This document shows positions 1 through 64,000 of a DNA stretch of 64,000 nucleotides, one piece after another. The first letter of the stretch is position 1. Every line of letters begins with the position of its first letter. The position numbers were made by a program, and so were the translations under genes. The stretch covers positions 1,873,971 to 1,937,970 of the forward strand of contig NZ_KK211190.1 in the NCBI RefSeq assembly GCF_000620865.1, read 5' to 3'. The notes under the pieces are model-generated. The model was not told the origin of the DNA. It ran no database searches and saw nothing but the letters and a program-made list of their open reading frames with translations. This DNA is from Exiguobacterium sibiricum 7-3. Lineage in GTDB: Bacteria; Bacillota; Bacilli; Exiguobacteriales; Exiguobacteriaceae.

Positions 1-142
1 CTTCCATTTCCTTGTAATCGAGTCCAAGTGACTTGATCAGTTCCGTCCGTGCAATCTCAAGATAAACGAGATAATTCGAATGATAGACGATGCCCATCAT
101 ATCGGTTTCGGCGTAACGAACTGGTATTTCAATCGTGTGCAT
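1..142 (-). CDS. Acyl-CoA thioesterase, YneP/YbgC-type hot-dog fold (3' part beyond window)
   Basis: Only the first 47 codons lie in the window; the gene runs off the left edge. The N terminus carries the 4-hydroxybenzoyl-CoA thioesterase signature: R-Y-A-E-T-D-M-M-G-I-V-Y-H-S-N-Y followed by E-I-A-R, where the Asp of the ETD motif is the usual catalytic residue. The family hydrolyses acyl-CoA thioesters in the cytoplasm. The ATG is preceded by GGGGGAAG at good spacing. It lies 12 bp downstream of the AAA ATPase gene on the same strand, so cotranscription is likely. B. subtilis has yneP close to citB, which matches this position. Confidence 0.85.
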   Translation of the reverse strand, partial: MHTIEIPVRYAETDMMGIVYHSNYLVYLEIARTELIKSLGLDYKEME

Positions 143-154
143 GTAGCTTCCCCC

Positions 155-2398
155 TTAAAAATCCTCTTTTTCAAGATAGGACCATTCTGAACCGGTTAAG
201 CTAAGTTTGTCAATTAATCGGACGGATTGCTTCGCAATGGCCCGTTCGACGATCGTAATCGCGGCACGCGCATTGCCGTTCGGAACCGTCTCAATCATTT
301 GCTCGAGCGTCTGCTTCGCTTCATCCGTCAATTGATATCCGTACTGGGCGGCGTAATTGATGATGATCTCGATCAGTTCCTCCTTCGCATAGTTCGGGAA
401 ATGGAACTCCCGTTTAAAACGCGACTTCAGTCCGGGATTACTGGCGAGTAACGCCTGCATCGGCTGCTCGTAACCGGCAAGGACGACGACCAGATTATCG
501 GCATGTTTCGTCATCTCATCGACGAGCGTATCGATCGCTTCCTTACCAAAGTCGTTGGCGCCGCCGTTCAGCGCATAGGCTTCATCGATGAACAAGACGC
601 CGCCGAGCGCATCCCGGATGACGTCCCGCGTCTGTTGGGCGGTTTGCCCGACGTATCCGGATACGAGATCAGCCCGGCTGACGACTTTTAAGTGGCCCCG
701 CTTCAAGTAACCGCATTGACGGAGAACATCGGCATAGAGAGCCGCGACCGTCGTCTTTCCGGTTCCGCTGTTCCCACTGAAGACGGCATGCAATTCGACC
801 GGCAAGACTTTAAACCCTGCCTCCTGTCGACGCTTCTGCATCGACAACAAGGCTTGGATCTGTTTGATTTCCGCTTTCAGCGGCTGGAGCCCGACCAGTT
901 GTTCGAGTCGTTCCTCGACCGTACTGTCGTCTGAGGCGACGAGTTCGAAATCACTTTGTTCGAGCAGCGCAAAATCTTCGTGACTGGCACTTTCCCCGAG
1001 ACTGGCCCCTTTTTTAAAGATCGCATCAAGGACGATATTCCGGACCGCCCGCCCGTTTCCGAAACTGGCATCGACCCGTTCCCGTTCGAGCCGGGACAAT
1101 AACGCCCGCTCCGCCTGTTCGGTCAAGACGTAATCATTGACGGTCGCAATCGAACGGCCAATTTCAAGCAGTTCCGTATCGGTATAGTCCGCGAGCAGAT
1201 AATGATTCGATTCCGGAAAACGGCTTCGCAGACCGGGATTCGCTTTCAGGAAATCACGCATTTCTTCCGGATAACCGGCAAGAACGACGGCAAACCGACC
1301 GGCGTATTCTCCGCTCGTCATCGCCGCAACGAGCGTATCGATTGCTGCCTGTCCGTAATCATTGCCGCTTTGACCGGCCCGTTTTAAGGCATAAGCCTCG
1401 TCAATGAACAGGACACCGCCGACCGCTTCGCGGACTTTACTCATGACCTGTTCTTCCGTCTGACCGACAAACGCACCGACGAGCGACGACCGGTCCGTCT
1501 CGACGACTTCCGGGCGTTCGAGCAGACCGAGTTCATGATAGATTTTCGCCATCAACCGGGCAAGGGTCGTCTTACCGGTCCCGGGATTCCCCATGAAAAT
1601 CATATGGAGTGACGGTTGATCACTCGAACGGTAACCGTCCGACGTCCGTTTTTGCTGATACTTTAGGAAACGGTACATCTGATGGACCCGCAACTTGATG
1701 TCATCGAGACCAATCATCGCATCGAGTTCTTCAAGTGCCGACCGTTCGACCTGTTTGATTTCTGCCGGAAGCAGCGCGACGACCCGGCGTAAATCCTGTA
1801 GCGCCGTCGCTTTCAGTTCTGTCATCTCCCGGAAGGCGTCACGCGAATAAAACCGTTCCTGTAAGCTGTCGAGAAACTCCGTCGCGATCTGTTCGAGTGT
1901 CGCGCTCGACAACAGCAATGCTTTGCCAGCCTCAAACAGTTCCGACCAGCGCGCGGCATCAATCCGGCGCAACCGTTCCGTCTGTTCAACGACCTGTTCC
2001 GTCTCGTGCAGGATTTGATTGGCTTGTTGAATCAATTCCTTTGTCGCTGACCGTTTCGCATTGGCATTGTCCGTCTCACGGATCGTCGGAAAGGTGTTGG
2101 CGACGAGCAATTGATAACTGCTTTGGAGTTGTTGTTCGATCAACAACTGTTCGAGTCGTTCCGGCAGACGATCGTGTTGACGGATTTCCTGCATCCAACT
2201 CTCGGCCAACGCATCAATCCGTCCCGTCATGATGTAACGGTGTTCGACGAGTAAGGCTAAAATCCGGACTAACGCTTCCGTTTCCTGTAATAGACGGCTG
2301 CTTTGGGCATAACGTAAGGCCAGGACTTCTTCGACCTTTGAGCCCTCTTCCCACGCCGCAATTTGTTTGAACATCTCCTCTTTTGAGAACGTCTCCAT
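155..2398 (-). CDS. Tandem AAA+ ATPase, CbbX/SpoVK/EccA type
   Basis: 747 residues with two AAA+ modules. The first has Walker A GNPGTGKTT near residue 270 and Walker B LFIDEAYAL near 330. The second has GNSGTGKTT near 543 and the same LFIDEAYAL near 602. Both modules keep VGQT and an NPGL-x-SRF segment, so both look ATP-competent. About 220 N-terminal residues are helical and Q/E-rich with no domain I recognise. The FIDEAYAL Walker B is typical of the CbbX/SpoVK/EccA branch, which remodels protein substrates. The start was placed at ATG 2398, because AGGAGG lies 9 bases upstream; a longer open frame upstream has no ribosome binding site. SpoVK and CbbX normally have one AAA module. The substrate is unknown. 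Confidence 0.85.
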   Translation of the reverse strand: METFSKEEMFKQIAAWEEGSKVEEVLALRYAQSSRLLQETEALVRILALLVEHRYIMTGRIDALAESWMQEIRQHDRLPERLEQLLIEQQLQSSYQLLVANTFPTIRETDNANAKRSATKELIQQANQILHETEQVVEQTERLRRIDAARWSELFEAGKALLLSSATLEQIATEFLDSLQERFYSRDAFREMTELKATALQDLRRVVALLPAEIKQVERSALEELDAMIGLDDIKLRVHQMYRFLKYQQKRTSDGYRSSDQPSLHMIFMGNPGTGKTTLARLMAKIYHELGLLERPEVVETDRSSLVGAFVGQTEEQVMSKVREAVGGVLFIDEAYALKRAGQSGNDYGQAAIDTLVAAMTSGEYAGRFAVVLAGYPEEMRDFLKANPGLRSRFPESNHYLLADYTDTELLEIGRSIATVNDYVLTEQAERALLSRLERERVDASFGNGRAVRNIVLDAIFKKGASLGESASHEDFALLEQSDFELVASDDSTVEERLEQLVGLQPLKAEIKQIQALLSMQKRRQEAGFKVLPVELHAVFSGNSGTGKTTVAALYADVLRQCGYLKRGHLKVVSRADLVSGYVGQTAQQTRDVIRDALGGVLFIDEAYALNGGANDFGKEAIDTLVDEMTKHADNLVVVLAGYEQPMQALLASNPGLKSRFKREFHFPNYAKEELIEIIINYAAQYGYQLTDEAKQTLEQMIETVPNGNARAAITIVERAIAKQSVRLIDKLSLTGSEWSYLEKEDF

Positions 2399-2420
2399 GT
2401 ATTGATTCCTCCTGCTTCTC

Positions 2421-2464
2421 GAAAAAACCGACTTTGGTCGCCACGGTGTGACGCTCAAGTCGGT
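2421..2464 (-). terminator. Rho-independent terminator of the anchored-protein gene
   Basis: On the minus strand ACCGACTT and AAGTCGGT close a stem-loop that runs into a T6 tract. It lies between the stop at 2471 and the ribosome binding site of the AAA gene, so the AAA gene probably also has its own promoter or depends on read-through. Confidence 0.7.
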
Positions 2465-2470
2465 CTGTCC

Positions 2471-3178
2471 TCATTTAGCTTTTAACCAGTTTGGATCGAA
2501 TGTATCCAGTGTCTCGATCTTTTTCATCTTGACGGAGTAGAACAGCTTTCCATTATTACGCGATTCGGCTCCGAGTACTTTCGACCGGTCGGACGCGACA
2601 TAGTATGTCGCCTCTTCCGCATTGTCGTCCTTGTCAAAGAAGGATGGATACTGTTTGATCCATTCTTTCGGGACTGTACTCGACGGCTCTTTTTTGACAT
2701 AGACGTCAGCTGCATTTCCGGCGATGTCGGCTTCACCTTCGACTTGACCAAAATCACCGTCTTCAATGAACTTGATGATCTGTTCGTTAAAGCCGCGTGA
2801 CAGGAACGGACGCGGCGCACTGACACTCTTCGATGCTTTCGTCTCATTCAAGAGTTTACCGGCTGCATCGTACTCGCGGAACATCTTGCCGTCCCAAATC
2901 GCCATCGTTCCTTTGGATGGACCGTCGATGACTTCTGTCCGGAAGTGCCCTTTATCATCAAAAACGACTTCATACGTCCGTGTCTCGAGTGCATCTTCCG
3001 TCGTCGACAATTTCTTTTCGACATATTGGATCCGCGACATCGTATAAAACGGTTTGACCGGAGCTGCTTTATCTTCATTAGCGGTCTGTGTCTTATTCAA
3101 AAGGTAAAAATTATAGGCAAGGAGTATCGCCATTGCCACGATTGCGACTGCAATCCATGTACTCGTTCGTTTCGTCAT
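2471..3178 (-). CDS. Membrane-anchored extracytoplasmic protein of unknown function
   Basis: 235 residues. Residues about 8-27 form one uncleaved-looking hydrophobic segment after a short basic N terminus, so the bulk should face outside. The remainder is polar beta-strand-like sequence (YTMSRIQYVEKK, TYEVVFDDKGHFRTEV, GTMAIWDGKMFREYD) that recalls LolA/RseB-like lipoprotein-sorting domains; this is a pattern impression only. A weak GGATGG element precedes the ATG. I do not recognise an orthologue or a function. Confidence 0.7.
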   Translation of the reverse strand: MTKRTSTWIAVAIVAMAILLAYNFYLLNKTQTANEDKAAPVKPFYTMSRIQYVEKKLSTTEDALETRTYEVVFDDKGHFRTEVIDGPSKGTMAIWDGKMFREYDAAGKLLNETKASKSVSAPRPFLSRGFNEQIIKFIEDGDFGQVEGEADIAGNAADVYVKKEPSSTVPKEWIKQYPSFFDKDDNAEEATYYVASDRSKVLGAESRNNGKLFYSVKMKKIETLDTFDPNWLKAK

Positions 3179-3383
3179 GCCATGTACACCATCCTATATT
3201 TGTCTCGTTTCATGTTAATGGTATCGGTTTTAGGCTTAGAATACAAAGGGTTTGTCCAAGATTCACGCATTTCTGAAGAAATACGTCAGACTTTTGAACA
3301 ATTGATTCCGTTTCGAATCGTTCTCAAGGATTTCTTCAAAAAACACAAAAGTGAACTGACCGTTGCCGGCAGTCCACCTTGAT

Positions 3384-3848
3384 TTAGTCTGTTTTCGGTT
3401 CGAGTGAGACAATCATCGATTCATCGACGAGGTAATAGAGGTGCTTCGGCAACTCCCGTAAGTAGCCTTGCTCAAACAGCTTCGCACAATCGACCTGGAA
3501 CGTTTTCGAATGCGGTTTGAGGGGCAACTTTCGTTCTTTCTCGAAATACCGGTCGACTGCGACCTGGACATGATCCATCTCATAGACCGTCAAATGGTCT
3601 TTCGCTTCCATGATGGTAAACGTTTCCCGTGACATATAGAAGACTTGCGTCGAGCGGGCACCAAGATATGGCGCAAGTTGCGTTAAATCAATCCGTTGTT
3701 CTTCATCGAGCAAAATCGTCCGGTTCGTTCCTTTCGGCAACGCCGATTCAAACGCATGTGTCGCCCGTTTGACTTCATCGAGCGTGACGTCGCGAACCGG
3801 CAGCTCGGGTTCTTCTTTTGCTTGAAACCATTTCTTGAATCGGTTCAC
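3384..3848 (-). CDS. Conserved hypothetical cytoplasmic protein (possibly DUF3939-like)
   Basis: 154 residues, no signal peptide or membrane segment. A short basic N terminus (MNRFKKWFQ) precedes VTLDEVKRATHAFESALPKG, then a stretch with FYMSRETFTIMEAKDH. This resembles, from memory, the Bacillales DUF3939 family, but I cannot verify that. It lies immediately downstream of the aconitase terminator, so it probably has its own expression signals. No catalytic motif is visible. Confidence 0.65.
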   Translation of the reverse strand: MNRFKKWFQAKEEPELPVRDVTLDEVKRATHAFESALPKGTNRTILLDEEQRIDLTQLAPYLGARSTQVFYMSRETFTIMEAKDHLTVYEMDHVQVAVDRYFEKERKLPLKPHSKTFQVDCAKLFEQGYLRELPKHLYYLVDESMIVSLEPKTD

Positions 3849-3869
3849 GGTCTCGCCCCTTTCTGCATC

Positions 3870-3896
3870 AAAAAAGGTGGGGTTGCCCCCACCTCA
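3870..3896 (-). terminator. Terminator of acnA
   Basis: On the minus strand AGGTGGGG, loop GCAA, CCCCACCT, then a T6 tract. It sits 19 bp after the aconitase stop codon. Confidence 0.9.
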
Positions 3897-3914
3897 AACG
3901 TTAATGTAAACGGT

Positions 3915-6638
3915 TTAGTTTTGCAAGCGTTCGCGGAGAACCATCGGTAAGATTCCGCCGTGACGGTAGTAATCGATATCGACTTCTGAATCAAAACGAG
4001 CAATCGCTTCAAACTTCGTGACTTTTCCGTCTGCAGCTGTCGCTGTGACTTCGACGATGTCACGCGGACGAACTGACTCGTCGATTGCGATACTGATTGC
4101 TTCTTCACCTGTTAAGCCAAGTGATTCAGCCGATGTGCCAGCTACGTATTGGAGCGGCAAGACACCCATCATGACGAGGTTAGAACGGTGAATCCGCTCG
4201 AAGCTCTCGGCGATGACGGCTTTGACACCAAGAAGGTTTGTACCTTTCGCTGCCCAGTCACGTGATGAACCCATTCCGTAGTCTTTACCAGCGAGGATGA
4301 CAAGACCTGTGCCATCTTCTTTGTACTTCATCGCAGCGTCGTACATCGCCATTGTTTCGCCTGTTGGCCAGTACGTCGTGAAGCCGCCTTCTGTACCTGG
4401 AGCAACTTGGTTACGGATCCGGATGTTCGCGAATGTTCCGCGCATCATGATTTCGTGGTTACCACGACGTGAACCGTATGAGTTGAAGTCTTTTGGTGCG
4501 ACACCTTTACTGACAAGGTATTGTCCGGCTGGTGTCGTTTTCGAGAATGAACCGGCTGGTGAGATGTGGTCTGTCGTGACAGAATCCGCAAACTTACCGA
4601 AGACACGGAGATCGTTTAATGCTTCGACATGACCGGCTTCTTTCGCCAAGTTTTCGAAGAACGGCGGATTTTGGATATATGTCGATTCTGCATCGAAGTC
4701 ATACTGATCGCCTGTCGGCACGTCAAGATTGTTCCAACGTTCGTTTCCTGAGAAGACCGAATCGTACTCGGCACGGAAGCTTTCCGGTGTGACGACTGTG
4801 TTGATGATCGTTTGGATCTCGTCACGTGACGGCCAGATGTCCGCGAAGAAGACTTCTTGTCCATCTTTACCTGTTCCAAGTGACGCGTTCGTGATGTCGA
4901 CGTCGACTGTACCGGCAATTGCATACGCGACGACGAGTGGTGGTGATGCCAAGTAGTTGGCTTTGACGAGCGGGTGAACCCGTCCTTCGAAGTTCCGGTT
5001 TCCTGAGAGGACAGACGAGACGAGCAGGTCTGATCCGAGGATCGCGTTTTCGACGGCAAGGTCAAGTGGACCCGAGTTTCCGATACATGTCGTACATCCG
5101 TAACCGACTGTGTTGAAGCCAAGTTGATCGAGGTACGGTTGAAGTCCTGATTTCTCAAGGTAATCCGTAACGACTTTTGATCCCGGTGCAAGTGATGTCT
5201 TGACGTATTTCGGAACCGTCAATCCAAGATCGATCGCTTTTTTCGCAACGAGTCCGGCACCGATCATGACGTATGGGTTCGATGTATTCGTACAGCTCGT
5301 GATCGCTGCGATCGCAAGGTCTCCCGTACGCATCTCTACCGCTTCGTCTTTGAATTGAACGACAGCTACTTTGCTTGCTTCTTCTTTTGCAAGACCAAAA
5401 CCGGCGTTTCCTTGTGGTGCTGTCAACGCTTTTTGGAACGACGTGTGCACGTCCGTCAAATCAATCCGGTCTTGTGGACGTTTTGGTCCGGCAAGTGCAG
5501 GAACGATTGTCGACAGATCAAGTTCAACCGTCTTCGTGAACGTTGGATCTTCGTTTTGCGGCGTGTAGAACAAGCCGTTTGCTTTTGAGTAGTTCTCGAC
5601 TTTTTCAATCAAGTCTTCGTCACGGCCTGTCAGACGGAGGTACGTCAACGTTTCCGTATCAACCGGGAAGAATCCGCATGTCGCACCGTATTCAGGCGCC
5701 ATGTTGGCAATTGTTGCGCGGTCAGATAATGACATCAAGTGAAGTGATGGTCCGAAGAACTCAACGAATTTACCGACAACATTTTGTTGACGTAACATTT
5801 CCGTCACGCGAAGGGCGACGTCCGTTGCTGTTGTTCCAGGATGCATTTCACCTGTGATGCGGACACCGATAACTTCAGGAACCGGGAAGAATGAAGGTTG
5901 TCCGAGCATTCCTGCTTCTGCTTCGATTCCGCCGACACCCCAACCAAGGACACCGAGTCCGTTGATCATCGTTGTATGCGAATCTGTTCCGACGAGTGTA
6001 TCCGGGTAGACATCAACCGAACCGTCTGCTGTTTCTTTTTCAAGAACGACAGATGCCAAGTACTCGAGGTTAACTTGGTGGACGATTCCTGTTGCAGGCG
6101 GTACAGCACGGTAGTTATCGAATGCTGTTGTGGCCCAGCGTAACAATTTGTAACGTTCTTCGTTACGTTCGAACTCAAGATCCATGTTTTCAGCGAGTGC
6201 ACCGGCAAATCCGTAAGAATCGACTTGAACCGAGTGGTCAACGACGAGATCAACAGGAACTTCCGGGTTGATGACTGATGGATCTCCACCGAGGTCCTGC
6301 ATCGCTTTACGGAGTGACGCGAGGTCGACGACAGTCGGAACGCCTGTGAAATCCTGTAAGATGACGCGTGACGGCTTGAACGGCACATCGATATCATTCG
6401 ATACTTGGGCAGTTCCCCATTTCGCCAAGTTTTCGACATGCTCTTGTGTAATCGAACGACCGTCTTGTTGACGAAGGACGGATTCAAGCAGCACACGGAT
6501 TGAATACGGAAGACGTTTGACCTCCGTCAGACCGAGTTCTTCCAATTTTTCAATGCTGTAATAGTTGTAATTTTTACCGTTTGCTTCAAACGAACGGCGT
6601 GCACCAAACACGTCTTGCGTTGGTTGCGTTTGCTTCAT
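3915..6638 (-). CDS. acnA: Aconitate hydratase (aconitase A/CitB)
   Basis: 907 residues, the normal length for the AcnA/IRP1 type. It interconverts citrate and isocitrate in the TCA cycle using a [4Fe-4S] cluster; the Bacillus orthologue CitB is also an RNA-binding regulator. Cluster ligands are visible as the Cys of SCTNTSNPY (near 447) and the two Cys of YGCTTCIGN (near 514-517). The start at 6638 has GGGGGAA upstream, while the 35 extra codons in frame upstream have no ribosome binding site and overlap the promoter. It has its own promoter and terminator. See the CcpC-like box upstream for likely carbon regulation. Confidence 0.97.
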
Positions 6639-6701
6639 GCTGATTCCCCCTTTAAGTGTTGACGACATCAAGCCCCTGATACCGCTTACTTGTACAGCTC
6701 T

Positions 6702-6768
6702 ATCATAGTATAATATGAGCCCCGTTACAATTTGAAAGAACAAAAGACCTTCAATAAGTTTTACTTAT
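6702..6768 (-). promoter_or_regulatory. acnA promoter with CcpC-like dyad
   Basis: On the minus strand TTGTAA (complement of 6725-6730), a 17-bp spacer and TATGAT (complement of 6702-6707) form a good sigma-A promoter. Upstream, 6754-6768 reads ATAA-N7-TTAT, the dyad bound by the LysR regulator CcpC. Its centre is about 66 bp from the predicted start of transcription, which matches, from memory, the CcpC dyad of B. subtilis citB. The promoter is seen in sequence; the regulator is inferred. Confidence 0.7.
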
Positions 6769-6893
6769 CACCTAATTGAGAAGCTATATCAATCATATGC
6801 TTATGACGACACGCGCTTTCTAGTTTTTAATGGTTCTGTTACGGGTACAGATAAGTTGTAGAACGACATCAGAACTTTCTGGAGGCGGAAATT

Positions 6894-7391
6894 ATGGCAC
6901 AATATAAAAACAATGAGGCAACGCACGTCGTCACGACGATTATTTTCAACGATCTGGAAAAAGCAAAAACCGGTTTTGAGATGATCAAGGACCTCGAAGC
7001 AATTAAAGAGATTGAAATGGAACAGATGGTGCTTGCTGAACGCAATGAGACGGACGGCTTCTCGTTCATCGATGCGATCGACTTCACGCAACAGGATCAA
7101 TCGTTTAAAGGTTCCATGATTGGAATGGCAGTCGGCGTTGTCGGTGGACCGTTCGGCATGCTCGTCGGTTCCGTCGCCGGTTACCTGATCGGGGCGAACC
7201 GTGACGAAAAAAACGAACGCGATTCGTTTGATTTGTTTAACCGGACACTCAACCAAATCAATCCCGACCATTACGGCGTCATCATCATCAGTGAGGTCAA
7301 CGAGGATTCGGAAGCGATCAACGCGATTGCGGCGGAACTCGGAGCGACCGTGCGCCGGACCGGTGAAACGTTTACGGATGAGACGGTTTAA
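6894..7391 (+). CDS. DUF1269-like protein with glycine-rich membrane hairpin
   Basis: 165 residues. The N-terminal half is a compact alpha/beta domain. Residues about 78-103 form a Gly-rich hydrophobic segment (MIGMAVGVVGGPFGMLVGS) like a glycine zipper, and the C-terminal part returns to a soluble strand-helix pattern (YGVIIISEVNEDS). This arrangement resembles DUF1269 and general-stress membrane proteins. GGAGGCGG lies 6 bases before the ATG. It is a single-gene unit, divergent from acnA and ending at a strong terminator. Function unknown. Confidence 0.75.
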   Translation: MAQYKNNEATHVVTTIIFNDLEKAKTGFEMIKDLEAIKEIEMEQMVLAERNETDGFSFIDAIDFTQQDQSFKGSMIGMAVGVVGGPFGMLVGSVAGYLIGANRDEKNERDSFDLFNRTLNQINPDHYGVIIISEVNEDSEAINAIAAELGATVRRTGETFTDETV

Positions 7392-7411
7392 TTTTAAAAT
7401 AGGGTTGTTTT

Positions 7412-7443
7412 GTCCCCGTTACTTCGGGGACTTTTTTGTTTTT
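7412..7443 (+). terminator. Terminator of the DUF1269-like gene
   Basis: GTCCCCG, six-base loop, CGGGGAC, then TTTTTTGTTTTT. Confidence 0.92.
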
Positions 7444-7476
7444 ACCCACTTTACTATGCGTGACAGATTACGACCG

Positions 7477-7719
7477 TTAAATAAACATTAACTCATATCG
7501 ATACAACAACTCGTGCAACCAATCATCTGAAAGCTCCATCTTGTCCGCCGCCAGTGCTAAATCTTCAATTATGCTGTGCAGCGCTTCTCCAAACTGTTTT
7601 TTCAACAAAACTATCACCTCGTCAATGACCGGGCGAAATATTGATTGTATACACATTCTGCTTGTCTGATTAATAATATAACCCTCCTCATCAGTACCAA
7701 GTCGTGTTGGTAATTGCAT
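7477..7719 (-). pseudogene. Internally deleted nucleotidyltransferase remnant
   Basis: An 80-codon open frame with a good ribosome binding site (GGAGGTGG). The first ~50 residues (MQLPTRLGTDEEGYI, then FGEALHSI) look like the start of a nucleotidyltransferase-domain protein, where a Y-L-Y-G-S motif with catalytic Asp residues would come next. Instead the frame passes directly into IEDLALAADKMELSDDW and ends. I read this as an in-frame internal deletion removing the catalytic core. The assignment of the N terminus is from memory of the family. It could be expressed as a short peptide, but enzymatic activity is very unlikely. Confidence 0.5.
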
Positions 7720-7768
7720 GTCATCGCCACCTCCAAATTACTTCCATCCGTACATTTGAACATTACAC

Positions 7769-7966
7769 ATGGGATTCACAGGACACGCGTTTTACTTAAA
7801 CACCATTGTTCCTGTATTCAAAAAAGCGGTTGCTCCTCTCTGTTTGATTTTTACGTATTTTTTAATATCAGATTATATTTTTTCTAAAATAGACAAGTTA
7901 GAAACCAAAATAACTGAAAAATTATGGGAAAAGAACTATGATAAAAAGGAATATTCATACATATAA
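7769..7966 (+). CDS. Short AT-rich ORF with one hydrophobic segment, doubtful
   Basis: 65 codons without a recognisable ribosome binding site; an in-frame stop lies 9 bases before the ATG. Residues ~21-38 (APLCLIFTYFLISDYIF) are hydrophobic and the C terminus is charged. Base composition is clearly more AT-rich than the surrounding genes. It may be the tail of a lost membrane-protein gene rather than a real gene. Confidence 0.25.
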   Translation: MGFTGHAFYLNTIVPVFKKAVAPLCLIFTYFLISDYIFSKIDKLETKITEKLWEKNYDKKEYSYI

Positions 7967-8054
7967 TAATTTTAAATGTTTGGATTCAAAAAAGAGAAAG
8001 GAAAATGAAAGCAATTCACCTAAAAATTACGTATGAAAAATGGAGGAAACAACT

Positions 8055-8945
8055 ATGTCTTTAAAAAAAGTAATTACCTTGCTTGGAATGATGTTCACTG
8101 TTCTTCTTTTAGCAGCTTGCAACGATTCAGTCGAAAATAATATTATCGGAAGTTGGAAAGTGGTATCCGAAAATAAAACGCTCTCTTACATACAAATAAG
8201 TGAAAAGAGATATACCATTCGTTCAATCGACGAAGACCCGCAAACAGCTGACTATATCATAACTGAAACCGAGGATGATTCGTTTATCTTTGATGTGATC
8301 AATCCGGAAAGTGGATCAAACAAGTTTTTGTTTGAAGGTCACTTTGAAAATGATGATAAAATTTCGTTACTGAGAAACACAAACGGACGTGATACTAAAA
8401 GCGTATTGATTCGAGTGGACAGCATCTCCGAGGAAATGAAAAAACAAGCATTGAAAGAAGAAAAGGAGAAAAAGGTACAGCAAGAAAAAGAGGAGCAACT
8501 TGCCAAAGAGGAAGAAGCGGCACGACAAGAGGAAAATGAGTCTACACTTCAAGAAGAAGAACAAGAACAAGATCAAAATGATGAAAGTAACATGGAGTCG
8601 ACGGAAAAAACAAAGTACTTGCAAAGAGCAGACGCTCTTGATGAAAAGATACTTGCTGAAGGAAAAAAGCTGTATGAACAAGATTTACCGACCGGTTTTT
8701 ATGGACAGTATTACGAAAAGTGGGATAACCTGTTGAATGATATGTGGGCAGAAATCAAGACACAAAAATCTGCAGCTGAATTTGAGCTTCTAAGACAAGA
8801 TCAAAGCAACTGGATTGATCAAAAAGAGAAGGGTTTTTCTGAAATTCCGGATGAACCGGCTTCTGAAAGAGCCCGGGGAATGGATTTTTTAACGTTTGAG
8901 ACAAAAAACAGAGTCTATTTTTTAATTGAAAATCACTCAAAATGA
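8055..8945 (+). CDS. Lipoprotein with LprI-like (DUF1311) C-terminal domain
   Basis: 296 residues. The start at 8055 is chosen because GGAGG lies 7 bases upstream; a frame start 15 bases earlier would bury the ribosome binding site. A lipobox (LLAAC, Cys22) predicts a membrane-anchored lipoprotein. Residues ~30-125 form a beta-rich domain beginning IIGSWKVVSENK. Residues ~135-190 are a Glu/Gln/Lys-rich coiled coil. The C terminus has the DUF1311/lysozyme-inhibitor LprI pattern: Y-x-x-W-D-x-L-L-N, then LLRQDQSNWIDQKEKGF. LprI proteins inhibit lysozyme, so a role at the cell wall is plausible. The gene is AT-rich relative to its neighbours. Confidence 0.75.
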   Translation: MSLKKVITLLGMMFTVLLLAACNDSVENNIIGSWKVVSENKTLSYIQISEKRYTIRSIDEDPQTADYIITETEDDSFIFDVINPESGSNKFLFEGHFENDDKISLLRNTNGRDTKSVLIRVDSISEEMKKQALKEEKEKKVQQEKEEQLAKEEEAARQEENESTLQEEEQEQDQNDESNMESTEKTKYLQRADALDEKILAEGKKLYEQDLPTGFYGQYYEKWDNLLNDMWAEIKTQKSAAEFELLRQDQSNWIDQKEKGFSEIPDEPASERARGMDFLTFETKNRVYFLIENHSK

Positions 8946-8981
8946 GCATAAGAAATACGGTGAAATGAGGACTTCCTTTTT

Positions 8982-9719
8982 ATGAGACTATTACCCCCTA
9001 AGCCCTTTTATTACGAAGGTGGCGAACGAGCTGTTCTGCTCTTGCATTCCTTCACCAGCAATCCAAACGACATGAAAAAGCTTGGCCGCTACCTGCAACA
9101 ACATCAGTACTCCTGCTACGCTCCGACACTGAGTGGACACGGTATACCGGCAGAAGAACTTCTGAACTACGGACCAGCCGACTGGTGGCAAGATGTTCTC
9201 GACGGTTATCAGCTGTTGAAAGACAAAGGATTTAAACATATAGCGGTCGTCGGTCTCTCACTGGGTGGTGTTCTCGCTTTAAAAACAGCACAGGAGTTGA
9301 AAATAAATGGTGTAGTCACCCTGTCCGTACCGATGGATAAAGAAGCAGCCGTCCTAAAGGAACGAATCCTTTATTACGCCAAGCGCTATAAACAACTCGA
9401 AGGAAAAGAGGATCAGCAGATTGTCTCTGAAATGGCTGAACTGGATCACCTCCCTTTTGAATCGCTGACCGACTTCGAACAACTCATTAACCGGACGCGA
9501 GACCATTTAGCCTCGATAGTCTCTCCTGTTTGCGTAATATACGGGGAAATGGATGATCCCTCATACAAGACGAGTGCCGAAACGATTTTTGAAAGCGTAG
9601 CTTCGGATCAAAAAACGATTAAAGGATTTGCGAATTCGAAACATTTAATGACGTTAGGAAAAGATATGAACACAGTTAATCAAGACATTCTTGCGTTTTT
9701 AAACGAACTGAACTGGTGA
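8982..9719 (+). CDS. Carboxylesterase, Est30 type (alpha/beta hydrolase)
   Basis: 245 residues, the full length of the Geobacillus Est30 family, which hydrolyses short- to medium-chain carboxyl esters. The sequence follows Est30 closely: PPKPFYYEGGERAVLLLHSF, YGPADWWQDVLDGY, and the nucleophile elbow GLSLGG with Ser93. Asp191 or 192 (GEMDDPSY) and His221 (NSKHLMTLG) complete the triad. The oxyanion region is HSFTSNP instead of the more usual HGFTG. GAGG precedes the ATG. It is probably monocistronic. Confidence 0.92.
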   Translation: MRLLPPKPFYYEGGERAVLLLHSFTSNPNDMKKLGRYLQQHQYSCYAPTLSGHGIPAEELLNYGPADWWQDVLDGYQLLKDKGFKHIAVVGLSLGGVLALKTAQELKINGVVTLSVPMDKEAAVLKERILYYAKRYKQLEGKEDQQIVSEMAELDHLPFESLTDFEQLINRTRDHLASIVSPVCVIYGEMDDPSYKTSAETIFESVASDQKTIKGFANSKHLMTLGKDMNTVNQDILAFLNELNW

Positions 9720-9738
9720 TGTATTCATCCCCTTTAAA

Positions 9739-9776
9739 GGCAGTCCGTACTCAGCGGGCTGTCTCTTTTCGTTCTG
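9739..9776 (+). terminator. Possible terminator after the esterase
   Basis: GGCAGTCCG and CGGGCTGTC can pair imperfectly around TACTCAG, followed by a short T-rich run. The stem has wobble pairs and the T tract is short. Confidence 0.4.
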
Positions 9777-9841
9777 CTGTATAGATCTGTAATCAGAAAC
9801 CAATCAAAACAATTGACGCCATAAAAAACAGATGGTATATT

Positions 9842-9859
9842 TATCTCGAATTAAAGATA
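9842..9859 (+). promoter_or_regulatory. MhqR-like operator, imperfect copy
   Basis: TATCTCGAATTAAAGATA. The left half is identical to the perfect 18-bp palindrome at 10341-10358 and the right half differs at two bases. It lies 31 bp upstream of the MarR-family gene, as expected for an autoregulatory site. Confidence 0.75.
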
Positions 9860-9890
9860 TATGAATTGAAGATAAAAAGAGGTGAACGAA

Positions 9891-10325
9891 ATGGAACAGC
9901 CGAATCCGAACTTAAAAGCACTGACAGTCATGGTCCGCGCAGTCGATGCGCTTCATGAAGTCATCAAACAGGATGTTGCGAAGTCCGGACTAAATCCGAC
10001 TGATTTTTCCGTACTCGAGTTGCTGTATCACAAAGGAAGACAACCGATTCAGCTGATTGGGAAAAAAGTATTGATTACGAGTGGCAGCATCACCTATGTC
10101 ATCGATAAACTTGAAAAAAAGAACTACGTCGTCCGCAAAGCCTGTCCGGAAGATCGGCGTGTCACATTTGCGGAACTCACCACGGACGGTCAAAACTTGA
10201 TGGATACGATTTTCCCGGAACATGAACAAGCTATTAATCAGGTTTTCCAAGGGATTGACCAGGCGGAAATTGAATTGTTCATTAAGACCGCTAAAAAAAT
10301 AGGCTATCAGGCACAAAATCATTAA
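9891..10325 (+). CDS. mhqR: MarR-family repressor, MhqR-like
   Basis: 144 residues with a MarR winged helix: recognition region KKVLITSGSITYVIDKLEKK, then wing ACPEDRRVTFAELTTDG. B. subtilis MhqR represses quinone-detoxification genes (dioxygenases, oxidoreductases) and is released by quinones and diamide. The assignment rests on three points: family fold, a dioxygenase and an FMN reductase immediately downstream, and two copies of the MhqR palindrome. The start at ATG 9891 follows AGAGGTG; a GTG three codons earlier is inside that ribosome binding site. The gene symbol is by analogy. Confidence 0.82.
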   Translation: MEQPNPNLKALTVMVRAVDALHEVIKQDVAKSGLNPTDFSVLELLYHKGRQPIQLIGKKVLITSGSITYVIDKLEKKNYVVRKACPEDRRVTFAELTTDGQNLMDTIFPEHEQAINQVFQGIDQAEIELFIKTAKKIGYQAQNH

Positions 10326-10340
10326 ATTTTTTTAACGATA

Positions 10341-10358
10341 TATCTCGAATTCGAGATA
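10341..10358 (+). promoter_or_regulatory. MhqR operator, perfect palindrome
   Basis: TATCTCGAATTCGAGATA is a perfect 18-bp palindrome, 24 bp before the dioxygenase start. It matches, from memory, the published MhqR box of B. subtilis. Confidence 0.85.
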
Positions 10359-10382
10359 ATAATGACTAAGGGAGCGATTTAT

Positions 10383-11366
10383 ATGAACGAATTAAAAGGA
10401 ATCCACCACGTTACGGCCATTACGAGCAGTGCCGAGAAAAATTATGCATTCTTCACCAATGTCTTAGGCATGCGTTTAGTGAAAAAGACGGTAAATCAGG
10501 ATGATATTCAGACGTATCATTTATTCTTCGCCGACGACAAAGGATCCGCCGGTACCGACATGACATTCTTTGATTTCCCGGGCATCCCGAAAGGAACGCA
10601 TGGCACAAACGAAATCTACAAAACCGCTTTCCGCGTGCCGACGGATGAAGCGCTCGACTACTGGATCAAACGGTTTGACAAATACGACGTCAAACATCGC
10701 GGCATCAAAGAACAGTTTGGGAAGAAGACCCTCTCGTTCGTCGATTTCGATGACCAGCAGTACATGCTGATTTCGGATGAACACAACGAAGGCATTGCAT
10801 CCGGCATTCCGTGGCAAAACGGTCCGGTTCCATTAGAATTTGCGATCACCGGCTTAGGTCCGATTCACATCCGGATTGCCGAATTTGACCGGTTAAAAGA
10901 AGTGTTGGAAAAAGCGATGCTGATGCGGGAAATCGATAAAGCCGGATCCCTGCATCTGTTTGAAATGGGCGAAGGCGGAAACGGCGCGCAAGTCATCGTC
11001 GAACATAACCTCCTTCTTCCAAGTGGACAGCAAGGATTTGGTACCGTTCATCATGTTGCTTTCCGAGTCGAAGATACGGCCGCTTTAAATGAATGGATCA
11101 GCCGCATGCAAAACTTACGGTTCAACACATCCGGCTATGTCGACCGTTTCTTCTTCGAATCCTTATATGCCCGTGTCGCTCAAGGTATCCTGTTCGAATG
11201 GGCAACAGATGGTCCCGGTTTCTTGGGTGACGAGCCGTATGAAACGGTCGGAGAGAAATTATCCTTGCCACCGTTCTTAGAATCACAACGTCAACAGATT
11301 GAGCAAATGGTCCGTCCGATTGATACCGTCCGCAGCACGCGGACGATTGAAAAAGAATACCTATAA
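10383..11366 (+). CDS. Ring-cleaving dioxygenase, MhqO/MhqA-like (two VOC domains)
   Basis: 327 residues with two vicinal-oxygen-chelate halves. The first opens with GIHHVTAIT, the second with VHHVAFRV; further conserved blocks are LVKKTVNQDD and ILFEWATDGPGF. These match the MhqA/MhqE/MhqO hydroquinone-specific extradiol dioxygenases that open the ring of methylhydroquinone-type compounds. The His of HH and Glu of FE in the C-terminal half are candidate metal ligands. The start at ATG 10383 follows AAGGGAG; an ATG seven codons earlier lacks a ribosome binding site. It is cotranscribed with the following reductase and controlled by the palindrome just upstream. Confidence 0.9.
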   Translation: MNELKGIHHVTAITSSAEKNYAFFTNVLGMRLVKKTVNQDDIQTYHLFFADDKGSAGTDMTFFDFPGIPKGTHGTNEIYKTAFRVPTDEALDYWIKRFDKYDVKHRGIKEQFGKKTLSFVDFDDQQYMLISDEHNEGIASGIPWQNGPVPLEFAITGLGPIHIRIAEFDRLKEVLEKAMLMREIDKAGSLHLFEMGEGGNGAQVIVEHNLLLPSGQQGFGTVHHVAFRVEDTAALNEWISRMQNLRFNTSGYVDRFFFESLYARVAQGILFEWATDGPGFLGDEPYETVGEKLSLPPFLESQRQQIEQMVRPIDTVRSTRTIEKEYL

Positions 11367-11381
11367 AACGGAGGAATTCAC

Positions 11382-11987
11382 TTGAGTCTATTCAGTAAAT
11401 TATTTGGTTCAAAGGAAACACCACAACAAGAGGAGGAAACGAACATGACAAAGTTAAACATTGGAATCATTTTGGGATCAACACGTGAAGGTCGCTTAAG
11501 CCCACAAGTCGGAAATTGGGTGAAAGAGCTCGCGGACAAACGCGGAGATGCCAACTATACAATCATTGACATCGCCGATTATAAATTACCGTTGCTCGGT
11601 GAAAAAGACGGCGATGCATCCGGTGCAGCTGCCTGGTCTGAAGCGATTGCCGTTCAGGATGGATTTGTGTTCATCACACAGGAATACAACCACTCGATTT
11701 CCGCGTCCTTAAAAAATGCTCTCGATTACCTTCGTGTTGAGTGGAATAACAAAGCAGCCGGTATCGTCTCGTATGGTTCAGTCGGCGGTGCCCGGGCAGC
11801 AGAACATTTACGCGGGATTTTGGGCGAATTGTTGATTGCAGACGTCCGCGTCCACCCTGCCCTCTCGCTGTTCACTGACTTTGAGAATGGAGCTGTATTA
11901 AAAGCAGCACCCGTTCAGGCAGATTCCGTCAACCAAATGCTCGACCAGGTCATTCCTTGGGCCGGTGCTTTAAAAACGATCCGCTGA
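11382..11987 (+). CDS. NADPH-dependent FMN reductase / quinone reductase
   Basis: 201 residues, flavodoxin-like. The FMN phosphate loop is GSTREGRLSP near residue 32, and the second conserved block is ITQEYNHSISASLKNALDYL, typical of the YwqN/AzoR-like NADPH:FMN or quinone reductases. It starts 15 bp after the dioxygenase, so they form one operon: the reductase can keep quinones reduced while the dioxygenase destroys them. Two starts are equally good: TTG 11382 behind GGAGG, giving a 21-residue charged extension, and ATG 11445 behind GAGGAGG. Confidence 0.9.
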   Translation: MSLFSKLFGSKETPQQEEETNMTKLNIGIILGSTREGRLSPQVGNWVKELADKRGDANYTIIDIADYKLPLLGEKDGDASGAAAWSEAIAVQDGFVFITQEYNHSISASLKNALDYLRVEWNNKAAGIVSYGSVGGARAAEHLRGILGELLIADVRVHPALSLFTDFENGAVLKAAPVQADSVNQMLDQVIPWAGALKTIR

Positions 11988-12029
11988 TTATTCCATTTCC
12001 CTTAAAAAACGTTTGAAATAGAGATTAAA

Positions 12030-12065
12030 AATGAGAGAACTCCTTCATTCGGGAGTTCTCTCATT
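12030..12065. terminator. Bidirectional terminator between convergent genes
   Basis: AATGAGAGAACTCC and its exact complement GGAGTTCTCTCATT enclose an 8-base loop. A-rich and T-rich flanks serve both the plus reductase operon and the minus secreted-protein gene. Confidence 0.88.
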
Positions 12066-12069
12066 GGTT

Positions 12070-12831
12070 TTATTCGTTATCTTCCGTCCACGTATCAACA
12101 TACGAAACGACGTACTCTTTTTTCGTTTGACTGTACTTTGTCTCGAAGTAATACAGGACATTCTCTTTCTGATTCAAAATGGAATACGAATACGTCTTGT
12201 ACGCCTTTGGAAAAACAGGTTGTTGTTTACCGGATTGCTTCCCGACTTTTGAATAGTCGATATACGAGACTCTTTCATGTTTCCCGATTCCTGTTCCCGT
12301 CATCACCGCATCCAACTGTTTTTTCGTCATGCCTTTTTTAATCTTTTGATCGTTATAGACACGTTTGGAATTGACAGCGGATGAGTCAAACCAATGTTTT
12401 TCAACGAGCTTTAACTGCTTACTTTGCTCTTTCGACTTAAATACAAGCAACATGCGAACGGTTTGGAACGTCATTTCATCCGGATTGTCCGATTCATTCG
12501 GTACCTTTGAATCTGGGTAAAGATAAAATTCATACTTCAAATATTTTAGCTTCCCGCTTTTATCGTATGTATTGGAATCGTTCAATTCACCACTGCATAA
12601 AAGATTAACTTTCACCTCATCCTCCGAGCGGTCACACAGATGTTTTTTATAGTTCTTGCCATACATGACTTCCGCAACACTCGTCATCGAGGCATTCAAT
12701 TTCAGCTTTTTAAAGATATCGTGCTGCGTTTCTTTTTTAGTTTTTGCCACGACTTCATTTGGTGGATAACTTGTCAATAACAGACATAACGATACAGATA
12801 ACACAGTCAATACTTTAACTACGTTTCTCAT
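12070..12831 (-). CDS. Secreted protein with two BLIP/SmpA-like repeats
   Basis: 253 residues. The start at 12831 is set by AGGAGG 8 bases upstream. A signal peptide is clear (VVKVLTVLSVSLCLLLTSY). Two similar units begin KLKLNASMTSVAEVMYG (~55) and KIKKGMTKKQLDAVMTG (~165). The hydrophobic-x-x-GMT-x-x-x-V opening is the pattern of SmpA/OmlA and beta-lactamase-inhibitor-protein folds, which recur in Firmicute secreted proteins. Target unknown. It ends at the shared bidirectional terminator. Confidence 0.7.
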   Translation of the reverse strand: MRNVVKVLTVLSVSLCLLLTSYPPNEVVAKTKKETQHDIFKKLKLNASMTSVAEVMYGKNYKKHLCDRSEDEVKVNLLCSGELNDSNTYDKSGKLKYLKYEFYLYPDSKVPNESDNPDEMTFQTVRMLLVFKSKEQSKQLKLVEKHWFDSSAVNSKRVYNDQKIKKGMTKKQLDAVMTGTGIGKHERVSYIDYSKVGKQSGKQQPVFPKAYKTYSYSILNQKENVLYYFETKYSQTKKEYVVSYVDTWTEDNE

Positions 12832-12870
12832 GTTAAAAACCTCCTTTACTTTGCTATGCACACCTCTAGC

Positions 12871-13041
12871 TTATTGCTTCACGCTGATAAAAAAGTCCAT
12901 GAACGTAACGAGTAACCCAACAAACGATACTGTCATTCCAATTTTAATACCCAACACGTCATTTAATCCTATCGAGCTAAAGCCGACCATCAGCGCAATT
13001 CCAAACAAAATAATGCTGATTCCCATCAAAATTAATTTCAC
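12871..13041 (-). CDS. Small two-helix membrane protein (56 aa)
   Basis: A 56-codon frame starting with GTG 13041 behind an AGAGGAATGGAG Shine-Dalgarno region and ending at TAA 12871. Two hydrophobic helices (LILMGISIILFGIALMVGF and IGMTVSFVGLLVTFMDFFI) are joined by a short polar loop (SSIGLNDVLG), with a basic end (SVKQ). The helix content and the ribosome binding site support a real gene. The overlapping plus-strand frame has no ribosome binding site and a composition typical of an antisense shadow. Function unknown. Confidence 0.7.
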   Translation of the reverse strand: MKLILMGISIILFGIALMVGFSSIGLNDVLGIKIGMTVSFVGLLVTFMDFFISVKQ

Positions 13042-13095
13042 GTTACTCCATTCCTCTCAAGCTGATTCATGATGCTTTCTGTTCAAAAGTACCAG

Positions 13096-13590
13096 TCAAT
13101 TACGAGCTAAGTCATTGAATTGAACAATGTCACTGCCCTTTTTCGCGTAGTATTCAATCATTTCCGGCAGTTTCTTTTTGTCATAACTTGTGATGCCGTC
13201 CGTGATCACCGTCACGTCATAATCCAGTTTACGTAAATTAAAGCACGTCGATTTGACGCAAGCCGTCGCATCTCCGCCGGTCAGATAAAAGCCGGTGATG
13301 TCATGTTGCGCAATGAATGCTGCGAAATCTTCGCTTGTTAAGGCGTTCCCCTTATATTTTGTAAAAATGTGATCCGACACAATCTTTAAATCAGGTGCCA
13401 ACTCGGCACCGCGTGTTCCGGTCTTAAACGTTCTGGTTCCAGCCGATAAATTCTCATGCCGGATATAGACCACATGCATGTTTTGTTCGACTGCCCAGTC
13501 AATCGACTGATTAATGGTCCCGATGACTTCTTTGTAGTTTTTTGTCATGTCATTTTGAATATCGATGACGACTAAAGCTTTTTTTGACAT
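13096..13590 (-). CDS. Isochorismatase-family cysteine hydrolase
   Basis: 164 residues with the family's Asp-Lys-Cys triad visible: Asp10 in VVIDIQNDM, a Lys in TKYKGNAL (78 or 80) and Cys111 in GGDATACVKSTCF. The cis-peptide segment before the Cys (LTGGDATAC) is also standard. The family includes nicotinamidases, biuret and isochorismate hydrolases; the sequence alone does not identify the substrate. The start at ATG 13590 follows AGGAGG; the open frame continues 30 codons upstream without a ribosome binding site. It is divergent from the acetyltransferase gene, 109 bp away. Confidence 0.88.
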   Translation of the reverse strand: MSKKALVVIDIQNDMTKNYKEVIGTINQSIDWAVEQNMHVVYIRHENLSAGTRTFKTGTRGAELAPDLKIVSDHIFTKYKGNALTSEDFAAFIAQHDITGFYLTGGDATACVKSTCFNLRKLDYDVTVITDGITSYDKKKLPEMIEYYAKKGSDIVQFNDLARN

Positions 13591-13699
13591 GTGAGTTCCT
13601 CCTGATGAATAAACGGATTTTTCGTTCTGATGAATGTTTCCGGTTCCAATCGAATAACGTACACTTGAGATAAGAAACAAATTAAAGGAGGCATGCCCC

Positions 13700-14191
13700 G
13701 TGAAAGAAAAATACTATTTTGACGTCTTTCCTGAACTGACGAGCGAACGGCTCCTGTTAAGGGAAATCCGGTTAAGCGAAGCAAACCAAATGATTGAGAT
13801 TACGGCCTATGACGGGCAACAGGCAGAAAATAGTCGCGACGTCGTCCGGATTTTGAGTCAAATTGCTCTTGATTACCTCAACGGGGATGGCATCACGTGG
13901 GGACTGTATTTAAAGTCGACCGGCGAATTCATCGGCAATTGTTGTTTTTGCAGAGGCTACCAAAACAACATCGCCGAGATTGGTTATGTACTCAAAGCGG
14001 ACTTTCGGGGTCACGGCTACATGACGGAAGCCGTCAAAACAGTTACCCGCTTTGGACTGCAGGACATGAAGGTCAGACAGGTCTGTGCCTATACCGCACC
14101 TGATAACCGTGCCTCACAGTCCGTTCTCTTAACAGCCGGGTTCACGACAGGGATTTGCGACCAAGACAGTCATCAGTTCATCTGCCAGTAA
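13700..14191 (+). CDS. GNAT acetyltransferase, RimJ/RimL-like
   Basis: 163 residues. LTSERLLLREIRLSEANQM at the N terminus and IAEIGYVLKADFRGHGYMTEA in the middle match the RimJ/L-type GNAT fold; the acetyl-CoA loop appears as DFRGHGYMTEA. It ends with the usual NRASQSVLLTAGF. It starts with GTG behind AAAGGAGG. The substrate may be an N-terminal or small-molecule amine. It converges on rtcB with only 21 bp between the stop codons. Confidence 0.88.
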   Translation: MKEKYYFDVFPELTSERLLLREIRLSEANQMIEITAYDGQQAENSRDVVRILSQIALDYLNGDGITWGLYLKSTGEFIGNCCFCRGYQNNIAEIGYVLKADFRGHGYMTEAVKTVTRFGLQDMKVRQVCAYTAPDNRASQSVLLTAGFTTGICDQDSHQFICQ

Positions 14192-14212
14192 TATTATTCG
14201 TACTTCGTCCCA

Positions 14213-15403
14213 TCATTTCGCTTTAAAATTATAAAGCGGCTTGATGACTTTTAATAACTCGACCGTGTCCTCTGTGTTTCGGATGATTTCTTCCATCGGT
14301 TTGTAGACAAACGGTGACTCATCGCGCGTCGATTCGACGACCGAACTCGACCAGACCTCCTGCATCGTCTCCTCAAATTCCTTCAAGTCCACTGATTTGA
14401 AGGCTTTTGAGCGGGACATGATACGTCCTGCTCCGTGTGGCGCCGAATAGTTCCAGTCCGGATTGCCTTTTCCTTTGACAATCAGTGAACCGTCGCGCAT
14501 GTTCATCGGAATGATGGCGACTTCACCGGCTTGCGCTGAAATCGCACCTTTCCGGAGAATCATCTGCTCGAGATCGATGTAGTTATGGATCGTATCGAAC
14601 TGTTCCGTGACCGACCAGCCCATCGCTTCAACAATGACGTCGGTCATCGCTTGACGGTTCAGTGCCGCGTAACGTTGGGCGATTTTTAAGTCATGCAGGT
14701 AGTTGTCCATATCGGAACCGGACACGTACGCCAAATCTTTATTTGTTTCATTGAACTGACTCTTCAACTCGACCAAAGTCGATTGGATGTCTTGTTCACG
14801 TCCCTGTTCTTTCAGCGATGCGACGATTGTTTCTGTATCGACAGTGAATTGTGAGCTTTCCGCCAGCTTTTGATAATGCTCGGCAATCGTTTTCCCGAGG
14901 TTCCGGCTGCCGGAATGAATGACGAGATACAGATTGTTTTCCTCGTCCGTATTCAGCTCGATAAAGTGATTTCCTCCGCCTAACGTGCCGATCGATAACC
15001 GAGCACGTGTTTCGTTAAACGGTGCCAATACTTGATCAAATGGAATCTGTTCCGACAAGCGGTGCGGCTGATTACGGACCGACATGCCACTCGGCACCAG
15101 TTCCTGAATCGTCGCATCCAGTTTGTCATAGTCGATGCCGGCTGTGTCGTTTCGTGTAATCTGTGTACATAACATGCCGCAGCCAATGTCGACACCGACG
15201 AGATTTGGAACCACTTTATCGTGAATCCGCATCGTCGTGCCGATGACCGAGCCCTTGCCCGCATGACAATCGGGCATGATTCGAACATTGCCGTCGACAG
15301 CAATGTTTTCATTCAGCATCCCTGTCACCTGTTCAATCGTCATGTCATCGACATTGTGTGTAAAAATCTTCGCTTCGCCGTACTTTCCGCGAATCGTCTT
15401 CAT
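14213..15403 (-). CDS. rtcB: RtcB-family RNA ligase
   Basis: 396 residues. RtcB joins 2',3'-cyclic phosphate (or 3'-phosphate) and 5'-OH RNA ends using GTP and Mn2+. Signature blocks are present: ADGNVRIMPDCHAGKGSVIG-like region near the N terminus (here VDGNVRIMPDCHAGKG), DIGCGM, HSGSRNLG and SAPHGAGRIMSRS, whose His accepts GMP. The start at ATG 15403 is preceded by GGGGGAGG. No archease gene or RtcR-type regulator is adjacent. It is the shorter, PrfH-independent type as far as can be seen. Confidence 0.93.
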   Translation of the reverse strand: MKTIRGKYGEAKIFTHNVDDMTIEQVTGMLNENIAVDGNVRIMPDCHAGKGSVIGTTMRIHDKVVPNLVGVDIGCGMLCTQITRNDTAGIDYDKLDATIQELVPSGMSVRNQPHRLSEQIPFDQVLAPFNETRARLSIGTLGGGNHFIELNTDEENNLYLVIHSGSRNLGKTIAEHYQKLAESSQFTVDTETIVASLKEQGREQDIQSTLVELKSQFNETNKDLAYVSGSDMDNYLHDLKIAQRYAALNRQAMTDVIVEAMGWSVTEQFDTIHNYIDLEQMILRKGAISAQAGEVAIIPMNMRDGSLIVKGKGNPDWNYSAPHGAGRIMSRSKAFKSVDLKEFEETMQEVWSSSVVESTRDESPFVYKPMEEIIRNTEDTVELLKVIKPLYNFKAK

Positions 15404-15474
15404 TTCATCCTCCCCCTTACCTTCCTGTCTCTTGTTCAAGTATCCTATAAAATCCCTTTTTTAACAATTCGTTC

Positions 15475-16287
15475 TTACTCGTGGACAATCGAGACCCATT
15501 GTTGGGTCAGCGCCGACTGACCATCTTCCGTCAACCAGACAATAGCCGTCGTACTCGTCGCGTCCGGTAACCGTTCTTGAACCAGTCCTGTCATATCAAG
15601 CTCGCGAAGTGTACTTTCCGGCAACAGCGTCACCGCCTGCCCGCAACGAACAAGTCCAATCAAGGTCAAGACGTCGGAACAGGTTTCCTGCGAGACGACT
15701 CCGAACTGCTGGCTGAGCGTCTGAAAGACACCAAGTCCTTCCTGACTCGGAATGATAACGTCGGCATCCGGAAAATCAGGATGATGAATCTGATAAAACG
15801 GTTCTTCTTCCATCCACTCGATCGTGACACCTTGTGCCTCAATCGGCAGCCGAACGAGTGCCACGTCAATCGCATGATCCTTCAGACGGTCAATTAACAC
15901 ACCCGACTCGCCCTGATGAATTTGCAGCGTAATCCGGGGATGCCGTCGTTTCATCTCTTGAACCCAGCCGGTCAGTCGACCGGCAGACAACGTATTGACA
16001 CCAATCCGTAAAATCCCAGCTCGTCCTTCCTTAATGTCACTGACTTCAATCCGGGTTTCCGCTTCGTAACGCAACAAGGAGACGGCGCGTTCATACAGCC
16101 GCTCGCCGCTGGCCGTGATCCGGATGCCACGTCCCGCCCGTTCAATTAGCCGCACGCCAAGCAACTCTTCCATCTTCCGAATCTGTTGCGTCAAAGCAGG
16201 CTGTGCCATCCGCAGTCGTTCCGCCGCCCGTGTGACGGATTGTTCTTCGACGACCGCGCAAAAATAACGATATTGGCGTAAATCCAT
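15475..16287 (-). CDS. LysR-family transcriptional regulator
   Basis: 270 residues. The N-terminal helix-turn-helix is DLRQYRYFCAVVEEQSVT, AAERLRMAQPALTQQIRKME, followed by LGVRLIERAGRGIRITASG; the effector domain follows (~90-270). It is divergent from an NCS2 nucleobase permease 107 bp away, and the shared gap holds an imperfect palindrome. The simplest reading is that it controls the permease in response to a nucleobase or related ligand. Several in-frame ATGs cluster at the start; 16287 is the family-typical start, but the ribosome binding site there is weak. Confidence 0.88.
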   Translation of the reverse strand: MDLRQYRYFCAVVEEQSVTRAAERLRMAQPALTQQIRKMEELLGVRLIERAGRGIRITASGERLYERAVSLLRYEAETRIEVSDIKEGRAGILRIGVNTLSAGRLTGWVQEMKRRHPRITLQIHQGESGVLIDRLKDHAIDVALVRLPIEAQGVTIEWMEEEPFYQIHHPDFPDADVIIPSQEGLGVFQTLSQQFGVVSQETCSDVLTLIGLVRCGQAVTLLPESTLRELDMTGLVQERLPDATSTTAIVWLTEDGQSALTQQWVSIVHE

Positions 16288-16338
16288 CTTCATCATCTCT
16301 TTCATATGTTTTCAGTCATAAATATGTATGAATCATAA

Positions 16339-16359
16339 CATCAATCATATGATATGATG
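16339..16359. promoter_or_regulatory. Imperfect palindrome, candidate LysR operator
   Basis: The core ATCATATGAT (16344-16353) is a perfect 10-bp palindrome flanked by CATCA and ATGATG. It lies midway in the divergent gap between the LysR gene and the permease, where autoregulatory LysR sites are usual. Confidence 0.5.
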
Positions 16360-16394
16360 CTGAAATCAGTGATTTTTAAAAGGAGACGATTTTT

Positions 16395-17633
16395 GTGAAA
16401 CGTACGACATCCACGGTCCAGTGGATTATATTCTTATTAGCCAATACGATTGCCTTGCCCATCGTCGTCGCAAGCCTGTTTGATCTTTCAAGTGTTGAGA
16501 CGGCCGCACTTGTCCAACGCTCCTTCTTTGTCGGCGGGATTGCCTGTTTTCTCCATGGTGTCTTCGGTCACCGCTTACCGATCGTGTCCGGTCCGGCCGG
16601 TTCATGGGTCAGTATTTTCGTCGTCATCGCCGCATTGCCGGTCGATTCAAAAACGGCCTTCACGATTGCGATGGCCGCTGTCGTCATTGCCGGCGTCGTC
16701 TTGGTTTTCCTCGGGTTGACGGGATGGACTCGCTTTTTATTACCGGTCTTCACGCCGCTCGTCAGCGGAACGTTTTTGCTTTTATTATGTATTCAACTGA
16801 CCGGCGTCATGCTTGGTGCCGTTCTCGCCGTCGAAGCAACACGTCTTGCCGGCATTCTGACATTCCTGCTTGTCCTCGGACTCAGTCAATTTGGTCCGAC
16901 CCGCCTCCGTCCGTTCGCCTTGATGATCGGCATTGTCGTCGGCTGGTTGGTCAGCCGTCCGTCGTTACCGGAAGCGTCCGGTGTCTTCGCCGTTCCGACC
17001 GCCTTACCGTTCGGGATGCCGCAATTTGACGGCAGCGCCTTCCTGGTTGCTATTCCGTTTGCGATTCTTTTGATCGTCAACTTGATTGCCGCGTTAAGCG
17101 CCGTCGAAGCGACGATTCAGAAAAAAGGGGCCTTGAATCAGGGGCTGACGGTCGAAGGAATCATTCACTTGATCGCCGCGACGTTCTCGACGCTCGTTCC
17201 GGTCCCATTGCCGATCACAAGTGGTTTCATCGCCCAGACGGGAAGTAAGGAACGCCGGCCGTTTTTGATTGCCTCACTTGTCATCGCCTTGGTCGGCTTT
17301 TTCCCGAGCATCATCGGCATCATCGCCACATTACCGCGCAGTGTCGCCAGTGCCGCTTTGCTTGCGACGTTACCGCATATGTTCCTGATTGCCTGGCAGT
17401 CCGCTGAAAGCAGCATGACGACGAGCCGCCGCAAACACGCCTTTGCGATTTGTGCCGTTATCGGGATCAGCATCCTCCTACAATCGACGGTTCTTGCGGA
17501 AATCTTACCGCTGACGTTACGTCCGTTCTTCAGTAACGGCTTGCTGATCGGCACGATGCTTGTCCTTGGGTTTGAAGTCATCGAACGGTTCCGTTCTCGA
17601 CGTGAAGCTAAATCAGAACGGCTTGCCAGTTAA
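16395..17633 (+). CDS. NCS2-family nucleobase permease (uracil/xanthine type)
   Basis: 412 residues, about 12 hydrophobic segments. SGPAGSWVSIF near residue 65 and the late VEGIIHLIAATFSTLVPVPL segment resemble the conserved half-helices of UraA-type NCS2 transporters, although the classic QNPG-type motif near helix 10 is not obvious (ITSGFIAQTGSKERRPF stands there). Starts with GTG behind AGGAGA. Likely a proton symporter of a purine or pyrimidine base; the exact substrate is not readable from sequence. It is probably under control of the divergent LysR protein. Confidence 0.8.
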   Translation: MKRTTSTVQWIIFLLANTIALPIVVASLFDLSSVETAALVQRSFFVGGIACFLHGVFGHRLPIVSGPAGSWVSIFVVIAALPVDSKTAFTIAMAAVVIAGVVLVFLGLTGWTRFLLPVFTPLVSGTFLLLLCIQLTGVMLGAVLAVEATRLAGILTFLLVLGLSQFGPTRLRPFALMIGIVVGWLVSRPSLPEASGVFAVPTALPFGMPQFDGSAFLVAIPFAILLIVNLIAALSAVEATIQKKGALNQGLTVEGIIHLIAATFSTLVPVPLPITSGFIAQTGSKERRPFLIASLVIALVGFFPSIIGIIATLPRSVASAALLATLPHMFLIAWQSAESSMTTSRRKHAFAICAVIGISILLQSTVLAEILPLTLRPFFSNGLLIGTMLVLGFEVIERFRSRREAKSERLAS

Positions 17634-17648
17634 TCTGTATCTCAAAGT

Positions 17649-17696
17649 AAAATCCCCACTTTCTCGCAAAATGCGACAGAGTGGGGATTTTGTGTT
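17649..17696 (+). terminator. Terminator of the NCS2 permease
   Basis: AAAATCCCCACT (17649-17660) pairs exactly with AGTGGGGATTTT (17680-17691); an inner TCGC/GCGA pair caps the loop. T-rich bases follow. Confidence 0.88.
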
Positions 17697-17721
17697 TGAA
17701 ATCATATGAAAACAGTCCATT

Positions 17722-17871
17722 AAACTCGTCTTCTTCCCGTGACTCCTCCAGGAAAAAGCGCGTGCTTTTCGCGCTGTCAGAGACAAATGAGACCCGGCTC
17801 CTCGTCCGAAAGGAACAGAAGCCGCGGCTCGTGTCTCGCCTGAGGAAAGCACGGGAAAAGAAAACGAGTTT
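17722..17871. repeat. 150-bp multi-stem palindromic intergenic element
   Basis: AAACTCGT at the left end pairs with ACGAGTTT at the right end. Inside it, CTTCCCGTG pairs with CACGGGAA, then come AGCGCG/CGCGCT, GAGACA/TGTCTC and TCC-GAAA-GGA. No open frame with a ribosome binding site fits. The layout (GACTCCT..AGG at one end, CCTGAGGAAAGC at the other) recalls intergenic palindromic repeats of other Bacillales genomes; it may be a mobile non-autonomous repeat or a structured RNA. Confidence 0.65.
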
Positions 17872-17890
17872 CACTTAACTTAACTTAACT

Positions 17891-18976
17891 TCACCGTACT
17901 TCACGCCACCATTTACGGGTCTGACTCGCAACCGTAACGCTTTCACCGATCATCGGCGTCACGACAGGCACGCCGTGTTTCGCTGCTTCCTTCAACACCC
18001 GTTCGACCGGTTCGAACCACGGGTGGAATGCCAGCGTAAACGCCGACCAGTGAACGGGAATCATCACGTCCCCCTTGACATCAAGATGCGCCGCGAGCGT
18101 CTGCTCCGGTAACATATGCGAACTCGACCAGCGGGTGTCGTATTGTCCGCATTCCATGATCGTTAAGTCAAACGGACCGTATTGTTCCCCGATTGCCTTG
18201 AAGTGTGGACCGTAACCACTGTCACCGCTGAAGAAGACTTTTTTCGAGCCTTCAATCACCCAGGACGCCCAAAGCGTCGAAAATTGATCAAGCCCGTTAC
18301 GACCCGAGTAGTGCCGGGCCGGTGTCGCCGTCAAACGGAGACCGTTCGTCTCAATCGATTCATGCCAATCGAGTTCGGTAATCCGGTCCGGATCGACACC
18401 CCAGCCCTTCAGTCGGCTTGCGACACCAAGCGGAACAATGAATTGTCCGACCCGGTCTTTTAACGCCAGGACCGAATGATAATCCAAGTGGTCATAATGG
18501 TCATGTGAATAGATGACGAGATCAATCGGCGGTAAGGCATCAAGATCGACCTGTGCCGTCGTCTGGAACCGTCCGCCCCCGAATTTCGGGAACGGTGACG
18601 GAGCACGTCCGAGCATCGGATCAAAGAAGATTGTCTGATGATCCATTTCAAGCAGGAACGCCGAGTGACCGAACCAGGTCACGCGTGGTTCCGTTCCGTC
18701 CGTCCGTCGTTCAAACGGAACGACCGGCAACGGTTTGACCGGTTTTAACGACGGCAGCTCCCGTCCGTAATCTTTTAAGATACTTTTCATTGTGTCCCAT
18801 TCCATTTTTAATTGGAACGGCAGTTCATTTTGAAACTTTCCGTTCGAAAACTGAGTCGAACGGGCATAACGCTGTTGATCTGCTTTTGATGGTCGGCGGC
18901 CGAATAACGGATAACGGGTCATGAAGACCGCTCCGAGAACGCTGAGACCGGCAAGTGTTGCGACTGTTTTTTTCAT
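17891..18976 (-). CDS. MBL-fold metallohydrolase, NAPE-PLD/UlaG-like, membrane-anchored
   Basis: 361 residues. Residues ~4-20 form an N-terminal hydrophobic anchor. The catalytic domain has WFGHSAFLLEMD, the metal motif SHDHYDHLD, TATPARHYSGR, FSGDSGYGPHF and a final PVHWSAFTLAFH; all the His/Asp metal ligands of the metallo-beta-lactamase fold are present. This is the branch that includes RomA and N-acyl-phosphatidylethanolamine phospholipase D. The start follows AAAGAGGTG. The natural substrate is unknown. Confidence 0.88.
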   Translation of the reverse strand: MKKTVATLAGLSVLGAVFMTRYPLFGRRPSKADQQRYARSTQFSNGKFQNELPFQLKMEWDTMKSILKDYGRELPSLKPVKPLPVVPFERRTDGTEPRVTWFGHSAFLLEMDHQTIFFDPMLGRAPSPFPKFGGGRFQTTAQVDLDALPPIDLVIYSHDHYDHLDYHSVLALKDRVGQFIVPLGVASRLKGWGVDPDRITELDWHESIETNGLRLTATPARHYSGRNGLDQFSTLWASWVIEGSKKVFFSGDSGYGPHFKAIGEQYGPFDLTIMECGQYDTRWSSSHMLPEQTLAAHLDVKGDVMIPVHWSAFTLAFHPWFEPVERVLKEAAKHGVPVVTPMIGESVTVASQTRKWWREVR

Positions 18977-19051
18977 TTTTCTTCACCTCTTTAATACGTT
19001 CAGTATAGCATCGGTGATTTTTAAAGCGGTAATGAACAAACTTCACTTCTC

Positions 19052-19088
19052 AAAAAAGACGCAAAACTGAAAAGCTCAGCTTTGCGTC
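19052..19088 (-). terminator. Terminator of the His-rich stress protein gene
   Basis: On the minus strand GACGCAAAGCTGA and TCAGTTTTGCGTC pair around GCTTT and run into T6. Confidence 0.88.
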
Positions 19089-19096
19089 GGGTTCTA

Positions 19097-19561
19097 TTAA
19101 TCTAAATCGTCCGCTTTCCATTTCGAACGGTCGCTTTTATCATGATCGGATTTATGCTCCGACTCGTAATCGTTGACGCCAAGGTTTTCAACTTTGCCGT
19201 CATGCCGGTGTCCTTCGTCATGCAGATGGTCGCGTGAGTCATCGTGATCATGCGAATGGTCATGGTCGTCATGAAGGTCTTTTGCGAACAGCGCGATTCC
19301 GCCCCGCTCGACTTCCTGGTAATGGCGCTCCGCTTCTTCATCGGAATGCCCGACACGTTTTAACGTTTCCCGAAGCGGTGGCTCATGGCTGAACTTCGAT
19401 TTGACTTGATCGATCCAGGACGCACCCGATGTCTCATCTGCTGCATCGTCCCGTCCCACTACCGAAAAATCAGAATCCTTATGTCCCCGCTCTTTCAATG
19501 CTTGCATTTTTTGATGTAAACTCGATTCATCATGAAAAATGCCGATAAATTTCTTTGCCAT
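19097..19561 (-). CDS. YflT/GSP17M-like stress protein with His/Asp-rich tail
   Basis: 154 residues. The first ~85 (KKFIGIFHDESSLHQKMQAL, FSVVGRDDAAD, GGIALFAKD) follow the general-stress-protein 17M domain of B. subtilis YflT. After residue ~88 the sequence is almost only His, Asp, Glu and charged residues (DLHDDHDHSHDHDDSRDHLH), probably disordered and able to bind divalent metals. The start is uncertain: ATG 19561 is the family-like start, but AGAGG is better spaced to TTG 19567. It is a single-gene unit with its own terminator. Confidence 0.75.
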   Translation of the reverse strand: MAKKFIGIFHDESSLHQKMQALKERGHKDSDFSVVGRDDAADETSGASWIDQVKSKFSHEPPLRETLKRVGHSDEEAERHYQEVERGGIALFAKDLHDDHDHSHDHDDSRDHLHDEGHRHDGKVENLGVNDYESEHKSDHDKSDRSKWKADDLD

Positions 19562-19636
19562 CGTCAACACCATTCCTCTCACAGAGATATGAATTCACAG
19601 ACTTCAATTTTTACCCTTCTTTTTGCATCTCAAAAC

Positions 19637-19677
19637 GAAAAAAAACGTATCTTCCTGTGAATTGGAAGATACGTTTC
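19637..19677 (-). terminator. Terminator of prfC
   Basis: AAACGTATCTTCC (19643-19655) pairs exactly with GGAAGATACGTTT (19664-19676); on the minus strand it is followed by T8. Confidence 0.92.
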
Positions 19678-19683
19678 AGCAAC

Positions 19684-21270
19684 TTAGTCGTTGAGCAATT
19701 GTGGTGAATCGACGAGTGCGATGACACCCTCGTTTTTCTGAACGAATCGTTCGTAGACGAAATCATTCGCAAACAGCAGAACCGGGTTTTCCCAACGGTC
19801 GTAGACGAGGACAGTCCGTGAATCCGTCAATTTCTTGACTTCACTGATTTCCGTCACCTTGACCCACTTCGCGACCTGGAAGTTCGCCGCATCTTTTAAG
19901 ATGTCAACGCCGTATTCGCCTTTGAGACGGTGTTCGAAAACTTCAAACTGAAGTTGTCCGATTGCTCCGAGAATGACCTCGTTGTATTCCGTTTTATAGA
20001 CTTGAATCGCTCCTTCTTGTGCGAGCTGTTCAATCCCTTTTTGGAACTGTTTTGATTTCAAGGCGTTTTTCGTAAAGACTTTCAGGAACAGTTCCGGTGC
20101 AAATGTCGGCAATGCTTCGTACTGTAGGCTCGGATCACCATTCGTGATCGTATCACCGATTTGGTAGTTACCGGAATCATACAATCCGATGACGTCGCCG
20201 GCAAACGCTTCGTTGACCGTTTCCCGTTCATCCGCCATAAATTGTGTCGATTGCGACAGCTTCATTTTTTTACCGGTCCGCGTCAGGACAACTTCCATAC
20301 CACGGTCGAACTTGCCGGTACAAATCCGGACGAAGGCAATCCGGTCGCGGTGGTTCGGGTTCATGTTCGCTTGAATCTTAAAGACGAAACCGCTGAAGAA
20401 ATCTTGCGCCGGCTCGATTTGTCCTTTGTTCGACTCACGTGGCGTCGGGGACGGGGACAAGTTGAGGTAATGCTCAAGCAACGGTGTGATTCCGAAGTCG
20501 ACTAAGGCAGAACCGAAGAAGACCGGTGTCAATTCACCTTTTGCAATCAGTTCTTCATTGTATTCGTTTCCGGCTCCGTCGAGTAAATCGACTTCATCCA
20601 CTAATGTATCGTACATTTCGTTGTTGATCGTCGACGCCAACTGGTCGTTTGCGAGTCCTTCTTCACCGAGATCAATCGTCAGACGATCGTTCTTGAAGCA
20701 GTGGAACTTCTCGTTGACACGGTCGTAGACACCTTCGAACTGTTGTCCGGATCCCGCCGGCCATGTGACGGCAACCGATGGAATGCCGAGGACTTCCTCA
20801 AGCTCTTCCATCAATTCGAGTGGATCACGCGCTTGACGGTCCATCTTGTTGATGAACGTAAAGATTGGAATCCCGCGCATCCGGCAGACTTGGAATAATT
20901 TTTTAGTTTGTGACTCGATCCCTTTTGCTGCATCGATGACCATGATCGCCGAGTCGACGGCTGTCAGGATTCGGTACGTATCTTCCCCGAAATCGGAGTG
21001 ACCCGGTGTATCCATGATCGAGACGATTTTTTTGTCGTACTCGAACTGCATAACCGATGACGTAACGGAGATTCCCCGTTGTTTTTCGATCTCCATCCAG
21101 TCGGATTTTGCGAATTTCGAGTTTTTCCGCGCTTTGACGGATCCCGCTTCGCGGATTGCTCCACCGTGGAGTAAGAATTTTTCAGTTAATGTCGTTTTCC
21201 CGGCATCCGGGTGGGAAATAATTCCGAAGATCCGGCGTTTCTCGACTTCGGTTTGGAGTAATTTTGTCAT
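19684..21270 (-). CDS. prfC: Peptide chain release factor 3 (RF3)
   Basis: 528 residues, normal length for RF3, the translational GTPase that recycles RF1/RF2 from the ribosome. GTPase motifs: G1 HPDAGKTT (20-27), G3 DTPGHSDF (87-94), G4 NKMD (141-144). RF3-specific stretches such as IREAGSVKARK and SDWMEIEKQRGISVTSSVMQ identify it over EF-G. AAAGGA precedes the ATG. It is monocistronic, divergent from the regulated MFS exporter. Confidence 0.96.
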   Translation of the reverse strand: MTKLLQTEVEKRRIFGIISHPDAGKTTLTEKFLLHGGAIREAGSVKARKNSKFAKSDWMEIEKQRGISVTSSVMQFEYDKKIVSIMDTPGHSDFGEDTYRILTAVDSAIMVIDAAKGIESQTKKLFQVCRMRGIPIFTFINKMDRQARDPLELMEELEEVLGIPSVAVTWPAGSGQQFEGVYDRVNEKFHCFKNDRLTIDLGEEGLANDQLASTINNEMYDTLVDEVDLLDGAGNEYNEELIAKGELTPVFFGSALVDFGITPLLEHYLNLSPSPTPRESNKGQIEPAQDFFSGFVFKIQANMNPNHRDRIAFVRICTGKFDRGMEVVLTRTGKKMKLSQSTQFMADERETVNEAFAGDVIGLYDSGNYQIGDTITNGDPSLQYEALPTFAPELFLKVFTKNALKSKQFQKGIEQLAQEGAIQVYKTEYNEVILGAIGQLQFEVFEHRLKGEYGVDILKDAANFQVAKWVKVTEISEVKKLTDSRTVLVYDRWENPVLLFANDFVYERFVQKNEGVIALVDSPQLLND

Positions 21271-21410
21271 GTAGGGTAATTCCTTTCACCTATATATTAA
21301 AAATCTTCTTAAAAAGTGGTTAACTCGCTCATTTTCGCAACTAGTCTATCATACCGAATTTTCGCAGTCTCGTCCATTTCACTTTGTTGACTTAATTTTC
21401 AGATTTTGTA

Positions 21411-21440
21411 TTGACAACCCAGCCTGATGTTCTATACGAT
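21411..21440 (+). promoter_or_regulatory. Promoter of the leader-MFS transcript
   Basis: A perfect -35 TTGACA at 21411-21416 is followed by TATACG or TACGAT (21433-21440) at a spacing of 16-18 bp. The leader peptide begins ~40 bp downstream. Confidence 0.7.
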
Positions 21441-21471
21441 GACGAGGAAGTTACTATTACAAGAAGGAGGA

Positions 21472-21537
21472 GACGTACAATGTCACAATCATTTAATCAG
21501 CAACCATCGATTTACGTATTGGCTACAACTGTACGTC
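21472..21537 (+). promoter_or_regulatory. Leader RNA hairpin pairing the leader start region with its coding sequence
   Basis: GACGTACA (21472-21479), between the ribosome binding site and the ATG of the leader peptide, is exactly complementary to TGTACGTC (21530-21537) near the end of the leader frame. A ribosome stalled in the leader would melt this pairing and free downstream segments. Confidence 0.6.
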
Positions 21538-21551
21538 ACCCAATCGTTTAA
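21480..21551 (+). CDS. Leader peptide (23 aa), ErmC-leader-like
   Basis: ATG 21480 follows a very strong AAGGAGGAG. The 23-residue peptide contains SIYVLATTVRHP at residues 10-21. The macrolide-stalling leader ErmCL contains SIFVISTVHYQP, so the stall motif IFVI corresponds to IYVL here. It is followed by two hairpins and the exporter gene. The role, drug-dependent ribosome stalling that relieves transcription attenuation, is inferred from layout and similarity. Confidence 0.82.
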   Translation: MSQSFNQQPSIYVLATTVRHPIV

Positions 21552-21562
21552 TTTTTAATTAA

Positions 21563-21600
21563 GCAGGGTGTACGTATGCGTATACGTACATGCTGCCCTC
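21563..21600 (+). promoter_or_regulatory. Second leader hairpin (candidate antiterminator partner)
   Basis: TGTACGTAT (21569-21577) and ATACGTACA (21582-21590) are exact complements around GCGT, extended by AGGG/CCCT. Its TGTACG arm repeats the TGTACG of the leader frame, and its GCGTAT can also pair with GTATGC in the terminator stem, so mutually exclusive folds are possible. Confidence 0.6.
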
Positions 21601-21609
21601 TTATATTAG

Positions 21610-21647
21610 GACGGGTATGCCCATATTTGTGCGTATCCGTCTTTTTT
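21610..21647 (+). terminator. Attenuator terminator before the MFS exporter gene
   Basis: GACGGGTATGC (21610-21620) pairs over all 11 positions (two wobbles) with GCGTATCCGTC (21631-21641), followed by T6. It stands between the leader peptide and the exporter start, 36 bp before it. Confidence 0.85.
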
Positions 21648-21682
21648 ATGATTTAAAAACGGAAATATAAGGGGTTTTGTTT

Positions 21683-22930
21683 ATGTTTACTGCACTAAAA
21701 CAGCTTGACCGTAACATCTGGATCCGGTTCGTCGGGGAAACGATTACCGGAGTCATGATGTTCATGATTGCACCATTTCTTGTTCTGTACTATTCCGAAC
21801 AGCTTGATTCGTATTTTTTAGTCGGCCTCATCATGGCGACCGGTCCAATCACGTCCCTGTTCGGTTCGTTCCTCGGCGGCTATCTCGCCGACCTGTACGG
21901 ACGTAAACCGTTGATGGTCATCTCGATTGTCGGGGATGTCATCGCGTTGATCGGCTTCTCGTTCGCTGATTCGTTTTGGCCGTTATTGTTGATGAACGCC
22001 TTACTCGGTCTGACGAATTCCTTGTTCCACCCGGCAGCAAGCGCCATGGTCGCTGATGTCACGCCGCCGGAGCGGCTTAACGAATCATTCGGACTGTTGC
22101 GAATGGGACATAACGTCGGGGCAGCGTTTGGTCCGTTGATCGGAAGTGCCGTCCTGTTCGTCGACCGGTCGCTGATCTTTTACGCTGCTGCCGCCGTCTT
22201 TTTCCTGTACGCCCTTGTTTTGTTACTGTTCATCCAAGAAACAAAGCCGGATCAGATTGAACACACGCAGGACGAGCCGAAACTGTCAGCCTTCACTGTC
22301 CTGCGTAAAGATCATGTTTTCGTGATTTTTATCGCCGCCGGTGTCTTCATCTCGATGGGCTTCGCTCTCGTCGAAAGCATGCTGCCGGTTTTCCTGAAGG
22401 AAGCGTTACCGGGACTGCCGAACGATAAAAATCCGTTCCCGTACCTGATGGGACTAAACGGTATCATGGTCGTTCTATTCCAGTTCCCGGTAGCAGCGCG
22501 CCTGTCCGGTAAAGCCTTCGGAAAGGTCATGTTGCTTGGCGCCAGCATCTTCGGACTCGGGATGATATTACTTGCGTTCATTCCGTCCTATCTGTTTTCG
22601 CTTGGAACCGGCTATATCGTGCTCGTGACAATTTTATTAGCAATTTACGCCCTCTATACACTCGGTGAGATGATTATGTCGCCGGTCCAGATGACGTTCA
22701 TCGCTTTGATCGCCCCGGAACACTTGCGCGGAACGTATAACGGTGCCGCCAGTATCCAGTGGCTGATTGGTGGAGTAACGGCGCCGTTACTCGGTTCCTT
22801 GTTCCTCGACTCCGGAAACGGACAATACGCGCTTGCCGGTGTCGGTGTCGCCTGTTGTCTGTCAGGACTTGTTTATCTCGCGCTCGACCGCTCGATCCAA
22901 CGCGCGAAACGGTTGTCTCAATCCGCATAA
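21683..22930 (+). CDS. MFS drug exporter, leader-controlled
   Basis: 415 residues, about 12 transmembrane segments. The MFS motif A appears as GSFLGGYLADLYGRKPLM after helix 2; helix 5 has the antiporter-like MGHNVGAAFGPLIGS. It belongs to the multidrug DHA1 branch. The start at ATG 21683 follows AAGGGG; a TTG two codons earlier is unlikely. The attenuator and leader upstream suggest that expression is induced by a ribosome-targeting compound such as a macrolide, which would be the likely substrate class (inference). Confidence 0.88.
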   Translation: MFTALKQLDRNIWIRFVGETITGVMMFMIAPFLVLYYSEQLDSYFLVGLIMATGPITSLFGSFLGGYLADLYGRKPLMVISIVGDVIALIGFSFADSFWPLLLMNALLGLTNSLFHPAASAMVADVTPPERLNESFGLLRMGHNVGAAFGPLIGSAVLFVDRSLIFYAAAAVFFLYALVLLLFIQETKPDQIEHTQDEPKLSAFTVLRKDHVFVIFIAAGVFISMGFALVESMLPVFLKEALPGLPNDKNPFPYLMGLNGIMVVLFQFPVAARLSGKAFGKVMLLGASIFGLGMILLAFIPSYLFSLGTGYIVLVTILLAIYALYTLGEMIMSPVQMTFIALIAPEHLRGTYNGAASIQWLIGGVTAPLLGSLFLDSGNGQYALAGVGVACCLSGLVYLALDRSIQRAKRLSQSA

Positions 22931-22973
22931 CGGATATAGGATTAAAGTAGATTTTTTTACTCATTTAATATAG

Positions 22974-23019
22974 AAACCCCAAACCAGACATTCGTCAAAA
23001 GTATCCGGTTTGGGGTTTT
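22974..23019 (+). terminator. Terminator of the MFS exporter
   Basis: AAACCCCAAACC pairs exactly with GGTTTGGGGTTT around a 21-base loop, followed by T-rich sequence. Confidence 0.85.
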
Positions 23020-23140
23020 CGTATGTATATGATTTAATTGGGAGTTCCATCCTTTATGATATTTGAGGAATAGGTAGGGTATATATAATTAAATAGTAGT
23101 ATTTTGTTTACAAGTTTTCTATGGGAATATTCACTCTCCA

Positions 23141-23620
23141 ATGCAGGAATTGAACTCCCTACCTGCGTTACGTTTAAAGGTAGGAGGTTTCTCACCTATC
23201 TATAAGAAGCATCCCTCTGATTTTTGTAACCGACTTCACTTCTCCGATTGGACAGTTCATCATGATCAGGATATTGACTTAGGAAGCGCGATGCTTCAGT
23301 TACGGGTGAAGGGAGAGACGATGCAGATGATTATCCATGAAAGAGCGCTATCCGTTCGCCAATGCATCTTCGATTACTATCAACGAGTCGGGATTCACTG
23401 CCTGGTTACGATTTTTACAGAGCAGCCGCTCCAGCTGTTATTAGACTTCGATTCCAATCGGGATGAATTGATTACACCACAACGACGAAGCTATTCTTGT
23501 CGCCACATCCGGGCCCATCTTGTCTCTGCCTTGATCACGTTCGATGACTCCTATACGCATGTCTATATGACAAAAGCCCCGTTCACTCCCCTGACACGTT
23601 ATTGCCTCCTGATCGTTTGA
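23141..23620 (+). CDS. Hypothetical protein, 159 aa
   Basis: The frame is open for 160 codons and its codon choice looks like that of a gene, but there is no clear ribosome binding site at ATG 23141; GGGAA lies 13 bases upstream. The protein has no signal peptide, membrane segment or motif I know. Its middle reads like alternating strands (LGSAMLQLRVKGETMQMIIH, GIHCLVTIFTEQPLQLLLDF) and it ends in a Cys/His/Arg-rich part (RRSYSCRHIRAH). It converges on the flavohaemoglobin-like gene. The upstream 200 bp is AT-rich and holds no gene. Confidence 0.45.
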   Translation: MQELNSLPALRLKVGGFSPIYKKHPSDFCNRLHFSDWTVHHDQDIDLGSAMLQLRVKGETMQMIIHERALSVRQCIFDYYQRVGIHCLVTIFTEQPLQLLLDFDSNRDELITPQRRSYSCRHIRAHLVSALITFDDSYTHVYMTKAPFTPLTRYCLLIV

Positions 23621-23763
23621 CAAATCATGTGGACTGTTCCTATATGAGAGAAAACTGATGATACATTCATATCATGCGATGGAACCCAGGACAGCTCATG
23701 TACATGTAAGAAATGGCTTCTGCTTCGAATGTTCCAAAAGACAGACTCGATTTTCGAACCCCA

Positions 23764-24564
23764 TCAAGATGGCAACACACCATCCGCGACGAATGGACCA
23801 AATATGACGGGCAGAGGTTCTAACGTTCGTTGTACTTCTGCAATGAATCGACTGGATCCACTCACGAAAACGATGGGATCGTTTACTGAAATCAATCCTA
23901 AGAAACTCTCGATTTCTTCGTCCCATCCCTCATTCTGAATGCTATGAAAAATTAAGCCCTGTTTCGTGAGTAAATTAAGATCTGACAACATTTTCTTGGA
24001 AGACGGTTTCGTTGGCCGAACATGTAAAATCGTCGTTGTCCGTCCACTCATCAACGCATACTGCGCCTCATCGATGATGGCACCCAGATGATGCCCTTCC
24101 GCGACGAGCAAGACACCAAGTCGAGACCAGTCACCCTGTTGCTTATATTTGCAAAAATGGCGACACGTCTCGACTAACTGATGGTGCACAATCTGCCAGG
24201 CTTCAAGCACCGGGTCCGTCGGTGACAATCCAAGCTCCACTCTGACCGCATCGACAATCTCGGTACTAATGATGTCTGGATATGTCAGGATAAATGATTT
24301 TGTTTGATTGATTTCATTTAATAAGACCATTTTAAACAGTTCACTGGATTCATGTTGATGCGTGACATGCTTTAAAAGTTGAGCCAGTCGGAGAATCCGG
24401 AGCTCAAAGCTTTGGGATGGAAGCTCGAGATTTCCTATTTCCTGTAGTTCTGCGCTATACTTATATTGCAACTGTTTATAAAAACGGCTGGCAATCCGTA
24501 AGCCGTTTTGATCCACTTGCGGTCCGATCGATTGTAACAGGTGTAATGCCTGATCAAAATGCAT
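23764..24564 (-). CDS. Degenerate flavohaemoglobin-like protein (no FAD domain, haem ligand lost)
   Basis: 266 residues against about 400 for flavohaemoglobin Hmp. The first ~140 residues follow the Hmp globin: IGPQVDQNGLRIASRFYKQL matches helices A-B with the B10 Tyr kept, and TYPDIISTEIVDAVRVELG matches QYPIVGEHLLAAIKEVLG. The proximal-His position (His85 in E. coli Hmp) falls in INQTKSF, with no His. The FAD module is missing: the globin runs straight into a domain like the Hmp NAD module (LGVLLVAEGHHLGAI), where the GxGxTP loop is altered, and which ends FGPFVADGVLPS, like the Hmp C terminus. It is divergent from an NsrR-like gene, as hmp often is. It is unlikely to be an NO dioxygenase. 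Confidence 0.72.
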   Translation of the reverse strand: MHFDQALHLLQSIGPQVDQNGLRIASRFYKQLQYKYSAELQEIGNLELPSQSFELRILRLAQLLKHVTHQHESSELFKMVLLNEINQTKSFILTYPDIISTEIVDAVRVELGLSPTDPVLEAWQIVHHQLVETCRHFCKYKQQGDWSRLGVLLVAEGHHLGAIIDEAQYALMSGRTTTILHVRPTKPSSKKMLSDLNLLTKQGLIFHSIQNEGWDEEIESFLGLISVNDPIVFVSGSSRFIAEVQRTLEPLPVIFGPFVADGVLPS

Positions 24565-24623
24565 GACATGACCTACCTTTCCTCGTATATTATGACCGAC
24601 CTTTTCTTTAAATTCAATCTCTA

Positions 24624-24634
24624 AAATGCATCTT
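24624..24634. promoter_or_regulatory. NsrR-type half-site in the divergent gap
   Basis: AAATGCATCTT equals the reverse complement of AAGATGCATTT, the NsrR half-site known from E. coli. Only one half is present; the adjoining TTTAGATACGCA makes a weaker inverted copy. Confidence 0.45.
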
Positions 24635-24705
24635 TAGATACGCACATTTAAACTTGTACTTCCTATTAAACTTCTCTAACATGTGTAGTTAAGTAGGTGA
24701 TGAAA

Positions 24706-25146
24706 ATGCGCATGACACGTTATACGGATTATGCAATCAGATCCCTGTTATTTGCCGGGGCACACTCTGATCGATTGGTCCGAATCCAGGAAGTAGCGGA
24801 CTGTTACGACATTTCAAAAAATCATCTGATGAAAGTCGTCTATCGTTTAGGACAAAATGGATTAATTCATTCTGTTCGTGGTCGAGGTGGCGGATTCCGT
24901 TTGGCAAGCCCGCCGGATGAAATTTATATCGGTGACATAGTGCAATTGTTTGAACCAACAACCCATTTTCTAGACCCACTCGAAGGGATGTCTGAACTTC
25001 CTTCTTTAGACCCTGCACGCGAAGCTTTTGATGACGCGATTGCTGCGTTTCATCAAGTCTTGAACAGTTACACGATAAATGATTTACTTCATCCACCGAG
25101 TTCCACACATCGACAAATCCTTGAAATGATTCCGAGCCGCGACTAA
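24706..25146 (+). CDS. Rrf2-family regulator, NsrR-like but lacking Fe-S cysteines
   Basis: 146 residues. It follows B. subtilis NsrR through the winged helix: TRYTDYAIRSLLFAGA, DISKNHLMKVVYRLGQNGLI, SVRGRGGGFRLA, IGDIVQLFEP. The loop that carries three cluster cysteines in NsrR (positions about 92, 100 and 106) is here TTHFLDPLEGMSELPSLD, with none. The only Cys of the protein is Cys36 or so, in the helix-turn-helix. It then rejoins the NsrR pattern (FHQVLNSYTINDLL). It cannot hold a classical [4Fe-4S] or [2Fe-2S] cluster, so NO sensing is unlikely. The start is ambiguous between GTG 24697 and ATG 24700/24706/24712. Confidence 0.85.
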   Translation: MRMTRYTDYAIRSLLFAGAHSDRLVRIQEVADCYDISKNHLMKVVYRLGQNGLIHSVRGRGGGFRLASPPDEIYIGDIVQLFEPTTHFLDPLEGMSELPSLDPAREAFDDAIAAFHQVLNSYTINDLLHPPSSTHRQILEMIPSRD

Positions 25147-25168
25147 TCGTGGGCGGAATCATTTTTTT
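25127..25168 (+). terminator. Terminator overlapping the end of the Rrf2-family gene
   Basis: TGATTCCG (25127-25134) pairs with CGGAATCA (25154-25161), with further pairing inside, followed by T7. The 5' arm is within the last codons and the stop at 25144-25146 is in the loop region. Confidence 0.85.
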
Positions 25169-25237
25169 GTTCAACGACATCCGGGACGCCTTCTGAATCC
25201 GTGCGTGGTATACTTATATAAGAAAGGAGGGGTACAG

Positions 25238-26251
25238 ATGAACCCTCACGAAGAACTCAACAGTTTATATCTCCGCTTAAAAGAGGCAGATCCGTCACTC
25301 GAACGTGGTGAATCACTTTGGACCATCTTTGAAGATACGACCGATGCGACACTCCGTCCCCTTGCCTTGTGGACATTTTCTCAAAACCAATTTGATTTGG
25401 GTCACTTCCGCTCTTTTTTAGTTTCCTTTTCCCTTTTGATGGATTGGGTCCGAAAAGATGAATTGACTTTAACGCCTAAACAGGAACTTGATCTGTACTG
25501 GAATTATAAATCCTATTTAATTTATGCAGCCGAACAGGAAGATATGCCCGTCGCCTTGTTAGAAGAAGATTTTGACCGGTTCGTTGATTTTTGTGACGCC
25601 CACGGTTTTGCCCGGACAAGGGACTACATCGGCTTTATGATTTACAGCAAACTCGGTGACGAAGAACAGGCCGATCACTATCTCTCGGAATGGGTCGACG
25701 CCCCGCCGGATGAATTAAGTGACTGCCCGTCTTGCGAAGGCTTCAGCCGGATGATTTATGCCATCGAACGCGGTTACGAAGACCGGGCCCTGTTGCTGTA
25801 CGCCGCAATCCGCCATGAACGCGGTTGTTCGCGTATGCCCGATCAAGCCCACCCGTTCATCCTTCCATTATTCATCAGCCGGAAAAAAGACCGGTTTGAT
25901 TGGACGGAACAATTGATTCAAGAGGTTAAACGGGTCAAACCGCTCTTCACGGGCGGCGATGAACCATATCATCTGTATGCCGCGATGTATTACGACGCCA
26001 ACTATGTCTGGTCGATGGAAGAGAAAAAACAGCTCATTCCGTTATTGACGGATCGTGGCTACCTGCAGTTCTTACTGGCCCACTATGCAGCGTCCTACCG
26101 GGCGGCCCGTCATACCGAAGTTGCCTATCTGGGAGTCCTCCGCTCAAACATTTATGAAGTCGCCCAAGAACTGGATCGACGGATTGACGGACACTTTTAT
26201 TTGAACTTCGTCGAACGGGAACTCAAACGGGTGACGGAATTCATCGTTTAA
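25238..26251 (+). CDS. Hypothetical protein with TPR-like helical repeats
   Basis: 337 residues, cytoplasmic, mostly helical, with recurrent tyrosine/leucine-rich helix pairs (for example LDLYWNYKSYLIYAAEQ, YIGFMIYSKLGDEEQADHYL, LLLYAAIRHERG) that read like TPR or HEAT-like repeats. A C-P-S-C pair occurs in SDCPSCEGFSRM. The start at 25238 follows AAGGAGGGG; an upstream in-frame start lacks a ribosome binding site. It is followed after 23 bp by the VOC-peptidase fusion gene, so they probably share a transcript. I do not recognise a function. Confidence 0.75.
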   Translation: MNPHEELNSLYLRLKEADPSLERGESLWTIFEDTTDATLRPLALWTFSQNQFDLGHFRSFLVSFSLLMDWVRKDELTLTPKQELDLYWNYKSYLIYAAEQEDMPVALLEEDFDRFVDFCDAHGFARTRDYIGFMIYSKLGDEEQADHYLSEWVDAPPDELSDCPSCEGFSRMIYAIERGYEDRALLLYAAIRHERGCSRMPDQAHPFILPLFISRKKDRFDWTEQLIQEVKRVKPLFTGGDEPYHLYAAMYYDANYVWSMEEKKQLIPLLTDRGYLQFLLAHYAASYRAARHTEVAYLGVLRSNIYEVAQELDRRIDGHFYLNFVERELKRVTEFIV

Positions 26252-26274
26252 TTTTTTGGAGAGGACGTGTCAGA

Positions 26275-27576
26275 ATGTTAGATCACGTACAGTTAGCTGC
26301 CCCAAGAAACTCCGAAGAACAAGCTCGGGCTTTTTATGCCGGGCTTTTACATATGAAGGAAGTGGAAAAACCGGCTGGTGTCAAAGCAAGTGGCGGTGTC
26401 TGGTTTGAATCGAATGCTGCCGCCCTCCACCTCGGTATCGAAGAGTCGTTTCACCCTGCAACAAAAGCGCATCCGGGTCTGACCTTTTCCCGCCTGGACG
26501 ACTTGGCGAACCGGTTACAAGATGCCGGATATCCCGTTCAATTTGATGACCGGCTGGCACCACGACGACGCTTCTTCACAGCGGATCCGTTCGGCAATCG
26601 GATTGAATGTATTGAACAGCAAATACCCGTCATCGTCCCGAAACGTCTTGCGAACGGTTCGCACATTCGTTTGCTTGCACCGGCCTCGAGTCTTGCGACG
26701 GTTGATTCAAAAATCCTGGATCAGGCGATTACGGTTTTGGAATCGTTCGGCTTACGCGTCTCGATCAGTCAGCATGCCCGGGCAGTAAACCCGTTTGGTT
26801 CGAGCGATCCCGCATGCCGCCTGGACGATCTCCATACCGCTTTCGCAGATCCATCGATCGATGCGATTTTATGTGTCCGCGGTGGATTTAGTTCCAACGA
26901 GTTGCTTGACGGACTGGACTACGATTTAATCCGGAATAATCCAAAGATTCTTTGCGGTTTTTCTGACATCACGGCACTCAGTCAGGCACTCCTGACAAAA
27001 AGTGGGCTCGTCACCTATTCCGGACCGATGTTGCGCGCACTCGCCTCTCGTGATGCCTATACGTTACAGTCGTTCGAGAAGGTTTTATTCGAAAGCGGGA
27101 CGACTCAGATTCTGCCGAGTGTCAATTGGCATGATCAGCATGAAGGAAAAGACGTGACGCTTCCAAATCCGGGACCCGTCATCCTGTCTTCCGGCGTTGC
27201 GACAGGACGCCTGCTCGGGGGAAATCTCTGTACGTTGAACCTTCTGCAGGGCACATCGTACTTTCCGGACTTACGTGACAGTGTCCTGTTTCTGGAAGAT
27301 GATTACGAAGTCCATCCGGCGACATTCGCGCGTGACTTTGCCTCGTTAATGGCACAGCCTGGAGCGGAACAAATTCGCGGGATCGTCTTTGGTCGTTTTC
27401 AGCTCGCAACACAGATGACGGATGAACATCTTCGTTATCTGGTCGGCTTGTACCCTGCTCTTTCCTCGATTCCGGTCATCTCCGGAGTAGACTTCGGTCA
27501 TACGATGCCGCTGTTCACCTTCCCGATTGGCGGGACGGTCTCGATTGAGGACGGCACGATTTCTATCGAACATTAA
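26275..27576 (+). CDS. Fusion of VOC (glyoxalase-like) domain and S66 LD-carboxypeptidase/MccF-like domain
   Basis: 433 residues in one uninterrupted frame. Residues 1-115 form a VOC domain (LDHVQLAAPRNSEEQARAFY, ADPFGNRIECIEQ). Residues ~125-430 are an S66 serine peptidase: HIRLLAPASSL, CVRGGFSSNELLDGLDYD, nucleophile near Ser230 in LCGFSDIT, Glu near 341 in LEDDYE and His near 409 in DFGHTMP. S66 enzymes cleave the L,D bond of peptidoglycan tetrapeptide (LdcA) or detoxify microcin C-like peptide-nucleotides (MccF). VOC domains often bind or modify drugs. The pairing suggests a resistance or immunity enzyme, but the substrate is unknown. Confidence 0.88.
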   Translation: MLDHVQLAAPRNSEEQARAFYAGLLHMKEVEKPAGVKASGGVWFESNAAALHLGIEESFHPATKAHPGLTFSRLDDLANRLQDAGYPVQFDDRLAPRRRFFTADPFGNRIECIEQQIPVIVPKRLANGSHIRLLAPASSLATVDSKILDQAITVLESFGLRVSISQHARAVNPFGSSDPACRLDDLHTAFADPSIDAILCVRGGFSSNELLDGLDYDLIRNNPKILCGFSDITALSQALLTKSGLVTYSGPMLRALASRDAYTLQSFEKVLFESGTTQILPSVNWHDQHEGKDVTLPNPGPVILSSGVATGRLLGGNLCTLNLLQGTSYFPDLRDSVLFLEDDYEVHPATFARDFASLMAQPGAEQIRGIVFGRFQLATQMTDEHLRYLVGLYPALSSIPVISGVDFGHTMPLFTFPIGGTVSIEDGTISIEH

Positions 27577-27617
27577 AAAGGGAGGAGTCGCGGCGATCCG
27601 CGTCTCCTCCTTCTTTA
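27577..27617. terminator. Bidirectional terminator between convergent genes
   Basis: GGAGGAG-T-CGCGG, loop CGAT, CCGCG-T-CTCCTCC with one T-T mismatch; A-rich on the left, T-rich on the right. It overlaps the stop codon of the minus-strand gene. Confidence 0.88.
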
Positions 27618-27938
27618 ATAGTCGAGCAATCTCGAAGCATCAATTTGACGCTCCGACCCATCCGCAAACATCTCGAGTGTCGCAAGGATTTTGTGATCCG
27701 TCAAGTCGTATCGTAACAACGTAAAGTCCTCCAGCGTCGAAATCGTCTTAAACGTTTTTCCGACCGTGAACGCACGCTTCCGGCTCGTATGCTGAACAGG
27801 AATCGTCACAAATACGACAGTGATGTCCGTTCCGTTCGTATCGTAATAAAACTCGACGACACGACCGTCCGCTGTCTCCGGCAAGAGACCTTTTTGAGGT
27901 CGTCCGGACTCATCCAATTGTACATAAGGTTGTAACAT
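27615..27938 (-). CDS. Hypothetical protein, 107 aa
   Basis: A small cytoplasmic protein rich in predicted strands (VVEFYYDTNGTDITVVFVTIP, ILATLEMFADGSER), with no Cys and no membrane segment. GTGAGGCGGA lies upstream of ATG 27938. It is a single gene convergent with the VOC-peptidase fusion. I do not recognise the family. Confidence 0.65.
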   Translation of the reverse strand: MLQPYVQLDESGRPQKGLLPETADGRVVEFYYDTNGTDITVVFVTIPVQHTSRKRAFTVGKTFKTISTLEDFTLLRYDLTDHKILATLEMFADGSERQIDASRLLDY

Positions 27939-28030
27939 CGTTCCGCCTCACTTTCTCCGTCATTTATCATAGCATGACAAAAAAAATTATGCTAATGTAT
28001 AAGTGATGTTGAAAGGGGGATGAGTCACGG

Positions 28031-28456
28031 ATGGCATGGTTCATGAATGGAATTTTGCTCTGGGGCTTTATCATGATCACATTGATGGCGATTGGCGGTT
28101 TCTTCATGTTCCGGAAGTTCCTAAAGAAACTTCCGAAAGAAGACGGCAAATCGATGATGGACTGGGAAGATGAATACATCGATCAGACCCGCCATTTATG
28201 GACGGATGAGACACTTGATTTATTAAATGCACTGGTTATGCCTGTTCCGGCTGCTTTTCGGGATGTGGCACGTCGGAAGATCGCGGGACGGATCGGACAG
28301 TTCGCACTGGAAGAACGGGCATCTGTGATGACGTCCGAGCTTGTCGTCAAAGGCTATATTTCCGCGACACCGAAACGGGATCATAAATTTTTGAAAAAAG
28401 CCTTACGCGAACACGCCATCGACTGGCGCGATTACGAACTTTATTTCCAAAACTAA
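28031..28456 (+). CDS. yneK: YneK-like protein (DUF2621), one N-terminal membrane helix
   Basis: 141 residues. Residues 5-27 form a transmembrane helix (NGILLWGFIMITLMAIGGFF), followed by a soluble helical domain (MDWEDEYIDQTRHLWTDETL; PVPAAFRDVARRKIAGRIGQ). This is the DUF2621/YneK pattern. As in B. subtilis, it lies next to the ccdA-ccdC genes; here it converges on ccdC. GGGGG precedes the ATG at a rather long distance. Function unknown. Confidence 0.85.
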   Translation: MAWFMNGILLWGFIMITLMAIGGFFMFRKFLKKLPKEDGKSMMDWEDEYIDQTRHLWTDETLDLLNALVMPVPAAFRDVARRKIAGRIGQFALEERASVMTSELVVKGYISATPKRDHKFLKKALREHAIDWRDYELYFQN

Positions 28457-28492
28457 AAGGAAGGACTCTCATATGAGAATCCTTCCTTTTAG
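28453..28492. terminator. Shared terminator containing both convergent stop codons
   Basis: CTAAAAGGAAGGA-C-TCTCAT and its near-exact complement form a long hairpin with good U tracts in both directions. The stops of yneK (28454-28456) and ccdC (28489-28491) are both inside the stem. Confidence 0.9.
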
Positions 28493-28971
28493 TTTTGCGG
28501 TAAATGTTCGACCGGAACGATTCCCGACTTGACCTGCTTGTACTTCAGATACATCGCAATCCGCCAAGGCACAATCATTCCAAACGCCACGAGATAAAAA
28601 ATCCCACCCGTCTCAAAGATATCGATTTGACCGCCAATGACAAACTTCGCGACTGTCCGGACAATCAGAATCCCGAACAGGACGATGAAAAAGGCTTTTG
28701 AACGTTGCAAATAAATTTGCCCTTCTGCCTCGTAAAAATTGGACGTCTTGATCAAAAAAATACTGAAGATTGCACCGACCAATAATGCTTCTGCCACTTC
28801 CGTCCATGTCAGACGGGATGCCGGATATAAAAACTGCAGCATCCCGGTCGACATGGCGAATGGCGGGATTAAGATTTTTTTAGCGTTCGTCGGTTTAGCC
28901 GAAGCTTTGACACGAATGAAGCTGATCAGCAACCCCATGACGAGCGCAACCCCTGTTGATACCCAAATCAT
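28489..28971 (-). CDS. ccdC: CcdC-family membrane protein (YneJ)
   Basis: 160 residues with about five membrane segments. IPPFAMSTGMLQFLYPA and FLIKTSNFYEAEGQIYLQRSKAF match the YneJ/CcdC family encoded beside ccdA in B. subtilis; there it is associated with cytochrome c maturation but is not essential for it. It starts 15 bp after the ccdA stop, so it is in the ccdA operon. The CheY-like ccdB/yneI gene that lies between them in B. subtilis is missing here. Confidence 0.9.
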   Translation of the reverse strand: MIWVSTGVALVMGLLISFIRVKASAKPTNAKKILIPPFAMSTGMLQFLYPASRLTWTEVAEALLVGAIFSIFLIKTSNFYEAEGQIYLQRSKAFFIVLFGILIVRTVAKFVIGGQIDIFETGGIFYLVAFGMIVPWRIAMYLKYKQVKSGIVPVEHLPQN

Positions 28972-28986
28972 CCCATCACTTCCTTG

Positions 28987-29685
28987 TTAAAATCCGGTGA
29001 ATCCTACGATATCACTCATCCATGCAGCAAATGCACTGAGTCCGTCAAAATACAGAACGATTCCGAACAACATCATCAATGCTCCACCGAATTTCGTCAT
29101 CTTTAAACTGTACTGAACGAATAATCTCGAACGACCGACGAAAAAGGCCATTAATAAAAACGGAATTGAGAACCCAAGCACATAAAACAGCATATACAAC
29201 ATACCTTGACTTGGATTCGTCGCTGCAAGTCCGATGACGCCTGCCAAAATCGGGCCCGTACAGGGTGTCCATCCGGCAGCAAAACCAATTCCGACAAGGA
29301 TGGTACCGATGTACCCGCCCTTTCGTTCACCTAAATTGAGTTTTTTCTCACGCATCAAGAATGTCGGTTGCCATAATCCAAGCAACACCACACCAAATAC
29401 GAAAATAACGAGCGCACCGACCATCCGTAATGTGTCACGGTAGGTAATGAAGACGTCTGCTAGTAAGGAAGTCGATAAGCCAAGAACAGCAAACACCATC
29501 GCAAATCCAACTAAAAACGCTACTGTATGCAACAGCGACCGTTTTTCCCTGACCCCTTTTTCTTTCAAGTCCGTTACAGAAACACCGGTAATATAGGAGA
29601 GGAACACCGGATATAACGGAAGCGTACAAGGTGAGACAAAAGACAATAACCCTGCACCAAACGCTAACCAAAGCGAGAGCTCCAT
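28987..29685 (-). CDS. ccdA: Thiol-disulfide interchange protein CcdA
   Basis: 232 residues, six transmembrane segments. It carries electrons from cytoplasmic thioredoxin across the membrane for cytochrome c maturation and other extracellular thiol reduction. Both redox Cys are present: Cys20 in SFVSPCTLPLYP and Cys142 in GWTPCTGP. AAAGGAG precedes the ATG. First gene of a ccdA-ccdC operon. Confidence 0.95.
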   Translation of the reverse strand: MELSLWLAFGAGLLSFVSPCTLPLYPVFLSYITGVSVTDLKEKGVREKRSLLHTVAFLVGFAMVFAVLGLSTSLLADVFITYRDTLRMVGALVIFVFGVVLLGLWQPTFLMREKKLNLGERKGGYIGTILVGIGFAAGWTPCTGPILAGVIGLAATNPSQGMLYMLFYVLGFSIPFLLMAFFVGRSRLFVQYSLKMTKFGGALMMLFGIVLYFDGLSAFAAWMSDIVGFTGF

Positions 29686-29898
29686 TTCAGCAGCTCCTTT
29701 CTAATAAGAAGAAGTTCCTTCTCTATTTTGCCAAACTAATTGATATTTAGCACCTATTATCTTCCGAAAAATTAAAAAGATTCGTGACAACTGAAATTAC
29801 AAAAAAATTACATTTCCTCAAAACAGATGAAATGTCGTTGCGCTGGCAGAAACCACTTGCTAGAATATGGATATGACATCAATGTAAGGGAGGATTCT

Positions 29899-30093
29899 AT
29901 GACAAGCCAACATCTATTGACTTTAGCGATCGAAGCAAAACGAAGTGAATTGTATCATCAGGCAGATCGGTCTAGTTTCACCTCCCCGCATGTTTTGAAG
30001 CTGAGTCATGAACTGGATTTATTACTCCTTGAATACACTCGCTTCGTCCAAAAATATACCTATCCGTCTTCAAATGAATCTGTTTTAGGATAA
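29899..30093 (+). CDS. Spo0E-family aspartyl-phosphate phosphatase-like peptide
   Basis: 64 residues; the start at 29899 follows AAGGGAGG, and the longer open frame upstream lacks a ribosome binding site. Two helices hold the Spo0E signature, LKLSHELDLLLLEYTRF (the S-x-x-L-D-x-L-L-x-x-Y pattern). Spo0E dephosphorylates Spo0A~P; related SpxE-like peptides act on other targets. No sporulation genes are seen in the window, so the target may be another response regulator. Single gene ended by a very strong terminator. Confidence 0.85.
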   Translation: MTSQHLLTLAIEAKRSELYHQADRSSFTSPHVLKLSHELDLLLLEYTRFVQKYTYPSSNESVLG

Positions 30094-30128
30094 TTGGATG
30101 AAATCTACAGACCATATATACGAATGAG

Positions 30129-30166
30129 AAAAAGCCGTCGACGGATCAATCCGTTGACGGCTTTTT
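30129..30166. terminator. Strong terminator after the Spo0E-like gene
   Basis: AAAAAGCCGTC-G-ACGGAT and ATCCGT-T-GACGGCTTTTT pair with one mismatch around a two-base loop. Confidence 0.93.
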
Positions 30167-30517
30167 CGTGTTTCTTCTATATAATGCGTTCAATTCATCT
30201 TTTTTAATCGAGCTTTACATTCGATTCATTGAAAAAATACTTTACTTCCGTCCAGTTACTCTCTTTTCAGTCTTTCTTTGAGCCTTAAGTTCGGGGAATA
30301 GTTAGAATATTTCTTCTATACCATGCCTAAAGTCCTACTTTTTCTTTATTTTACCAAGCATTATGACCTAGACGTGACAAAACATGCATTTTTGCAATCT
30401 GTTTGTCATACTAGCCCGCTTTGTAACTTGAATGACTCTGACCTGTAAACGCACAACCCTGAATTGCCGTGTAAAGTAGGAACAGTAAACACAGCATATG
30501 TCAGGAGGACATCAATA
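30167..30517. other. 351-bp gap upstream of the YocH-like gene, no gene seen
   Basis: AT-rich sequence without a frame that has a ribosome binding site (one 41-codon frame from 30323 has none). It probably holds the promoter and a long leader of the cell-wall protein gene. I looked for the WalR tandem hexamer (TGTWAH-N5-TGTWAH) and found only single hexamers: TGTAAC near 30423, TGTAAA near 30446 and 30470. Confidence 0.5.
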
Positions 30518-31423
30518 ATGAAAAAAGCAGTTTTCGCTGCAGGTCTTGCAGCAACGGCTCTATCAGTAGGATTCGCCCAAGAGACAGAGGCTGCCTCAGA
30601 GACGGTAACAGTAAATACAGCGGTATTAAATGTACGCACAGCACCTACAACGGCATCAGCGGATGTGGGTAACGTATATAAAGGTCAAAAATTAAATGTC
30701 GAAGGACGTTCTGGTGCATGGATTCAAACAAACATCAATGGCCAAAAACGTTATGTACACGGTGCTTACACTTCAGCCGGTTCTTCGTTCGACTTTAAAA
30801 AAGCTACAGTCACTACGGCAGTATTAAACGTTCGTTCGCAACCTACTACAAACTCTAAAGACGTTGGCAACTTGTATAAAGGCCAGTCCGTTAACGTAGA
30901 AAGCAAAGTCGGTGCTTGGATCAAAACAACAATCGACGGAAAAACTCGTTACGTACACAGCGCTTATACAACTTTAGCAGGTTCAACAGCAAAAGCTCCA
31001 GCTGTTAAAGCTCCAGCAGCTAAACCATCAGCACCTGTTGCTAAAGCAGCTCCAAAAGCAGCAGCTCAACCAGCTGTAGCAACAAAACAAACAACAGCAG
31101 CAAAATCAGGTACGAAAGTAACAATGAACGTTACAGCGTACACAACTGACCCATCAAACAATGGTAGCCGCCTTTACAACGGTCGTGCATTGACTGCTAG
31201 CGGTTATGATGTAACAAATACGATCACGTACAATGGTATGCGTATCGTTGCAGCATCAGCTCAATACCCAATTGGTACACGCATGCACATCTCAGGTATC
31301 GGTGAAGCCATCGTACTTGACCGTGGCGGTGCTATCCAAGGTAACAAGCTTGATCTTCTCGTTGGTTCACAACAAGAAGCACTCAACTGGGGACGTCAAA
31401 ACGTCACTGTTACTGTCTACTAA
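30518..31423 (+). CDS. YocH-like secreted cell-wall protein: two SH3b domains and a 3D domain
   Basis: 301 residues. A signal peptide (AVFAAGLAATALSVGFAQ) is followed by two bacterial SH3 repeats (VNTAVLNVRTAPTTASADVG near 30; VTTAVLNVRSQPTTNSKDVG near 105). An Ala/Pro/Lys linker (~160-205) leads to a C-terminal 3D (MltA-like beta-barrel) domain: VTMNVTAYTTDPSNNG ... GEAIVLDRGGAI ... NKLDLLVGS, with its three Asp. YocH of B. subtilis is a WalRK-controlled muropeptide-binding autolysin. AGGAGG precedes the ATG. Codon use is noticeably biased (a highly expressed gene). Confidence 0.93.
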   Translation: MKKAVFAAGLAATALSVGFAQETEAASETVTVNTAVLNVRTAPTTASADVGNVYKGQKLNVEGRSGAWIQTNINGQKRYVHGAYTSAGSSFDFKKATVTTAVLNVRSQPTTNSKDVGNLYKGQSVNVESKVGAWIKTTIDGKTRYVHSAYTTLAGSTAKAPAVKAPAAKPSAPVAKAAPKAAAQPAVATKQTTAAKSGTKVTMNVTAYTTDPSNNGSRLYNGRALTASGYDVTNTITYNGMRIVAASAQYPIGTRMHISGIGEAIVLDRGGAIQGNKLDLLVGSQQEALNWGRQNVTVTVY

Positions 31424-31438
31424 TTTCAAACACAAACA

Positions 31439-31472
31439 ACCTGCCGGGCGAGATCGCCTGGCAGGCTTTTTT
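31439..31472. terminator. Terminator after the YocH-like gene
   Basis: CCTGCC-G-GGCGA, GA, TCGCC-T-GGCAGG, followed by CTTTTTT on the plus strand. It also lies just past the end of the minus-strand ABC gene. Confidence 0.9.
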
Positions 31473-31477
31473 GTGTC

Positions 31478-33244
31478 TTACGAGACCGATGAAACGTGAC
31501 CGGATTGCAGTTCATACATCTTTTTATATAATCCGTTCTTTTCAATCAGTGTCTGATGGTTCCCTTGTTCGACGACTTCCCCTTGATGGAGGACTAAAAT
31601 CAAATCCGCATCCTGGATAGTCGACAACCGGTGGGCAATCGCAATCGTCGTTCGTCCCTGCCGCATCCGTTTTAAGGCGACCTGCACTTTTTCTTCCGTT
31701 TCCGTATCAATCGAACTTGTCGCTTCGTCGAGAATCAAGACTTTCGGATCCCGCGCCATTGTCCGGGCAAACGAGACCAACTGACGTTCTCCGGCAGAGA
31801 ATGTCGCTCCCCGCTCAGCGACCGGACTGTCATATTGTTCATCCAACTGATTGATGAAAGCATCTGCTTGGACAAAACGGGCTGCTTCCTCGACTTTTTT
31901 GAATGGAATCGAGGGATCAAATAACCGGATGTTATCCGCGACACTGCCTGTAAACAGAAACGAATCCTGTAACACGAGACCGACATGACGCCGCAGTTCC
32001 TCTTCCGGCAATTGTTCGAGCGGTTGCCCGTCAATCAAGATCCGGCCCGATTGATACGAATAAAACCGCATCAAAATATTGATGATCGAACTCTTTCCGC
32101 TACCGGTCTGACCGACCAAGGCAACTGTCTGTCCTTTTTTCACTTCGAACGAAATCCCTTTTAAGATTTCCTTCTCACCGTCGTAACTGAACCGGACATT
32201 ATCAAAGACGATGTGTCCTTCTGTAATATCAGCGTCACCCGCAATTGTCTTCGCAGGTTCCGGCTCATCCGTATCGAGTACTTTAAAGACGCGGTCTGCC
32301 GAGACGACGGCTTGTTGGAATTCAGATAAGCGTTGCATGATTTGCTGGACCGGTTGGAAAATCCGCTCCATATAACTGATAAAGGCATAGACAACCCCGA
32401 CTTGCACCGTTTGCGAAAATGACAGGACACCAAAGTACGTGATCAAGGACGCAATCGTCAGCGCCAACATCAACTCGATGATTGGCCGAAGCAACCAGCT
32501 GTCGAGTTTCAGGTTCTTGTAACGACCGTTCTGATGGGCGATGTTTGTCTCTTCGAATTCCGCCATCAACCGTTTTTCCTGCCGAAACTGCTGAATGATC
32601 GCCATTCCATTGATCGATTCATTCAGCTGTCCGTTAATCTTCGACAACAAATCCCGAACTTCGGCATAATATTTCGTTGAATAACGGCGATAAATCCAGA
32701 TGATGAAATAAAACAGCGGTAACAGGACTAACGCAATCGTCGCGAGGCGTGGTTCCAGCAAGTAAAGGAAAAGATACGTTCCAATCAGTTGCACCCCACT
32801 TTGGACGAACGTCGACAAGACACCGATGTATAGTTCTTTAATGGCTTCCGTATCGTTTGTGATCCGCGAAACAAGTACGCCAGCCGGTGTCCGGTCAAAG
32901 TAACCGAGCCGTAAGTGCATGACGTGACGAAATACATCGATGCGAAGCCGTTGAATGACTTTTAAGGCAATCTTTTGAAATTCAAACGCCTGTAGATAAT
33001 CAACGACGATACCGGTCGTATGCAAAAGTAAGTACACACCGAACAATAACGCAACTTCCTGCGCCGGATAGTTGCCGACCGCGACATAATCATCGATAAA
33101 GATTTTGACGAGATAAGGACCTCCGAGCTTTGCTCCGGTCGTCACGAGCAGCAGTAAAAAGGCGACTAAAACTTGTTTTTTAAACGGTTTGACGAATCCA
33201 AGCAATCGTCGCAAGACCGCTTTTTCATTAATATCATGATTCAA
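31478..33244 (-). CDS. Heterodimeric ABC exporter, second subunit (catalytic Walker B)
   Basis: 588 residues: six transmembrane segments, then an ATPase domain with Walker A GQTGSGKSS, Walker B ILDEATSSID with the catalytic Glu, and H-loop IAIAHRLS. Its signature motif is altered to FSAGERQ instead of LSGGQ. It starts with TTG 33244 behind GGGAGG, overlapping the end of the first subunit gene by 11 bp. The much longer open frame upstream is not translated into this protein. Together with the partner it resembles BmrC/BmrD (YheI/YheH) multidrug exporters. Confidence 0.92.
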   Translation of the reverse strand: MNHDINEKAVLRRLLGFVKPFKKQVLVAFLLLLVTTGAKLGGPYLVKIFIDDYVAVGNYPAQEVALLFGVYLLLHTTGIVVDYLQAFEFQKIALKVIQRLRIDVFRHVMHLRLGYFDRTPAGVLVSRITNDTEAIKELYIGVLSTFVQSGVQLIGTYLFLYLLEPRLATIALVLLPLFYFIIWIYRRYSTKYYAEVRDLLSKINGQLNESINGMAIIQQFRQEKRLMAEFEETNIAHQNGRYKNLKLDSWLLRPIIELMLALTIASLITYFGVLSFSQTVQVGVVYAFISYMERIFQPVQQIMQRLSEFQQAVVSADRVFKVLDTDEPEPAKTIAGDADITEGHIVFDNVRFSYDGEKEILKGISFEVKKGQTVALVGQTGSGKSSIINILMRFYSYQSGRILIDGQPLEQLPEEELRRHVGLVLQDSFLFTGSVADNIRLFDPSIPFKKVEEAARFVQADAFINQLDEQYDSPVAERGATFSAGERQLVSFARTMARDPKVLILDEATSSIDTETEEKVQVALKRMRQGRTTIAIAHRLSTIQDADLILVLHQGEVVEQGNHQTLIEKNGLYKKMYELQSGHVSSVS

Positions 33245-34991
33245 GCATTCCACCTCCCTGTTCGACGAGTGATTCGAGTTGCTGACGGTCGTAGGTTTCT
33301 TTATACCAACCGTCACGCGCCAGTAATTCCTCGTGTGTTCCCCGTTCAATGATCCGTCCCGCATCGAGGACGATGATCTCATCGGTATGCGAAACCGCCG
33401 ACAGACGGTGCGCGACAATAATTTGTGACTGTTCGTTATCCGCCGTCCGGAAGTGTTCGATGATCGCTTCCTCCGTCTTGGCGTCAACAGCCGACAAGGC
33501 ATCATCAAGTACAAGAATCGGACAATCCGCGAGTAACGCCCGGGCAATCGAAATCCGTTGTTTCTGACCGCCGGATAACGTGACGCCCCGTTCCCCGACC
33601 ATCGTTGCATAACCTTCTGTAAAACCGAGAATATCCTCATGAACTGCAGCGACCCGTGCGGCTTCCATGATTTCCTCCATCGACGCATCTGGTTTTGCAA
33701 ATGCGATATTGTCGGCAATCGAAGCAGAGAACAGGAAGTGATCCTGTGGAACGATCGCGACTTGCTTCCGGACCGTTTCCCGTGTCAATTGTTTGACGTC
33801 TTGCCCACCAATCGCAATCGAGCCGTATTTGACATCGTATTCGCGTGATAACAGACGAACGAACGTCGATTTTCCGGAACCGGTCCGACCGACGATTCCA
33901 AGCGTCCGACCGGGTGTCAATGTTACGCGGATGTTCTCAAGCACTGGTTGTGTATCATATACAAACCGATCGACCGCGACTTGTAAATCCGCGGACGAAA
34001 CCGTCGTCGCCGCTTCTTTCGCATCCTTGATTTCCGGTTCAATCGCAAGCATTCGTTCAATCCGGTCGTACGATGCCCGTCCCCGTTCGACGATATTAAA
34101 CAACCAGCCGAACGCAAGCATCGGCCACGTCAATAATCCTAAGTATGTAGTGAAGGATACGATATCCCCGATCCGAATTTCTCCTTGTTGTAATAAATAT
34201 GCCCCATATCCGACCGCGATGATGTAAGACAAGCCGACCAAACCGAAAATCGTCGGATCAAATAAGGCATCGATTTTCGCAACGCGGCGGTTTTTTTGAA
34301 CGACGTCGTCTGATAGAGAAGTAAACGTTCCGACATCCGACTCGACTTCTCCTGTTGCTTTCAAGACACGAACTCCGCTGACGCTTTCAGCGACCTTGTC
34401 GTTCAAATCTGAAAAGGCTTCCTGTGCATCGTGGAATCTTGAGTGCAGCATCTTCCCATACCGTGACGTCAAATAAACCATCAGTGGCATCGGTAATAAG
34501 GAAACGAGCGTCAGTTTCCAACTGATGGTCGTAATCATCGTGATGATAACGAAACTGCCCATCGTCACGGAATCGACGAGTGTCAAAATACCGGCTCCTG
34601 CCGTCATCGAAACGGCCTGCACATCATTCGTCGCATGCGCCATCAAATCCCCGCTGCGGTACTTCTTGTAAAAGGACTGATCCAAGTCTGAAAAATGACC
34701 ATACAACTGACTTCGCAGCAACCGTCCGAGCCGGATCGACGCTCCAAAGATATAAAACCGCCAAAAATAACGAATCACATAGGTCGATACCCCGATCAAG
34801 ACCAGTGTGCCGACCAATTTCCATAAATCATTTTTCGTCAAGCTGCCTTCGCTCAGTCCGTTGACCGTCGAACCGATTACTTTCGGCGGAATCAGTTCCA
34901 GTCCGGCAACAAAAATCAACGCTATGATTCCTAAACTGTACGCTTTCCATTCGAGTCGAAAAAACCAACTCAGTTTCCTGAAGACTCCCAT
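33234..34991 (-). CDS. Heterodimeric ABC exporter, first subunit (degenerate Walker B)
   Basis: 585 residues, six transmembrane segments plus ATPase domain. Walker A is GRTGSGKST, signature LSGGQKQ, but the Walker B is VLDDALSAVD with Asp in place of the catalytic Glu. Combined with the altered signature of the partner, this gives one consensus and one degenerate ATP site, the rule for heterodimeric exporters. GGGGGGG precedes the ATG. It is the first gene of a two-gene operon; the substrates are not known from sequence. Confidence 0.92.
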   Translation of the reverse strand: MGVFRKLSWFFRLEWKAYSLGIIALIFVAGLELIPPKVIGSTVNGLSEGSLTKNDLWKLVGTLVLIGVSTYVIRYFWRFYIFGASIRLGRLLRSQLYGHFSDLDQSFYKKYRSGDLMAHATNDVQAVSMTAGAGILTLVDSVTMGSFVIITMITTISWKLTLVSLLPMPLMVYLTSRYGKMLHSRFHDAQEAFSDLNDKVAESVSGVRVLKATGEVESDVGTFTSLSDDVVQKNRRVAKIDALFDPTIFGLVGLSYIIAVGYGAYLLQQGEIRIGDIVSFTTYLGLLTWPMLAFGWLFNIVERGRASYDRIERMLAIEPEIKDAKEAATTVSSADLQVAVDRFVYDTQPVLENIRVTLTPGRTLGIVGRTGSGKSTFVRLLSREYDVKYGSIAIGGQDVKQLTRETVRKQVAIVPQDHFLFSASIADNIAFAKPDASMEEIMEAARVAAVHEDILGFTEGYATMVGERGVTLSGGQKQRISIARALLADCPILVLDDALSAVDAKTEEAIIEHFRTADNEQSQIIVAHRLSAVSHTDEIIVLDAGRIIERGTHEELLARDGWYKETYDRQQLESLVEQGGGMLES

Positions 34992-35074
34992 ACAAGTCCC
35001 CCCCTTTTAAATCGATTGAGTATTTCTAATAGTCTCACATTTTAGATTAGCCATCTTCCTAAAAAATAGCAAAC

Positions 35075-35101
35075 AAAAGGAGACCAATCTGGTCTCCTTT
35101 T
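35075..35101. terminator. Terminator after yneF
   Basis: AAAAGGAGACC and GGTCTCCTTTT are exact complements with a five-base loop. Confidence 0.9.
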
Positions 35102-35109
35102 ACAAGTCG

Positions 35110-35340
35110 TTATTTTTTCGGTGATTTCATTGAACCACTCATTGAACGCATCACTTGGTTGACTTTCTTTTGTGATGGCTTTTGACCCATTTGCATCATC
35201 AATGTCTTAATCATATCTTCGTTGATTGGCGGGTTTTGCTCCAAATAGTTCATCATGTATCGGCGAGCGATATAGAAACCAAGGGCGACACCAGCTACCA
35301 AGCAAAGAAGGGCAATTAAAATCCAAATCCATGTAGCCAA
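35110..35340 (-). CDS. yneF: YneF-family membrane protein (UPF0154)
   Basis: 76 residues. One N-terminal transmembrane helix ([25 protein letters not shown]) is followed by the family's [32 protein letters not shown], characteristic of UPF0154. As in B. subtilis it follows tkt on the same strand, though a terminator lies between. Function unknown. Confidence 0.95.
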
Positions 35341-35412
35341 GTTGCTTCCTCCTCTAACTTCAAACGTCGCTTTTTACTATACTATAATTTAAAGCCTTTG
35401 CATAGATAATGC

Positions 35413-35443
35413 AAAAAAAAGGTGCGCGCGTTTGCGCACCTTT
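35413..35443 (-). terminator. Terminator of tkt
   Basis: On the minus strand AAAGGTGCGC and GCGCACCTTT pair exactly and are followed by T8. Confidence 0.93.
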
Positions 35444-35448
35444 CTTCA

Positions 35449-37428
35449 TTAACCGAGTTGCTTGACTGTGTTCAAGACATTTTCAACAGACATGCCGTAC
35501 TCTTTTAAGAGAAGATCTCCCGGAGCAGAAGCACCGAAGCGATCGATTCCGATGACTTGACCTTCTGTTCCTACATATTTATACCAACCGAGTGAAGCAC
35601 CGGCTTCAATCGCAAGACGCTTCGTGATGCGTTTTGGCAAGACTGATTCTTTGTATTCTGCTGATTGCGCTTCGAATAATTCCCATGACGGAAGTGAGAC
35701 GACTGCTACCGTTTCGCCAAGTTCTTTCTGTGCTTCGACGAGCAAGTGCACTTCAGAACCTGTTCCCATTAAGATCGTATCCGCTGTTTCGATGTTACCC
35801 GCGATGACGTATCCGCCTTTTTCAGCGCCTTCGACCGTCGTACCTTCGAGTTCAGGTAATCCTTGACGTGTCATGACGAGAAGTGTCGGTTTGTTTTTCG
35901 ATTGAACCGCTGTTTTCCATGCGGCAATCGTTTCTTTTCCATCTGCCGGACGGTAAACTGTCAAGTTCGGCATCGCACGGAAACTCATCAAGTGTTCAAC
36001 CGGCTCGTGCGTTGGACCATCTTCACCAACAGCAATCGAGTCATGTGTCAAGACAAAGATCGACTGGATCCCCATCAATGCTGCTAAACGAACCGCTGGA
36101 CGGAGGTAATCCGAGAAGACGAAGAATGTCGCGCCGTAAGGAATGACACCACCGTGTAACGCCATACCGTTGACAGCAGCTGCCATCGCGAACTCACGAA
36201 CACCAAACCAGATGTTACGGCCGCTTGGATCGATGTCGAAGTCAGCTTCGCCTTTGAGCATCGTGTTGTTTGATCCTGCTAAGTCAGCTGATCCACCGAA
36301 GATCGACGGGATGTTTTTCGCAAGAGCGTTTAAGACTTCACCACTTGTCTGACGTGTTGCTTTTTTCGATGTCAGATCGTAAGTCGGAAGGTCTGCTTCC
36401 CAGTTGCTTGGCAATTCGTTATTGATTGCTTGAACAAGTTCAGCATGCAATTCTGGATGTGCTGCTTTGTATTGTTCCATTTTCTCAGTCCATGCTGCTT
36501 CCGTGTCAGCGCCACGTTTTTCGATGCGCTCTTCGAACAAGTCTTTAACTTCTTCCGGCACATAGAATTCTTCGTGATCCCAAACGTAGCTTGCTTTCGT
36601 CAACTTGATTTCCGCATCTCCGAGTGGTGCACCGTGTGAAGCCGATTTCCCTGATTTGTTTGGTGAACCAAATCCGATGACTGTTTTCACTTCAATCAAT
36701 GTCGGTTTTGTCGTTTCAGCTTTTGCTGCTTCGATTGCTTTTGAAATCGAATCAAGATCCGTTCCGTCTTCGACACGGATAACTTGCCAGTTGTACGCTT
36801 CAAAACGCTGTTGAACGTTTTCCGAGAACGATTTATCGAGATCGCCATCAAGCGAGATGTCGTTTGAATCATACAGAACCACGAGTTTACCAAGACCTAA
36901 ATGTCCTGCTAGTGAAGCCGCTTCTGCTGAAACACCTTCCATTAAGTCGCCGTCTCCGCAAATGCCGTATGTGAAGTGATCGACGACGTTTAAGTCGTCA
37001 CGGTTGTATTTCGCTTCGAGGTGACGTTCTGCCATCGCCATCCCGACAGCCATCGCGATGCCTTGTCCGAGTGGACCAGTCGTCGCATCGACACCTGCTG
37101 TGTGACGGTATTCCGGGTGACCCGGTGTTTTTGAGTTCCATTGACGGAATGACTTCAAGTCATCCATCGCGAGATCATAACCTGATAAATGGAGGAGTGA
37201 GTAGAGAAGCATTGAACCGTGTCCTGCTGAAAGTACAAAACGGTCACGGTTGAACCATTCTGGATTTTTAGGGTTGTGGTTCATATGATCCGCCCATAAT
37301 GTAAATGCCATCGGTGCTGCACCCATCGGCATTCCCGGGTGACCCGAGTTCGCTTTTTGTACTGCATCAATTGATAAGGTACGAATCGTATTTACTGCTA
37401 ATAATTCTACTGTTGTCATGTTCGTCAA
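35449..37428 (-). CDS. tkt: Transketolase
   Basis: About 660 residues, the normal length. It transfers two-carbon units between sugar phosphates in the pentose phosphate pathway with thiamine diphosphate. Conserved blocks: [34 protein letters not shown], the ThDP motif [10 protein letters not shown] with the closing Asn (DSNDIS), and [19 protein letters not shown]. The start is uncertain: TTG 37428 has GAGAGG at good distance and is preferred; ATG 37437 abuts that sequence, and ATG 37419 lies 18 bases from it. Monocistronic with its own terminator. Confidence 0.97.
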
Positions 37429-37584
37429 AACAATCATCCTCTCTCTTTTTCACAAATTCCTTCTCATTTTAGCATACCCAGAAATGTGATACAACTTTTC
37501 TAAATAGTATGTCACATTAAAATGAATGCGCTCTCTATTGCCGTTTTCTTGGCACTTTCGTGATACACATTACGAACTTTTTCT

Positions 37585-37628
37585 CAAAAAAAGCTACCCC
37601 ACTCATCCCATTGAGTGACATAGCTTTT
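37585..37628 (-). terminator. Terminator of ynzC
   Basis: AAAAGCTA and TAGCTTTT pair outside CACTCA/TGAGTG; on the minus strand T-rich sequence follows. Confidence 0.8.
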
Positions 37629-37632
37629 CCGA

Positions 37633-37869
37633 TTATTGTTTGTTCCGTTCTTCTTCTTGTGCCTGCTTTAGTTTTTCCGGTGTTACGTCGGTTCCTTCTT
37701 CATCGACGATTTTAATGCCCATCATCTGATTTTTGAACGAACCGCGGAATGCTTCGAGATAAGCCGTCCGTAATTCTTTTTGTTCCGCTGTTTCCGCATC
37801 GGTCAGCGGCTCGATTTTTGATTTATTGGCTAATTCATTAATCCGGTCTAATTGTTCTTGTGATAACAT
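37633..37869 (-). CDS. ynzC: YnzC-family protein (DUF896/UPF0291)
   Basis: 78 residues, two helices: LDRINELANKSKIEPLTDAE then EQKELRTAYLEAFRGSFKNQ, the hallmark of the UPF0291 family. In B. subtilis it is the last gene of the LexA-controlled yneA-yneB-ynzC operon. Here a strong terminator stands between yneB and ynzC, so it may be partly uncoupled from the SOS transcript. Function unknown. Confidence 0.93.
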   Translation of the reverse strand: MLSQEQLDRINELANKSKIEPLTDAETAEQKELRTAYLEAFRGSFKNQMMGIKIVDEEGTDVTPEKLKQAQEEERNKQ

Positions 37870-37931
37870 AGTATCCCTCTTTCTGTTGACTCAAAGTTGA
37901 GCATTCAATAGTAACCTTACTGTAAAAGACA

Positions 37932-37980
37932 CAAAAAAAAAAAGCAAGTTTGATGCGCAGCTAAGGCATCAAACCTGCTT
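37932..37980 (-). terminator. Terminator between yneB and ynzC
   Basis: AAGCAAGTTTGATGC (37942-37956) pairs with GCATCAAACCTGCTT (37966-37980), one mismatch, then T10 on the minus strand. Confidence 0.92.
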
Positions 37981-37982
37981 CC

Positions 37983-38642
<660 letters not shown>

Positions 38643-38681
38643 TCACACCCCTGTTCGTTCATTGACAACTTTTACAGTTTG

Positions 38682-38969
38682 TCATTGTTGCGCGATTGGT
38701 ACAACGATTTTGTTTTTCGAAATGACATGTGTCGTCTTTAATTCATTATTCTCAATCAACCATTCGACATATTCTTGGTCCGTCATTGAACCGTCGTTGT
38801 AGACTTCGGCGACTTGTTCGACTGTCGCATTTTGATCGACCGTAACAGAAGCCGTCAAGAGTTGATCGACCTTTTCGTCCGGTCGAGGCGTTAAGAGAAA
38901 AAGAATGAAAGCAAGGCTGAGCGTATAAAAAACAATGGAAAAGGCATGGGTACGAATCGTATGCATCAT
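38682..38969 (-). CDS. yneA: SOS-induced cell division suppressor, YneA-like
   Basis: 95 residues: one N-terminal transmembrane helix (FSIVFYTLSLAFILFLL) and an extracellular LysM-like part (TVDQNATVEQVAEVYND ... NELKTTHVISKNKIVVPI). YneA blocks septation during the SOS response in B. subtilis. The start at 38969 follows GGAGGG. It is divergent from lexA, with three LexA boxes in the gap, and lies upstream of yneB on the same strand. Confidence 0.88.
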   Translation of the reverse strand: MMHTIRTHAFSIVFYTLSLAFILFLLTPRPDEKVDQLLTASVTVDQNATVEQVAEVYNDGSMTDQEYVEWLIENNELKTTHVISKNKIVVPIAQQ

Positions 38970-39013
38970 GATAAATCCCTCCAATTAAAAATGATTTAGA
39001 ATAGATGTTCTCG

Positions 39014-39025
39014 GAACAATTGTTC
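39014..39025. promoter_or_regulatory. LexA box 1
   Basis: GAACAATTGTTC, a perfect palindrome (extended CGGAACAATTGTTCG), fitting CGAAC-N4-GTTCG with one mismatch. It is the site nearest yneA. Confidence 0.85.
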
Positions 39026-39045
39026 GCATAACTCATCTTAAACCA

Positions 39046-39059
39046 AGAACCAGTGTTCG
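39046..39059. promoter_or_regulatory. LexA box 2
   Basis: AGAACCAGTGTTCG: GAAC-N4-GTTC core with one deviation from the consensus. Confidence 0.8.
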
Positions 39060-39074
39060 GTCAACACAAAATGT

Positions 39075-39088
39075 CGAACAATTGTTTG
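39075..39088. promoter_or_regulatory. LexA box 3, overlapping the lexA -35
   Basis: CGAACAATTGTTTG: one mismatch to the 14-bp consensus. It overlaps the predicted -35 of lexA, so bound LexA should block its own promoter. Confidence 0.88.
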
Positions 39089-39114
39089 TACGCTCATTTG
39101 TTCTATGTTATAGT
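39086..39114 (+). promoter_or_regulatory. lexA promoter
   Basis: TTGTAC (39086-39091), 17-bp spacer, TATAGT (39109-39114). Confidence 0.65.
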
Positions 39115-39177
39115 GATTTTAGAAACATGTATTCCTATAACCTTCAAAAACCAATCCGGAAAGAGGTGGCAATTCAT

Positions 39178-39792
39178 ATGCGGAAAATGTCGAAACGACA
39201 ACAAGAAATCCTTGACTACATCGTTGCTCAAGTGAAACTGAAAGGGTATCCGCCTTCAGTTCGTGAAATCGGTGAAGCTGTTGGTCTTGCTTCAAGCTCA
39301 ACGGTACACGGTCATTTGGATCGTCTAGAAAAACGCGGACTGATTCGCCGTGACCCAACTAAGCCACGTGCGATTGAGATATTGCTTGATAAACCTGATG
39401 AAGATCACGAAGCCATCGTGCATATTCCCGTCATCGGGAAAGTAACGGCTGGTCTTCCAATCACGGCCATCGAAAACATTGAGGAACACTTCCCACTTCC
39501 TGCACATTACGTCGGGAACGAAAATGTCTTCATGTTGACGATTGATGGTGAGTCCATGATCAACGCAGGTATTCTAGACGGTGACCGGGTCATCGTTCGT
39601 CAGCAAAACACAGCAGAGAATGGTGAAATCGTCGTTGCTATGACCGAAGATAGCGAAGCGACAGTCAAACGGTTCTTCTTAGAAGATCAACAAGTACGTC
39701 TCCAACCAGAAAATGACTCGATGGACCCGATGTATTTCGATAACGTCTCGATTCTTGGCAAGGTCATCGGCGTATATCGGACGATCCACTAA
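39178..39792 (+). CDS. lexA: SOS repressor LexA
   Basis: 204 residues. Winged helix at the N terminus ([36 protein letters not shown]). The RecA-stimulated self-cleavage site is Ala91-Gly92 (VTAGLP); catalytic Ser126 (DGESM) and Lys164 (ATVKRF) are present. The start at ATG 39178 follows AAAGAGGTGG; the open frame extends upstream into the promoter but is not coding. Autoregulated through LexA box 3. Confidence 0.97.
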
Positions 39793-39797
39793 GCGAG

Positions 39798-39822
39798 GGA
39801 CCAGCTCAGCTGGTCTTTTTTT
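39798..39822 (+). terminator. lexA terminator whose T tract touches the next start codon
   Basis: GACCAG, loop CTCAG, CTGGTC, then T7 ending at 39822. The ATG of the next gene is 39823-39825. Confidence 0.85.
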
Positions 39823-40293
39823 ATGCCTTCTGGAAATGTACATGATACAGTCAATACCGTTGCTTTAACCGGCTACGTTGCGTATTCGGTCGCAACGCAG
39901 CAGACGGATTGGCTTCCAACTGCTGTCGGCATCGCTGTCGGCACCCTTTGGCTTTCACCCGACCTCGATTTGAAGTCTGAACCTTACTATCGCCACGGAC
40001 CGCTACGTGTCCTTTGGATGCCGTATGTCAAAATCATGCCCCACCGTTCCATCTGGTCGCATGGCTTGATCATCGGTGACCTCATTCGCCTGCTGTACAG
40101 CGCGGCTTTCGTGATTCCACTTTTATTTTTAGCGCTGTACCTGAAAATCATCGAGTCGAGTACGGTCGATTCCTGGTTTGCAGCCATGCCTGCTTTTATC
40201 ACCGGCATCATGGTTGCCAGTACGATCCATATCGTTCTTGATCATTCCAGCAGTTTCTTTCGAACTAAAAAAAAGCGAAAAAAACGCCGCTGA
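39823..40293 (+). CDS. DUF2227-like membrane protein, putative metal-binding
   Basis: 156 residues, three to four hydrophobic segments. It has the COG2389/DUF2227 pattern: MPSGNVHDTVN at the very start, LSPDLDLKSEPYYRHGPLRV, PHRSIWSHG and HIVLDH, with conserved His/Asp that could bind metal. The family start (MPSG-x-x-HD) fixes the ATG at 39823, although it has no ordinary ribosome binding site and follows a terminator T tract directly. The C terminus is very basic. Function unknown. Confidence 0.88.
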   Translation: MPSGNVHDTVNTVALTGYVAYSVATQQTDWLPTAVGIAVGTLWLSPDLDLKSEPYYRHGPLRVLWMPYVKIMPHRSIWSHGLIIGDLIRLLYSAAFVIPLLFLALYLKIIESSTVDSWFAAMPAFITGIMVASTIHIVLDHSSSFFRTKKKRKKRR

Positions 40294-40335
40294 AAACCCT
40301 TCGTTCATCACAAAAATGAACAAAGGGTTTTTGTT
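40293..40335 (+). terminator. Terminator of the DUF2227-like gene
   Basis: AAAACCCTT-C-GTTCA and TGAAC-A-AAGGGTTTT pair around TCACAAAAA; T tract follows. Confidence 0.88.
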
Positions 40336-40402
40336 ATCCATTTTTCATTTTTTTAAACATAAATTAAGGAAAATTTAATTTGAAGATTTGAATTATTTGT
40401 AT

Positions 40403-40416
40403 TGAAAACGTTATCA
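40403..40416 (+). promoter_or_regulatory. cre site (CcpA operator) upstream of glpF
   Basis: TGAAAACGTTATCA matches the cre consensus TGWNANCGNTNWCA at every defined position. It lies 63 bp before the glpF start, consistent with carbon catabolite repression of glycerol uptake. Confidence 0.88.
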
Positions 40417-40478
40417 ATTAGATGTAGGTTTAAATGGAAAGGCCAATATTTGCTTTAATCCAAAGGGAGGGTTTTTGC

Positions 40479-41180
40479 ATGAGTAACTTTATTAGTGAGC
40501 TGATTGGAACAATGATTCTGATTTTGCTCGGGGATGGGGTCGTTGCAGGGGTTGTCTTGAAAAAGACGAAATCTGAGAACAGCGGCTGGATCGTCATCAC
40601 ATTTGCTTGGGGTCTCGCCGTCATGACTGCAGTTTATATTGCAGCCGCCAGTGGTGCCCACCTTAATCCAGCGGTCACATTGTCGCTAGCGTTAAACTCT
40701 GATTTACCATGGGCAGATGTACCTGTCTACATCGCCGCTCAATTAATCGGAGCCTTTATCGGTGCGGTACTCGTTTGGCTTCATTACATGAAACATTTTG
40801 AAGCGACAGATGACCAAGCTGCAAAATTAGGTGTCTTTGCAACAGGACCAGCTATCCGCCATACCGGTTCAAACCTTGTTTCTGAAATCATCGGGACATT
40901 CGTCTTGGTCTTCGGAATCCTAGCATTTGGTGCCAACTCATTCGCTGACGGTCTAAACCCGTTAATCGTTGGTCTTCTTGTTGTCGTCATCGGTCTCTCG
41001 CTTGGTGGTACAACAGGATATGCCATCAATCCGGCCCGTGACCTTGGACCGCGGATTGCCCATGCCATTTTACCAATCCCGGGAAAAGGTTCGTCAGATT
41101 GGGGTTATTCTTGGATCCCAGTCGTCGGTCCATTCATCGGTGGTGCGATTGCCGTTTTCCTTCATCAAATGCTGTTTTAA
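40479..41180 (+). CDS. glpF: Glycerol uptake facilitator
   Basis: 233 residues, six transmembrane segments plus the two half-helices with NPA motifs: [11 protein letters not shown] and [11 protein letters not shown]. The Asp after the second NPAR is typical of glycerol-conducting channels rather than water channels. The start at 40479 follows AGGGAGGG. It is followed after 43 bp by glpK; a cre box lies upstream. No GlpP-type antiterminator hairpin is evident in the short leader. Confidence 0.96.
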
Positions 41181-41184
41181 TTGA

Positions 41185-42741
<1,557 letters not shown>

Positions 42742-42748
42742 TTTCTTG

Positions 42749-42783
42749 ACTGGTGTTCCCTCGCGGAATACCAGTTTTTTTGT
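42749..42783 (+). terminator. Terminator of glpFK
   Basis: ACTGGT-G-TTCC, CTCGC, GGAA-T-ACCAGT, then T8. Confidence 0.92.
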
Positions 42784-42791
42784 TTTCACTA

Positions 42792-42830
42792 AAAAACAGG
42801 CCCGCTTCCTGTACGGAAACGAACCTGTTA
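42792..42830 (-). terminator. Terminator of the dhaKLM operon
   Basis: On the minus strand AACAGG and CCTGTT close a stem with inner TTTCC/GGAA pairing, followed by T6. Confidence 0.78.
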
Positions 42831-42845
42831 GTCAGACTATGTGCC

Positions 42846-43211
42846 TTACGAAAATTCTGCCTTGACGCCGGATACAATATCATCCAGCGATTTTGATTGA
42901 CCACTTAAGACTGCCGCTAAAAAAGCGCCCTCTACCAGTGGTGCTTCGACGAACTGAACATTCCGGTCCCCACTGTATAGTTCTAAGGCCAGTTCCGCAT
43001 TCATCGTCGCCGATCCGATGTCGGTCAAAATCAAACCGTCATCCGTCAATTCATTCATCGTCTCTTCAATTCGAGATGCGTCGGTACCGATACTACCATC
43101 TGCAAGACCAGCTGCGAGTAACACCGGTGTATCTGGAGCCATCTCAGCCAATAGTTCTTTCAGTCCGGCTGCCAACTTCTCACTGTGGGATACTAAAATC
43201 AAATTAATCAT
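42846..43211 (-). CDS. dhaM: Dihydroxyacetone kinase phosphoryl donor subunit DhaM
   Basis: 121 residues, an EIIA-Man-like domain only (no HPr or EI fusion, as is usual in Firmicutes). Active His9 is in INLILVSHSEKLA; DGLILTDIGSATMNAELA is the second conserved block. It passes phosphate from HPr to the ADP bound on DhaL. It overlaps the end of dhaL by 4 bp (ATGA). Confidence 0.94.
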   Translation of the reverse strand: MINLILVSHSEKLAAGLKELLAEMAPDTPVLLAAGLADGSIGTDASRIEETMNELTDDGLILTDIGSATMNAELALELYSGDRNVQFVEAPLVEGAFLAAVLSGQSKSLDDIVSGVKAEFS

Positions 43212-43807
43212 GACATTTCCTCCGTAATGGCTCGAAGTAAAAGTGAACTCGATAAGGCACCTGGATCCTGAACATCTTTCGTCGCATCCCCGAAGTAAGA
43301 GGCCCGTCCTTTTGTCGCCACCCGTTCTTTTGTATCCACCAATGCTTGATCCAGTGCTTGATTCAAATCACTCTCTTGTTCGAGCGCTTCGTAAAACGGT
43401 GTCCAAATATCCACCATCGTTTTTTGTCCAAACTCTGACTTCCCGCGCATTTTGATGCCATCCGTCGCTTCTTTAAAAGCCGCTGCCAGTTCTGCACCCT
43501 CGACTTCTGTTTTTCCTTTAAACGCTCCGGCAAATTTAACGAACGCCGTACCGTAAAGCGGACCGGACGCCCCCCCAACGGTTTTAATCAACGTCATTCC
43601 GACTTGTTTTGATAAGACACCAAGATCTTCATATTCCTCTTGTGCTTCGAGTTCTTTTTGAACGGCTTGGAAGCCACGTGACATATTGATGCCGTGGTCC
43701 CCGTCACCAATTTCCCGGTCAAGATCCGTCAATTCATCTTTATGTTGTTCCAGCTCGGCAGCTGCTTTAAGCAATGCTTCACGGAATGCTGCAGTTGATA
43801 ACTTCAT
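43208..43807 (-). CDS. dhaL: Dihydroxyacetone kinase, ADP-binding subunit DhaL
   Basis: 199 residues. The Mg-ADP site is in LDREIGDGDHGINMSRG with its Asp triad; KTVGGASGPLYGT and TKGRASYFGDATKDVQDPGA follow the family. AAAGAGGTG precedes the ATG. Middle gene of dhaK-dhaL-dhaM. Confidence 0.95.
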   Translation of the reverse strand: MKLSTAAFREALLKAAAELEQHKDELTDLDREIGDGDHGINMSRGFQAVQKELEAQEEYEDLGVLSKQVGMTLIKTVGGASGPLYGTAFVKFAGAFKGKTEVEGAELAAAFKEATDGIKMRGKSEFGQKTMVDIWTPFYEALEQESDLNQALDQALVDTKERVATKGRASYFGDATKDVQDPGALSSSLLLRAITEEMS

Positions 43808-43826
43808 CTGTGTGCACCTCTTTTAG

Positions 43827-44795
43827 TTAGAATCCGATCGCGTTCGTTTTTGCATCCAGGTAGCCGACCAGCTCATCGTCCACCGGAAGCAAGGTGATCG
43901 AGAAACCATGCATTTCAAGCGATGTCATATAATTGCCGACGAATGGTCGGACGATGTCATACCCTTTTGCCTGCAGTTGCTCCGCAACATACTTGTACGT
44001 GATGTACAATTCCGATTCAGGCGTTCCACCCATTCCGTTGACCATGACAGCTACTTTTTTATCAGTCACTTCCGCCGTCAGTCGATCGAGTAATTCCGTC
44101 ACGATTGCTTCGACGGAGGCAATCGGTTTACGTTCCAGTCCTTTTTCACCATGAATCCCGATCCCGATTTCCATCTCATCCTCGTGGAGATCAAAGCCAG
44201 GTTTGCCGCTTTCCGGCATATAACATGGGGATAATGCCATTCCGATTGACCGGACACCAGCAATGACTTTTTCAGCGACTGCTTTGACTTCCGCTAATGA
44301 TTTTCCTTCCGCTGCCGCAGCTCCGGCAATCTTGTGGACAAAAATCGTCCCGGCGACGCCTCGGCGGTCCTCTTCTTTTTTGATGGCAATATCATCCCGG
44401 ACGATGACCGTCTCGACTTCAATGTCTTCCAGTTCCGCCAGTTCTTTCGCCATATCGAAGTTCATGACGTCACCGGAATAATTTTTGACGACGAGCAGAA
44501 CTCCTTTCCCACCGTCTGCTGCCTTAATTCCCTCAAGCACCATATCTGGCGTCGGAGAAGTGAAGACTTCGCCGCAAACGGCTGCTGCCAGCATCCCGTC
44601 CCCGATAAATCCGGCATGGGCCGGTTCGTGACCACTTCCGCCACCGGATACAAGTGCTACTTTTCCGTTAAGCGGTTCTTTTCGTTTGATGACATTGACT
44701 CCGTCGACTTTTGCATAAAGATCGGGATGTGCTAAAACGAGACCATCGACCATATCCGAGACAAACCGATTCGCATCTTGCATTAATTTATCCAT
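43827..44795 (-). CDS. dhaK: Dihydroxyacetone kinase, DHA-binding subunit DhaK
   Basis: 322 residues. GGGSGHEPAHAGF (His56) and GIGIHGEKG (the His that binds dihydroxyacetone covalently) are present. With DhaL and DhaM it makes dihydroxyacetone phosphate using PEP-derived phosphate. The start at 44795 follows AAGGAG; an extension of 19 codons upstream lacks a ribosome binding site. The operon converges on glpFK, grouping glycerol and dihydroxyacetone use; no glycerol dehydrogenase is in the window. Confidence 0.95.
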   Translation of the reverse strand: MDKLMQDANRFVSDMVDGLVLAHPDLYAKVDGVNVIKRKEPLNGKVALVSGGGSGHEPAHAGFIGDGMLAAAVCGEVFTSPTPDMVLEGIKAADGGKGVLLVVKNYSGDVMNFDMAKELAELEDIEVETVIVRDDIAIKKEEDRRGVAGTIFVHKIAGAAAAEGKSLAEVKAVAEKVIAGVRSIGMALSPCYMPESGKPGFDLHEDEMEIGIGIHGEKGLERKPIASVEAIVTELLDRLTAEVTDKKVAVMVNGMGGTPESELYITYKYVAEQLQAKGYDIVRPFVGNYMTSLEMHGFSITLLPVDDELVGYLDAKTNAIGF

Positions 44796-44962
44796 CTTGA
44801 ACGCTCCTTCGTCTAACGAATTTTTGCCGTACCACTTACTCTTTACCACCAATCGGGGCGACTTATGTCAAGGAAACATATGAAAATATTGACCACTTCG
44901 TTTCCAATCGGTTTTCGGAATGCTATGCTGATAACACACTAGATTGAGAGGAGTCCTGCCAT

Positions 44963-45658
44963 ATGACCAGCTCGTTTCAAGCAGGTGTCAAAGCCTGTCT
45001 TCCGACTGTCCTCGGTTATCTCGGTATCGGATTTTCCGCCGGTATCGTCGGACGCGCCGCCGGACTCAGTCCGCTTGAAATCGGATTGATGTCTATCCTG
45101 ATTTATGCCGGAGCAGCCCAGTTCATCATTACCAGCCTCCTGCTGTTAAACAGTCCATTCTCTGCCATCATCTTAACGACGTTCATCGTCAACTCCCGTC
45201 ATTTATTGATGAGCATGACGCTCGCACCGCGTGTTACAAGCCGGCATCTCCTCGACCGGTTCGGGATCGGTGCTCTCTTGACGGATGAATCGTTTGCTGT
45301 CGCCATGAATACTTCCTTAAAACAACAGATCGATGCTAAATTCATGCACGGGTTGAATCTGACCGCCTACTTCAGTTGGATTGCTTCGACCGTCCTCGGT
45401 GCACTCGTCGGCAGTTGGTTTCCGGATCCGGAACGGTTCGGACTGGACTTTGCTTTGACGGCGATGTTTATCGGCTTGTTGTACTTGCAGCTTGAAAGTG
45501 AACGGTCACGTGTTGCCTTGAACGGAATTTTACTGGTACTCGTTTTCTTGTTGTTGTACATATCGATGCGCTACCTCTCACCGGAACTCGCTGTTTTGTT
45601 TGCGACGATGGTAGCTGCCAGCATAGGAGTAGTGATCTCACGATGGAAATCCGCTTAG
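44963..45658 (+). CDS. azlC: Branched-chain amino acid exporter subunit AzlC
   Basis: 231 residues, about eight hydrophobic segments. GYLGIGFSAGIVGRAAGLSP, IYAGAAQFIITSLLL and FIVNSRHLLMSMTLAP are AzlC signatures. AzlC and AzlD together form an LIV-E exporter of branched-chain amino acids or analogues. GAGAGGAG precedes the ATG. It overlaps azlD by 16 bp, suggesting translational coupling. Confidence 0.94.
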   Translation: MTSSFQAGVKACLPTVLGYLGIGFSAGIVGRAAGLSPLEIGLMSILIYAGAAQFIITSLLLLNSPFSAIILTTFIVNSRHLLMSMTLAPRVTSRHLLDRFGIGALLTDESFAVAMNTSLKQQIDAKFMHGLNLTAYFSWIASTVLGALVGSWFPDPERFGLDFALTAMFIGLLYLQLESERSRVALNGILLVLVFLLLYISMRYLSPELAVLFATMVAASIGVVISRWKSA

Positions 45659-45969
45659 AGCTTTTAATCCTGTTCGCCGCCTGTGGTCTTGTCACATTGA
45701 TTCCACGGATTTTGCCGTTTTTGCTGATGCATGGATTGACGTTACCCCGTCTGTTGACCGAGTGGTTGTCGTTCATCCCGATTTGCCTGCTCAGTGCTTT
45801 GTTTTTTCAGAACCTGCTGCTTGCTCAAAGCGATGATTATCCCACGCTGTCTTCTCTCCACCTCGCAGCATCGGTACCGACAATCCTTGTCGCACTGACC
45901 AGCAAAAGTCTTTCCTTCACGGTCATCACCGGCGTCCTGTCGATGGCGCTGATCCGCTTTTTCCTGTAG
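45643..45969 (+). CDS. azlD: AzlD-family small subunit
   Basis: 108 residues, four hydrophobic segments, with the AzlD opening LVTLIPRILPFLLM and FIPICLLSALFFQ. It starts within the 3' end of azlC. Confidence 0.93.
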   Translation: MEIRLELLILFAACGLVTLIPRILPFLLMHGLTLPRLLTEWLSFIPICLLSALFFQNLLLAQSDDYPTLSSLHLAASVPTILVALTSKSLSFTVITGVLSMALIRFFL

Positions 45970-46002
45970 GAGTAAACGCGAACGATACTTTTTAAACAAG
46001 AC

Positions 46003-46036
46003 GAGGGCAGTGGATGAAACCCCACTGCCCTCATCT
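46003..46036. terminator. Terminator of azlCD, possibly bidirectional
   Basis: GAGGGCAGTGG and CCACTGCCCTC are exact complements around an 8-base loop; T-rich sequence follows on the plus side. Confidence 0.85.
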
Positions 46037-46069
46037 TTCTATAATTGAACATTCGTATCGATTTCCTTA

Positions 46070-46339
46070 TTAAGCCGATACATCTGCATAATCTGGTGTC
46101 TGCTCAAACTCCTTTTTCGCAAATGGACAAAGCGGCAACAGCTTGATGTTTTCTTCACGTGCCCACTCGACAATCGCTTTGACCAGTTGTTCACCGATCT
46201 GTTGGTTCCGATGATTCGGATGGACATACGTATGATCAATGATCCACTTACCGCCTTTCGTATCACTGTACGTGATTTCCCCAACCACTTGATTGTCTTG
46301 ATACGCTTCAATCTTTTGATCCGCTCGTTTAAATTCCAT
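46070..46339 (-). CDS. yjdJ: YjdJ-like mini-GNAT acetyltransferase
   Basis: 89 residues, the short GNAT variant: DHTYVHPNHRNQQIGEQLVKA contains the acetyl-CoA loop, followed by LLPLCPFAKKEFE, typical of the YjdJ/COG2388 group. It overlaps the stop of the upstream ferredoxin-like gene by one base (TGATG), as the yjdI-yjdJ pair does in B. subtilis. Substrate unknown. Confidence 0.92.
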   Translation of the reverse strand: MEFKRADQKIEAYQDNQVVGEITYSDTKGGKWIIDHTYVHPNHRNQQIGEQLVKAIVEWAREENIKLLPLCPFAKKEFEQTPDYADVSA

Positions 46340-46551
46340 CAGGCTTCCCTCCGTTCATAAGATAAAGCACCGCTCGGACAACCATCGACGACCCGCATGA
46401 CGTCTTCGACCGGCGCCCCGTCTGCTTCAATCCACGGACGTTTTTTGACATCAAAGACGGTCGGTAAACTCTTCACACAATGACCGGAATGCACGCAGAC
46501 ATCGGCATCAAAATAAACCGTGATGTCTTTTCCTTCATATGCCTTTTTCAT
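46339..46551 (-). CDS. yjdI: YjdI-like divergent 4Fe-4S (Fer4_19) protein
   Basis: 70 residues with the divergent mono-cluster pattern C-V-H-S-G-H-C near residues 19-25 and VVDGCPSGALSYER at the end. AAGGAGG precedes the ATG. Translationally coupled with yjdJ. The pair is widespread in Bacillales; its function is unclear. Confidence 0.92.
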   Translation of the reverse strand: MKKAYEGKDITVYFDADVCVHSGHCVKSLPTVFDVKKRPWIEADGAPVEDVMRVVDGCPSGALSYERREA

Positions 46552-46673
46552 TTGAAACGCCTCCTTACAAAGTAGATTAAGAGTGTCGTCTTGCTGTTTT
46601 ATATCATATATACATACCCCTTTTTTAAGATGATTTGTACTTTCCTATACTTAAAATCTAAAGCTTTATTCAG

Positions 46674-47447
46674 TCATACGAGTTGCTCTTGTTTTAAAGA
46701 AGATAAATCAACTTCTAACCGCTGTTTGTAAATCCGCCCCTTAGGTAGTTGATCTTTTGGTGCATAAAATAATAAGCGAAATTCATTATTTAGAAACTGG
46801 ACTATGAAGATATCATCAAATTGATCTAAAGTTCTTATATTCAATGAAATGAAACCAGATTTTTGAGCCGTTGTTTTTACACTAATCCTTCTTCCATTAC
46901 TAATTACATCAAAACCGTGTTGGTTGGTCACATGAGCTAATTTCCCTTTCGTATGTATAGCACAAAAAAACTCTCCCAATCGACCTATTAAATGACGCAA
47001 CTCTGTGGCTTTACAACCAAGAACGTTCATTTCAAATTTCAAAATATCCATATACTCTTCAAATAGTTGGGTTATGTAATTACCTTTAAGAAATTCCTGA
47101 TTTTCTAATAATTCATTTATAGACAGTTGCTTTTTTCCGTCTGTCCATATCCCTACTACTTGATCATCGGGAGAATTTCGTGTTCGCGCATAAATTAATC
47201 CGTTATAATCAGCATTTTCGCCAATATATTTATACATTCCATAATTTAGATAAACAAATAAATGCTTATTAAAAGAAATTCCACGGTTTGAACGATTGTA
47301 ACAATAGTCTGAAAGTATCACACTATCTTTATTTGTTCCATATTTGCGAAACAAGGCTTCTTTCATTTCACTCGGAGTTACAACTTCTTCTTTTTTATGT
47401 TTTAACATCTCTTTAAGCTGTTCATAAATAGAAATACGCTTAGTCAT
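46674..47447 (-). CDS. AT-rich gene for a PD-(D/E)XK-nuclease-like protein
   Basis: 257 residues. The N-terminal half looks like a small winged-helix-type domain (SVILSDYCYNRSNRGI, LNYGMYKYIGENADYNG) similar to what I recall as DUF7225. The C-terminal half has a restriction-endonuclease-fold pattern: helix Glu159 in IGRLGEFF, then Asp180 in HGFDVISNGRRISVKTT with Lys191, the usual Glu before the Lys being Ser. A strand-rich end (FDDIFIVQFLNNEFRLLFYAP) follows. It has much lower GC than its neighbours and splits the yjdIJ and glnA regions. It is probably horizontally acquired, perhaps defence-related (inference). Confidence 0.72.
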   Translation of the reverse strand: MTKRISIYEQLKEMLKHKKEEVVTPSEMKEALFRKYGTNKDSVILSDYCYNRSNRGISFNKHLFVYLNYGMYKYIGENADYNGLIYARTRNSPDDQVVGIWTDGKKQLSINELLENQEFLKGNYITQLFEEYMDILKFEMNVLGCKATELRHLIGRLGEFFCAIHTKGKLAHVTNQHGFDVISNGRRISVKTTAQKSGFISLNIRTLDQFDDIFIVQFLNNEFRLLFYAPKDQLPKGRIYKQRLEVDLSSLKQEQLV

Positions 47448-47464
47448 TGCAATCCCTCCCTAAA

Positions 47465-47519
47465 AAAATAAGGCTAAGAAAAGCAATACAAAAGCGTATT
47501 GACTATTCTTAGCCTGTTT
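47465..47519 (-). terminator. Terminator of glnRA
   Basis: AGGCTAAGAA and TTCTTAGCCT pair outside CAATAC/GTATTG; T-rich flanks on both sides. Confidence 0.85.
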
Positions 47520-47543
47520 TTCATTCATTTTTCATCATTTAGA

Positions 47544-48890
47544 TTAGAACAAGACCATATACTGATCGCGTTCCCATTCCGTGACTTGCGTACGGAACAT
47601 ATCCCATTCGATTTCTTTCAACTCAACGAAGTGCTCTGCGATATGTTCGCCAAGTGCGTGCATGACGACATCATCCGCTTTTAAGACTTCGAGGGCATGG
47701 CTGAGCGTTGACGGAAGATCGTCAATGCCGTTTGCCACACGTTCCGGTTTGTCCATCACGTAGATGTTACGGTCGATTGGAGCCGGTGCTGTCAAGTTGT
47801 TCTTGATTCCGTCAAGACCTGAAGCGAGCAATGTCGCAAGTGCCAAGTACGGGTTGGCTGCCGGGTCGACTGAACGGACTTCAATCCGTGTCGAGAGACC
47901 ACGTGCTGCCGGTACACGGACGAGTGGTGAACGGTTACGAGCTGACCATGCCACGTAGCAAGGTGCTTCATAACCTGGAACAAGTCGTTTGTACGAGTTG
48001 ACTGTCGGGTTACAGACTGCTGTGAAGGCACGTGCGTGCTTCAAGATACCAGCCGTGAACGCACGAGCATCGTCAGACAGTTGCATGTTGCTGTTTCCTT
48101 CATCGAAGAAGACATTTTCGTTGCCTTTAAAGAGGGACATGTTAGCATGCATTCCTGAACCGTTAACACCGTAAAGTGGTTTTGGCATGAATGTCGCGTG
48201 CAAGTTATGTTTCGCTGCAATTGTCTTAACAACGAGTTTGAACGTCTGGATGTTATCCGCTGTCGTGATCGCATCCGCATATTTGAAGTCGATTTCGTGT
48301 TGTCCTGGTGCGACTTCATGGTGAGATGCTTCGATTTCAAAGCCCATGTTTTCAAGCTCGATGACGATTTCCTTACGGCAGTTTTCACCGAGATCGACTG
48401 GTGCTAAGTCGAAGTAACCACCTTGGTCATTGAGTTCAAGTGTCGGACGACCGTTTGCATCCTTCTTGAACAAGAAGAATTCAGGCTCAGGACCTACGTT
48501 GAACGAAGTGAACCCAAGCTCTTCCATTTCTTTAAGTACCCGTTTGAGTTGACCACGCGGATCTCCGGCAAACGGTGTGCCATCTGGATTGTAGATGTCA
48601 CAGATGAGACGTGCGACTTTACCCGTTCCGTCTTCTGTCCATGGGAAGACCACCCATGTGTTGAGGTCTGGGAAGAGATACATATCTGATTCTTCAATCC
48701 GGACGAATCCTTCGATTGATGAACCATCGAACATCATTTTGTTATCAAGTGCTTTTTCCAATTGGCTGACTGGAATTTCAACGTTCTTGATTGTACCGAG
48801 GATATCTGTGAACTGTAAACGAATAAAACGTACATCCTCAGCTTTAGCGATTTTCATAATGTCTTCTCGTGTAATGTTGCGACGTGTCAT
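47544..48890 (-). CDS. glnA: Glutamine synthetase type I
   Basis: 448 residues, the short Firmicute GSI-alpha form without an adenylylation loop. It makes glutamine from glutamate and ammonia. [65 protein letters not shown] and [14 protein letters not shown] are the conserved active-site blocks; the last includes the feedback-relevant Glu-flap region nearby. GAGAGGGG precedes the ATG. Second gene of glnRA, repressed by GlnR when glutamine is plentiful. Confidence 0.97.
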
Positions 48891-48935
48891 GTGACAAATC
48901 CCCTCTCCGGCTCTTTTTTATATGGTAACAGGTGC

Positions 48936-49334
48936 TTACTTGAAAAATCGTCCGAGCTCACCTTGAATGAGTGACGTTTTTCCATGCCGCCCTGCTTCCT
49001 GCAATTCATTTTTCAGGAGTTTATACAATTCGCCATCAGATAATTCCGGACGGGTCGTAACGACCTTCTCCGCAACTCGTTCCCGTTTGACAAGATCATT
49101 GTCAAAAATCATTTTGATCCCTGCGATATTCAGTCCCTGGTCTAGATATTCCTTGATCGTCAACAAGCGATCGACATCGTTGAACGAATAGAGGCGACGT
49201 TTCGTCTCTGTCCGCTCCGGCTTGATCAATCCTTGTTCTTCGTAATATCGGATTTGTCGGGCAGATAACGCGGTCAACTCTTGAACGACTCCGATGGGGA
49301 ATAGTGGCTTGGACTGTCGTGATAAGTCTGCCAT
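48936..49334 (-). CDS. glnR: GlnR, MerR-family nitrogen repressor
   Basis: 132 residues. MerR-type winged helix: FPIGVVQELTALSARQIRYYEEQGLIKP, followed by RRLYSFNDVDRLLTIKEYLDQGLNI. The C-terminal tail (GKTSLIQGELGRFFK) resembles the region by which GlnR senses feedback-inhibited GlnA. AAGGAGG precedes the ATG. A GlnR/TnrA box overlaps its upstream promoter region, so the operon is autoregulated. Confidence 0.95.
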   Translation of the reverse strand: MADLSRQSKPLFPIGVVQELTALSARQIRYYEEQGLIKPERTETKRRLYSFNDVDRLLTIKEYLDQGLNIAGIKMIFDNDLVKRERVAEKVVTTRPELSDGELYKLLKNELQEAGRHGKTSLIQGELGRFFK

Positions 49335-49363
49335 TTCGTTCCTCCTTTTTCCTTACCTCATGA

Positions 49364-49413
49364 GAATAAACCTCTGTGAGGCAAGTTGTCAAGAGATGTA
49401 AGGAAAGTTAACA
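49364..49413 (-). promoter_or_regulatory. glnRA promoter with GlnR/TnrA box
   Basis: On the minus strand: TGTTA-N7-TTACA (complement of 49397-49413) matches TGTNAN7TNACA exactly. It is followed after 4 bp by TTGACA (complement of 49387-49392), a 17-bp spacer and TTATTC (complement of 49364-49369). Confidence 0.88.
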
Positions 49414-49474
49414 CGACTTTCTTACAAGTCAGACGTCCTGCGTAACAGAGGTCTTTTCACATCAAGCTATTTTT

Positions 49475-50752
49475 TTAAACCTGTTGCGGCTGAATCAATT
49501 GTTGATCCATCAGTTGATTGACGGCCGAGACAATCGCAATTTTGACGTGACTGTAAGTCAGTCCGCCTTGGACATATGCCGTATATGGCGCCCGAATCGG
49601 ACCGTCTGCCGATAATTCGATCGATGACCCTTGAATGAACGTTCCGGCAGCCATGATGACATCGTCCGCATAACCCGGCATATAGTCCGGAATCGGCAAT
49701 GCTTGCGCATTGACTGGAGACGCCGCTTGGATTGCCTGACAAAAGGCAATCATCGGTTCCGGGGCATGGAAAGACACCGACTGGATTAAATCCGTCCGTT
49801 CCGCTGCATAATGCGGTGCCGTATCAAATCCGAACTGTTCCATCATGCTCGATGTGAACATCGCCCCCATCAGCGCCTGGCTGACCGTATGCGGAGCCAT
49901 GAAGAACCCTTGATACATGTCCTGCAGCGAATACAGTGACGGACCGGCCTCGGCCCCGATTCCCGGTGTCGTCATCCGGAACGACGCGCGTTCAATCAAA
50001 TCACGGCGTCCGACGAGATAGCCGCCCGTCTTCGCGAGACCGCCACCCGGATTTTTGATCAGTGAACCCGCCATCAAATCGGCACCGACATGGGTCGGTT
50101 CGATCGGTTCGACAAATTCACCGTAACAGTTGTCGACGAAAACAATCACGTGCGGATATTGCGCCTTGATTGCTTCAATTGCTTGACCGATTTCCGCGAC
50201 CGGTAAACTCCGGCGCGTCGCATACCCTTTGGAACGCTGAATCCCGACGACCTTCGTCTTGTCCGTGATCCGGTCGAGAACCGCCTCAAGATCAATCGTC
50301 TCTGCCTGTTTCATCTCGACGACGTCATACGTGACACCGAGTTCTTTTAACGAGCCGCGGCCGTCACCGCGGATGCCGACGATTTCTTCTAACGTATCGT
50401 ACGGTTTACCGGTGATATACAGCAGTTCATCCCCCGGCAGCAACAAACCGAACAAGGCGATGCCGATTGCGTGAGTCCCGCTGATGATTTGTGCCCGGCA
50501 CAGTCCGGCTTCCGCTCCGAAGACCGATGCATAAATCCGTTCAAGGTTATCGCGTCCTTCGTCGTTGTAGCCGTAACCGGTCGACGGCATGAAGTGAAAA
50601 TCACTCACTTTATGTTCCCGGAAGGCATTCAGGACACGGAACTGGTTCTGTTCCGCGACTTGTTGTGCCTTGCGAATGCCTGGTGCGATTTTTTCTTCCG
50701 CCCGCTCGACGAACGGACGAATTGTTTCATAATGCGTTAACTCTGTAAACAT
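49475..50752 (-). CDS. ynbB: PLP-dependent YnbB-like protein (aluminium-resistance/methionine gamma-lyase family)
   Basis: 425 residues, fold type I PLP enzyme. The PLP lysine lies in GSLIKNPGGG near 234; IISGTHAIGIALFGLLLPGD and FVDNCYGEFVEP are other conserved parts. The family is annotated as aluminium resistance protein or methionine gamma-lyase-like, but the reaction is not established. As in B. subtilis it stands between hflX and glnR on the same strand, 2 bp after hflX. Confidence 0.93.
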   Translation of the reverse strand: MFTELTHYETIRPFVERAEEKIAPGIRKAQQVAEQNQFRVLNAFREHKVSDFHFMPSTGYGYNDEGRDNLERIYASVFGAEAGLCRAQIISGTHAIGIALFGLLLPGDELLYITGKPYDTLEEIVGIRGDGRGSLKELGVTYDVVEMKQAETIDLEAVLDRITDKTKVVGIQRSKGYATRRSLPVAEIGQAIEAIKAQYPHVIVFVDNCYGEFVEPIEPTHVGADLMAGSLIKNPGGGLAKTGGYLVGRRDLIERASFRMTTPGIGAEAGPSLYSLQDMYQGFFMAPHTVSQALMGAMFTSSMMEQFGFDTAPHYAAERTDLIQSVSFHAPEPMIAFCQAIQAASPVNAQALPIPDYMPGYADDVIMAAGTFIQGSSIELSADGPIRAPYTAYVQGGLTYSHVKIAIVSAVNQLMDQQLIQPQQV

Positions 50753-50754
50753 GC

Positions 50755-51996
50755 TTACACCTCGTATTGTTTCAATGTCGAGTACAGACGTGTATCTTTG
50801 CGCAAATAGCCTTTTAAGGTCACGGATCCGTCCTCTTCATATTGTTCTGTTAAATTCATCATGACTTCTTTTGCCGGATTGTAATGGGCAAACGCGTTGA
50901 CCGGAATCCGGATTTCGAGATATTCGAGAATCTCACTGATCGCTTTTTCGATTTCAACGGTCAGGCGTTCGATATCCGCCGGATCGAGTGCCGAAATCAA
51001 CAGTTTCCCACCTGTGAACAAGTCCGTCAGTTGATCTTTTTTATTGAAGACTTCGAGTTGCGGGATATCCCCGGCTCCAAGTTCATCGAGTACATCATTT
51101 GTTGTCTGCATCTGATTGAGATAATGTTCGCTTGACGCATCGATGACATGAATGATCAAGTCCGCCTCAAGCACTTCTTCGAGTGTCGAGCGGAACGCGG
51201 CAATCAGTTTCGTCGGCAAATCCTGAATGAATCCGACGGTATCGGTCAAGAGAATCTGCCCGCCTTCCGGCAAGTCGAACTGACGTGTCAACGGATCGAG
51301 TGTCGCGAACAATTCATTTTTCTCGTATGTGTCGGCATTGGTCAACCGGTTGAAGATCGTTGACTTCCCGGCATTCGTATAACCGACGAGCGCGATTTGG
51401 AACGTCTGGTTTTCTTTCCGGCGTTCGCGGTAGCGGGCACGGTGGGCAACCGATGTTTCGAGCTGTTTCTTGATTTCGTCGACACGACGACGGATGTGCC
51501 GGCGGTCGGTCTCAAGTTTTGATTCTCCGGGACCACGTGTCCCGATTCCACCGCCGAGCCGAGACAACTGCGTCCCTTGTCCGCTCAAGCGCGGCAGCAG
51601 GTAACTCATCTGGGCGAGTTCGACTTGGAGCTTCCCTTCCCGCGACTGGGCACGGCCGGCGAAGATATCGAGAATCAACTGGGTCCGGTCAATCAATTTG
51701 ATTGATTCCGGATCTTCGAGGGCAATCCGGATGTTTTTCATCTGTCCCGGTGTGACTTCGGCATTAAAAATAATCAAATCCGGTTCAAGTTCCTGTGCCA
51801 ACGCAACAAGTTCCTCGACCTTCCCTTTTCCAATAAACGTGCGGCGGTCGATCGATTGACGCTTTTGATCGAGTCGTCCTACCACGACGGCGTGCGCAGT
51901 CGTAACGAGTGCTTCGAGCTCCGCGACCGATTCTTCATAAATATGATCCGGCACACCGGGGAGCTGACAACCGACGACGATGACGCGTTCTGACAT
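50755..51996 (-). CDS. hflX: Ribosome-associated GTPase HflX
   Basis: 413 residues. The N-terminal HflX domain (AVVVGRLDQKRQSIDRRTFI-GKGKVEEL region) is followed by the glycine-rich SRLGGGIGTRGPGESKLE, a helical linker, and a GTPase with G1 GYTNAGKST, G3 DTVGFI and G4 NKKD. HflX splits stalled or hibernating 70S ribosomes under stress, and homologues confer resistance to some antibiotics. Upstream gene of an hflX-ynbB pair. Confidence 0.96.
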   Translation of the reverse strand: MSERVIVVGCQLPGVPDHIYEESVAELEALVTTAHAVVVGRLDQKRQSIDRRTFIGKGKVEELVALAQELEPDLIIFNAEVTPGQMKNIRIALEDPESIKLIDRTQLILDIFAGRAQSREGKLQVELAQMSYLLPRLSGQGTQLSRLGGGIGTRGPGESKLETDRRHIRRRVDEIKKQLETSVAHRARYRERRKENQTFQIALVGYTNAGKSTIFNRLTNADTYEKNELFATLDPLTRQFDLPEGGQILLTDTVGFIQDLPTKLIAAFRSTLEEVLEADLIIHVIDASSEHYLNQMQTTNDVLDELGAGDIPQLEVFNKKDQLTDLFTGGKLLISALDPADIERLTVEIEKAISEILEYLEIRIPVNAFAHYNPAKEVMMNLTEQYEEDGSVTLKGYLRKDTRLYSTLKQYEV

Positions 51997-52132
51997 ATAA
52001 TCATTCCTTTCAAAATAACAAACCTTCTGCGTTCCTAATCATACCACATGGACCTGTCGTCTGAACATTTTTGGACAGGAAACATCCGTTCGGTTTATGA
52101 TAGAGAAAAGCATCTTATACAGGAGGTCTGTT

Positions 52133-53107
52133 ATGGCACGCGAACGGCTTGACTATACCTTGCCGGAATTCATCGAACGGTATCTGTTTTTCCTCAGCGC
52201 GAGCGGCAGGCAGGACTCGACGATCCGGCGTTACCGCTATGATCTGATTGAAATCCACCGTTATATGACGGAAGTCGATCAGCCCCTCGAAACGATCGAC
52301 GACTTCAAGGCGATTCCGCTCGAGACGTGGAAAACGTTCATCAATGACTATCTGATTGAAGAAAAGTTGTATCAACAGGCAACGGTCGCCAGGATTGTCA
52401 CCGTCCTCAATCAGCTGAACTACCAGATTCGTCAGACAAAATCGAAGCTGATCGAATATGCCCAGCCAACACATGAGCTGACACCGCACCATGTCGCGTC
52501 ACTAGCCGAATACGAGCAACTGATCCGGACGAACCGTTCCGACCGGGGATTGACGGACCATCAACTCGTCGCACGGCCGTATTTGATTGACCGGAACGAA
52601 CTGATTTTACGGCTCTTTTACCGTTACGGTCTTCGCGTCCATCACATCATCGGTCTGAAGATGCAGGACTTGAATTTTGCACAGCGGGAGATGACCGTTC
52701 ATGACCGGCTTGGTAATGCCTACCTGTTGAATCTCGAACGTGACGATCAGGATTTAATGCTCACCTATTTAAAGACGATTCCGGAACCGGTCCGTCCCCG
52801 GTACCACTCAACCGATCCGTTTTTCGTCGCCTTTGACTTCTCGCGGATGACGTTCCGCTGGGTCTACAGTAAAAATGCCCCGAAACAATTGTCGATCGTC
52901 ATGATTACGAAGATGATGCGCCAGTTAAACGAACGGTCCGATAACAAACGGATTATCACGCCGTCGATGTTGCGGAACAGTTTCATTCTCGGAACGTATC
53001 TCGAAGAGTTAACGAAAGAGGAACGGTTGACGAAGACTTGTCTCTATAAAGAAGTTTCGCTCCGGCGTTATGCGGAAGCGGTCGACAGGCTGAAGGATTT
53101 GTTGTAA
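52133..53107 (+). CDS. Degenerate tyrosine-recombinase-fold protein
   Basis: 324 residues; the start at 52133 follows AGGAGG. The N-terminal SAM-like core-binding domain is typical (FIERYLFFLSASGRQDSTIR). The C-terminal part follows the phage-integrase fold: YRYGLRVHHIIGLKMQDLNF keeps the first catalytic Arg (168), but the box-II HxLRH pattern is SMLRNSF (Ser278, Arg281, Asn282). Both histidines are therefore lost; a Tyr is available near the C terminus (TCLYKEVS). Strand exchange activity is doubtful. It lies between hflX and hfq, without attachment sites or phage genes, and ends at its own terminator. Confidence 0.82.
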   Translation: MARERLDYTLPEFIERYLFFLSASGRQDSTIRRYRYDLIEIHRYMTEVDQPLETIDDFKAIPLETWKTFINDYLIEEKLYQQATVARIVTVLNQLNYQIRQTKSKLIEYAQPTHELTPHHVASLAEYEQLIRTNRSDRGLTDHQLVARPYLIDRNELILRLFYRYGLRVHHIIGLKMQDLNFAQREMTVHDRLGNAYLLNLERDDQDLMLTYLKTIPEPVRPRYHSTDPFFVAFDFSRMTFRWVYSKNAPKQLSIVMITKMMRQLNERSDNKRIITPSMLRNSFILGTYLEELTKEERLTKTCLYKEVSLRRYAEAVDRLKDLL

Positions 53108-53108
53108 C

Positions 53109-53141
53109 AAAAAAAAAGGAACAACGCCGTAGCATTGTCCC
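53109..53141 (-). terminator. Terminator of hfq
   Basis: On the minus strand GGGACAATGC, loop TACG, GCGTTGTTCC (two wobbles), then T9. Confidence 0.88.
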
Positions 53142-53149
53142 ATCGAGTA

Positions 53150-53174
53150 GGCGGCCCCCCGGCCGTCTTTTTTT
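53150..53174 (+). terminator. Terminator of the recombinase-like gene
   Basis: GGCGGCC, CCCC, GGCCGTC (one G-T pair), then T7. It ends in the hfq stop codon on the other strand. Confidence 0.85.
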
Positions 53175-53424
53175 AACGTGTGATTTCTTCCGTTTCCGCC
53201 TCTTGTTCATACAACGTCACATTCCGTGCCGGTGCGAATGTCGAGATGGCATGCTTGTAAATCAATTGTTGTTTGCCTTCTGATTCCAAAATGACGGTGA
53301 AATTATCAAACGACTTGATCAATCCCCGTAACTGATACCCGCTGATTAAAAATACTGTTGTCGGAACTGAATCTTTACGCAATTGATTTAAGAAATAGTC
53401 TTGAATGTTGTACGTTGCCTTCAT
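53173..53424 (-). CDS. hfq: RNA chaperone Hfq
   Basis: 83 residues. Sm1 motif ([21 protein letters not shown]) and Sm2 ([10 protein letters not shown]) are complete. The short C-terminal tail is acidic ([10 protein letters not shown]), as in other Gram-positive Hfq. It follows miaA on the same strand by 45 bp, the conserved miaA-hfq order. Confidence 0.97.
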
Positions 53425-53469
53425 AAGCCCCCGTGCCCCCTCTATTTTTATCTGTTTTTTTACTTCAGG

Positions 53470-54402
53470 CTACTCCGATTTAACCGCTTTCAGAAACCCT
53501 ACTGTTCTATCATAGATAATTTTGAAGTTTTCTTCAAATGAAAGCCTTCCCATTTCAATCCAATTTCCGTCAAATTGATGGCGAAACCAGGTCAATTGCC
53601 GTTTTGCGAAGCGGCGGGTGTTGCGCTTTAACGCGTCGACAGCCGGCTCAATCGGCGCGCCATCCAACACCGGCATGATTTCCTTGTAGCCGATCGCCTG
53701 CATCGCTTTCGTTTCCTTATAACCGGCTGCGACTAACTGCTCGACTTCCGTCAGCAGTCCTTGATCGAGCATCAGATCGACACGCTGGTCGATCCGGGCA
53801 TACAATTGGTCCCGGTCCTCCATATGTAAGACGAACAACAGACTGTCGTACAAACTTGGTTCACTGCCCGAGACTTGCGTTTGTCCGCTCATCGCGACTT
53901 CAATCGCCCGGACGACCCGTTGGACATTGTTTGGATGAATCGCATTCGCCCGGGTTGCATCAAGCTGCCGCAAACGATCATGGAGGGCTTGTGCGCCCTC
54001 ATCTTTGGCAAACTGTTCCAACTCCTGCCGTAATGCCTTATCTTCCGCCTGGACGGTAAATTGATAATCATACAAAATCGCCCGGATATAAAGCCCTGTC
54101 CCGCCGACGATAATCGGTAACTTACCTTTCGCCGCAATTTCATCGATTGCCGTACGGGCTAACGTCTGGAAACGGGCAACACTCATCTCGTCATCCGGAT
54201 CAACTAAATCAAGCAGATGATGCGGAATCCCTTCCATTTCTTCGTGCGTCACCTTCGCTGATCCGATGTCCATCTGTTTATAGACTTGAACGGAGTCACC
54301 CGAAATGATTTCGCCGTTTAATTTTTTTGCTAATTCAATCCCTGTCTTCGTTTTTCCGACGGCGGTCGGCCCAACGATGACAATGACGGGCTGTTTACTC
54401 AT
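53470..54402 (-). CDS. miaA: tRNA dimethylallyltransferase MiaA
   Basis: 310 residues. P-loop GPTAVGKT at 11-18, then ISGDSVQVYKQMDIGSAK, VGGTGLYIRAIL and RNTRRFAKRQLTWFR. It adds the dimethylallyl group to A37 of tRNAs reading UNN codons. The ATG is preceded by a modest AGGAATGGTG. First gene of miaA-hfq. Confidence 0.97.
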   Translation of the reverse strand: MSKQPVIVIVGPTAVGKTKTGIELAKKLNGEIISGDSVQVYKQMDIGSAKVTHEEMEGIPHHLLDLVDPDDEMSVARFQTLARTAIDEIAAKGKLPIIVGGTGLYIRAILYDYQFTVQAEDKALRQELEQFAKDEGAQALHDRLRQLDATRANAIHPNNVQRVVRAIEVAMSGQTQVSGSEPSLYDSLLFVLHMEDRDQLYARIDQRVDLMLDQGLLTEVEQLVAAGYKETKAMQAIGYKEIMPVLDGAPIEPAVDALKRNTRRFAKRQLTWFRHQFDGNWIEMGRLSFEENFKIIYDRTVGFLKAVKSE

Positions 54403-54471
54403 GACATCACCATTCCTAGCTTATACGTGTTTGTAGTCAGTGTATCATATCTGCCTCCAGCTCAGACACGA

Positions 54472-54507
54472 CAAAAAAACCGCCGCCTTTATGAAAGGAG
54501 ACGGTTC
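54472..54507 (-). terminator. Terminator of the 30-residue peptide gene
   Basis: On the minus strand AACCG-TCT-CCTTT and AAAGG-CGG-CGGTT pair in two blocks and run into T7. Confidence 0.8.
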
Positions 54508-54518
54508 AATGAGTTCTG

Positions 54519-54611
54519 TTAGACACGGCGGATAAAGTCGTCATAGACCGCGCTAAATACACACCACCCACAAATGACTAAGCCTGTCAGCATAATTCCC
54601 CAATCAGCCAT
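54519..54611 (-). CDS. Single-helix membrane peptide (30 aa)
   Basis: A 31-codon frame: ATG 54611 behind a strong AGAGGAGG, stop TAA at 54519. The peptide begins MADWGIMLTGLVICGWCVFS and ends in AVYDDFIRRV: one transmembrane helix with two Cys and a charged C terminus. The ribosome binding site, the intact frame and a terminator 12 bp beyond the stop make a complete small gene unit. Function unknown; it could be a small regulatory membrane peptide. Confidence 0.72.
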   Translation of the reverse strand: MADWGIMLTGLVICGWCVFSAVYDDFIRRV

Positions 54612-54684
54612 GTTTGGCACCTCCTCTGTCGTCTTTACATACCTTTTGACAAATCCAGGCGTTCGTAAACCCTTTCAAGCAGGT

Positions 54685-54713
54685 TTGACACCAATTACTG
54701 GAATCGCTATGAT
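54685..54713 (+). promoter_or_regulatory. Strong promoter of a probable small RNA
   Basis: TTGACA (54685-54690), exactly 17 bp, TATGAT (54708-54713). Transcription should begin near 54720. No ribosome binding site or credible frame follows. Confidence 0.8.
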
Positions 54714-54719
54714 AAAAGT

Positions 54720-54850
54720 ACGATTGTTGCGTAGCGCAGAAGCTGACCTGCATCGGCTTCTTTTAAGAGGGATTCCCCTCTTGATTCCACGCAGATGCCC
54801 GACATCTGCAAAAAGTCCCTTTTCCATTACGGAGAAGGGACTTTTTTTTC
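54720..54850 (+). ncRNA. Probable structured small RNA, ~130 nt, four hairpins
   Basis: Downstream of a consensus promoter come four successive hairpins. (1) 54738-54761, AGAAGCTGA with TCGGCTTCT. (2) 54765-54782, AAGAGGG with CCCTCTT. (3) 54791-54809, GCAGATG with CATCTGC. (4) The terminator GTCCCTTTTCC/GGAGAAGGGAC with T8. Loops expose CCTGCA, ATTC and CCCGA. There is no ribosome binding site after the promoter. It lies in the gap between the small peptide gene and the ABC-2 exporter, 1.2 kb from hfq. I cannot match it to a known RNA family. Confidence 0.72.
54810..54849. terminator. Terminator of the small RNA, also serving the ABC-2 exporter operon
   Basis: GTCCCTTTTCC (54815-54825) pairs with GGAGAAGGGAC (54831-54841); T8 on the plus side, A5 on the other, so it works in both directions. 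Confidence 0.92.
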
Positions 54851-54863
54851 GTTTAGACTGAAA

Positions 54864-55862
54864 TCAGTACATATCTTTTTGCGTGAAGTTCCAGAACGCC
54901 ACAATCAATGCGCCAATTGTCCAACAGAGTAAGACAGCGAGCGAAAACGGTAACGTCATCCCTTCAATCGGCGGTGCTTGTCCATCCAGGTAGTTGATTA
55001 AGCCAAAGTTCACGTTGACGAGATATTTCGAACTCGTCCAACTTGAACCAAGTGTCGTCAACAATGTGCCGGAAATCAGGACGGCCATCATGATTCCGAT
55101 ACCGGTTGCCGTGTTTTTGACGAGCACGGATACCATCAAGGCAATCGTCGCGACGACCGCAGTGACGATCCAGGCGAGACCAATCGCCATCAACAGATAT
55201 TCCCACATCGGAATCGTATGCACGAATTCCGTCGAGAACGTTCCGCTCGGTGAGGCTTGGAATCCGGTCAGTATCGGCGCGGTCCACCCGTCATATCCAA
55301 GGACGATTCCGGAAATCGCATAACAGACGGCGGCGGTCAGGGCCATCAGCATCGACGTATACAACAACGTTGTCAGCCATTTCGCCATCAAAATTTTCCG
55401 ACGGCGGACGGGACGGGACAGTAAGGTCTTGATTGTTCCGTCATTTTGTTCCCCGCTGACGATATCCGCCATGATGACGATGATGAAGAGCGGGAGAATC
55501 AGCGTCAATCCTTGAGAGAAGAATATCCGGATGAAGGTTGGTGCCCCCGGATAATTCGGATTGATGTCATTATCGAGATAGTATTGATTTTGTTTTAAGT
55601 CAAACTCTAGAAACTGACGAAACTCGTCTTGAATGCTGCTTGAGGCCAAACGGTTTTGCGTATCGACGATATCTTGTTGCAATTCGACACGCCAGTCGAG
55701 TGTACCTTGCTTCTTGATTTGCTCTTGAATGTCCCGATACTGGGCATACGTAAACATCGAGACGAGGACAACTAAGATGATGGCGACGACGGCAAACCGT
55801 TTTTTCGAGGCAATCTTCATGACTTCGTTTCGGATCAGTCCGAGCATGTTCGGATTACGCAA
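54864..55862 (-). CDS. ABC-2 type exporter permease
   Basis: 332 residues. One N-terminal transmembrane helix, a ~90-residue extracellular stretch, then five further segments. IADIVSGEQNDGTIKTLLSRP-like region (here MADIVSGEQNDGTIKTLLSRP split over the loop) is the ABC-2 coupling motif. It starts with TTG 55862 behind AGGAGG, overlapping the ATPase gene by 8 bp. With the ATPase it forms a complete exporter of unknown substrate, similar in layout to bacitracin- or lantibiotic-type exporters and Na+ exporters. Confidence 0.9.
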   Translation of the reverse strand: MRNPNMLGLIRNEVMKIASKKRFAVVAIILVVLVSMFTYAQYRDIQEQIKKQGTLDWRVELQQDIVDTQNRLASSSIQDEFRQFLEFDLKQNQYYLDNDINPNYPGAPTFIRIFFSQGLTLILPLFIIVIMADIVSGEQNDGTIKTLLSRPVRRRKILMAKWLTTLLYTSMLMALTAAVCYAISGIVLGYDGWTAPILTGFQASPSGTFSTEFVHTIPMWEYLLMAIGLAWIVTAVVATIALMVSVLVKNTATGIGIMMAVLISGTLLTTLGSSWTSSKYLVNVNFGLINYLDGQAPPIEGMTLPFSLAVLLCWTIGALIVAFWNFTQKDMY

Positions 55863-56772
55863 TATGATCTCCTCCTGTCAATGTGATGAAGAGATCTTCG
55901 AGCGTCTGGACTTTCCGTTCGATCGTCCACACTTCGACGCCCGCTTCAAACAATTGTTTGTTGAGCGTTGGTGTCTTGCTGGCGTCCATTAACGTATGGA
56001 CGGTATTCGCGTCGACGATTTCCGAGACTTGGACGTCAGGAGACGCCGACAGGATTTCGTTCGCCTTGAAGGCATCATCGACACGCCAGTCAACACCCGG
56101 TGCAAGTGACTCGACCAGTTCCTTGACCGTTCCGACCTGGACGATTTTCCCGTAACTCATGATGGCGACACGATCCGCCAGCATCTCGATTTCCGCCAGG
56201 ATATGACTTGAGACAAGGACTGATAAGCCCGTTTCATCAACCAGCTTCCGGATGAATTGGCGTAAATCACGAATCCCCATTGGATCGAGTCCGTTCGTCG
56301 GTTCATCAAGAATCAAGACATCCGGACGGCCAAGCAAGGCTTGGGCAATCCCGAGACGCTGACGCATACCGAGCGAATACGTCCGGACTTGATCGTCGAC
56401 CCGTGCTGTCAAATCGACCAAATCGATGACTTCCTGAATCCGGGCTTCATCGACGTTTGGTAACATCCGTGAAAAGACTTGCAGATTTTCGCGCCCCGTT
56501 AAATATTTATAGAGCTCCGGGTTTTCAACAATCGAACCGATTCGTTGCATCGCTTGCACAAATTGTTTGCGCACATCAAAGTCGCAGACGGTGATTTTAC
56601 CGGATGTCGGTTTGATTAAACCAACAAGCATCCGGATCGTCGTCGTCTTTCCGGCACCGTTGGGTCCGAGGAATCCGAATACTTCACCGGGAAAGATTTC
56701 AAATGAAATATTATCGATGATTGTTTTCTTTCCAATGACTTTTGTGACTGATTCTAATTTTACAGTTGGTTT
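55855..56772 (-). CDS. ABC-2 exporter ATPase
   Basis: 305 residues. Walker A GPNGAGKTT, signature YSLGMRQR, Walker B VLILDEPTNGLDP, then the H-loop SSHIL. A C-terminal extension of ~80 residues is typical of the CcmA/BcrA-like group. The start was put at GTG 56772, which has AAGAGG eight bases upstream; a GTG at 56784 abuts that sequence. First gene of a two-gene operon. Confidence 0.93.
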   Translation of the reverse strand, partial: KPTVKLESVTKVIGKKTIIDNISFEIFPGEVFGFLGPNGAGKTTTIRMLVGLIKPTSGKITVCDFDVRKQFVQAMQRIGSIVENPELYKYLTGRENLQVFSRMLPNVDEARIQEVIDLVDLTARVDDQVRTYSLGMRQRLGIAQALLGRPDVLILDEPTNGLDPMGIRDLRQFIRKLVDETGLSVLVSSHILAEIEMLADRVAIMSYGKIVQVGTVKELVESLAPGVDWRVDDAFKANEILSASPDVQVSEIVDANTVHTLMDASKTPTLNKQLFEAGVEVWTIERKVQTLEDLFITLTGGDHIA

Positions 56773-56901
56773 CACGTCTCTCACCTCTTACTATCCATTC
56801 TAGCGGAATAATGAATGATTTACCTTATTGGAACACTTCAAAACCGCACATTTCGAAAAGTTTTGCTACAATCATAGTAATAGCAAAAGGAGGAACGGTT
56901 C

Positions 56902-57666
56902 ATGAAACGATATCTTTGGCCACTTTTTTTAATAGTTTCTCTTATTTTAACGGCAGTCTTCGGGTACGGTTTTGCCAGTGCCTATAACGATGTCGTCAAT
57001 CCCCCGAAACGGGCTGTCTTGACGCCGACAAAGGAAGACCCGGTTAAAAAGGGCGGTACCTATGTCGCACTTGGTGACTCCCTGACACGTGGTGTCGGTG
57101 CCTCAAACGGAAACAGTTATGCCGCCATCGTCGGTCGCGATCTTGTCAAAAATGACCGCGTCGAACGTTTCCAAAATCTTGCCGTCAGCGGTGCCCGGAC
57201 GGAAGATCTCTTAAAACAATTGAAACAAAAAGAAGTCCGTCGTACGTTGTCCCAAGCAAAAGTCATCTCGGTGACGATTGGCGGTAACGATTTGTTTAAT
57301 CGTGGTGAAGGGGTCGCAAACTTTGATGCCAAAAAGACAGGTGCTACAATTACAACGGCTCAAACCAACCTTGCCAAAACGTTCCGCATCTTGCGGGAAG
57401 AAAACCCGGATGCCGTCATCTTCTATGTCGGACTCTATAATCCGTTCCGCGCCAGTGAAAACGGCAAAGCGTTTGACGCAATCGTCCAGGACTGGAACGC
57501 TAAATCCCGGACACTTGGTCTGAAATACGATATCGAAATCATCGATACGTTCAACCTCGTCCGTGATGTCAAACGTGATCTTTCAAGCGATCAGTTCCAC
57601 CCGAACGACTCGACATACGAAGATATTGCTAAAGCAGCCATTCTCGCAGTCGAAAAACGTTTTTAA
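56902..57666 (+). CDS. SGNH/GDSL-family esterase, membrane-anchored
   Basis: 254 residues. An N-terminal hydrophobic segment (8-28) puts the enzyme outside the cell. Block I is ALGDSLTRG with Ser60; block III GGND; block V DQFHPN with the catalytic Asp/His. This is the YpmR-like group of Firmicute GDSL lipases/esterases. AAAGGAGG precedes the ATG. Single gene between divergent ABC-2 genes and a shared terminator. Confidence 0.92.
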   Translation: MKRYLWPLFLIVSLILTAVFGYGFASAYNDVVNPPKRAVLTPTKEDPVKKGGTYVALGDSLTRGVGASNGNSYAAIVGRDLVKNDRVERFQNLAVSGARTEDLLKQLKQKEVRRTLSQAKVISVTIGGNDLFNRGEGVANFDAKKTGATITTAQTNLAKTFRILREENPDAVIFYVGLYNPFRASENGKAFDAIVQDWNAKSRTLGLKYDIEIIDTFNLVRDVKRDLSSDQFHPNDSTYEDIAKAAILAVEKRF

Positions 57667-57675
57667 TCGAATAAC

Positions 57676-57724
57676 AAAAAGGGTTATCCGAAAGCAGTTG
57701 TTCCGCTTCCGGATAACCCTTTTA
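57676..57724. terminator. Bidirectional terminator between convergent genes
   Basis: AAAAGGGTTATCCG-A-AAGC and GCTT-C-CGGATAACCCTTTT pair around a 9-base loop. Confidence 0.92.
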
Positions 57725-57752
57725 TTCTGTCCGTGCTCCATCCCGTGCGTCT

Positions 57753-58109
57753 CTATTTCAAGCGTTTAGCAAAGGCAATCAAGACCCACTGTAACGGCAA
57801 ACGACCCCATAATCCCCAAGCCGGTAATGTTTTCCCGTTAACCGGTTTCGGATTGACCGCCATGTTGATATTCGCCGGTAAGACGGCATATAAAAACGCC
57901 GGTAACGTCTTGCGAACACAATCAACGCCCCGTCCGGACAGCAACATCAAACCGTACAGGATTTCGATGACACCTGTAACTTGGACGAAAAAACGTTTGA
58001 ACGGGATGAAAGCGGGCATAATCTTAACAAATCCCTTTTCATTCCGGAAATGACCGATTCCGGCAAACAATAAACCGGCACCGTACAGAACACGTAGTAC
58101 ATACTTCAT
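57753..58109 (-). CDS. DoxX-like small membrane protein
   Basis: 118 residues, four hydrophobic segments. The opening YVLRVLYGAGLLFAGIGHF and the TGVIEILYGLMLL segment match the DoxX/DoxX-like family. AAGGGAGAG precedes the ATG. Function is unclear; members are linked to thiol redox or membrane integrity in other bacteria. Confidence 0.85.
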   Translation of the reverse strand: MKYVLRVLYGAGLLFAGIGHFRNEKGFVKIMPAFIPFKRFFVQVTGVIEILYGLMLLSGRGVDCVRKTLPAFLYAVLPANINMAVNPKPVNGKTLPAWGLWGRLPLQWVLIAFAKRLK

Positions 58110-58320
58110 CTGAATCTCTCCCTTTGTGACTAAGTTTGTTACTAAGTACGAAACACATTCAGTGTACCGAACTGACCGGCTCTACTCAACTGTTTGAGAT
58201 TGTTGTCGAATTATGGGGAATGATGAGGCATTTTGGAAAAACCACCGTAATTTCATTCCGTTCGATTAAATCTGATACATTAATATTAGAAAAAAACACC
58301 ACATGAAGGGATGGATTTCG

Positions 58321-59451
58321 ATGGCAGGAAAAACAAGACAACTCTTACCGGGACTTACCGGAGGCATCATCGGTGCTGTACTTACCGCGACGGTCGCCTT
58401 TCCGATTTTGATGGATCAAGAACAGCAAGTCGCCGATACGCCACTCTCAAACGGGATGCCAAAACAAATTTCGACGACGACAAGCGATCCGGTGACGAAT
58501 GCCGTCGCAACGGCACAAAAATCTGTCGTCACGGTCACGAACTATCAATCAGGTAATTCGATGAGTCAGGAAGAAGCAGCAGCGGGTTCCGGCTCAGGTG
58601 TCATCTATAAAAAAGCAGACGGCAAAGCCTACATCATCACGAATCACCACGTCGTCGACGGTGCCTCTAAACTCGAAGTCACGTTAAACAATGGAAAAAC
58701 ACTCAGTGCCAAATTATTAGGCAGTGACGAAACGTATGATTTAGCAGTGTTGGAAGTCAATGCCAGTGATGTCCCGTCCGTCATCACACTTGGAAAATCG
58801 GCTGATTTGAAAGCCGGTCAAACCGTCCTTGCGATCGGGAATCCGCTCGGTGAGTTCCAAAACTCCGTCACCCGCGGAATCGTCAGCTCAAACGACCGGA
58901 CCGTTCCAGTCGATACGAACAAGGATGGACAGGATGACTTCAATACAACGGTCATCCAGACCGATGCCGCCATCAATCCGGGGAACTCCGGTGGTGCCTT
59001 GATTAATGAACAAGGACAACTGGTCGGAATCAACTCGATGAAGATTGCCGAGACCGGGGTCGAAGGAGTCGGCTTCAGCATCCCGATTGATGATGCCTTA
59101 CCGATTTTAAAACAGCTCGAAACAAACGGTAAAGTCAAACACCCGACGCTCGGTGTCTCATTGCAGGATGTCTCGGCCTTCCCTGCCGGCTATCTGCTCG
59201 ATCAAGTCAAACTGCCGGAATCACAAAAAACAGGTGTCGTCGTCATGTCCGTCGAGCCGAACAGCCCTGCTGCCTCCGCTAAATTAAAAACTGGTGATGT
59301 CATCACGAAAATCAACAATGAAGAAATCAAGAGTTTTGTCGATATCAAGACGGCGCTTATTAAATCCGATGGAAATGTCACCTTGACCATCATCCGTGAC
59401 GGTAAAGAACTGAACGTCTCGACAAAAACAACGACAACGGACCAACTGTAA
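58321..59451 (+). CDS. HtrA-like membrane-anchored serine protease
   Basis: 376 residues. A transmembrane helix (11-31), a trypsin-like domain with His110 (TNHHV), Asp140 (ETYDLAVLEV) and Ser223 (NPGNSGGAL), and a C-terminal PDZ domain (~285-370: GVVVMSVEPNSPAASAKLKT). It is a quality-control protease for misfolded exported proteins, like B. subtilis HtrA/HtrB/YyxA. The start at 58321 follows AAGGGA; an ATG six codons upstream is less well placed. Unusually it may be insulated from the next gene only by the hairpin described at 59478. Confidence 0.93.
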   Translation: MAGKTRQLLPGLTGGIIGAVLTATVAFPILMDQEQQVADTPLSNGMPKQISTTTSDPVTNAVATAQKSVVTVTNYQSGNSMSQEEAAAGSGSGVIYKKADGKAYIITNHHVVDGASKLEVTLNNGKTLSAKLLGSDETYDLAVLEVNASDVPSVITLGKSADLKAGQTVLAIGNPLGEFQNSVTRGIVSSNDRTVPVDTNKDGQDDFNTTVIQTDAAINPGNSGGALINEQGQLVGINSMKIAETGVEGVGFSIPIDDALPILKQLETNGKVKHPTLGVSLQDVSAFPAGYLLDQVKLPESQKTGVVVMSVEPNSPAASAKLKTGDVITKINNEEIKSFVDIKTALIKSDGNVTLTIIRDGKELNVSTKTTTTDQL

Positions 59452-59477
59452 ACAACTGACAAGATACGTTTCAACCC

Positions 59478-59529
59478 CCTCCCATATCGGGTATTGTTTT
59501 ATAACAATATCGATTGGGAGGCTTTTTTT
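59478..59529 (+). promoter_or_regulatory. Terminator-like hairpin that includes the next gene's ribosome binding site
   Basis: CCTCCCA at the left end pairs with TGGGAGG at the right end; inside, TATTGTT (59492-59498) pairs exactly with AACAATA (59503-59509) around TTAT. CTTTTTTT follows, ending at 59529, one base before ATG 59530. GGGAGG in the 3' arm is the only ribosome binding site of the next gene. The inner 18-bp palindrome could also be a protein-binding site. Confidence 0.75.
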
Positions 59530-60780
59530 ATGTATGATTTGATTGGCGTAGGTATCGGACCGATGAATCTAGGGTTAAGTGCTCTGGCTCATCCGACACC
59601 TTTACGAACATTATTTTTTGATGAAAGCGAACAATTTTCCTGGCACCCCGGGATGATGATTAAAGATTCGATGATGCAGACAAGCTTCATTTCCGATCTC
59701 GTCACATTGGCCGATCCGACCAGTCCTTTTACGTATCTGAACTATTTACGATCCATCAACCGTTTGCATACGTTTTATTTTTATGAAAAATTACTTATTT
59801 CTCGACAAGAGTATAATTCCTACTTGAAATGGGTCTCGACTCAACTCGAAGATTTACATTTTTCTACCCGTGTCATCGATATTCAGGATACAGGTGACAG
59901 TTATGAAGTATTGGTCGAAGAAGTCGCGACCGGTAAACGGACGACTTACGAAACACGAAATGTCGTGCTTGGGACCGGTTCAAAACCTTCGATTCCGGAA
60001 AGCTTTGACAAAGGAGTCATCCACAACACCCAATACGTCATGGAAAAAGAAGCCATCCTGCAACAGGATAAAGTCAGTATCGTTGGTTCCGGTCAAAGTG
60101 CGGCCGAAATCTTCCTCGATTTGCTGACCAGTGACCGGAAAGAGACATTTGAACTCGAATGGATCTCCCGTTCGACGATTTTTGAAACACTTGAAACCGG
60201 CAAACTGGGTGAAGAAATCTTTTCTCCGAGTTACGTCCGTTATTTTAACAGTCTGCCGTTAGCCGTCAGACAAGAAGCAGTCACAAAATTCACCCGGTCA
60301 CAAAACGGGATTAGTCCGGAAACATTGCAAGCGATCTATGAACATTTATATGATTTATCAAATGAAGAACAAAATCGTGTAAAAATCCGTGCCAATCTGG
60401 AAGTCGATGAGATTTCGTACGAGAACGACTTTACCATCACGATGCGGCATACGGAACTGAATGACCAACGGACTTCAAAAACCGGCGCCGTAGTCGCTGC
60501 GACCGGCTTCGTTCCATCTCTCCCCCGCTTCATCAATCGACTTGAGATCGAGTTTGAAGGTGAACAGCAGGCATGGAAGGTCGATGCCAACTACCGGATC
60601 AGCCGAACCGTTTCAACAAATCATCATTTGTATGCGACAACGAACCTCGAACTGTCGCACGGTCCGGCAGCTGATAACCTGGGCATGTCTGTTTCACGCA
60701 ATCAACTCATCTTAAATGATGTCGCTGGCAAAGAATTGTATCCGGTGGAACAACATGCAACCTTCACGACGTTTGACTAA
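59530..60780 (+). CDS. L-lysine/L-ornithine N-monooxygenase (IucD/SidA family)
   Basis: 416 residues. FAD loop GVGIGPMNLGLSALAH near the N terminus, then FSWHPGMMIKDSMMQTSFISD, typical of IucD-type lysine N6-hydroxylases; NADPH loop GSGQSAAEIF near 190; late motif NLELSHGPAADNLG. It hydroxylates the side-chain amine of lysine or ornithine in hydroxamate-siderophore synthesis. No siderophore synthetase or transporter is next to it, so its partner genes would have to be elsewhere. The start at 59530 follows GGGAGG. Confidence 0.92.
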   Translation: MYDLIGVGIGPMNLGLSALAHPTPLRTLFFDESEQFSWHPGMMIKDSMMQTSFISDLVTLADPTSPFTYLNYLRSINRLHTFYFYEKLLISRQEYNSYLKWVSTQLEDLHFSTRVIDIQDTGDSYEVLVEEVATGKRTTYETRNVVLGTGSKPSIPESFDKGVIHNTQYVMEKEAILQQDKVSIVGSGQSAAEIFLDLLTSDRKETFELEWISRSTIFETLETGKLGEEIFSPSYVRYFNSLPLAVRQEAVTKFTRSQNGISPETLQAIYEHLYDLSNEEQNRVKIRANLEVDEISYENDFTITMRHTELNDQRTSKTGAVVAATGFVPSLPRFINRLEIEFEGEQQAWKVDANYRISRTVSTNHHLYATTNLELSHGPAADNLGMSVSRNQLILNDVAGKELYPVEQHATFTTFD

Positions 60781-60795
60781 TCATCGGACATATCA

Positions 60796-60830
60796 ATAGA
60801 TCCTCGGCGAATTCGCCGAGGATCTATTTT
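60796..60830. terminator. Terminator, 32-bp perfect palindrome
   Basis: 60796-60827 is a perfect palindrome centred on GAATTC (arm GATCCTCGGC); TTTT follows on the plus side. It separates the convergent monooxygenase and hypothetical genes. Confidence 0.88.
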
Positions 60831-60839
60831 GATTATTTC

Positions 60840-61700
60840 TCACGGTTTTTTCGTCAGCTCGAGCGTCGCTAAAATCAGTAAGGCCGACTGCAGACGACTT
60901 TGACCGTTTTTCGCGAGCAACAGGTGAAACGCAATCAACCAATTGACCTCATCCGAAAAGCGGTTCCGGGACCGCTCCCGGTCGACGACACGCGTCACAT
61001 AAATCATATCGACCCTCTCGGTTGTCTCGAGTAAAGCCAGTAATGGGAAAAGCCGGTCCCAAATCCGAAGTTCCCGTTCTTCGAGCATTTCACACCAGGC
61101 TTGGATCCGTTTCTTTTGACCGTCGAATGAAGTGGAGGCAGCTAGAATCTGTGCCGTCATCAAACGTTCGCTCGAAGGGCCCATCCATCGTTCAAGCCAT
61201 CGTTCTGCTTGTTCGACCGTTTCGATGAAGGCTACCGGAAGACTTTCCGTCTCCATCAGCGTCGACGTCACAACGTATTGTTTAGCGAGATTGAGGACAG
61301 GATGCGTCTGCCGAAGTTGTTCCAGGATTGGAAATGCATCGATTCCTTGTTCGCGGTTCAAGACTTCGCCGAGCGCAAAGAACGGCCGGACAGCCTTTTC
61401 TTTAATAAAGCGTCGTTTGATATGTCGTTCCGCCTCAATGACCCGTTCGAGCAGCCGCTCCGGTTCCGAACTGTTGAGTTGGATATGCGAAATCAAGAGC
61501 GGTGTATACCGGCTGCGCAGAGCTGAAAACCGGGTCGTCTTCTGTTTGACGATCTGCATCATCCGATCATATGCCGCTTTGTCAAAAACCGTATTGTGAA
61601 TCGTATATGACAAGGCAAAAAAGCGGTGGAAATCATGTGAAGATTCTCCGTGTAACGTCGAATAGGTTTCATTATAGTTTTCACAAAACAAACCGTACAT
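60840..61700 (-). CDS. Hypothetical protein, possibly DUF4003-like
   Basis: 286 residues, all helical, no membrane segment. FHRFFALSYTIHNTVFDKAAYDRM and TRFSALRSRYTPLLISHIQL at the N terminus resemble, from memory, the Firmicute DUF4003 family. The start at 61700 follows GGGAGGA; the 16 codons upstream lack a ribosome binding site. No catalytic motif is visible. It lies upstream of the ABC exporter's terminator and is probably transcribed alone. Confidence 0.75.
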   Translation of the reverse strand: MYGLFCENYNETYSTLHGESSHDFHRFFALSYTIHNTVFDKAAYDRMMQIVKQKTTRFSALRSRYTPLLISHIQLNSSEPERLLERVIEAERHIKRRFIKEKAVRPFFALGEVLNREQGIDAFPILEQLRQTHPVLNLAKQYVVTSTLMETESLPVAFIETVEQAERWLERWMGPSSERLMTAQILAASTSFDGQKKRIQAWCEMLEERELRIWDRLFPLLALLETTERVDMIYVTRVVDRERSRNRFSDEVNWLIAFHLLLAKNGQSRLQSALLILATLELTKKP

Positions 61701-61778
61701 GTCCCCGTCCTCCCTTCTCTTATATGTTCCCGCTTCCTGTAAAATCATTCCGCCTTTATCCCGTAGATAAAAAAGATA

Positions 61779-61825
61779 AAAAAACGGAAGCCATGCTCAT
61801 CTTGAGGATGAGTTGACTTCCGTTT
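61779..61825 (-). terminator. Terminator of the ABC exporter
   Basis: On the minus strand AAACGGAAG and CTTCCGTTT pair outside CTCATC/GATGAG and run into T7. Confidence 0.9.
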
Positions 61826-61826
61826 A

Positions 61827-63539
61827 TCAGACGCGTTGGCGGTCAAGGAGTCGTGCGAAGTATCCTCCGTTTTCGACCAGTTCTTCGTGTGTCCCGTCTT
61901 CAACGATTCCGTCTTTCGTCACGACCAGAATCCGGTCCGCTTGACGAATCGTCGCCAGACGGTGTGCGATGATCAGCGTCGTCCGGTTTTTCGATAATTC
62001 AGCAAGCGATTCCTGAATGATGGCTTCCGTTTCGGTATCAAGAGCCGACGTCGCCTCATCCAGAATCAGGATCGGCGGATTTTTCAAGAACATCCGCGCA
62101 ATCGCCAACCGTTGTTTTTGTCCACCGGACAGCTTCAATCCCCGCTCCCCGATCTCGGTGTCATATCCGTCCGGTAAATCAGCAATCATCTGTCCAAGGT
62201 GTGCCCGTTCTGCCGCCTCGACGATGTCAGTCCGACTTGCCGTCAAATTCCCGTAGGCGATATTATCAGCAATCGTACCAGAAAACAGGAAGACATCCTG
62301 TTGAACGATGCCGATTTGTTGCCGCAACGACGATTTCGTCATCTGCCGGATATCGATCCCGTCAATCGTAATCGCACCGTCCGTCACATCATAAAACCTC
62401 GGAATCAATGAACAAATCGTCGTTTTCCCGGCACCGGATGTCCCGACGAAGGCAATCGTCTGACCCGGTTCGATCGACAGACTGATGTCTTTTAAAATCA
62501 AACGCTCCGCTTCATAACCGAAGCTGACGTCATCAAACCGGATAGCACCCGTTAGCGTCGATACTTGAATGGCATCCGGAGCATCCTTCAGTTCTTCATC
62601 ATGATCAATCATTTCCAGGAACCGTTTAAAACCGGCCATTCCTTTTGGATAAAGTTCGAGCAACGCTGTAATCTTATCAATCGGTTTCAATAAGATGTTC
62701 ATATAGAGAATAAAACCGACGAGTTCGCCATAACTGAGTTTTTTTGTATAGCTTAGATAAGCTCCGACGACGAGGACAGCGAGCGTCATCAGACGTGTCG
62801 TCAGATAAATCCCGGACAAACTCGTACTCATGACTTTGTAGGCATTGATCTTCGACTGCCGGAACGTTCGATTGTCTTTTTCGAACCGCGCCACCTCATG
62901 GGCTTCATTCGTAAAGGATTGGACGACACGGATTCCGGACACACTGTCCTCGACACGCGAATTGACTTCGGCAATATTGCCGTACATCCGGTCCCATGAC
63001 CGGTTCATCCGGACATTGGCATAGCTGATCAACCAGATCAGGAAGGGAACGGCAATAATCGTAACCAGTGCAAGCGGCACATTGATCGTCATCATGATCG
63101 AGAAGGCACCGAGTAATGTCATGACGGCAATGAAGGCATCTTCCGGACCATGGTGAGCGAGTTCGCCGATGTCAAACAAATCATTCGTGATCCGGCTCAT
63201 GATATGTCCCGTTTTAGTGTTGTCAAAAAAACGGAATGATTGCTTTTGGACGTGACCAAACAATTGACGCCGCATATCCGTCTCGATGTTGATCCCGAGC
63301 TTATGCCCAAAGTAGTTGACGACGAACTGCATCAGCGTGCTGATGACATATAAGCCCAGTAATCCGACACTAACTAAAATAATCCAGTTCAACTCCCCTT
63401 CTGGTAGCAACGAATCGATGAACCATTTGACAGCAAGCGGAAAGGCCAGCTCAAGCAGTCCAACGAACAAGGCGGATGAAAAATCAAGCCAAAACAACCG
63501 TTTATGCGGTATGTAATACTGATAAAACCGTTTTAACAT
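61827..63539 (-). CDS. ABC exporter, homodimeric MsbA/BmrA-like
   Basis: 570 residues: six transmembrane segments and a canonical ATPase domain with Walker A GTSGAGKTT, signature LSGGQKQR, Walker B ILILDEATSALD and H-loop IIAHRLATI. All catalytic residues are intact, so a homodimer is expected, unlike the asymmetric pair at 31.5-35 kb. AGAGGAGG precedes the ATG. The substrate could be lipid or drug; not decidable from sequence. Confidence 0.93.
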   Translation of the reverse strand: MLKRFYQYYIPHKRLFWLDFSSALFVGLLELAFPLAVKWFIDSLLPEGELNWIILVSVGLLGLYVISTLMQFVVNYFGHKLGINIETDMRRQLFGHVQKQSFRFFDNTKTGHIMSRITNDLFDIGELAHHGPEDAFIAVMTLLGAFSIMMTINVPLALVTIIAVPFLIWLISYANVRMNRSWDRMYGNIAEVNSRVEDSVSGIRVVQSFTNEAHEVARFEKDNRTFRQSKINAYKVMSTSLSGIYLTTRLMTLAVLVVGAYLSYTKKLSYGELVGFILYMNILLKPIDKITALLELYPKGMAGFKRFLEMIDHDEELKDAPDAIQVSTLTGAIRFDDVSFGYEAERLILKDISLSIEPGQTIAFVGTSGAGKTTICSLIPRFYDVTDGAITIDGIDIRQMTKSSLRQQIGIVQQDVFLFSGTIADNIAYGNLTASRTDIVEAAERAHLGQMIADLPDGYDTEIGERGLKLSGGQKQRLAIARMFLKNPPILILDEATSALDTETEAIIQESLAELSKNRTTLIIAHRLATIRQADRILVVTKDGIVEDGTHEELVENGGYFARLLDRQRV

Positions 63540-63754
63540 GCGAGTCCTCCTCTCAAATTATCTTTAGTGTACAGGATTACTGAAAATAATTCTCGTTTAC
63601 AAATCCTGCTTCTTTTTTTGAAAATAGTTCGAATTTCTTTCTCAAAAAATATATTTTAAAAACAGGTAAATCCCCGAACTCTTATGACAAAATGGTAACA
63701 ACGATTCGATTCATGATCGAACTAGATTCATCATTCGGAAGGGAGCCACACTAC

Positions 63755-64000
63755 GTGAAAAAGACTTTTCTCACTTTGACGACACTTGCGCTGATCAGCT
63801 CAGCTACCGGCGTCGAAGCCGCATCAACGACACTCATCTTGACAGACAACGTCAACATCCGGACTGCTGCCACTACTTCCGCTCCAGTCATTACCACCCT
63901 AAAAAAAGGAACAACCGTCAACGCAATCAAGAAGACCGGATCCTGGTACGAGATTCGTCATCAATCCAAAAAAGCTTTCATCACTGCCGCTTACGTCAAA
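63755..64000 (+). CDS. Secreted SH3b-domain protein (3' part beyond window)
   Basis: The first 82 codons are present. It starts with GTG 63755 behind AAGGGAG. A signal peptide (TFLTLTTLALISSATGVEA) is followed by a bacterial SH3 domain (TDNVNIRTAATTSAPVITTL, GSWYEIRHQSKKAFITAAYV). The SH3 unit resembles those of the YocH-like protein at 30.5 kb, suggesting a wall-associated hydrolase or binding protein. Confidence 0.85.
   Translation, partial: MKKTFLTLTTLALISSATGVEAASTTLILTDNVNIRTAATTSAPVITTLKKGTTVNAIKKTGSWYEIRHQSKKAFITAAYVK

Follow-up and report, generated by a model that had tools for sequence, protein, structure and literature searches.

RoxS/RsaE, FsrA and SR1 are trans-acting base-pairing small RNAs (sRNAs) of Firmicutes. 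Two other arrangements are relevant here: sRNA/leader pairs, in which one RNA region occurs both as the 5' leader of an mRNA and as a free RNA, and divergent type I toxin-antitoxin pairs such as IstR/TisB. The locus described below lies in a 64,000-nucleotide stretch of Exiguobacterium sibiricum 7-3 (the whole stretch analysed is called the window), a member of a genus used for studies of cold and salt adaptation. Like RoxS/RsaE, FsrA and SR1, it has its own promoter, a predicted RNA of about 130 nt with stem-loops and conserved unpaired stretches, and an intrinsic terminator; unlike them, it has no Rfam gathering match, no known target and no relative recognised outside the genus. Its likeness to sRNA/leader pairs lies in nine species, where a gene follows the RNA in the same orientation without an intervening terminator, but here the stand-alone form appears ancestral on a secY tree and a free RNA in those nine species would be putative. 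With IstR/TisB it shares the divergent arrangement of a structured RNA and a small hydrophobic ORF, but the complementarity is not above that of shuffles and the sister genus keeps the ORF without the RNA. Very probably this is a genus-wide small RNA gene without an Rfam name, whose kind (sRNA) is known and which has a side branch as an mRNA leader. Among titles and opening abstracts of the open-licence literature, no experimentally studied Exiguobacterium sRNA was found; of two papers on the genus, one gives sRNAs predicted by software (PMC10837837) and the other filtered out reads of noncoding RNAs (PMC4247613).

The promoter consists of TTGACA (54685-54690) and TATGAT (54708-54713) with a 17-nt spacer; it matches the consensus at 11 of 12 positions and scores best among the 6 promoter-like sites within 4 kb. 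Promoter-like sites are themselves no more numerous than expected by chance (shuffle mean 4.4, sd 2.0), and neither are terminator-like sites in this range (5 vs 4.3, sd 2.5 in shuffles). The RNA has a predicted folding energy of -63 kcal/mol, compared with -31.5 in dinucleotide shuffles (z -8.85), and its first 88 nt from the 5' end, folded alone, give z -3.44. The earlier note had described this promoter, followed by about 130 nt with four hairpins of which the last is a terminator, and both descriptions hold, at a length of about 129 nt. The inverted repeat of the terminator matches itself on the minus strand, and its mirror also faces the convergent ABC-permease gene. The features are collected in Table 1.

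Table 1. Features of the locus and its surroundings, in positions of the window.
Feature	Position	Strand	Basis or remark
hfq	53173-53424	-	Pfam and NCBIfam Hfq; end 1.26 kb from RNA locus
30-codon divergent ORF MADWGIMLTGLVICGWCVFSAVYDDFIRRV, outside the RNA	54519..54611	-	beside RNA in 19/19
Dyad GTAAACC-N10-GGTTTGAC overlapping the -35 box; possible operator	54665..54689	+	species comparison
Promoter TTGACA-17-TATGAT, with constant spacer words ACCA and TGGAATC	54685..54713	+	11/12 consensus; pattern in 19/19 genus genomes
Small RNA, about 129 nt	~54720..~54848	+	both ends predicted; start placed from the -10 box
Unpaired conserved 5' strand ACGAUUGUUGCGUAGCGC, candidate seed	54720..54737	+	13/18 positions invariant, 19 species
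Hairpin 1 (H1), 9 bp, loop CCUGCA	54738..54761	+	4/9 pairs doubly changed; 100% of cells paired
Hairpin 2 (H2), 9 bp	54763..54784	+	3/6 inner pairs doubly changed; 97.2% of cells paired
GATTCCA, last five bases unpaired past H2	54783..54789	+	18/19 species
Hairpin 3 (H3), 7 bp, sequence-variable	54791..54809	+	fold and alignment
Intrinsic terminator, 16 bp (54810-54846) then T run	54810..54848	+	terminator scan

Two side observations concern the same stretch. The word TGGAATC in the promoter spacer (54697-54703, 19 of 19 species) is the reverse complement of GATTCCA, which may be chance, and an ORF is also called at 54574-54861.

How widely is the locus kept? Plain DNA similarity finds it in all 18 other genomes of the genus (E 3e-16 or better) and in none of 18 genomes of the sister genus; in one further genome of the class the similarity covers the terminator stretch only. 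A promoter pattern derived from the alignment occurs exactly once per genome in all 19 genus genomes (reversed control 0), and its exact matches among named-collection stretches are ten, every one from Exiguobacterium, with E. sibiricum (strain 255-15 included), E. antarcticum, E. undae, E. indicum and E. flavidum among them. As to a mobile origin, there were zero plasmid matches, and the promoter pattern had no exact match in IMG/VR. The earlier note had suggested a covariance search in other genomes of the genus, and a covariance model of the core does recover all 19 loci (E 5e-27 to 1e-15), the same loci on which it was trained. In 19 sister-genus genomes its best match reached only E 0.005, and the weak matches inspected there are not homologues. 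Nine weak matches were inspected as possible relatives, and the promoter is present in none: in the sister genus, six are T-run hairpins lying past reading frames; elsewhere, one at a second site within the genus (G013, E 3e-4) and one in G029 are each a hairpin just past a frame, and one in the same class (G190, E 0.009) is an unrelated fold. No relative outside the genus was recognised, a search of 299 genomes of the class with stricter filters included. Across the window Rfam 15 gave 0 matches at gathering score; the best match below threshold, PyrR, was set aside at 23.8 bits where 54 are needed (E 0.54). Separately, in a sister-genus locus (L096 of G029, at about position 1500 from the reverse strand) the hairpin GCAGCCGACCTGTATCGGCTGC with a T run stands behind a thioredoxin-like frame; its loop and stem are like H1 of the RNA, which we take as chance.

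Within the genus, the best-kept parts are the promoter, the 5' strand, the H1 loop and GAUUCCA, while H3 and the terminator turn over. Identity to this genome in the other groups is 67-100% for the promoter segments and 78-95% for the 5' strand, whereas the neighbouring intergenic DNA reaches 43-55% outside clade A; conservation of H2, H3 and the terminator is lower than that of the promoter and the 5' strand. The segment CCUGCAUC of H1 is invariant in all 19 species. Do the stems change in a compensated manner? The test of H1 and H2 used 12 distinct sequences and a structure drawn from that very alignment, so that the paired percentage is biased upward: 98.9% of cells are paired, and 7 of 15 pairs have changed on both sides. 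The covariation score is 0.349 against 0.203 in shuffles and was reached by 0 of 500 of them, and sliding one side lowers the paired cells to 38-61%. As for extra pair types, shuffles often have as many (185/500). Beyond H1 and H2 the covariation is weaker. Among the 7 species of clade A, a single pair has changed on both sides in each of H2, H3 and the terminator; none of 500 shuffles was as good in covariation score, and 130 of 500 matched the count of doubly changed pairs. In clade B (9 species) the equivalent of H3 has two doubly changed pairs (28/500 shuffles). A possible short hairpin in the 5' strand is broken in 2 of the 12 distinct sequences with zero double changes, so covariation does not speak for it. 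The earlier note had made its case depend on compensatory stem changes among relatives, and these are found in H1 and H2. Chance can be excluded because the locus is conserved in 18 of 18 other genus genomes and H1 and H2 covary; its product is very probably a small regulatory RNA.

The dyad over the -35 box has the arms AAACC/GGTTT in 17 of 19 species. One of the others (L021) has AAACG/CGTTT, changed on both sides and thus compensated, and the other (L020) has AAACC/TGTTT with one pair broken. This suggests a candidate regulator site. A search of its own genome for a regulon with at most 3 mismatches gave 119 sites against 101 in the control, the sole exact match being the locus itself, and inside the window there are 2 sites where 2.0 are expected.

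How might such an RNA act? The sequence has the marks of an sRNA gene: an independent promoter of a strong vegetative type, a terminator of its own in ten of 19 species, this genome included, and a predicted product that is noncoding, structured and conserved. We consider it rather probable that the locus is the gene of a trans-acting base-pairing sRNA specific to Exiguobacterium, recast as an mRNA leader in one clade. The locus would yield a transcript of about 129 nt, a regulator may act through the dyad at the -35 box, and the RNA would pair with targets via the 5' strand, the CCUGCA(UC) loop of H1, or both, with H3 and the terminator serving stability and termination. In nine species, the same RNA would also be the structured leader of the mRNA of a P-loop gene, because that gene stands behind the RNA and the terminator is missing. 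Pairing in trans via the 5' strand and the H1 loop appears the most likely mode because both are constant while the stems and the 3' part change, and because a gene that could be controlled in cis is lacking in ten of the 19 species. The T-rich terminator and the lack of a co-directional gene in these ten, including the outermost branch, likewise point to action in trans.

If the RNA pairs in trans, its targets may be sought by complementarity. We searched the 19 genomes with the two most conserved segments, the 5' strand and the H1 loop, and obtained no credible target for such pairing, which the earlier note had suggested as possible for the exposed loops. With at most 3 mismatches, and with its own locus and secY excluded, the 5' strand had 48 matches against 60 for the reversed pattern. 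Its best match is a site in secY (codons ~115-121 of the frame), where 18 of 19 pairs with the 5' strand are possible in its own genome, G-U pairs counted; the site is identical in 19 of 19 genomes and lies in a stretch unusually poor in synonymous changes in the genus. This candidate target was set aside as improbable on several grounds. By our arithmetic, chance alone would give about 0.2 matches of that quality in each genome; in 11 of 19 species a U to G change in the sRNA costs another pair and is uncompensated; synonymous conservation across the two genera also peaks there (8-11 of 14-19 codons), and the sister genus has no recognised RNA; and the site is changed in 10 of 11 sister genomes inspected, with the same core in one. 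As an observation on secY itself, codons ~75-140 (e.g. L163) show synonymous changes in 1-5 of 15-20 codons per 20-codon window among the 19 genus genomes, compared with mostly 7-15 elsewhere, and this stretch is partly common to the sister genus. The H1 loop with at most 1 mismatch had 101 non-self matches, an excess over the 42 of the reversed control. Twenty of the 101 sites were inspected, and all 20 overlap long reading frames (19 sense, 1 antisense) with 0 at an apparent start codon; the excess is tentatively taken for codon usage.

The outcome of these searches also agrees with another explanation, that H1 with its CCUGCA loop and the 5' strand titrate an RNA-binding protein or enzyme. 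In all 19 species the loop and its 3' flank are invariant while the H1 stem covaries. However, the RNA matches no known protein-binding RNA family, and its four hairpins carry no repeated motif, unlike CsrA sponges. We regard such a protein-binding RNA as unlikely, though it is the foremost of the alternatives.

There is a further question of concern, whether the stand-alone RNA or the leader came first. In ten of the 19 species the RNA ends in a final hairpin and T-rich run (the run being interrupted in L007 and L009), no co-directional gene follows directly, and a convergent gene faces the RNA. On the secY tree E. flavidum branches outermost in the genus, and it has this terminated form. The other nine species (L010 to L017 and L019) lack the T-run terminator, and the RNA leads into a co-directional P-loop kinase-like gene; they form one clade on the secY tree (0.994). 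The best model for this gene is PRK06217 (E 1.5e-33, 115.7 bits, below the cut-off of 203), and its Pfam match to SKI is just at the cut-off. From the -10 box to its start codon there are 192-193 nt in all nine species, with no second promoter of at least 9/12 and no T run longer than 4 in any of them. For the leader, folding predicts five hairpins and an 8-bp helix that closes it by using the conserved 5' strand of the sRNA; this helix is a prediction only, because 7 of its 8 pairs never vary. The claim of the earlier note that the locus is a complete stand-alone transcription unit thus stands for the ten species, this genome among them, and fails for the nine in which the terminator is missing and the P-loop gene follows.

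On the secY tree the stand-alone form would be ancestral, and the direction would then be from sRNA to leader. The simplest history suggested by the tree is that an ancestral sRNA turned into a leader upon the arrival of the P-loop gene. We tentatively extend this to a more specific scenario, in which a genus-wide stand-alone sRNA was captured as the 5' leader of the newly arrived gene in one clade. The promoter, the 5' strand, H1 and H2 would have been retained, and the terminator replaced by a leader-closing helix that folds the candidate seed, so that the RNA may work in trans in the ten species without the P-loop gene, and in the other nine in cis or in both ways.

Could the locus be a cis-acting leader or attenuator for the gene behind it throughout, the terminated form here being a switched-off or decayed version? 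A co-directional gene with no terminator between is present in nine of the 19 species and absent in the other ten, this genome among them. In the nine, the near-constant leader length, the lack of a terminator or second promoter before the P-loop gene, and the predicted closing helix on the conserved 5' strand would fit this explanation. But the ten species without the P-loop gene, among them this genome and the outermost branch, keep the core conserved all the same, and the invariance of nearly all closing-helix pairs counts against it as well. We therefore give a mainly cis-acting role only a small chance.

The gene order around the RNA is the same in 19 of 19 species: miaA (-), the small ORF (-), the RNA (+) and an ABC-transporter permease (-), with the P-loop gene between the RNA and the permease in the nine. 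Between hfq and the RNA are miaA and the 30-codon ORF. The earlier note had pointed to the nearness of hfq; the distance is right at 1.26 kb, but nearness is no evidence and serves as context only. In PMC4410918, the function of Hfq in Gram-positive bacteria is called elusive and somewhat controversial. The MADWGIMLTGLVICGWCVFSAVYDDFIRRV ORF encodes a one-helix hydrophobic protein behind a GGAGG site, has no match in Pfam or NCBIfam, and is present in 38 of 38 genomes of the family, the sister genus keeping it in 19 of 19 genomes (E 4e-4 or better). Its small size, hydrophobicity, ribosome-binding site and divergent position beside the RNA in all 19 species would suit a type I toxin silenced by the RNA as antitoxin. 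Duplex energies with the ORF region were, however, no better than those of shuffles in all 7 species tried of the 19 (20 shuffles per species, with only base composition kept), and in the sister genus the RNA is absent beside the ORF at 11 of 11 loci inspected; an antitoxin is therefore very improbable. Equally improbable is a coding or dual-function RNA with the frame MIKVRLLRSAEADLHR... translated: the frame is open across the conserved part with similar first 16-17 codons in 18 of 19 species, but its ATG sits within the -10 hexamer, its length ranges from 17 to 81 codons by species, and the variable columns number 6, 6 and 7 over the three codon positions (17 columns each) with no coding pattern seen, in line with the view of the earlier note that no protein is made.

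For Exiguobacterium, this RNA is a covariation-supported candidate, present in all 19 species examined and with a strongly conserved promoter, so that its expression, regulation and targets are directly testable. The clade with the P-loop gene provides a built-in comparison for the role of the RNA. If the capture scenario is true, nature would here have carried out the experiment of turning an sRNA into an mRNA leader.
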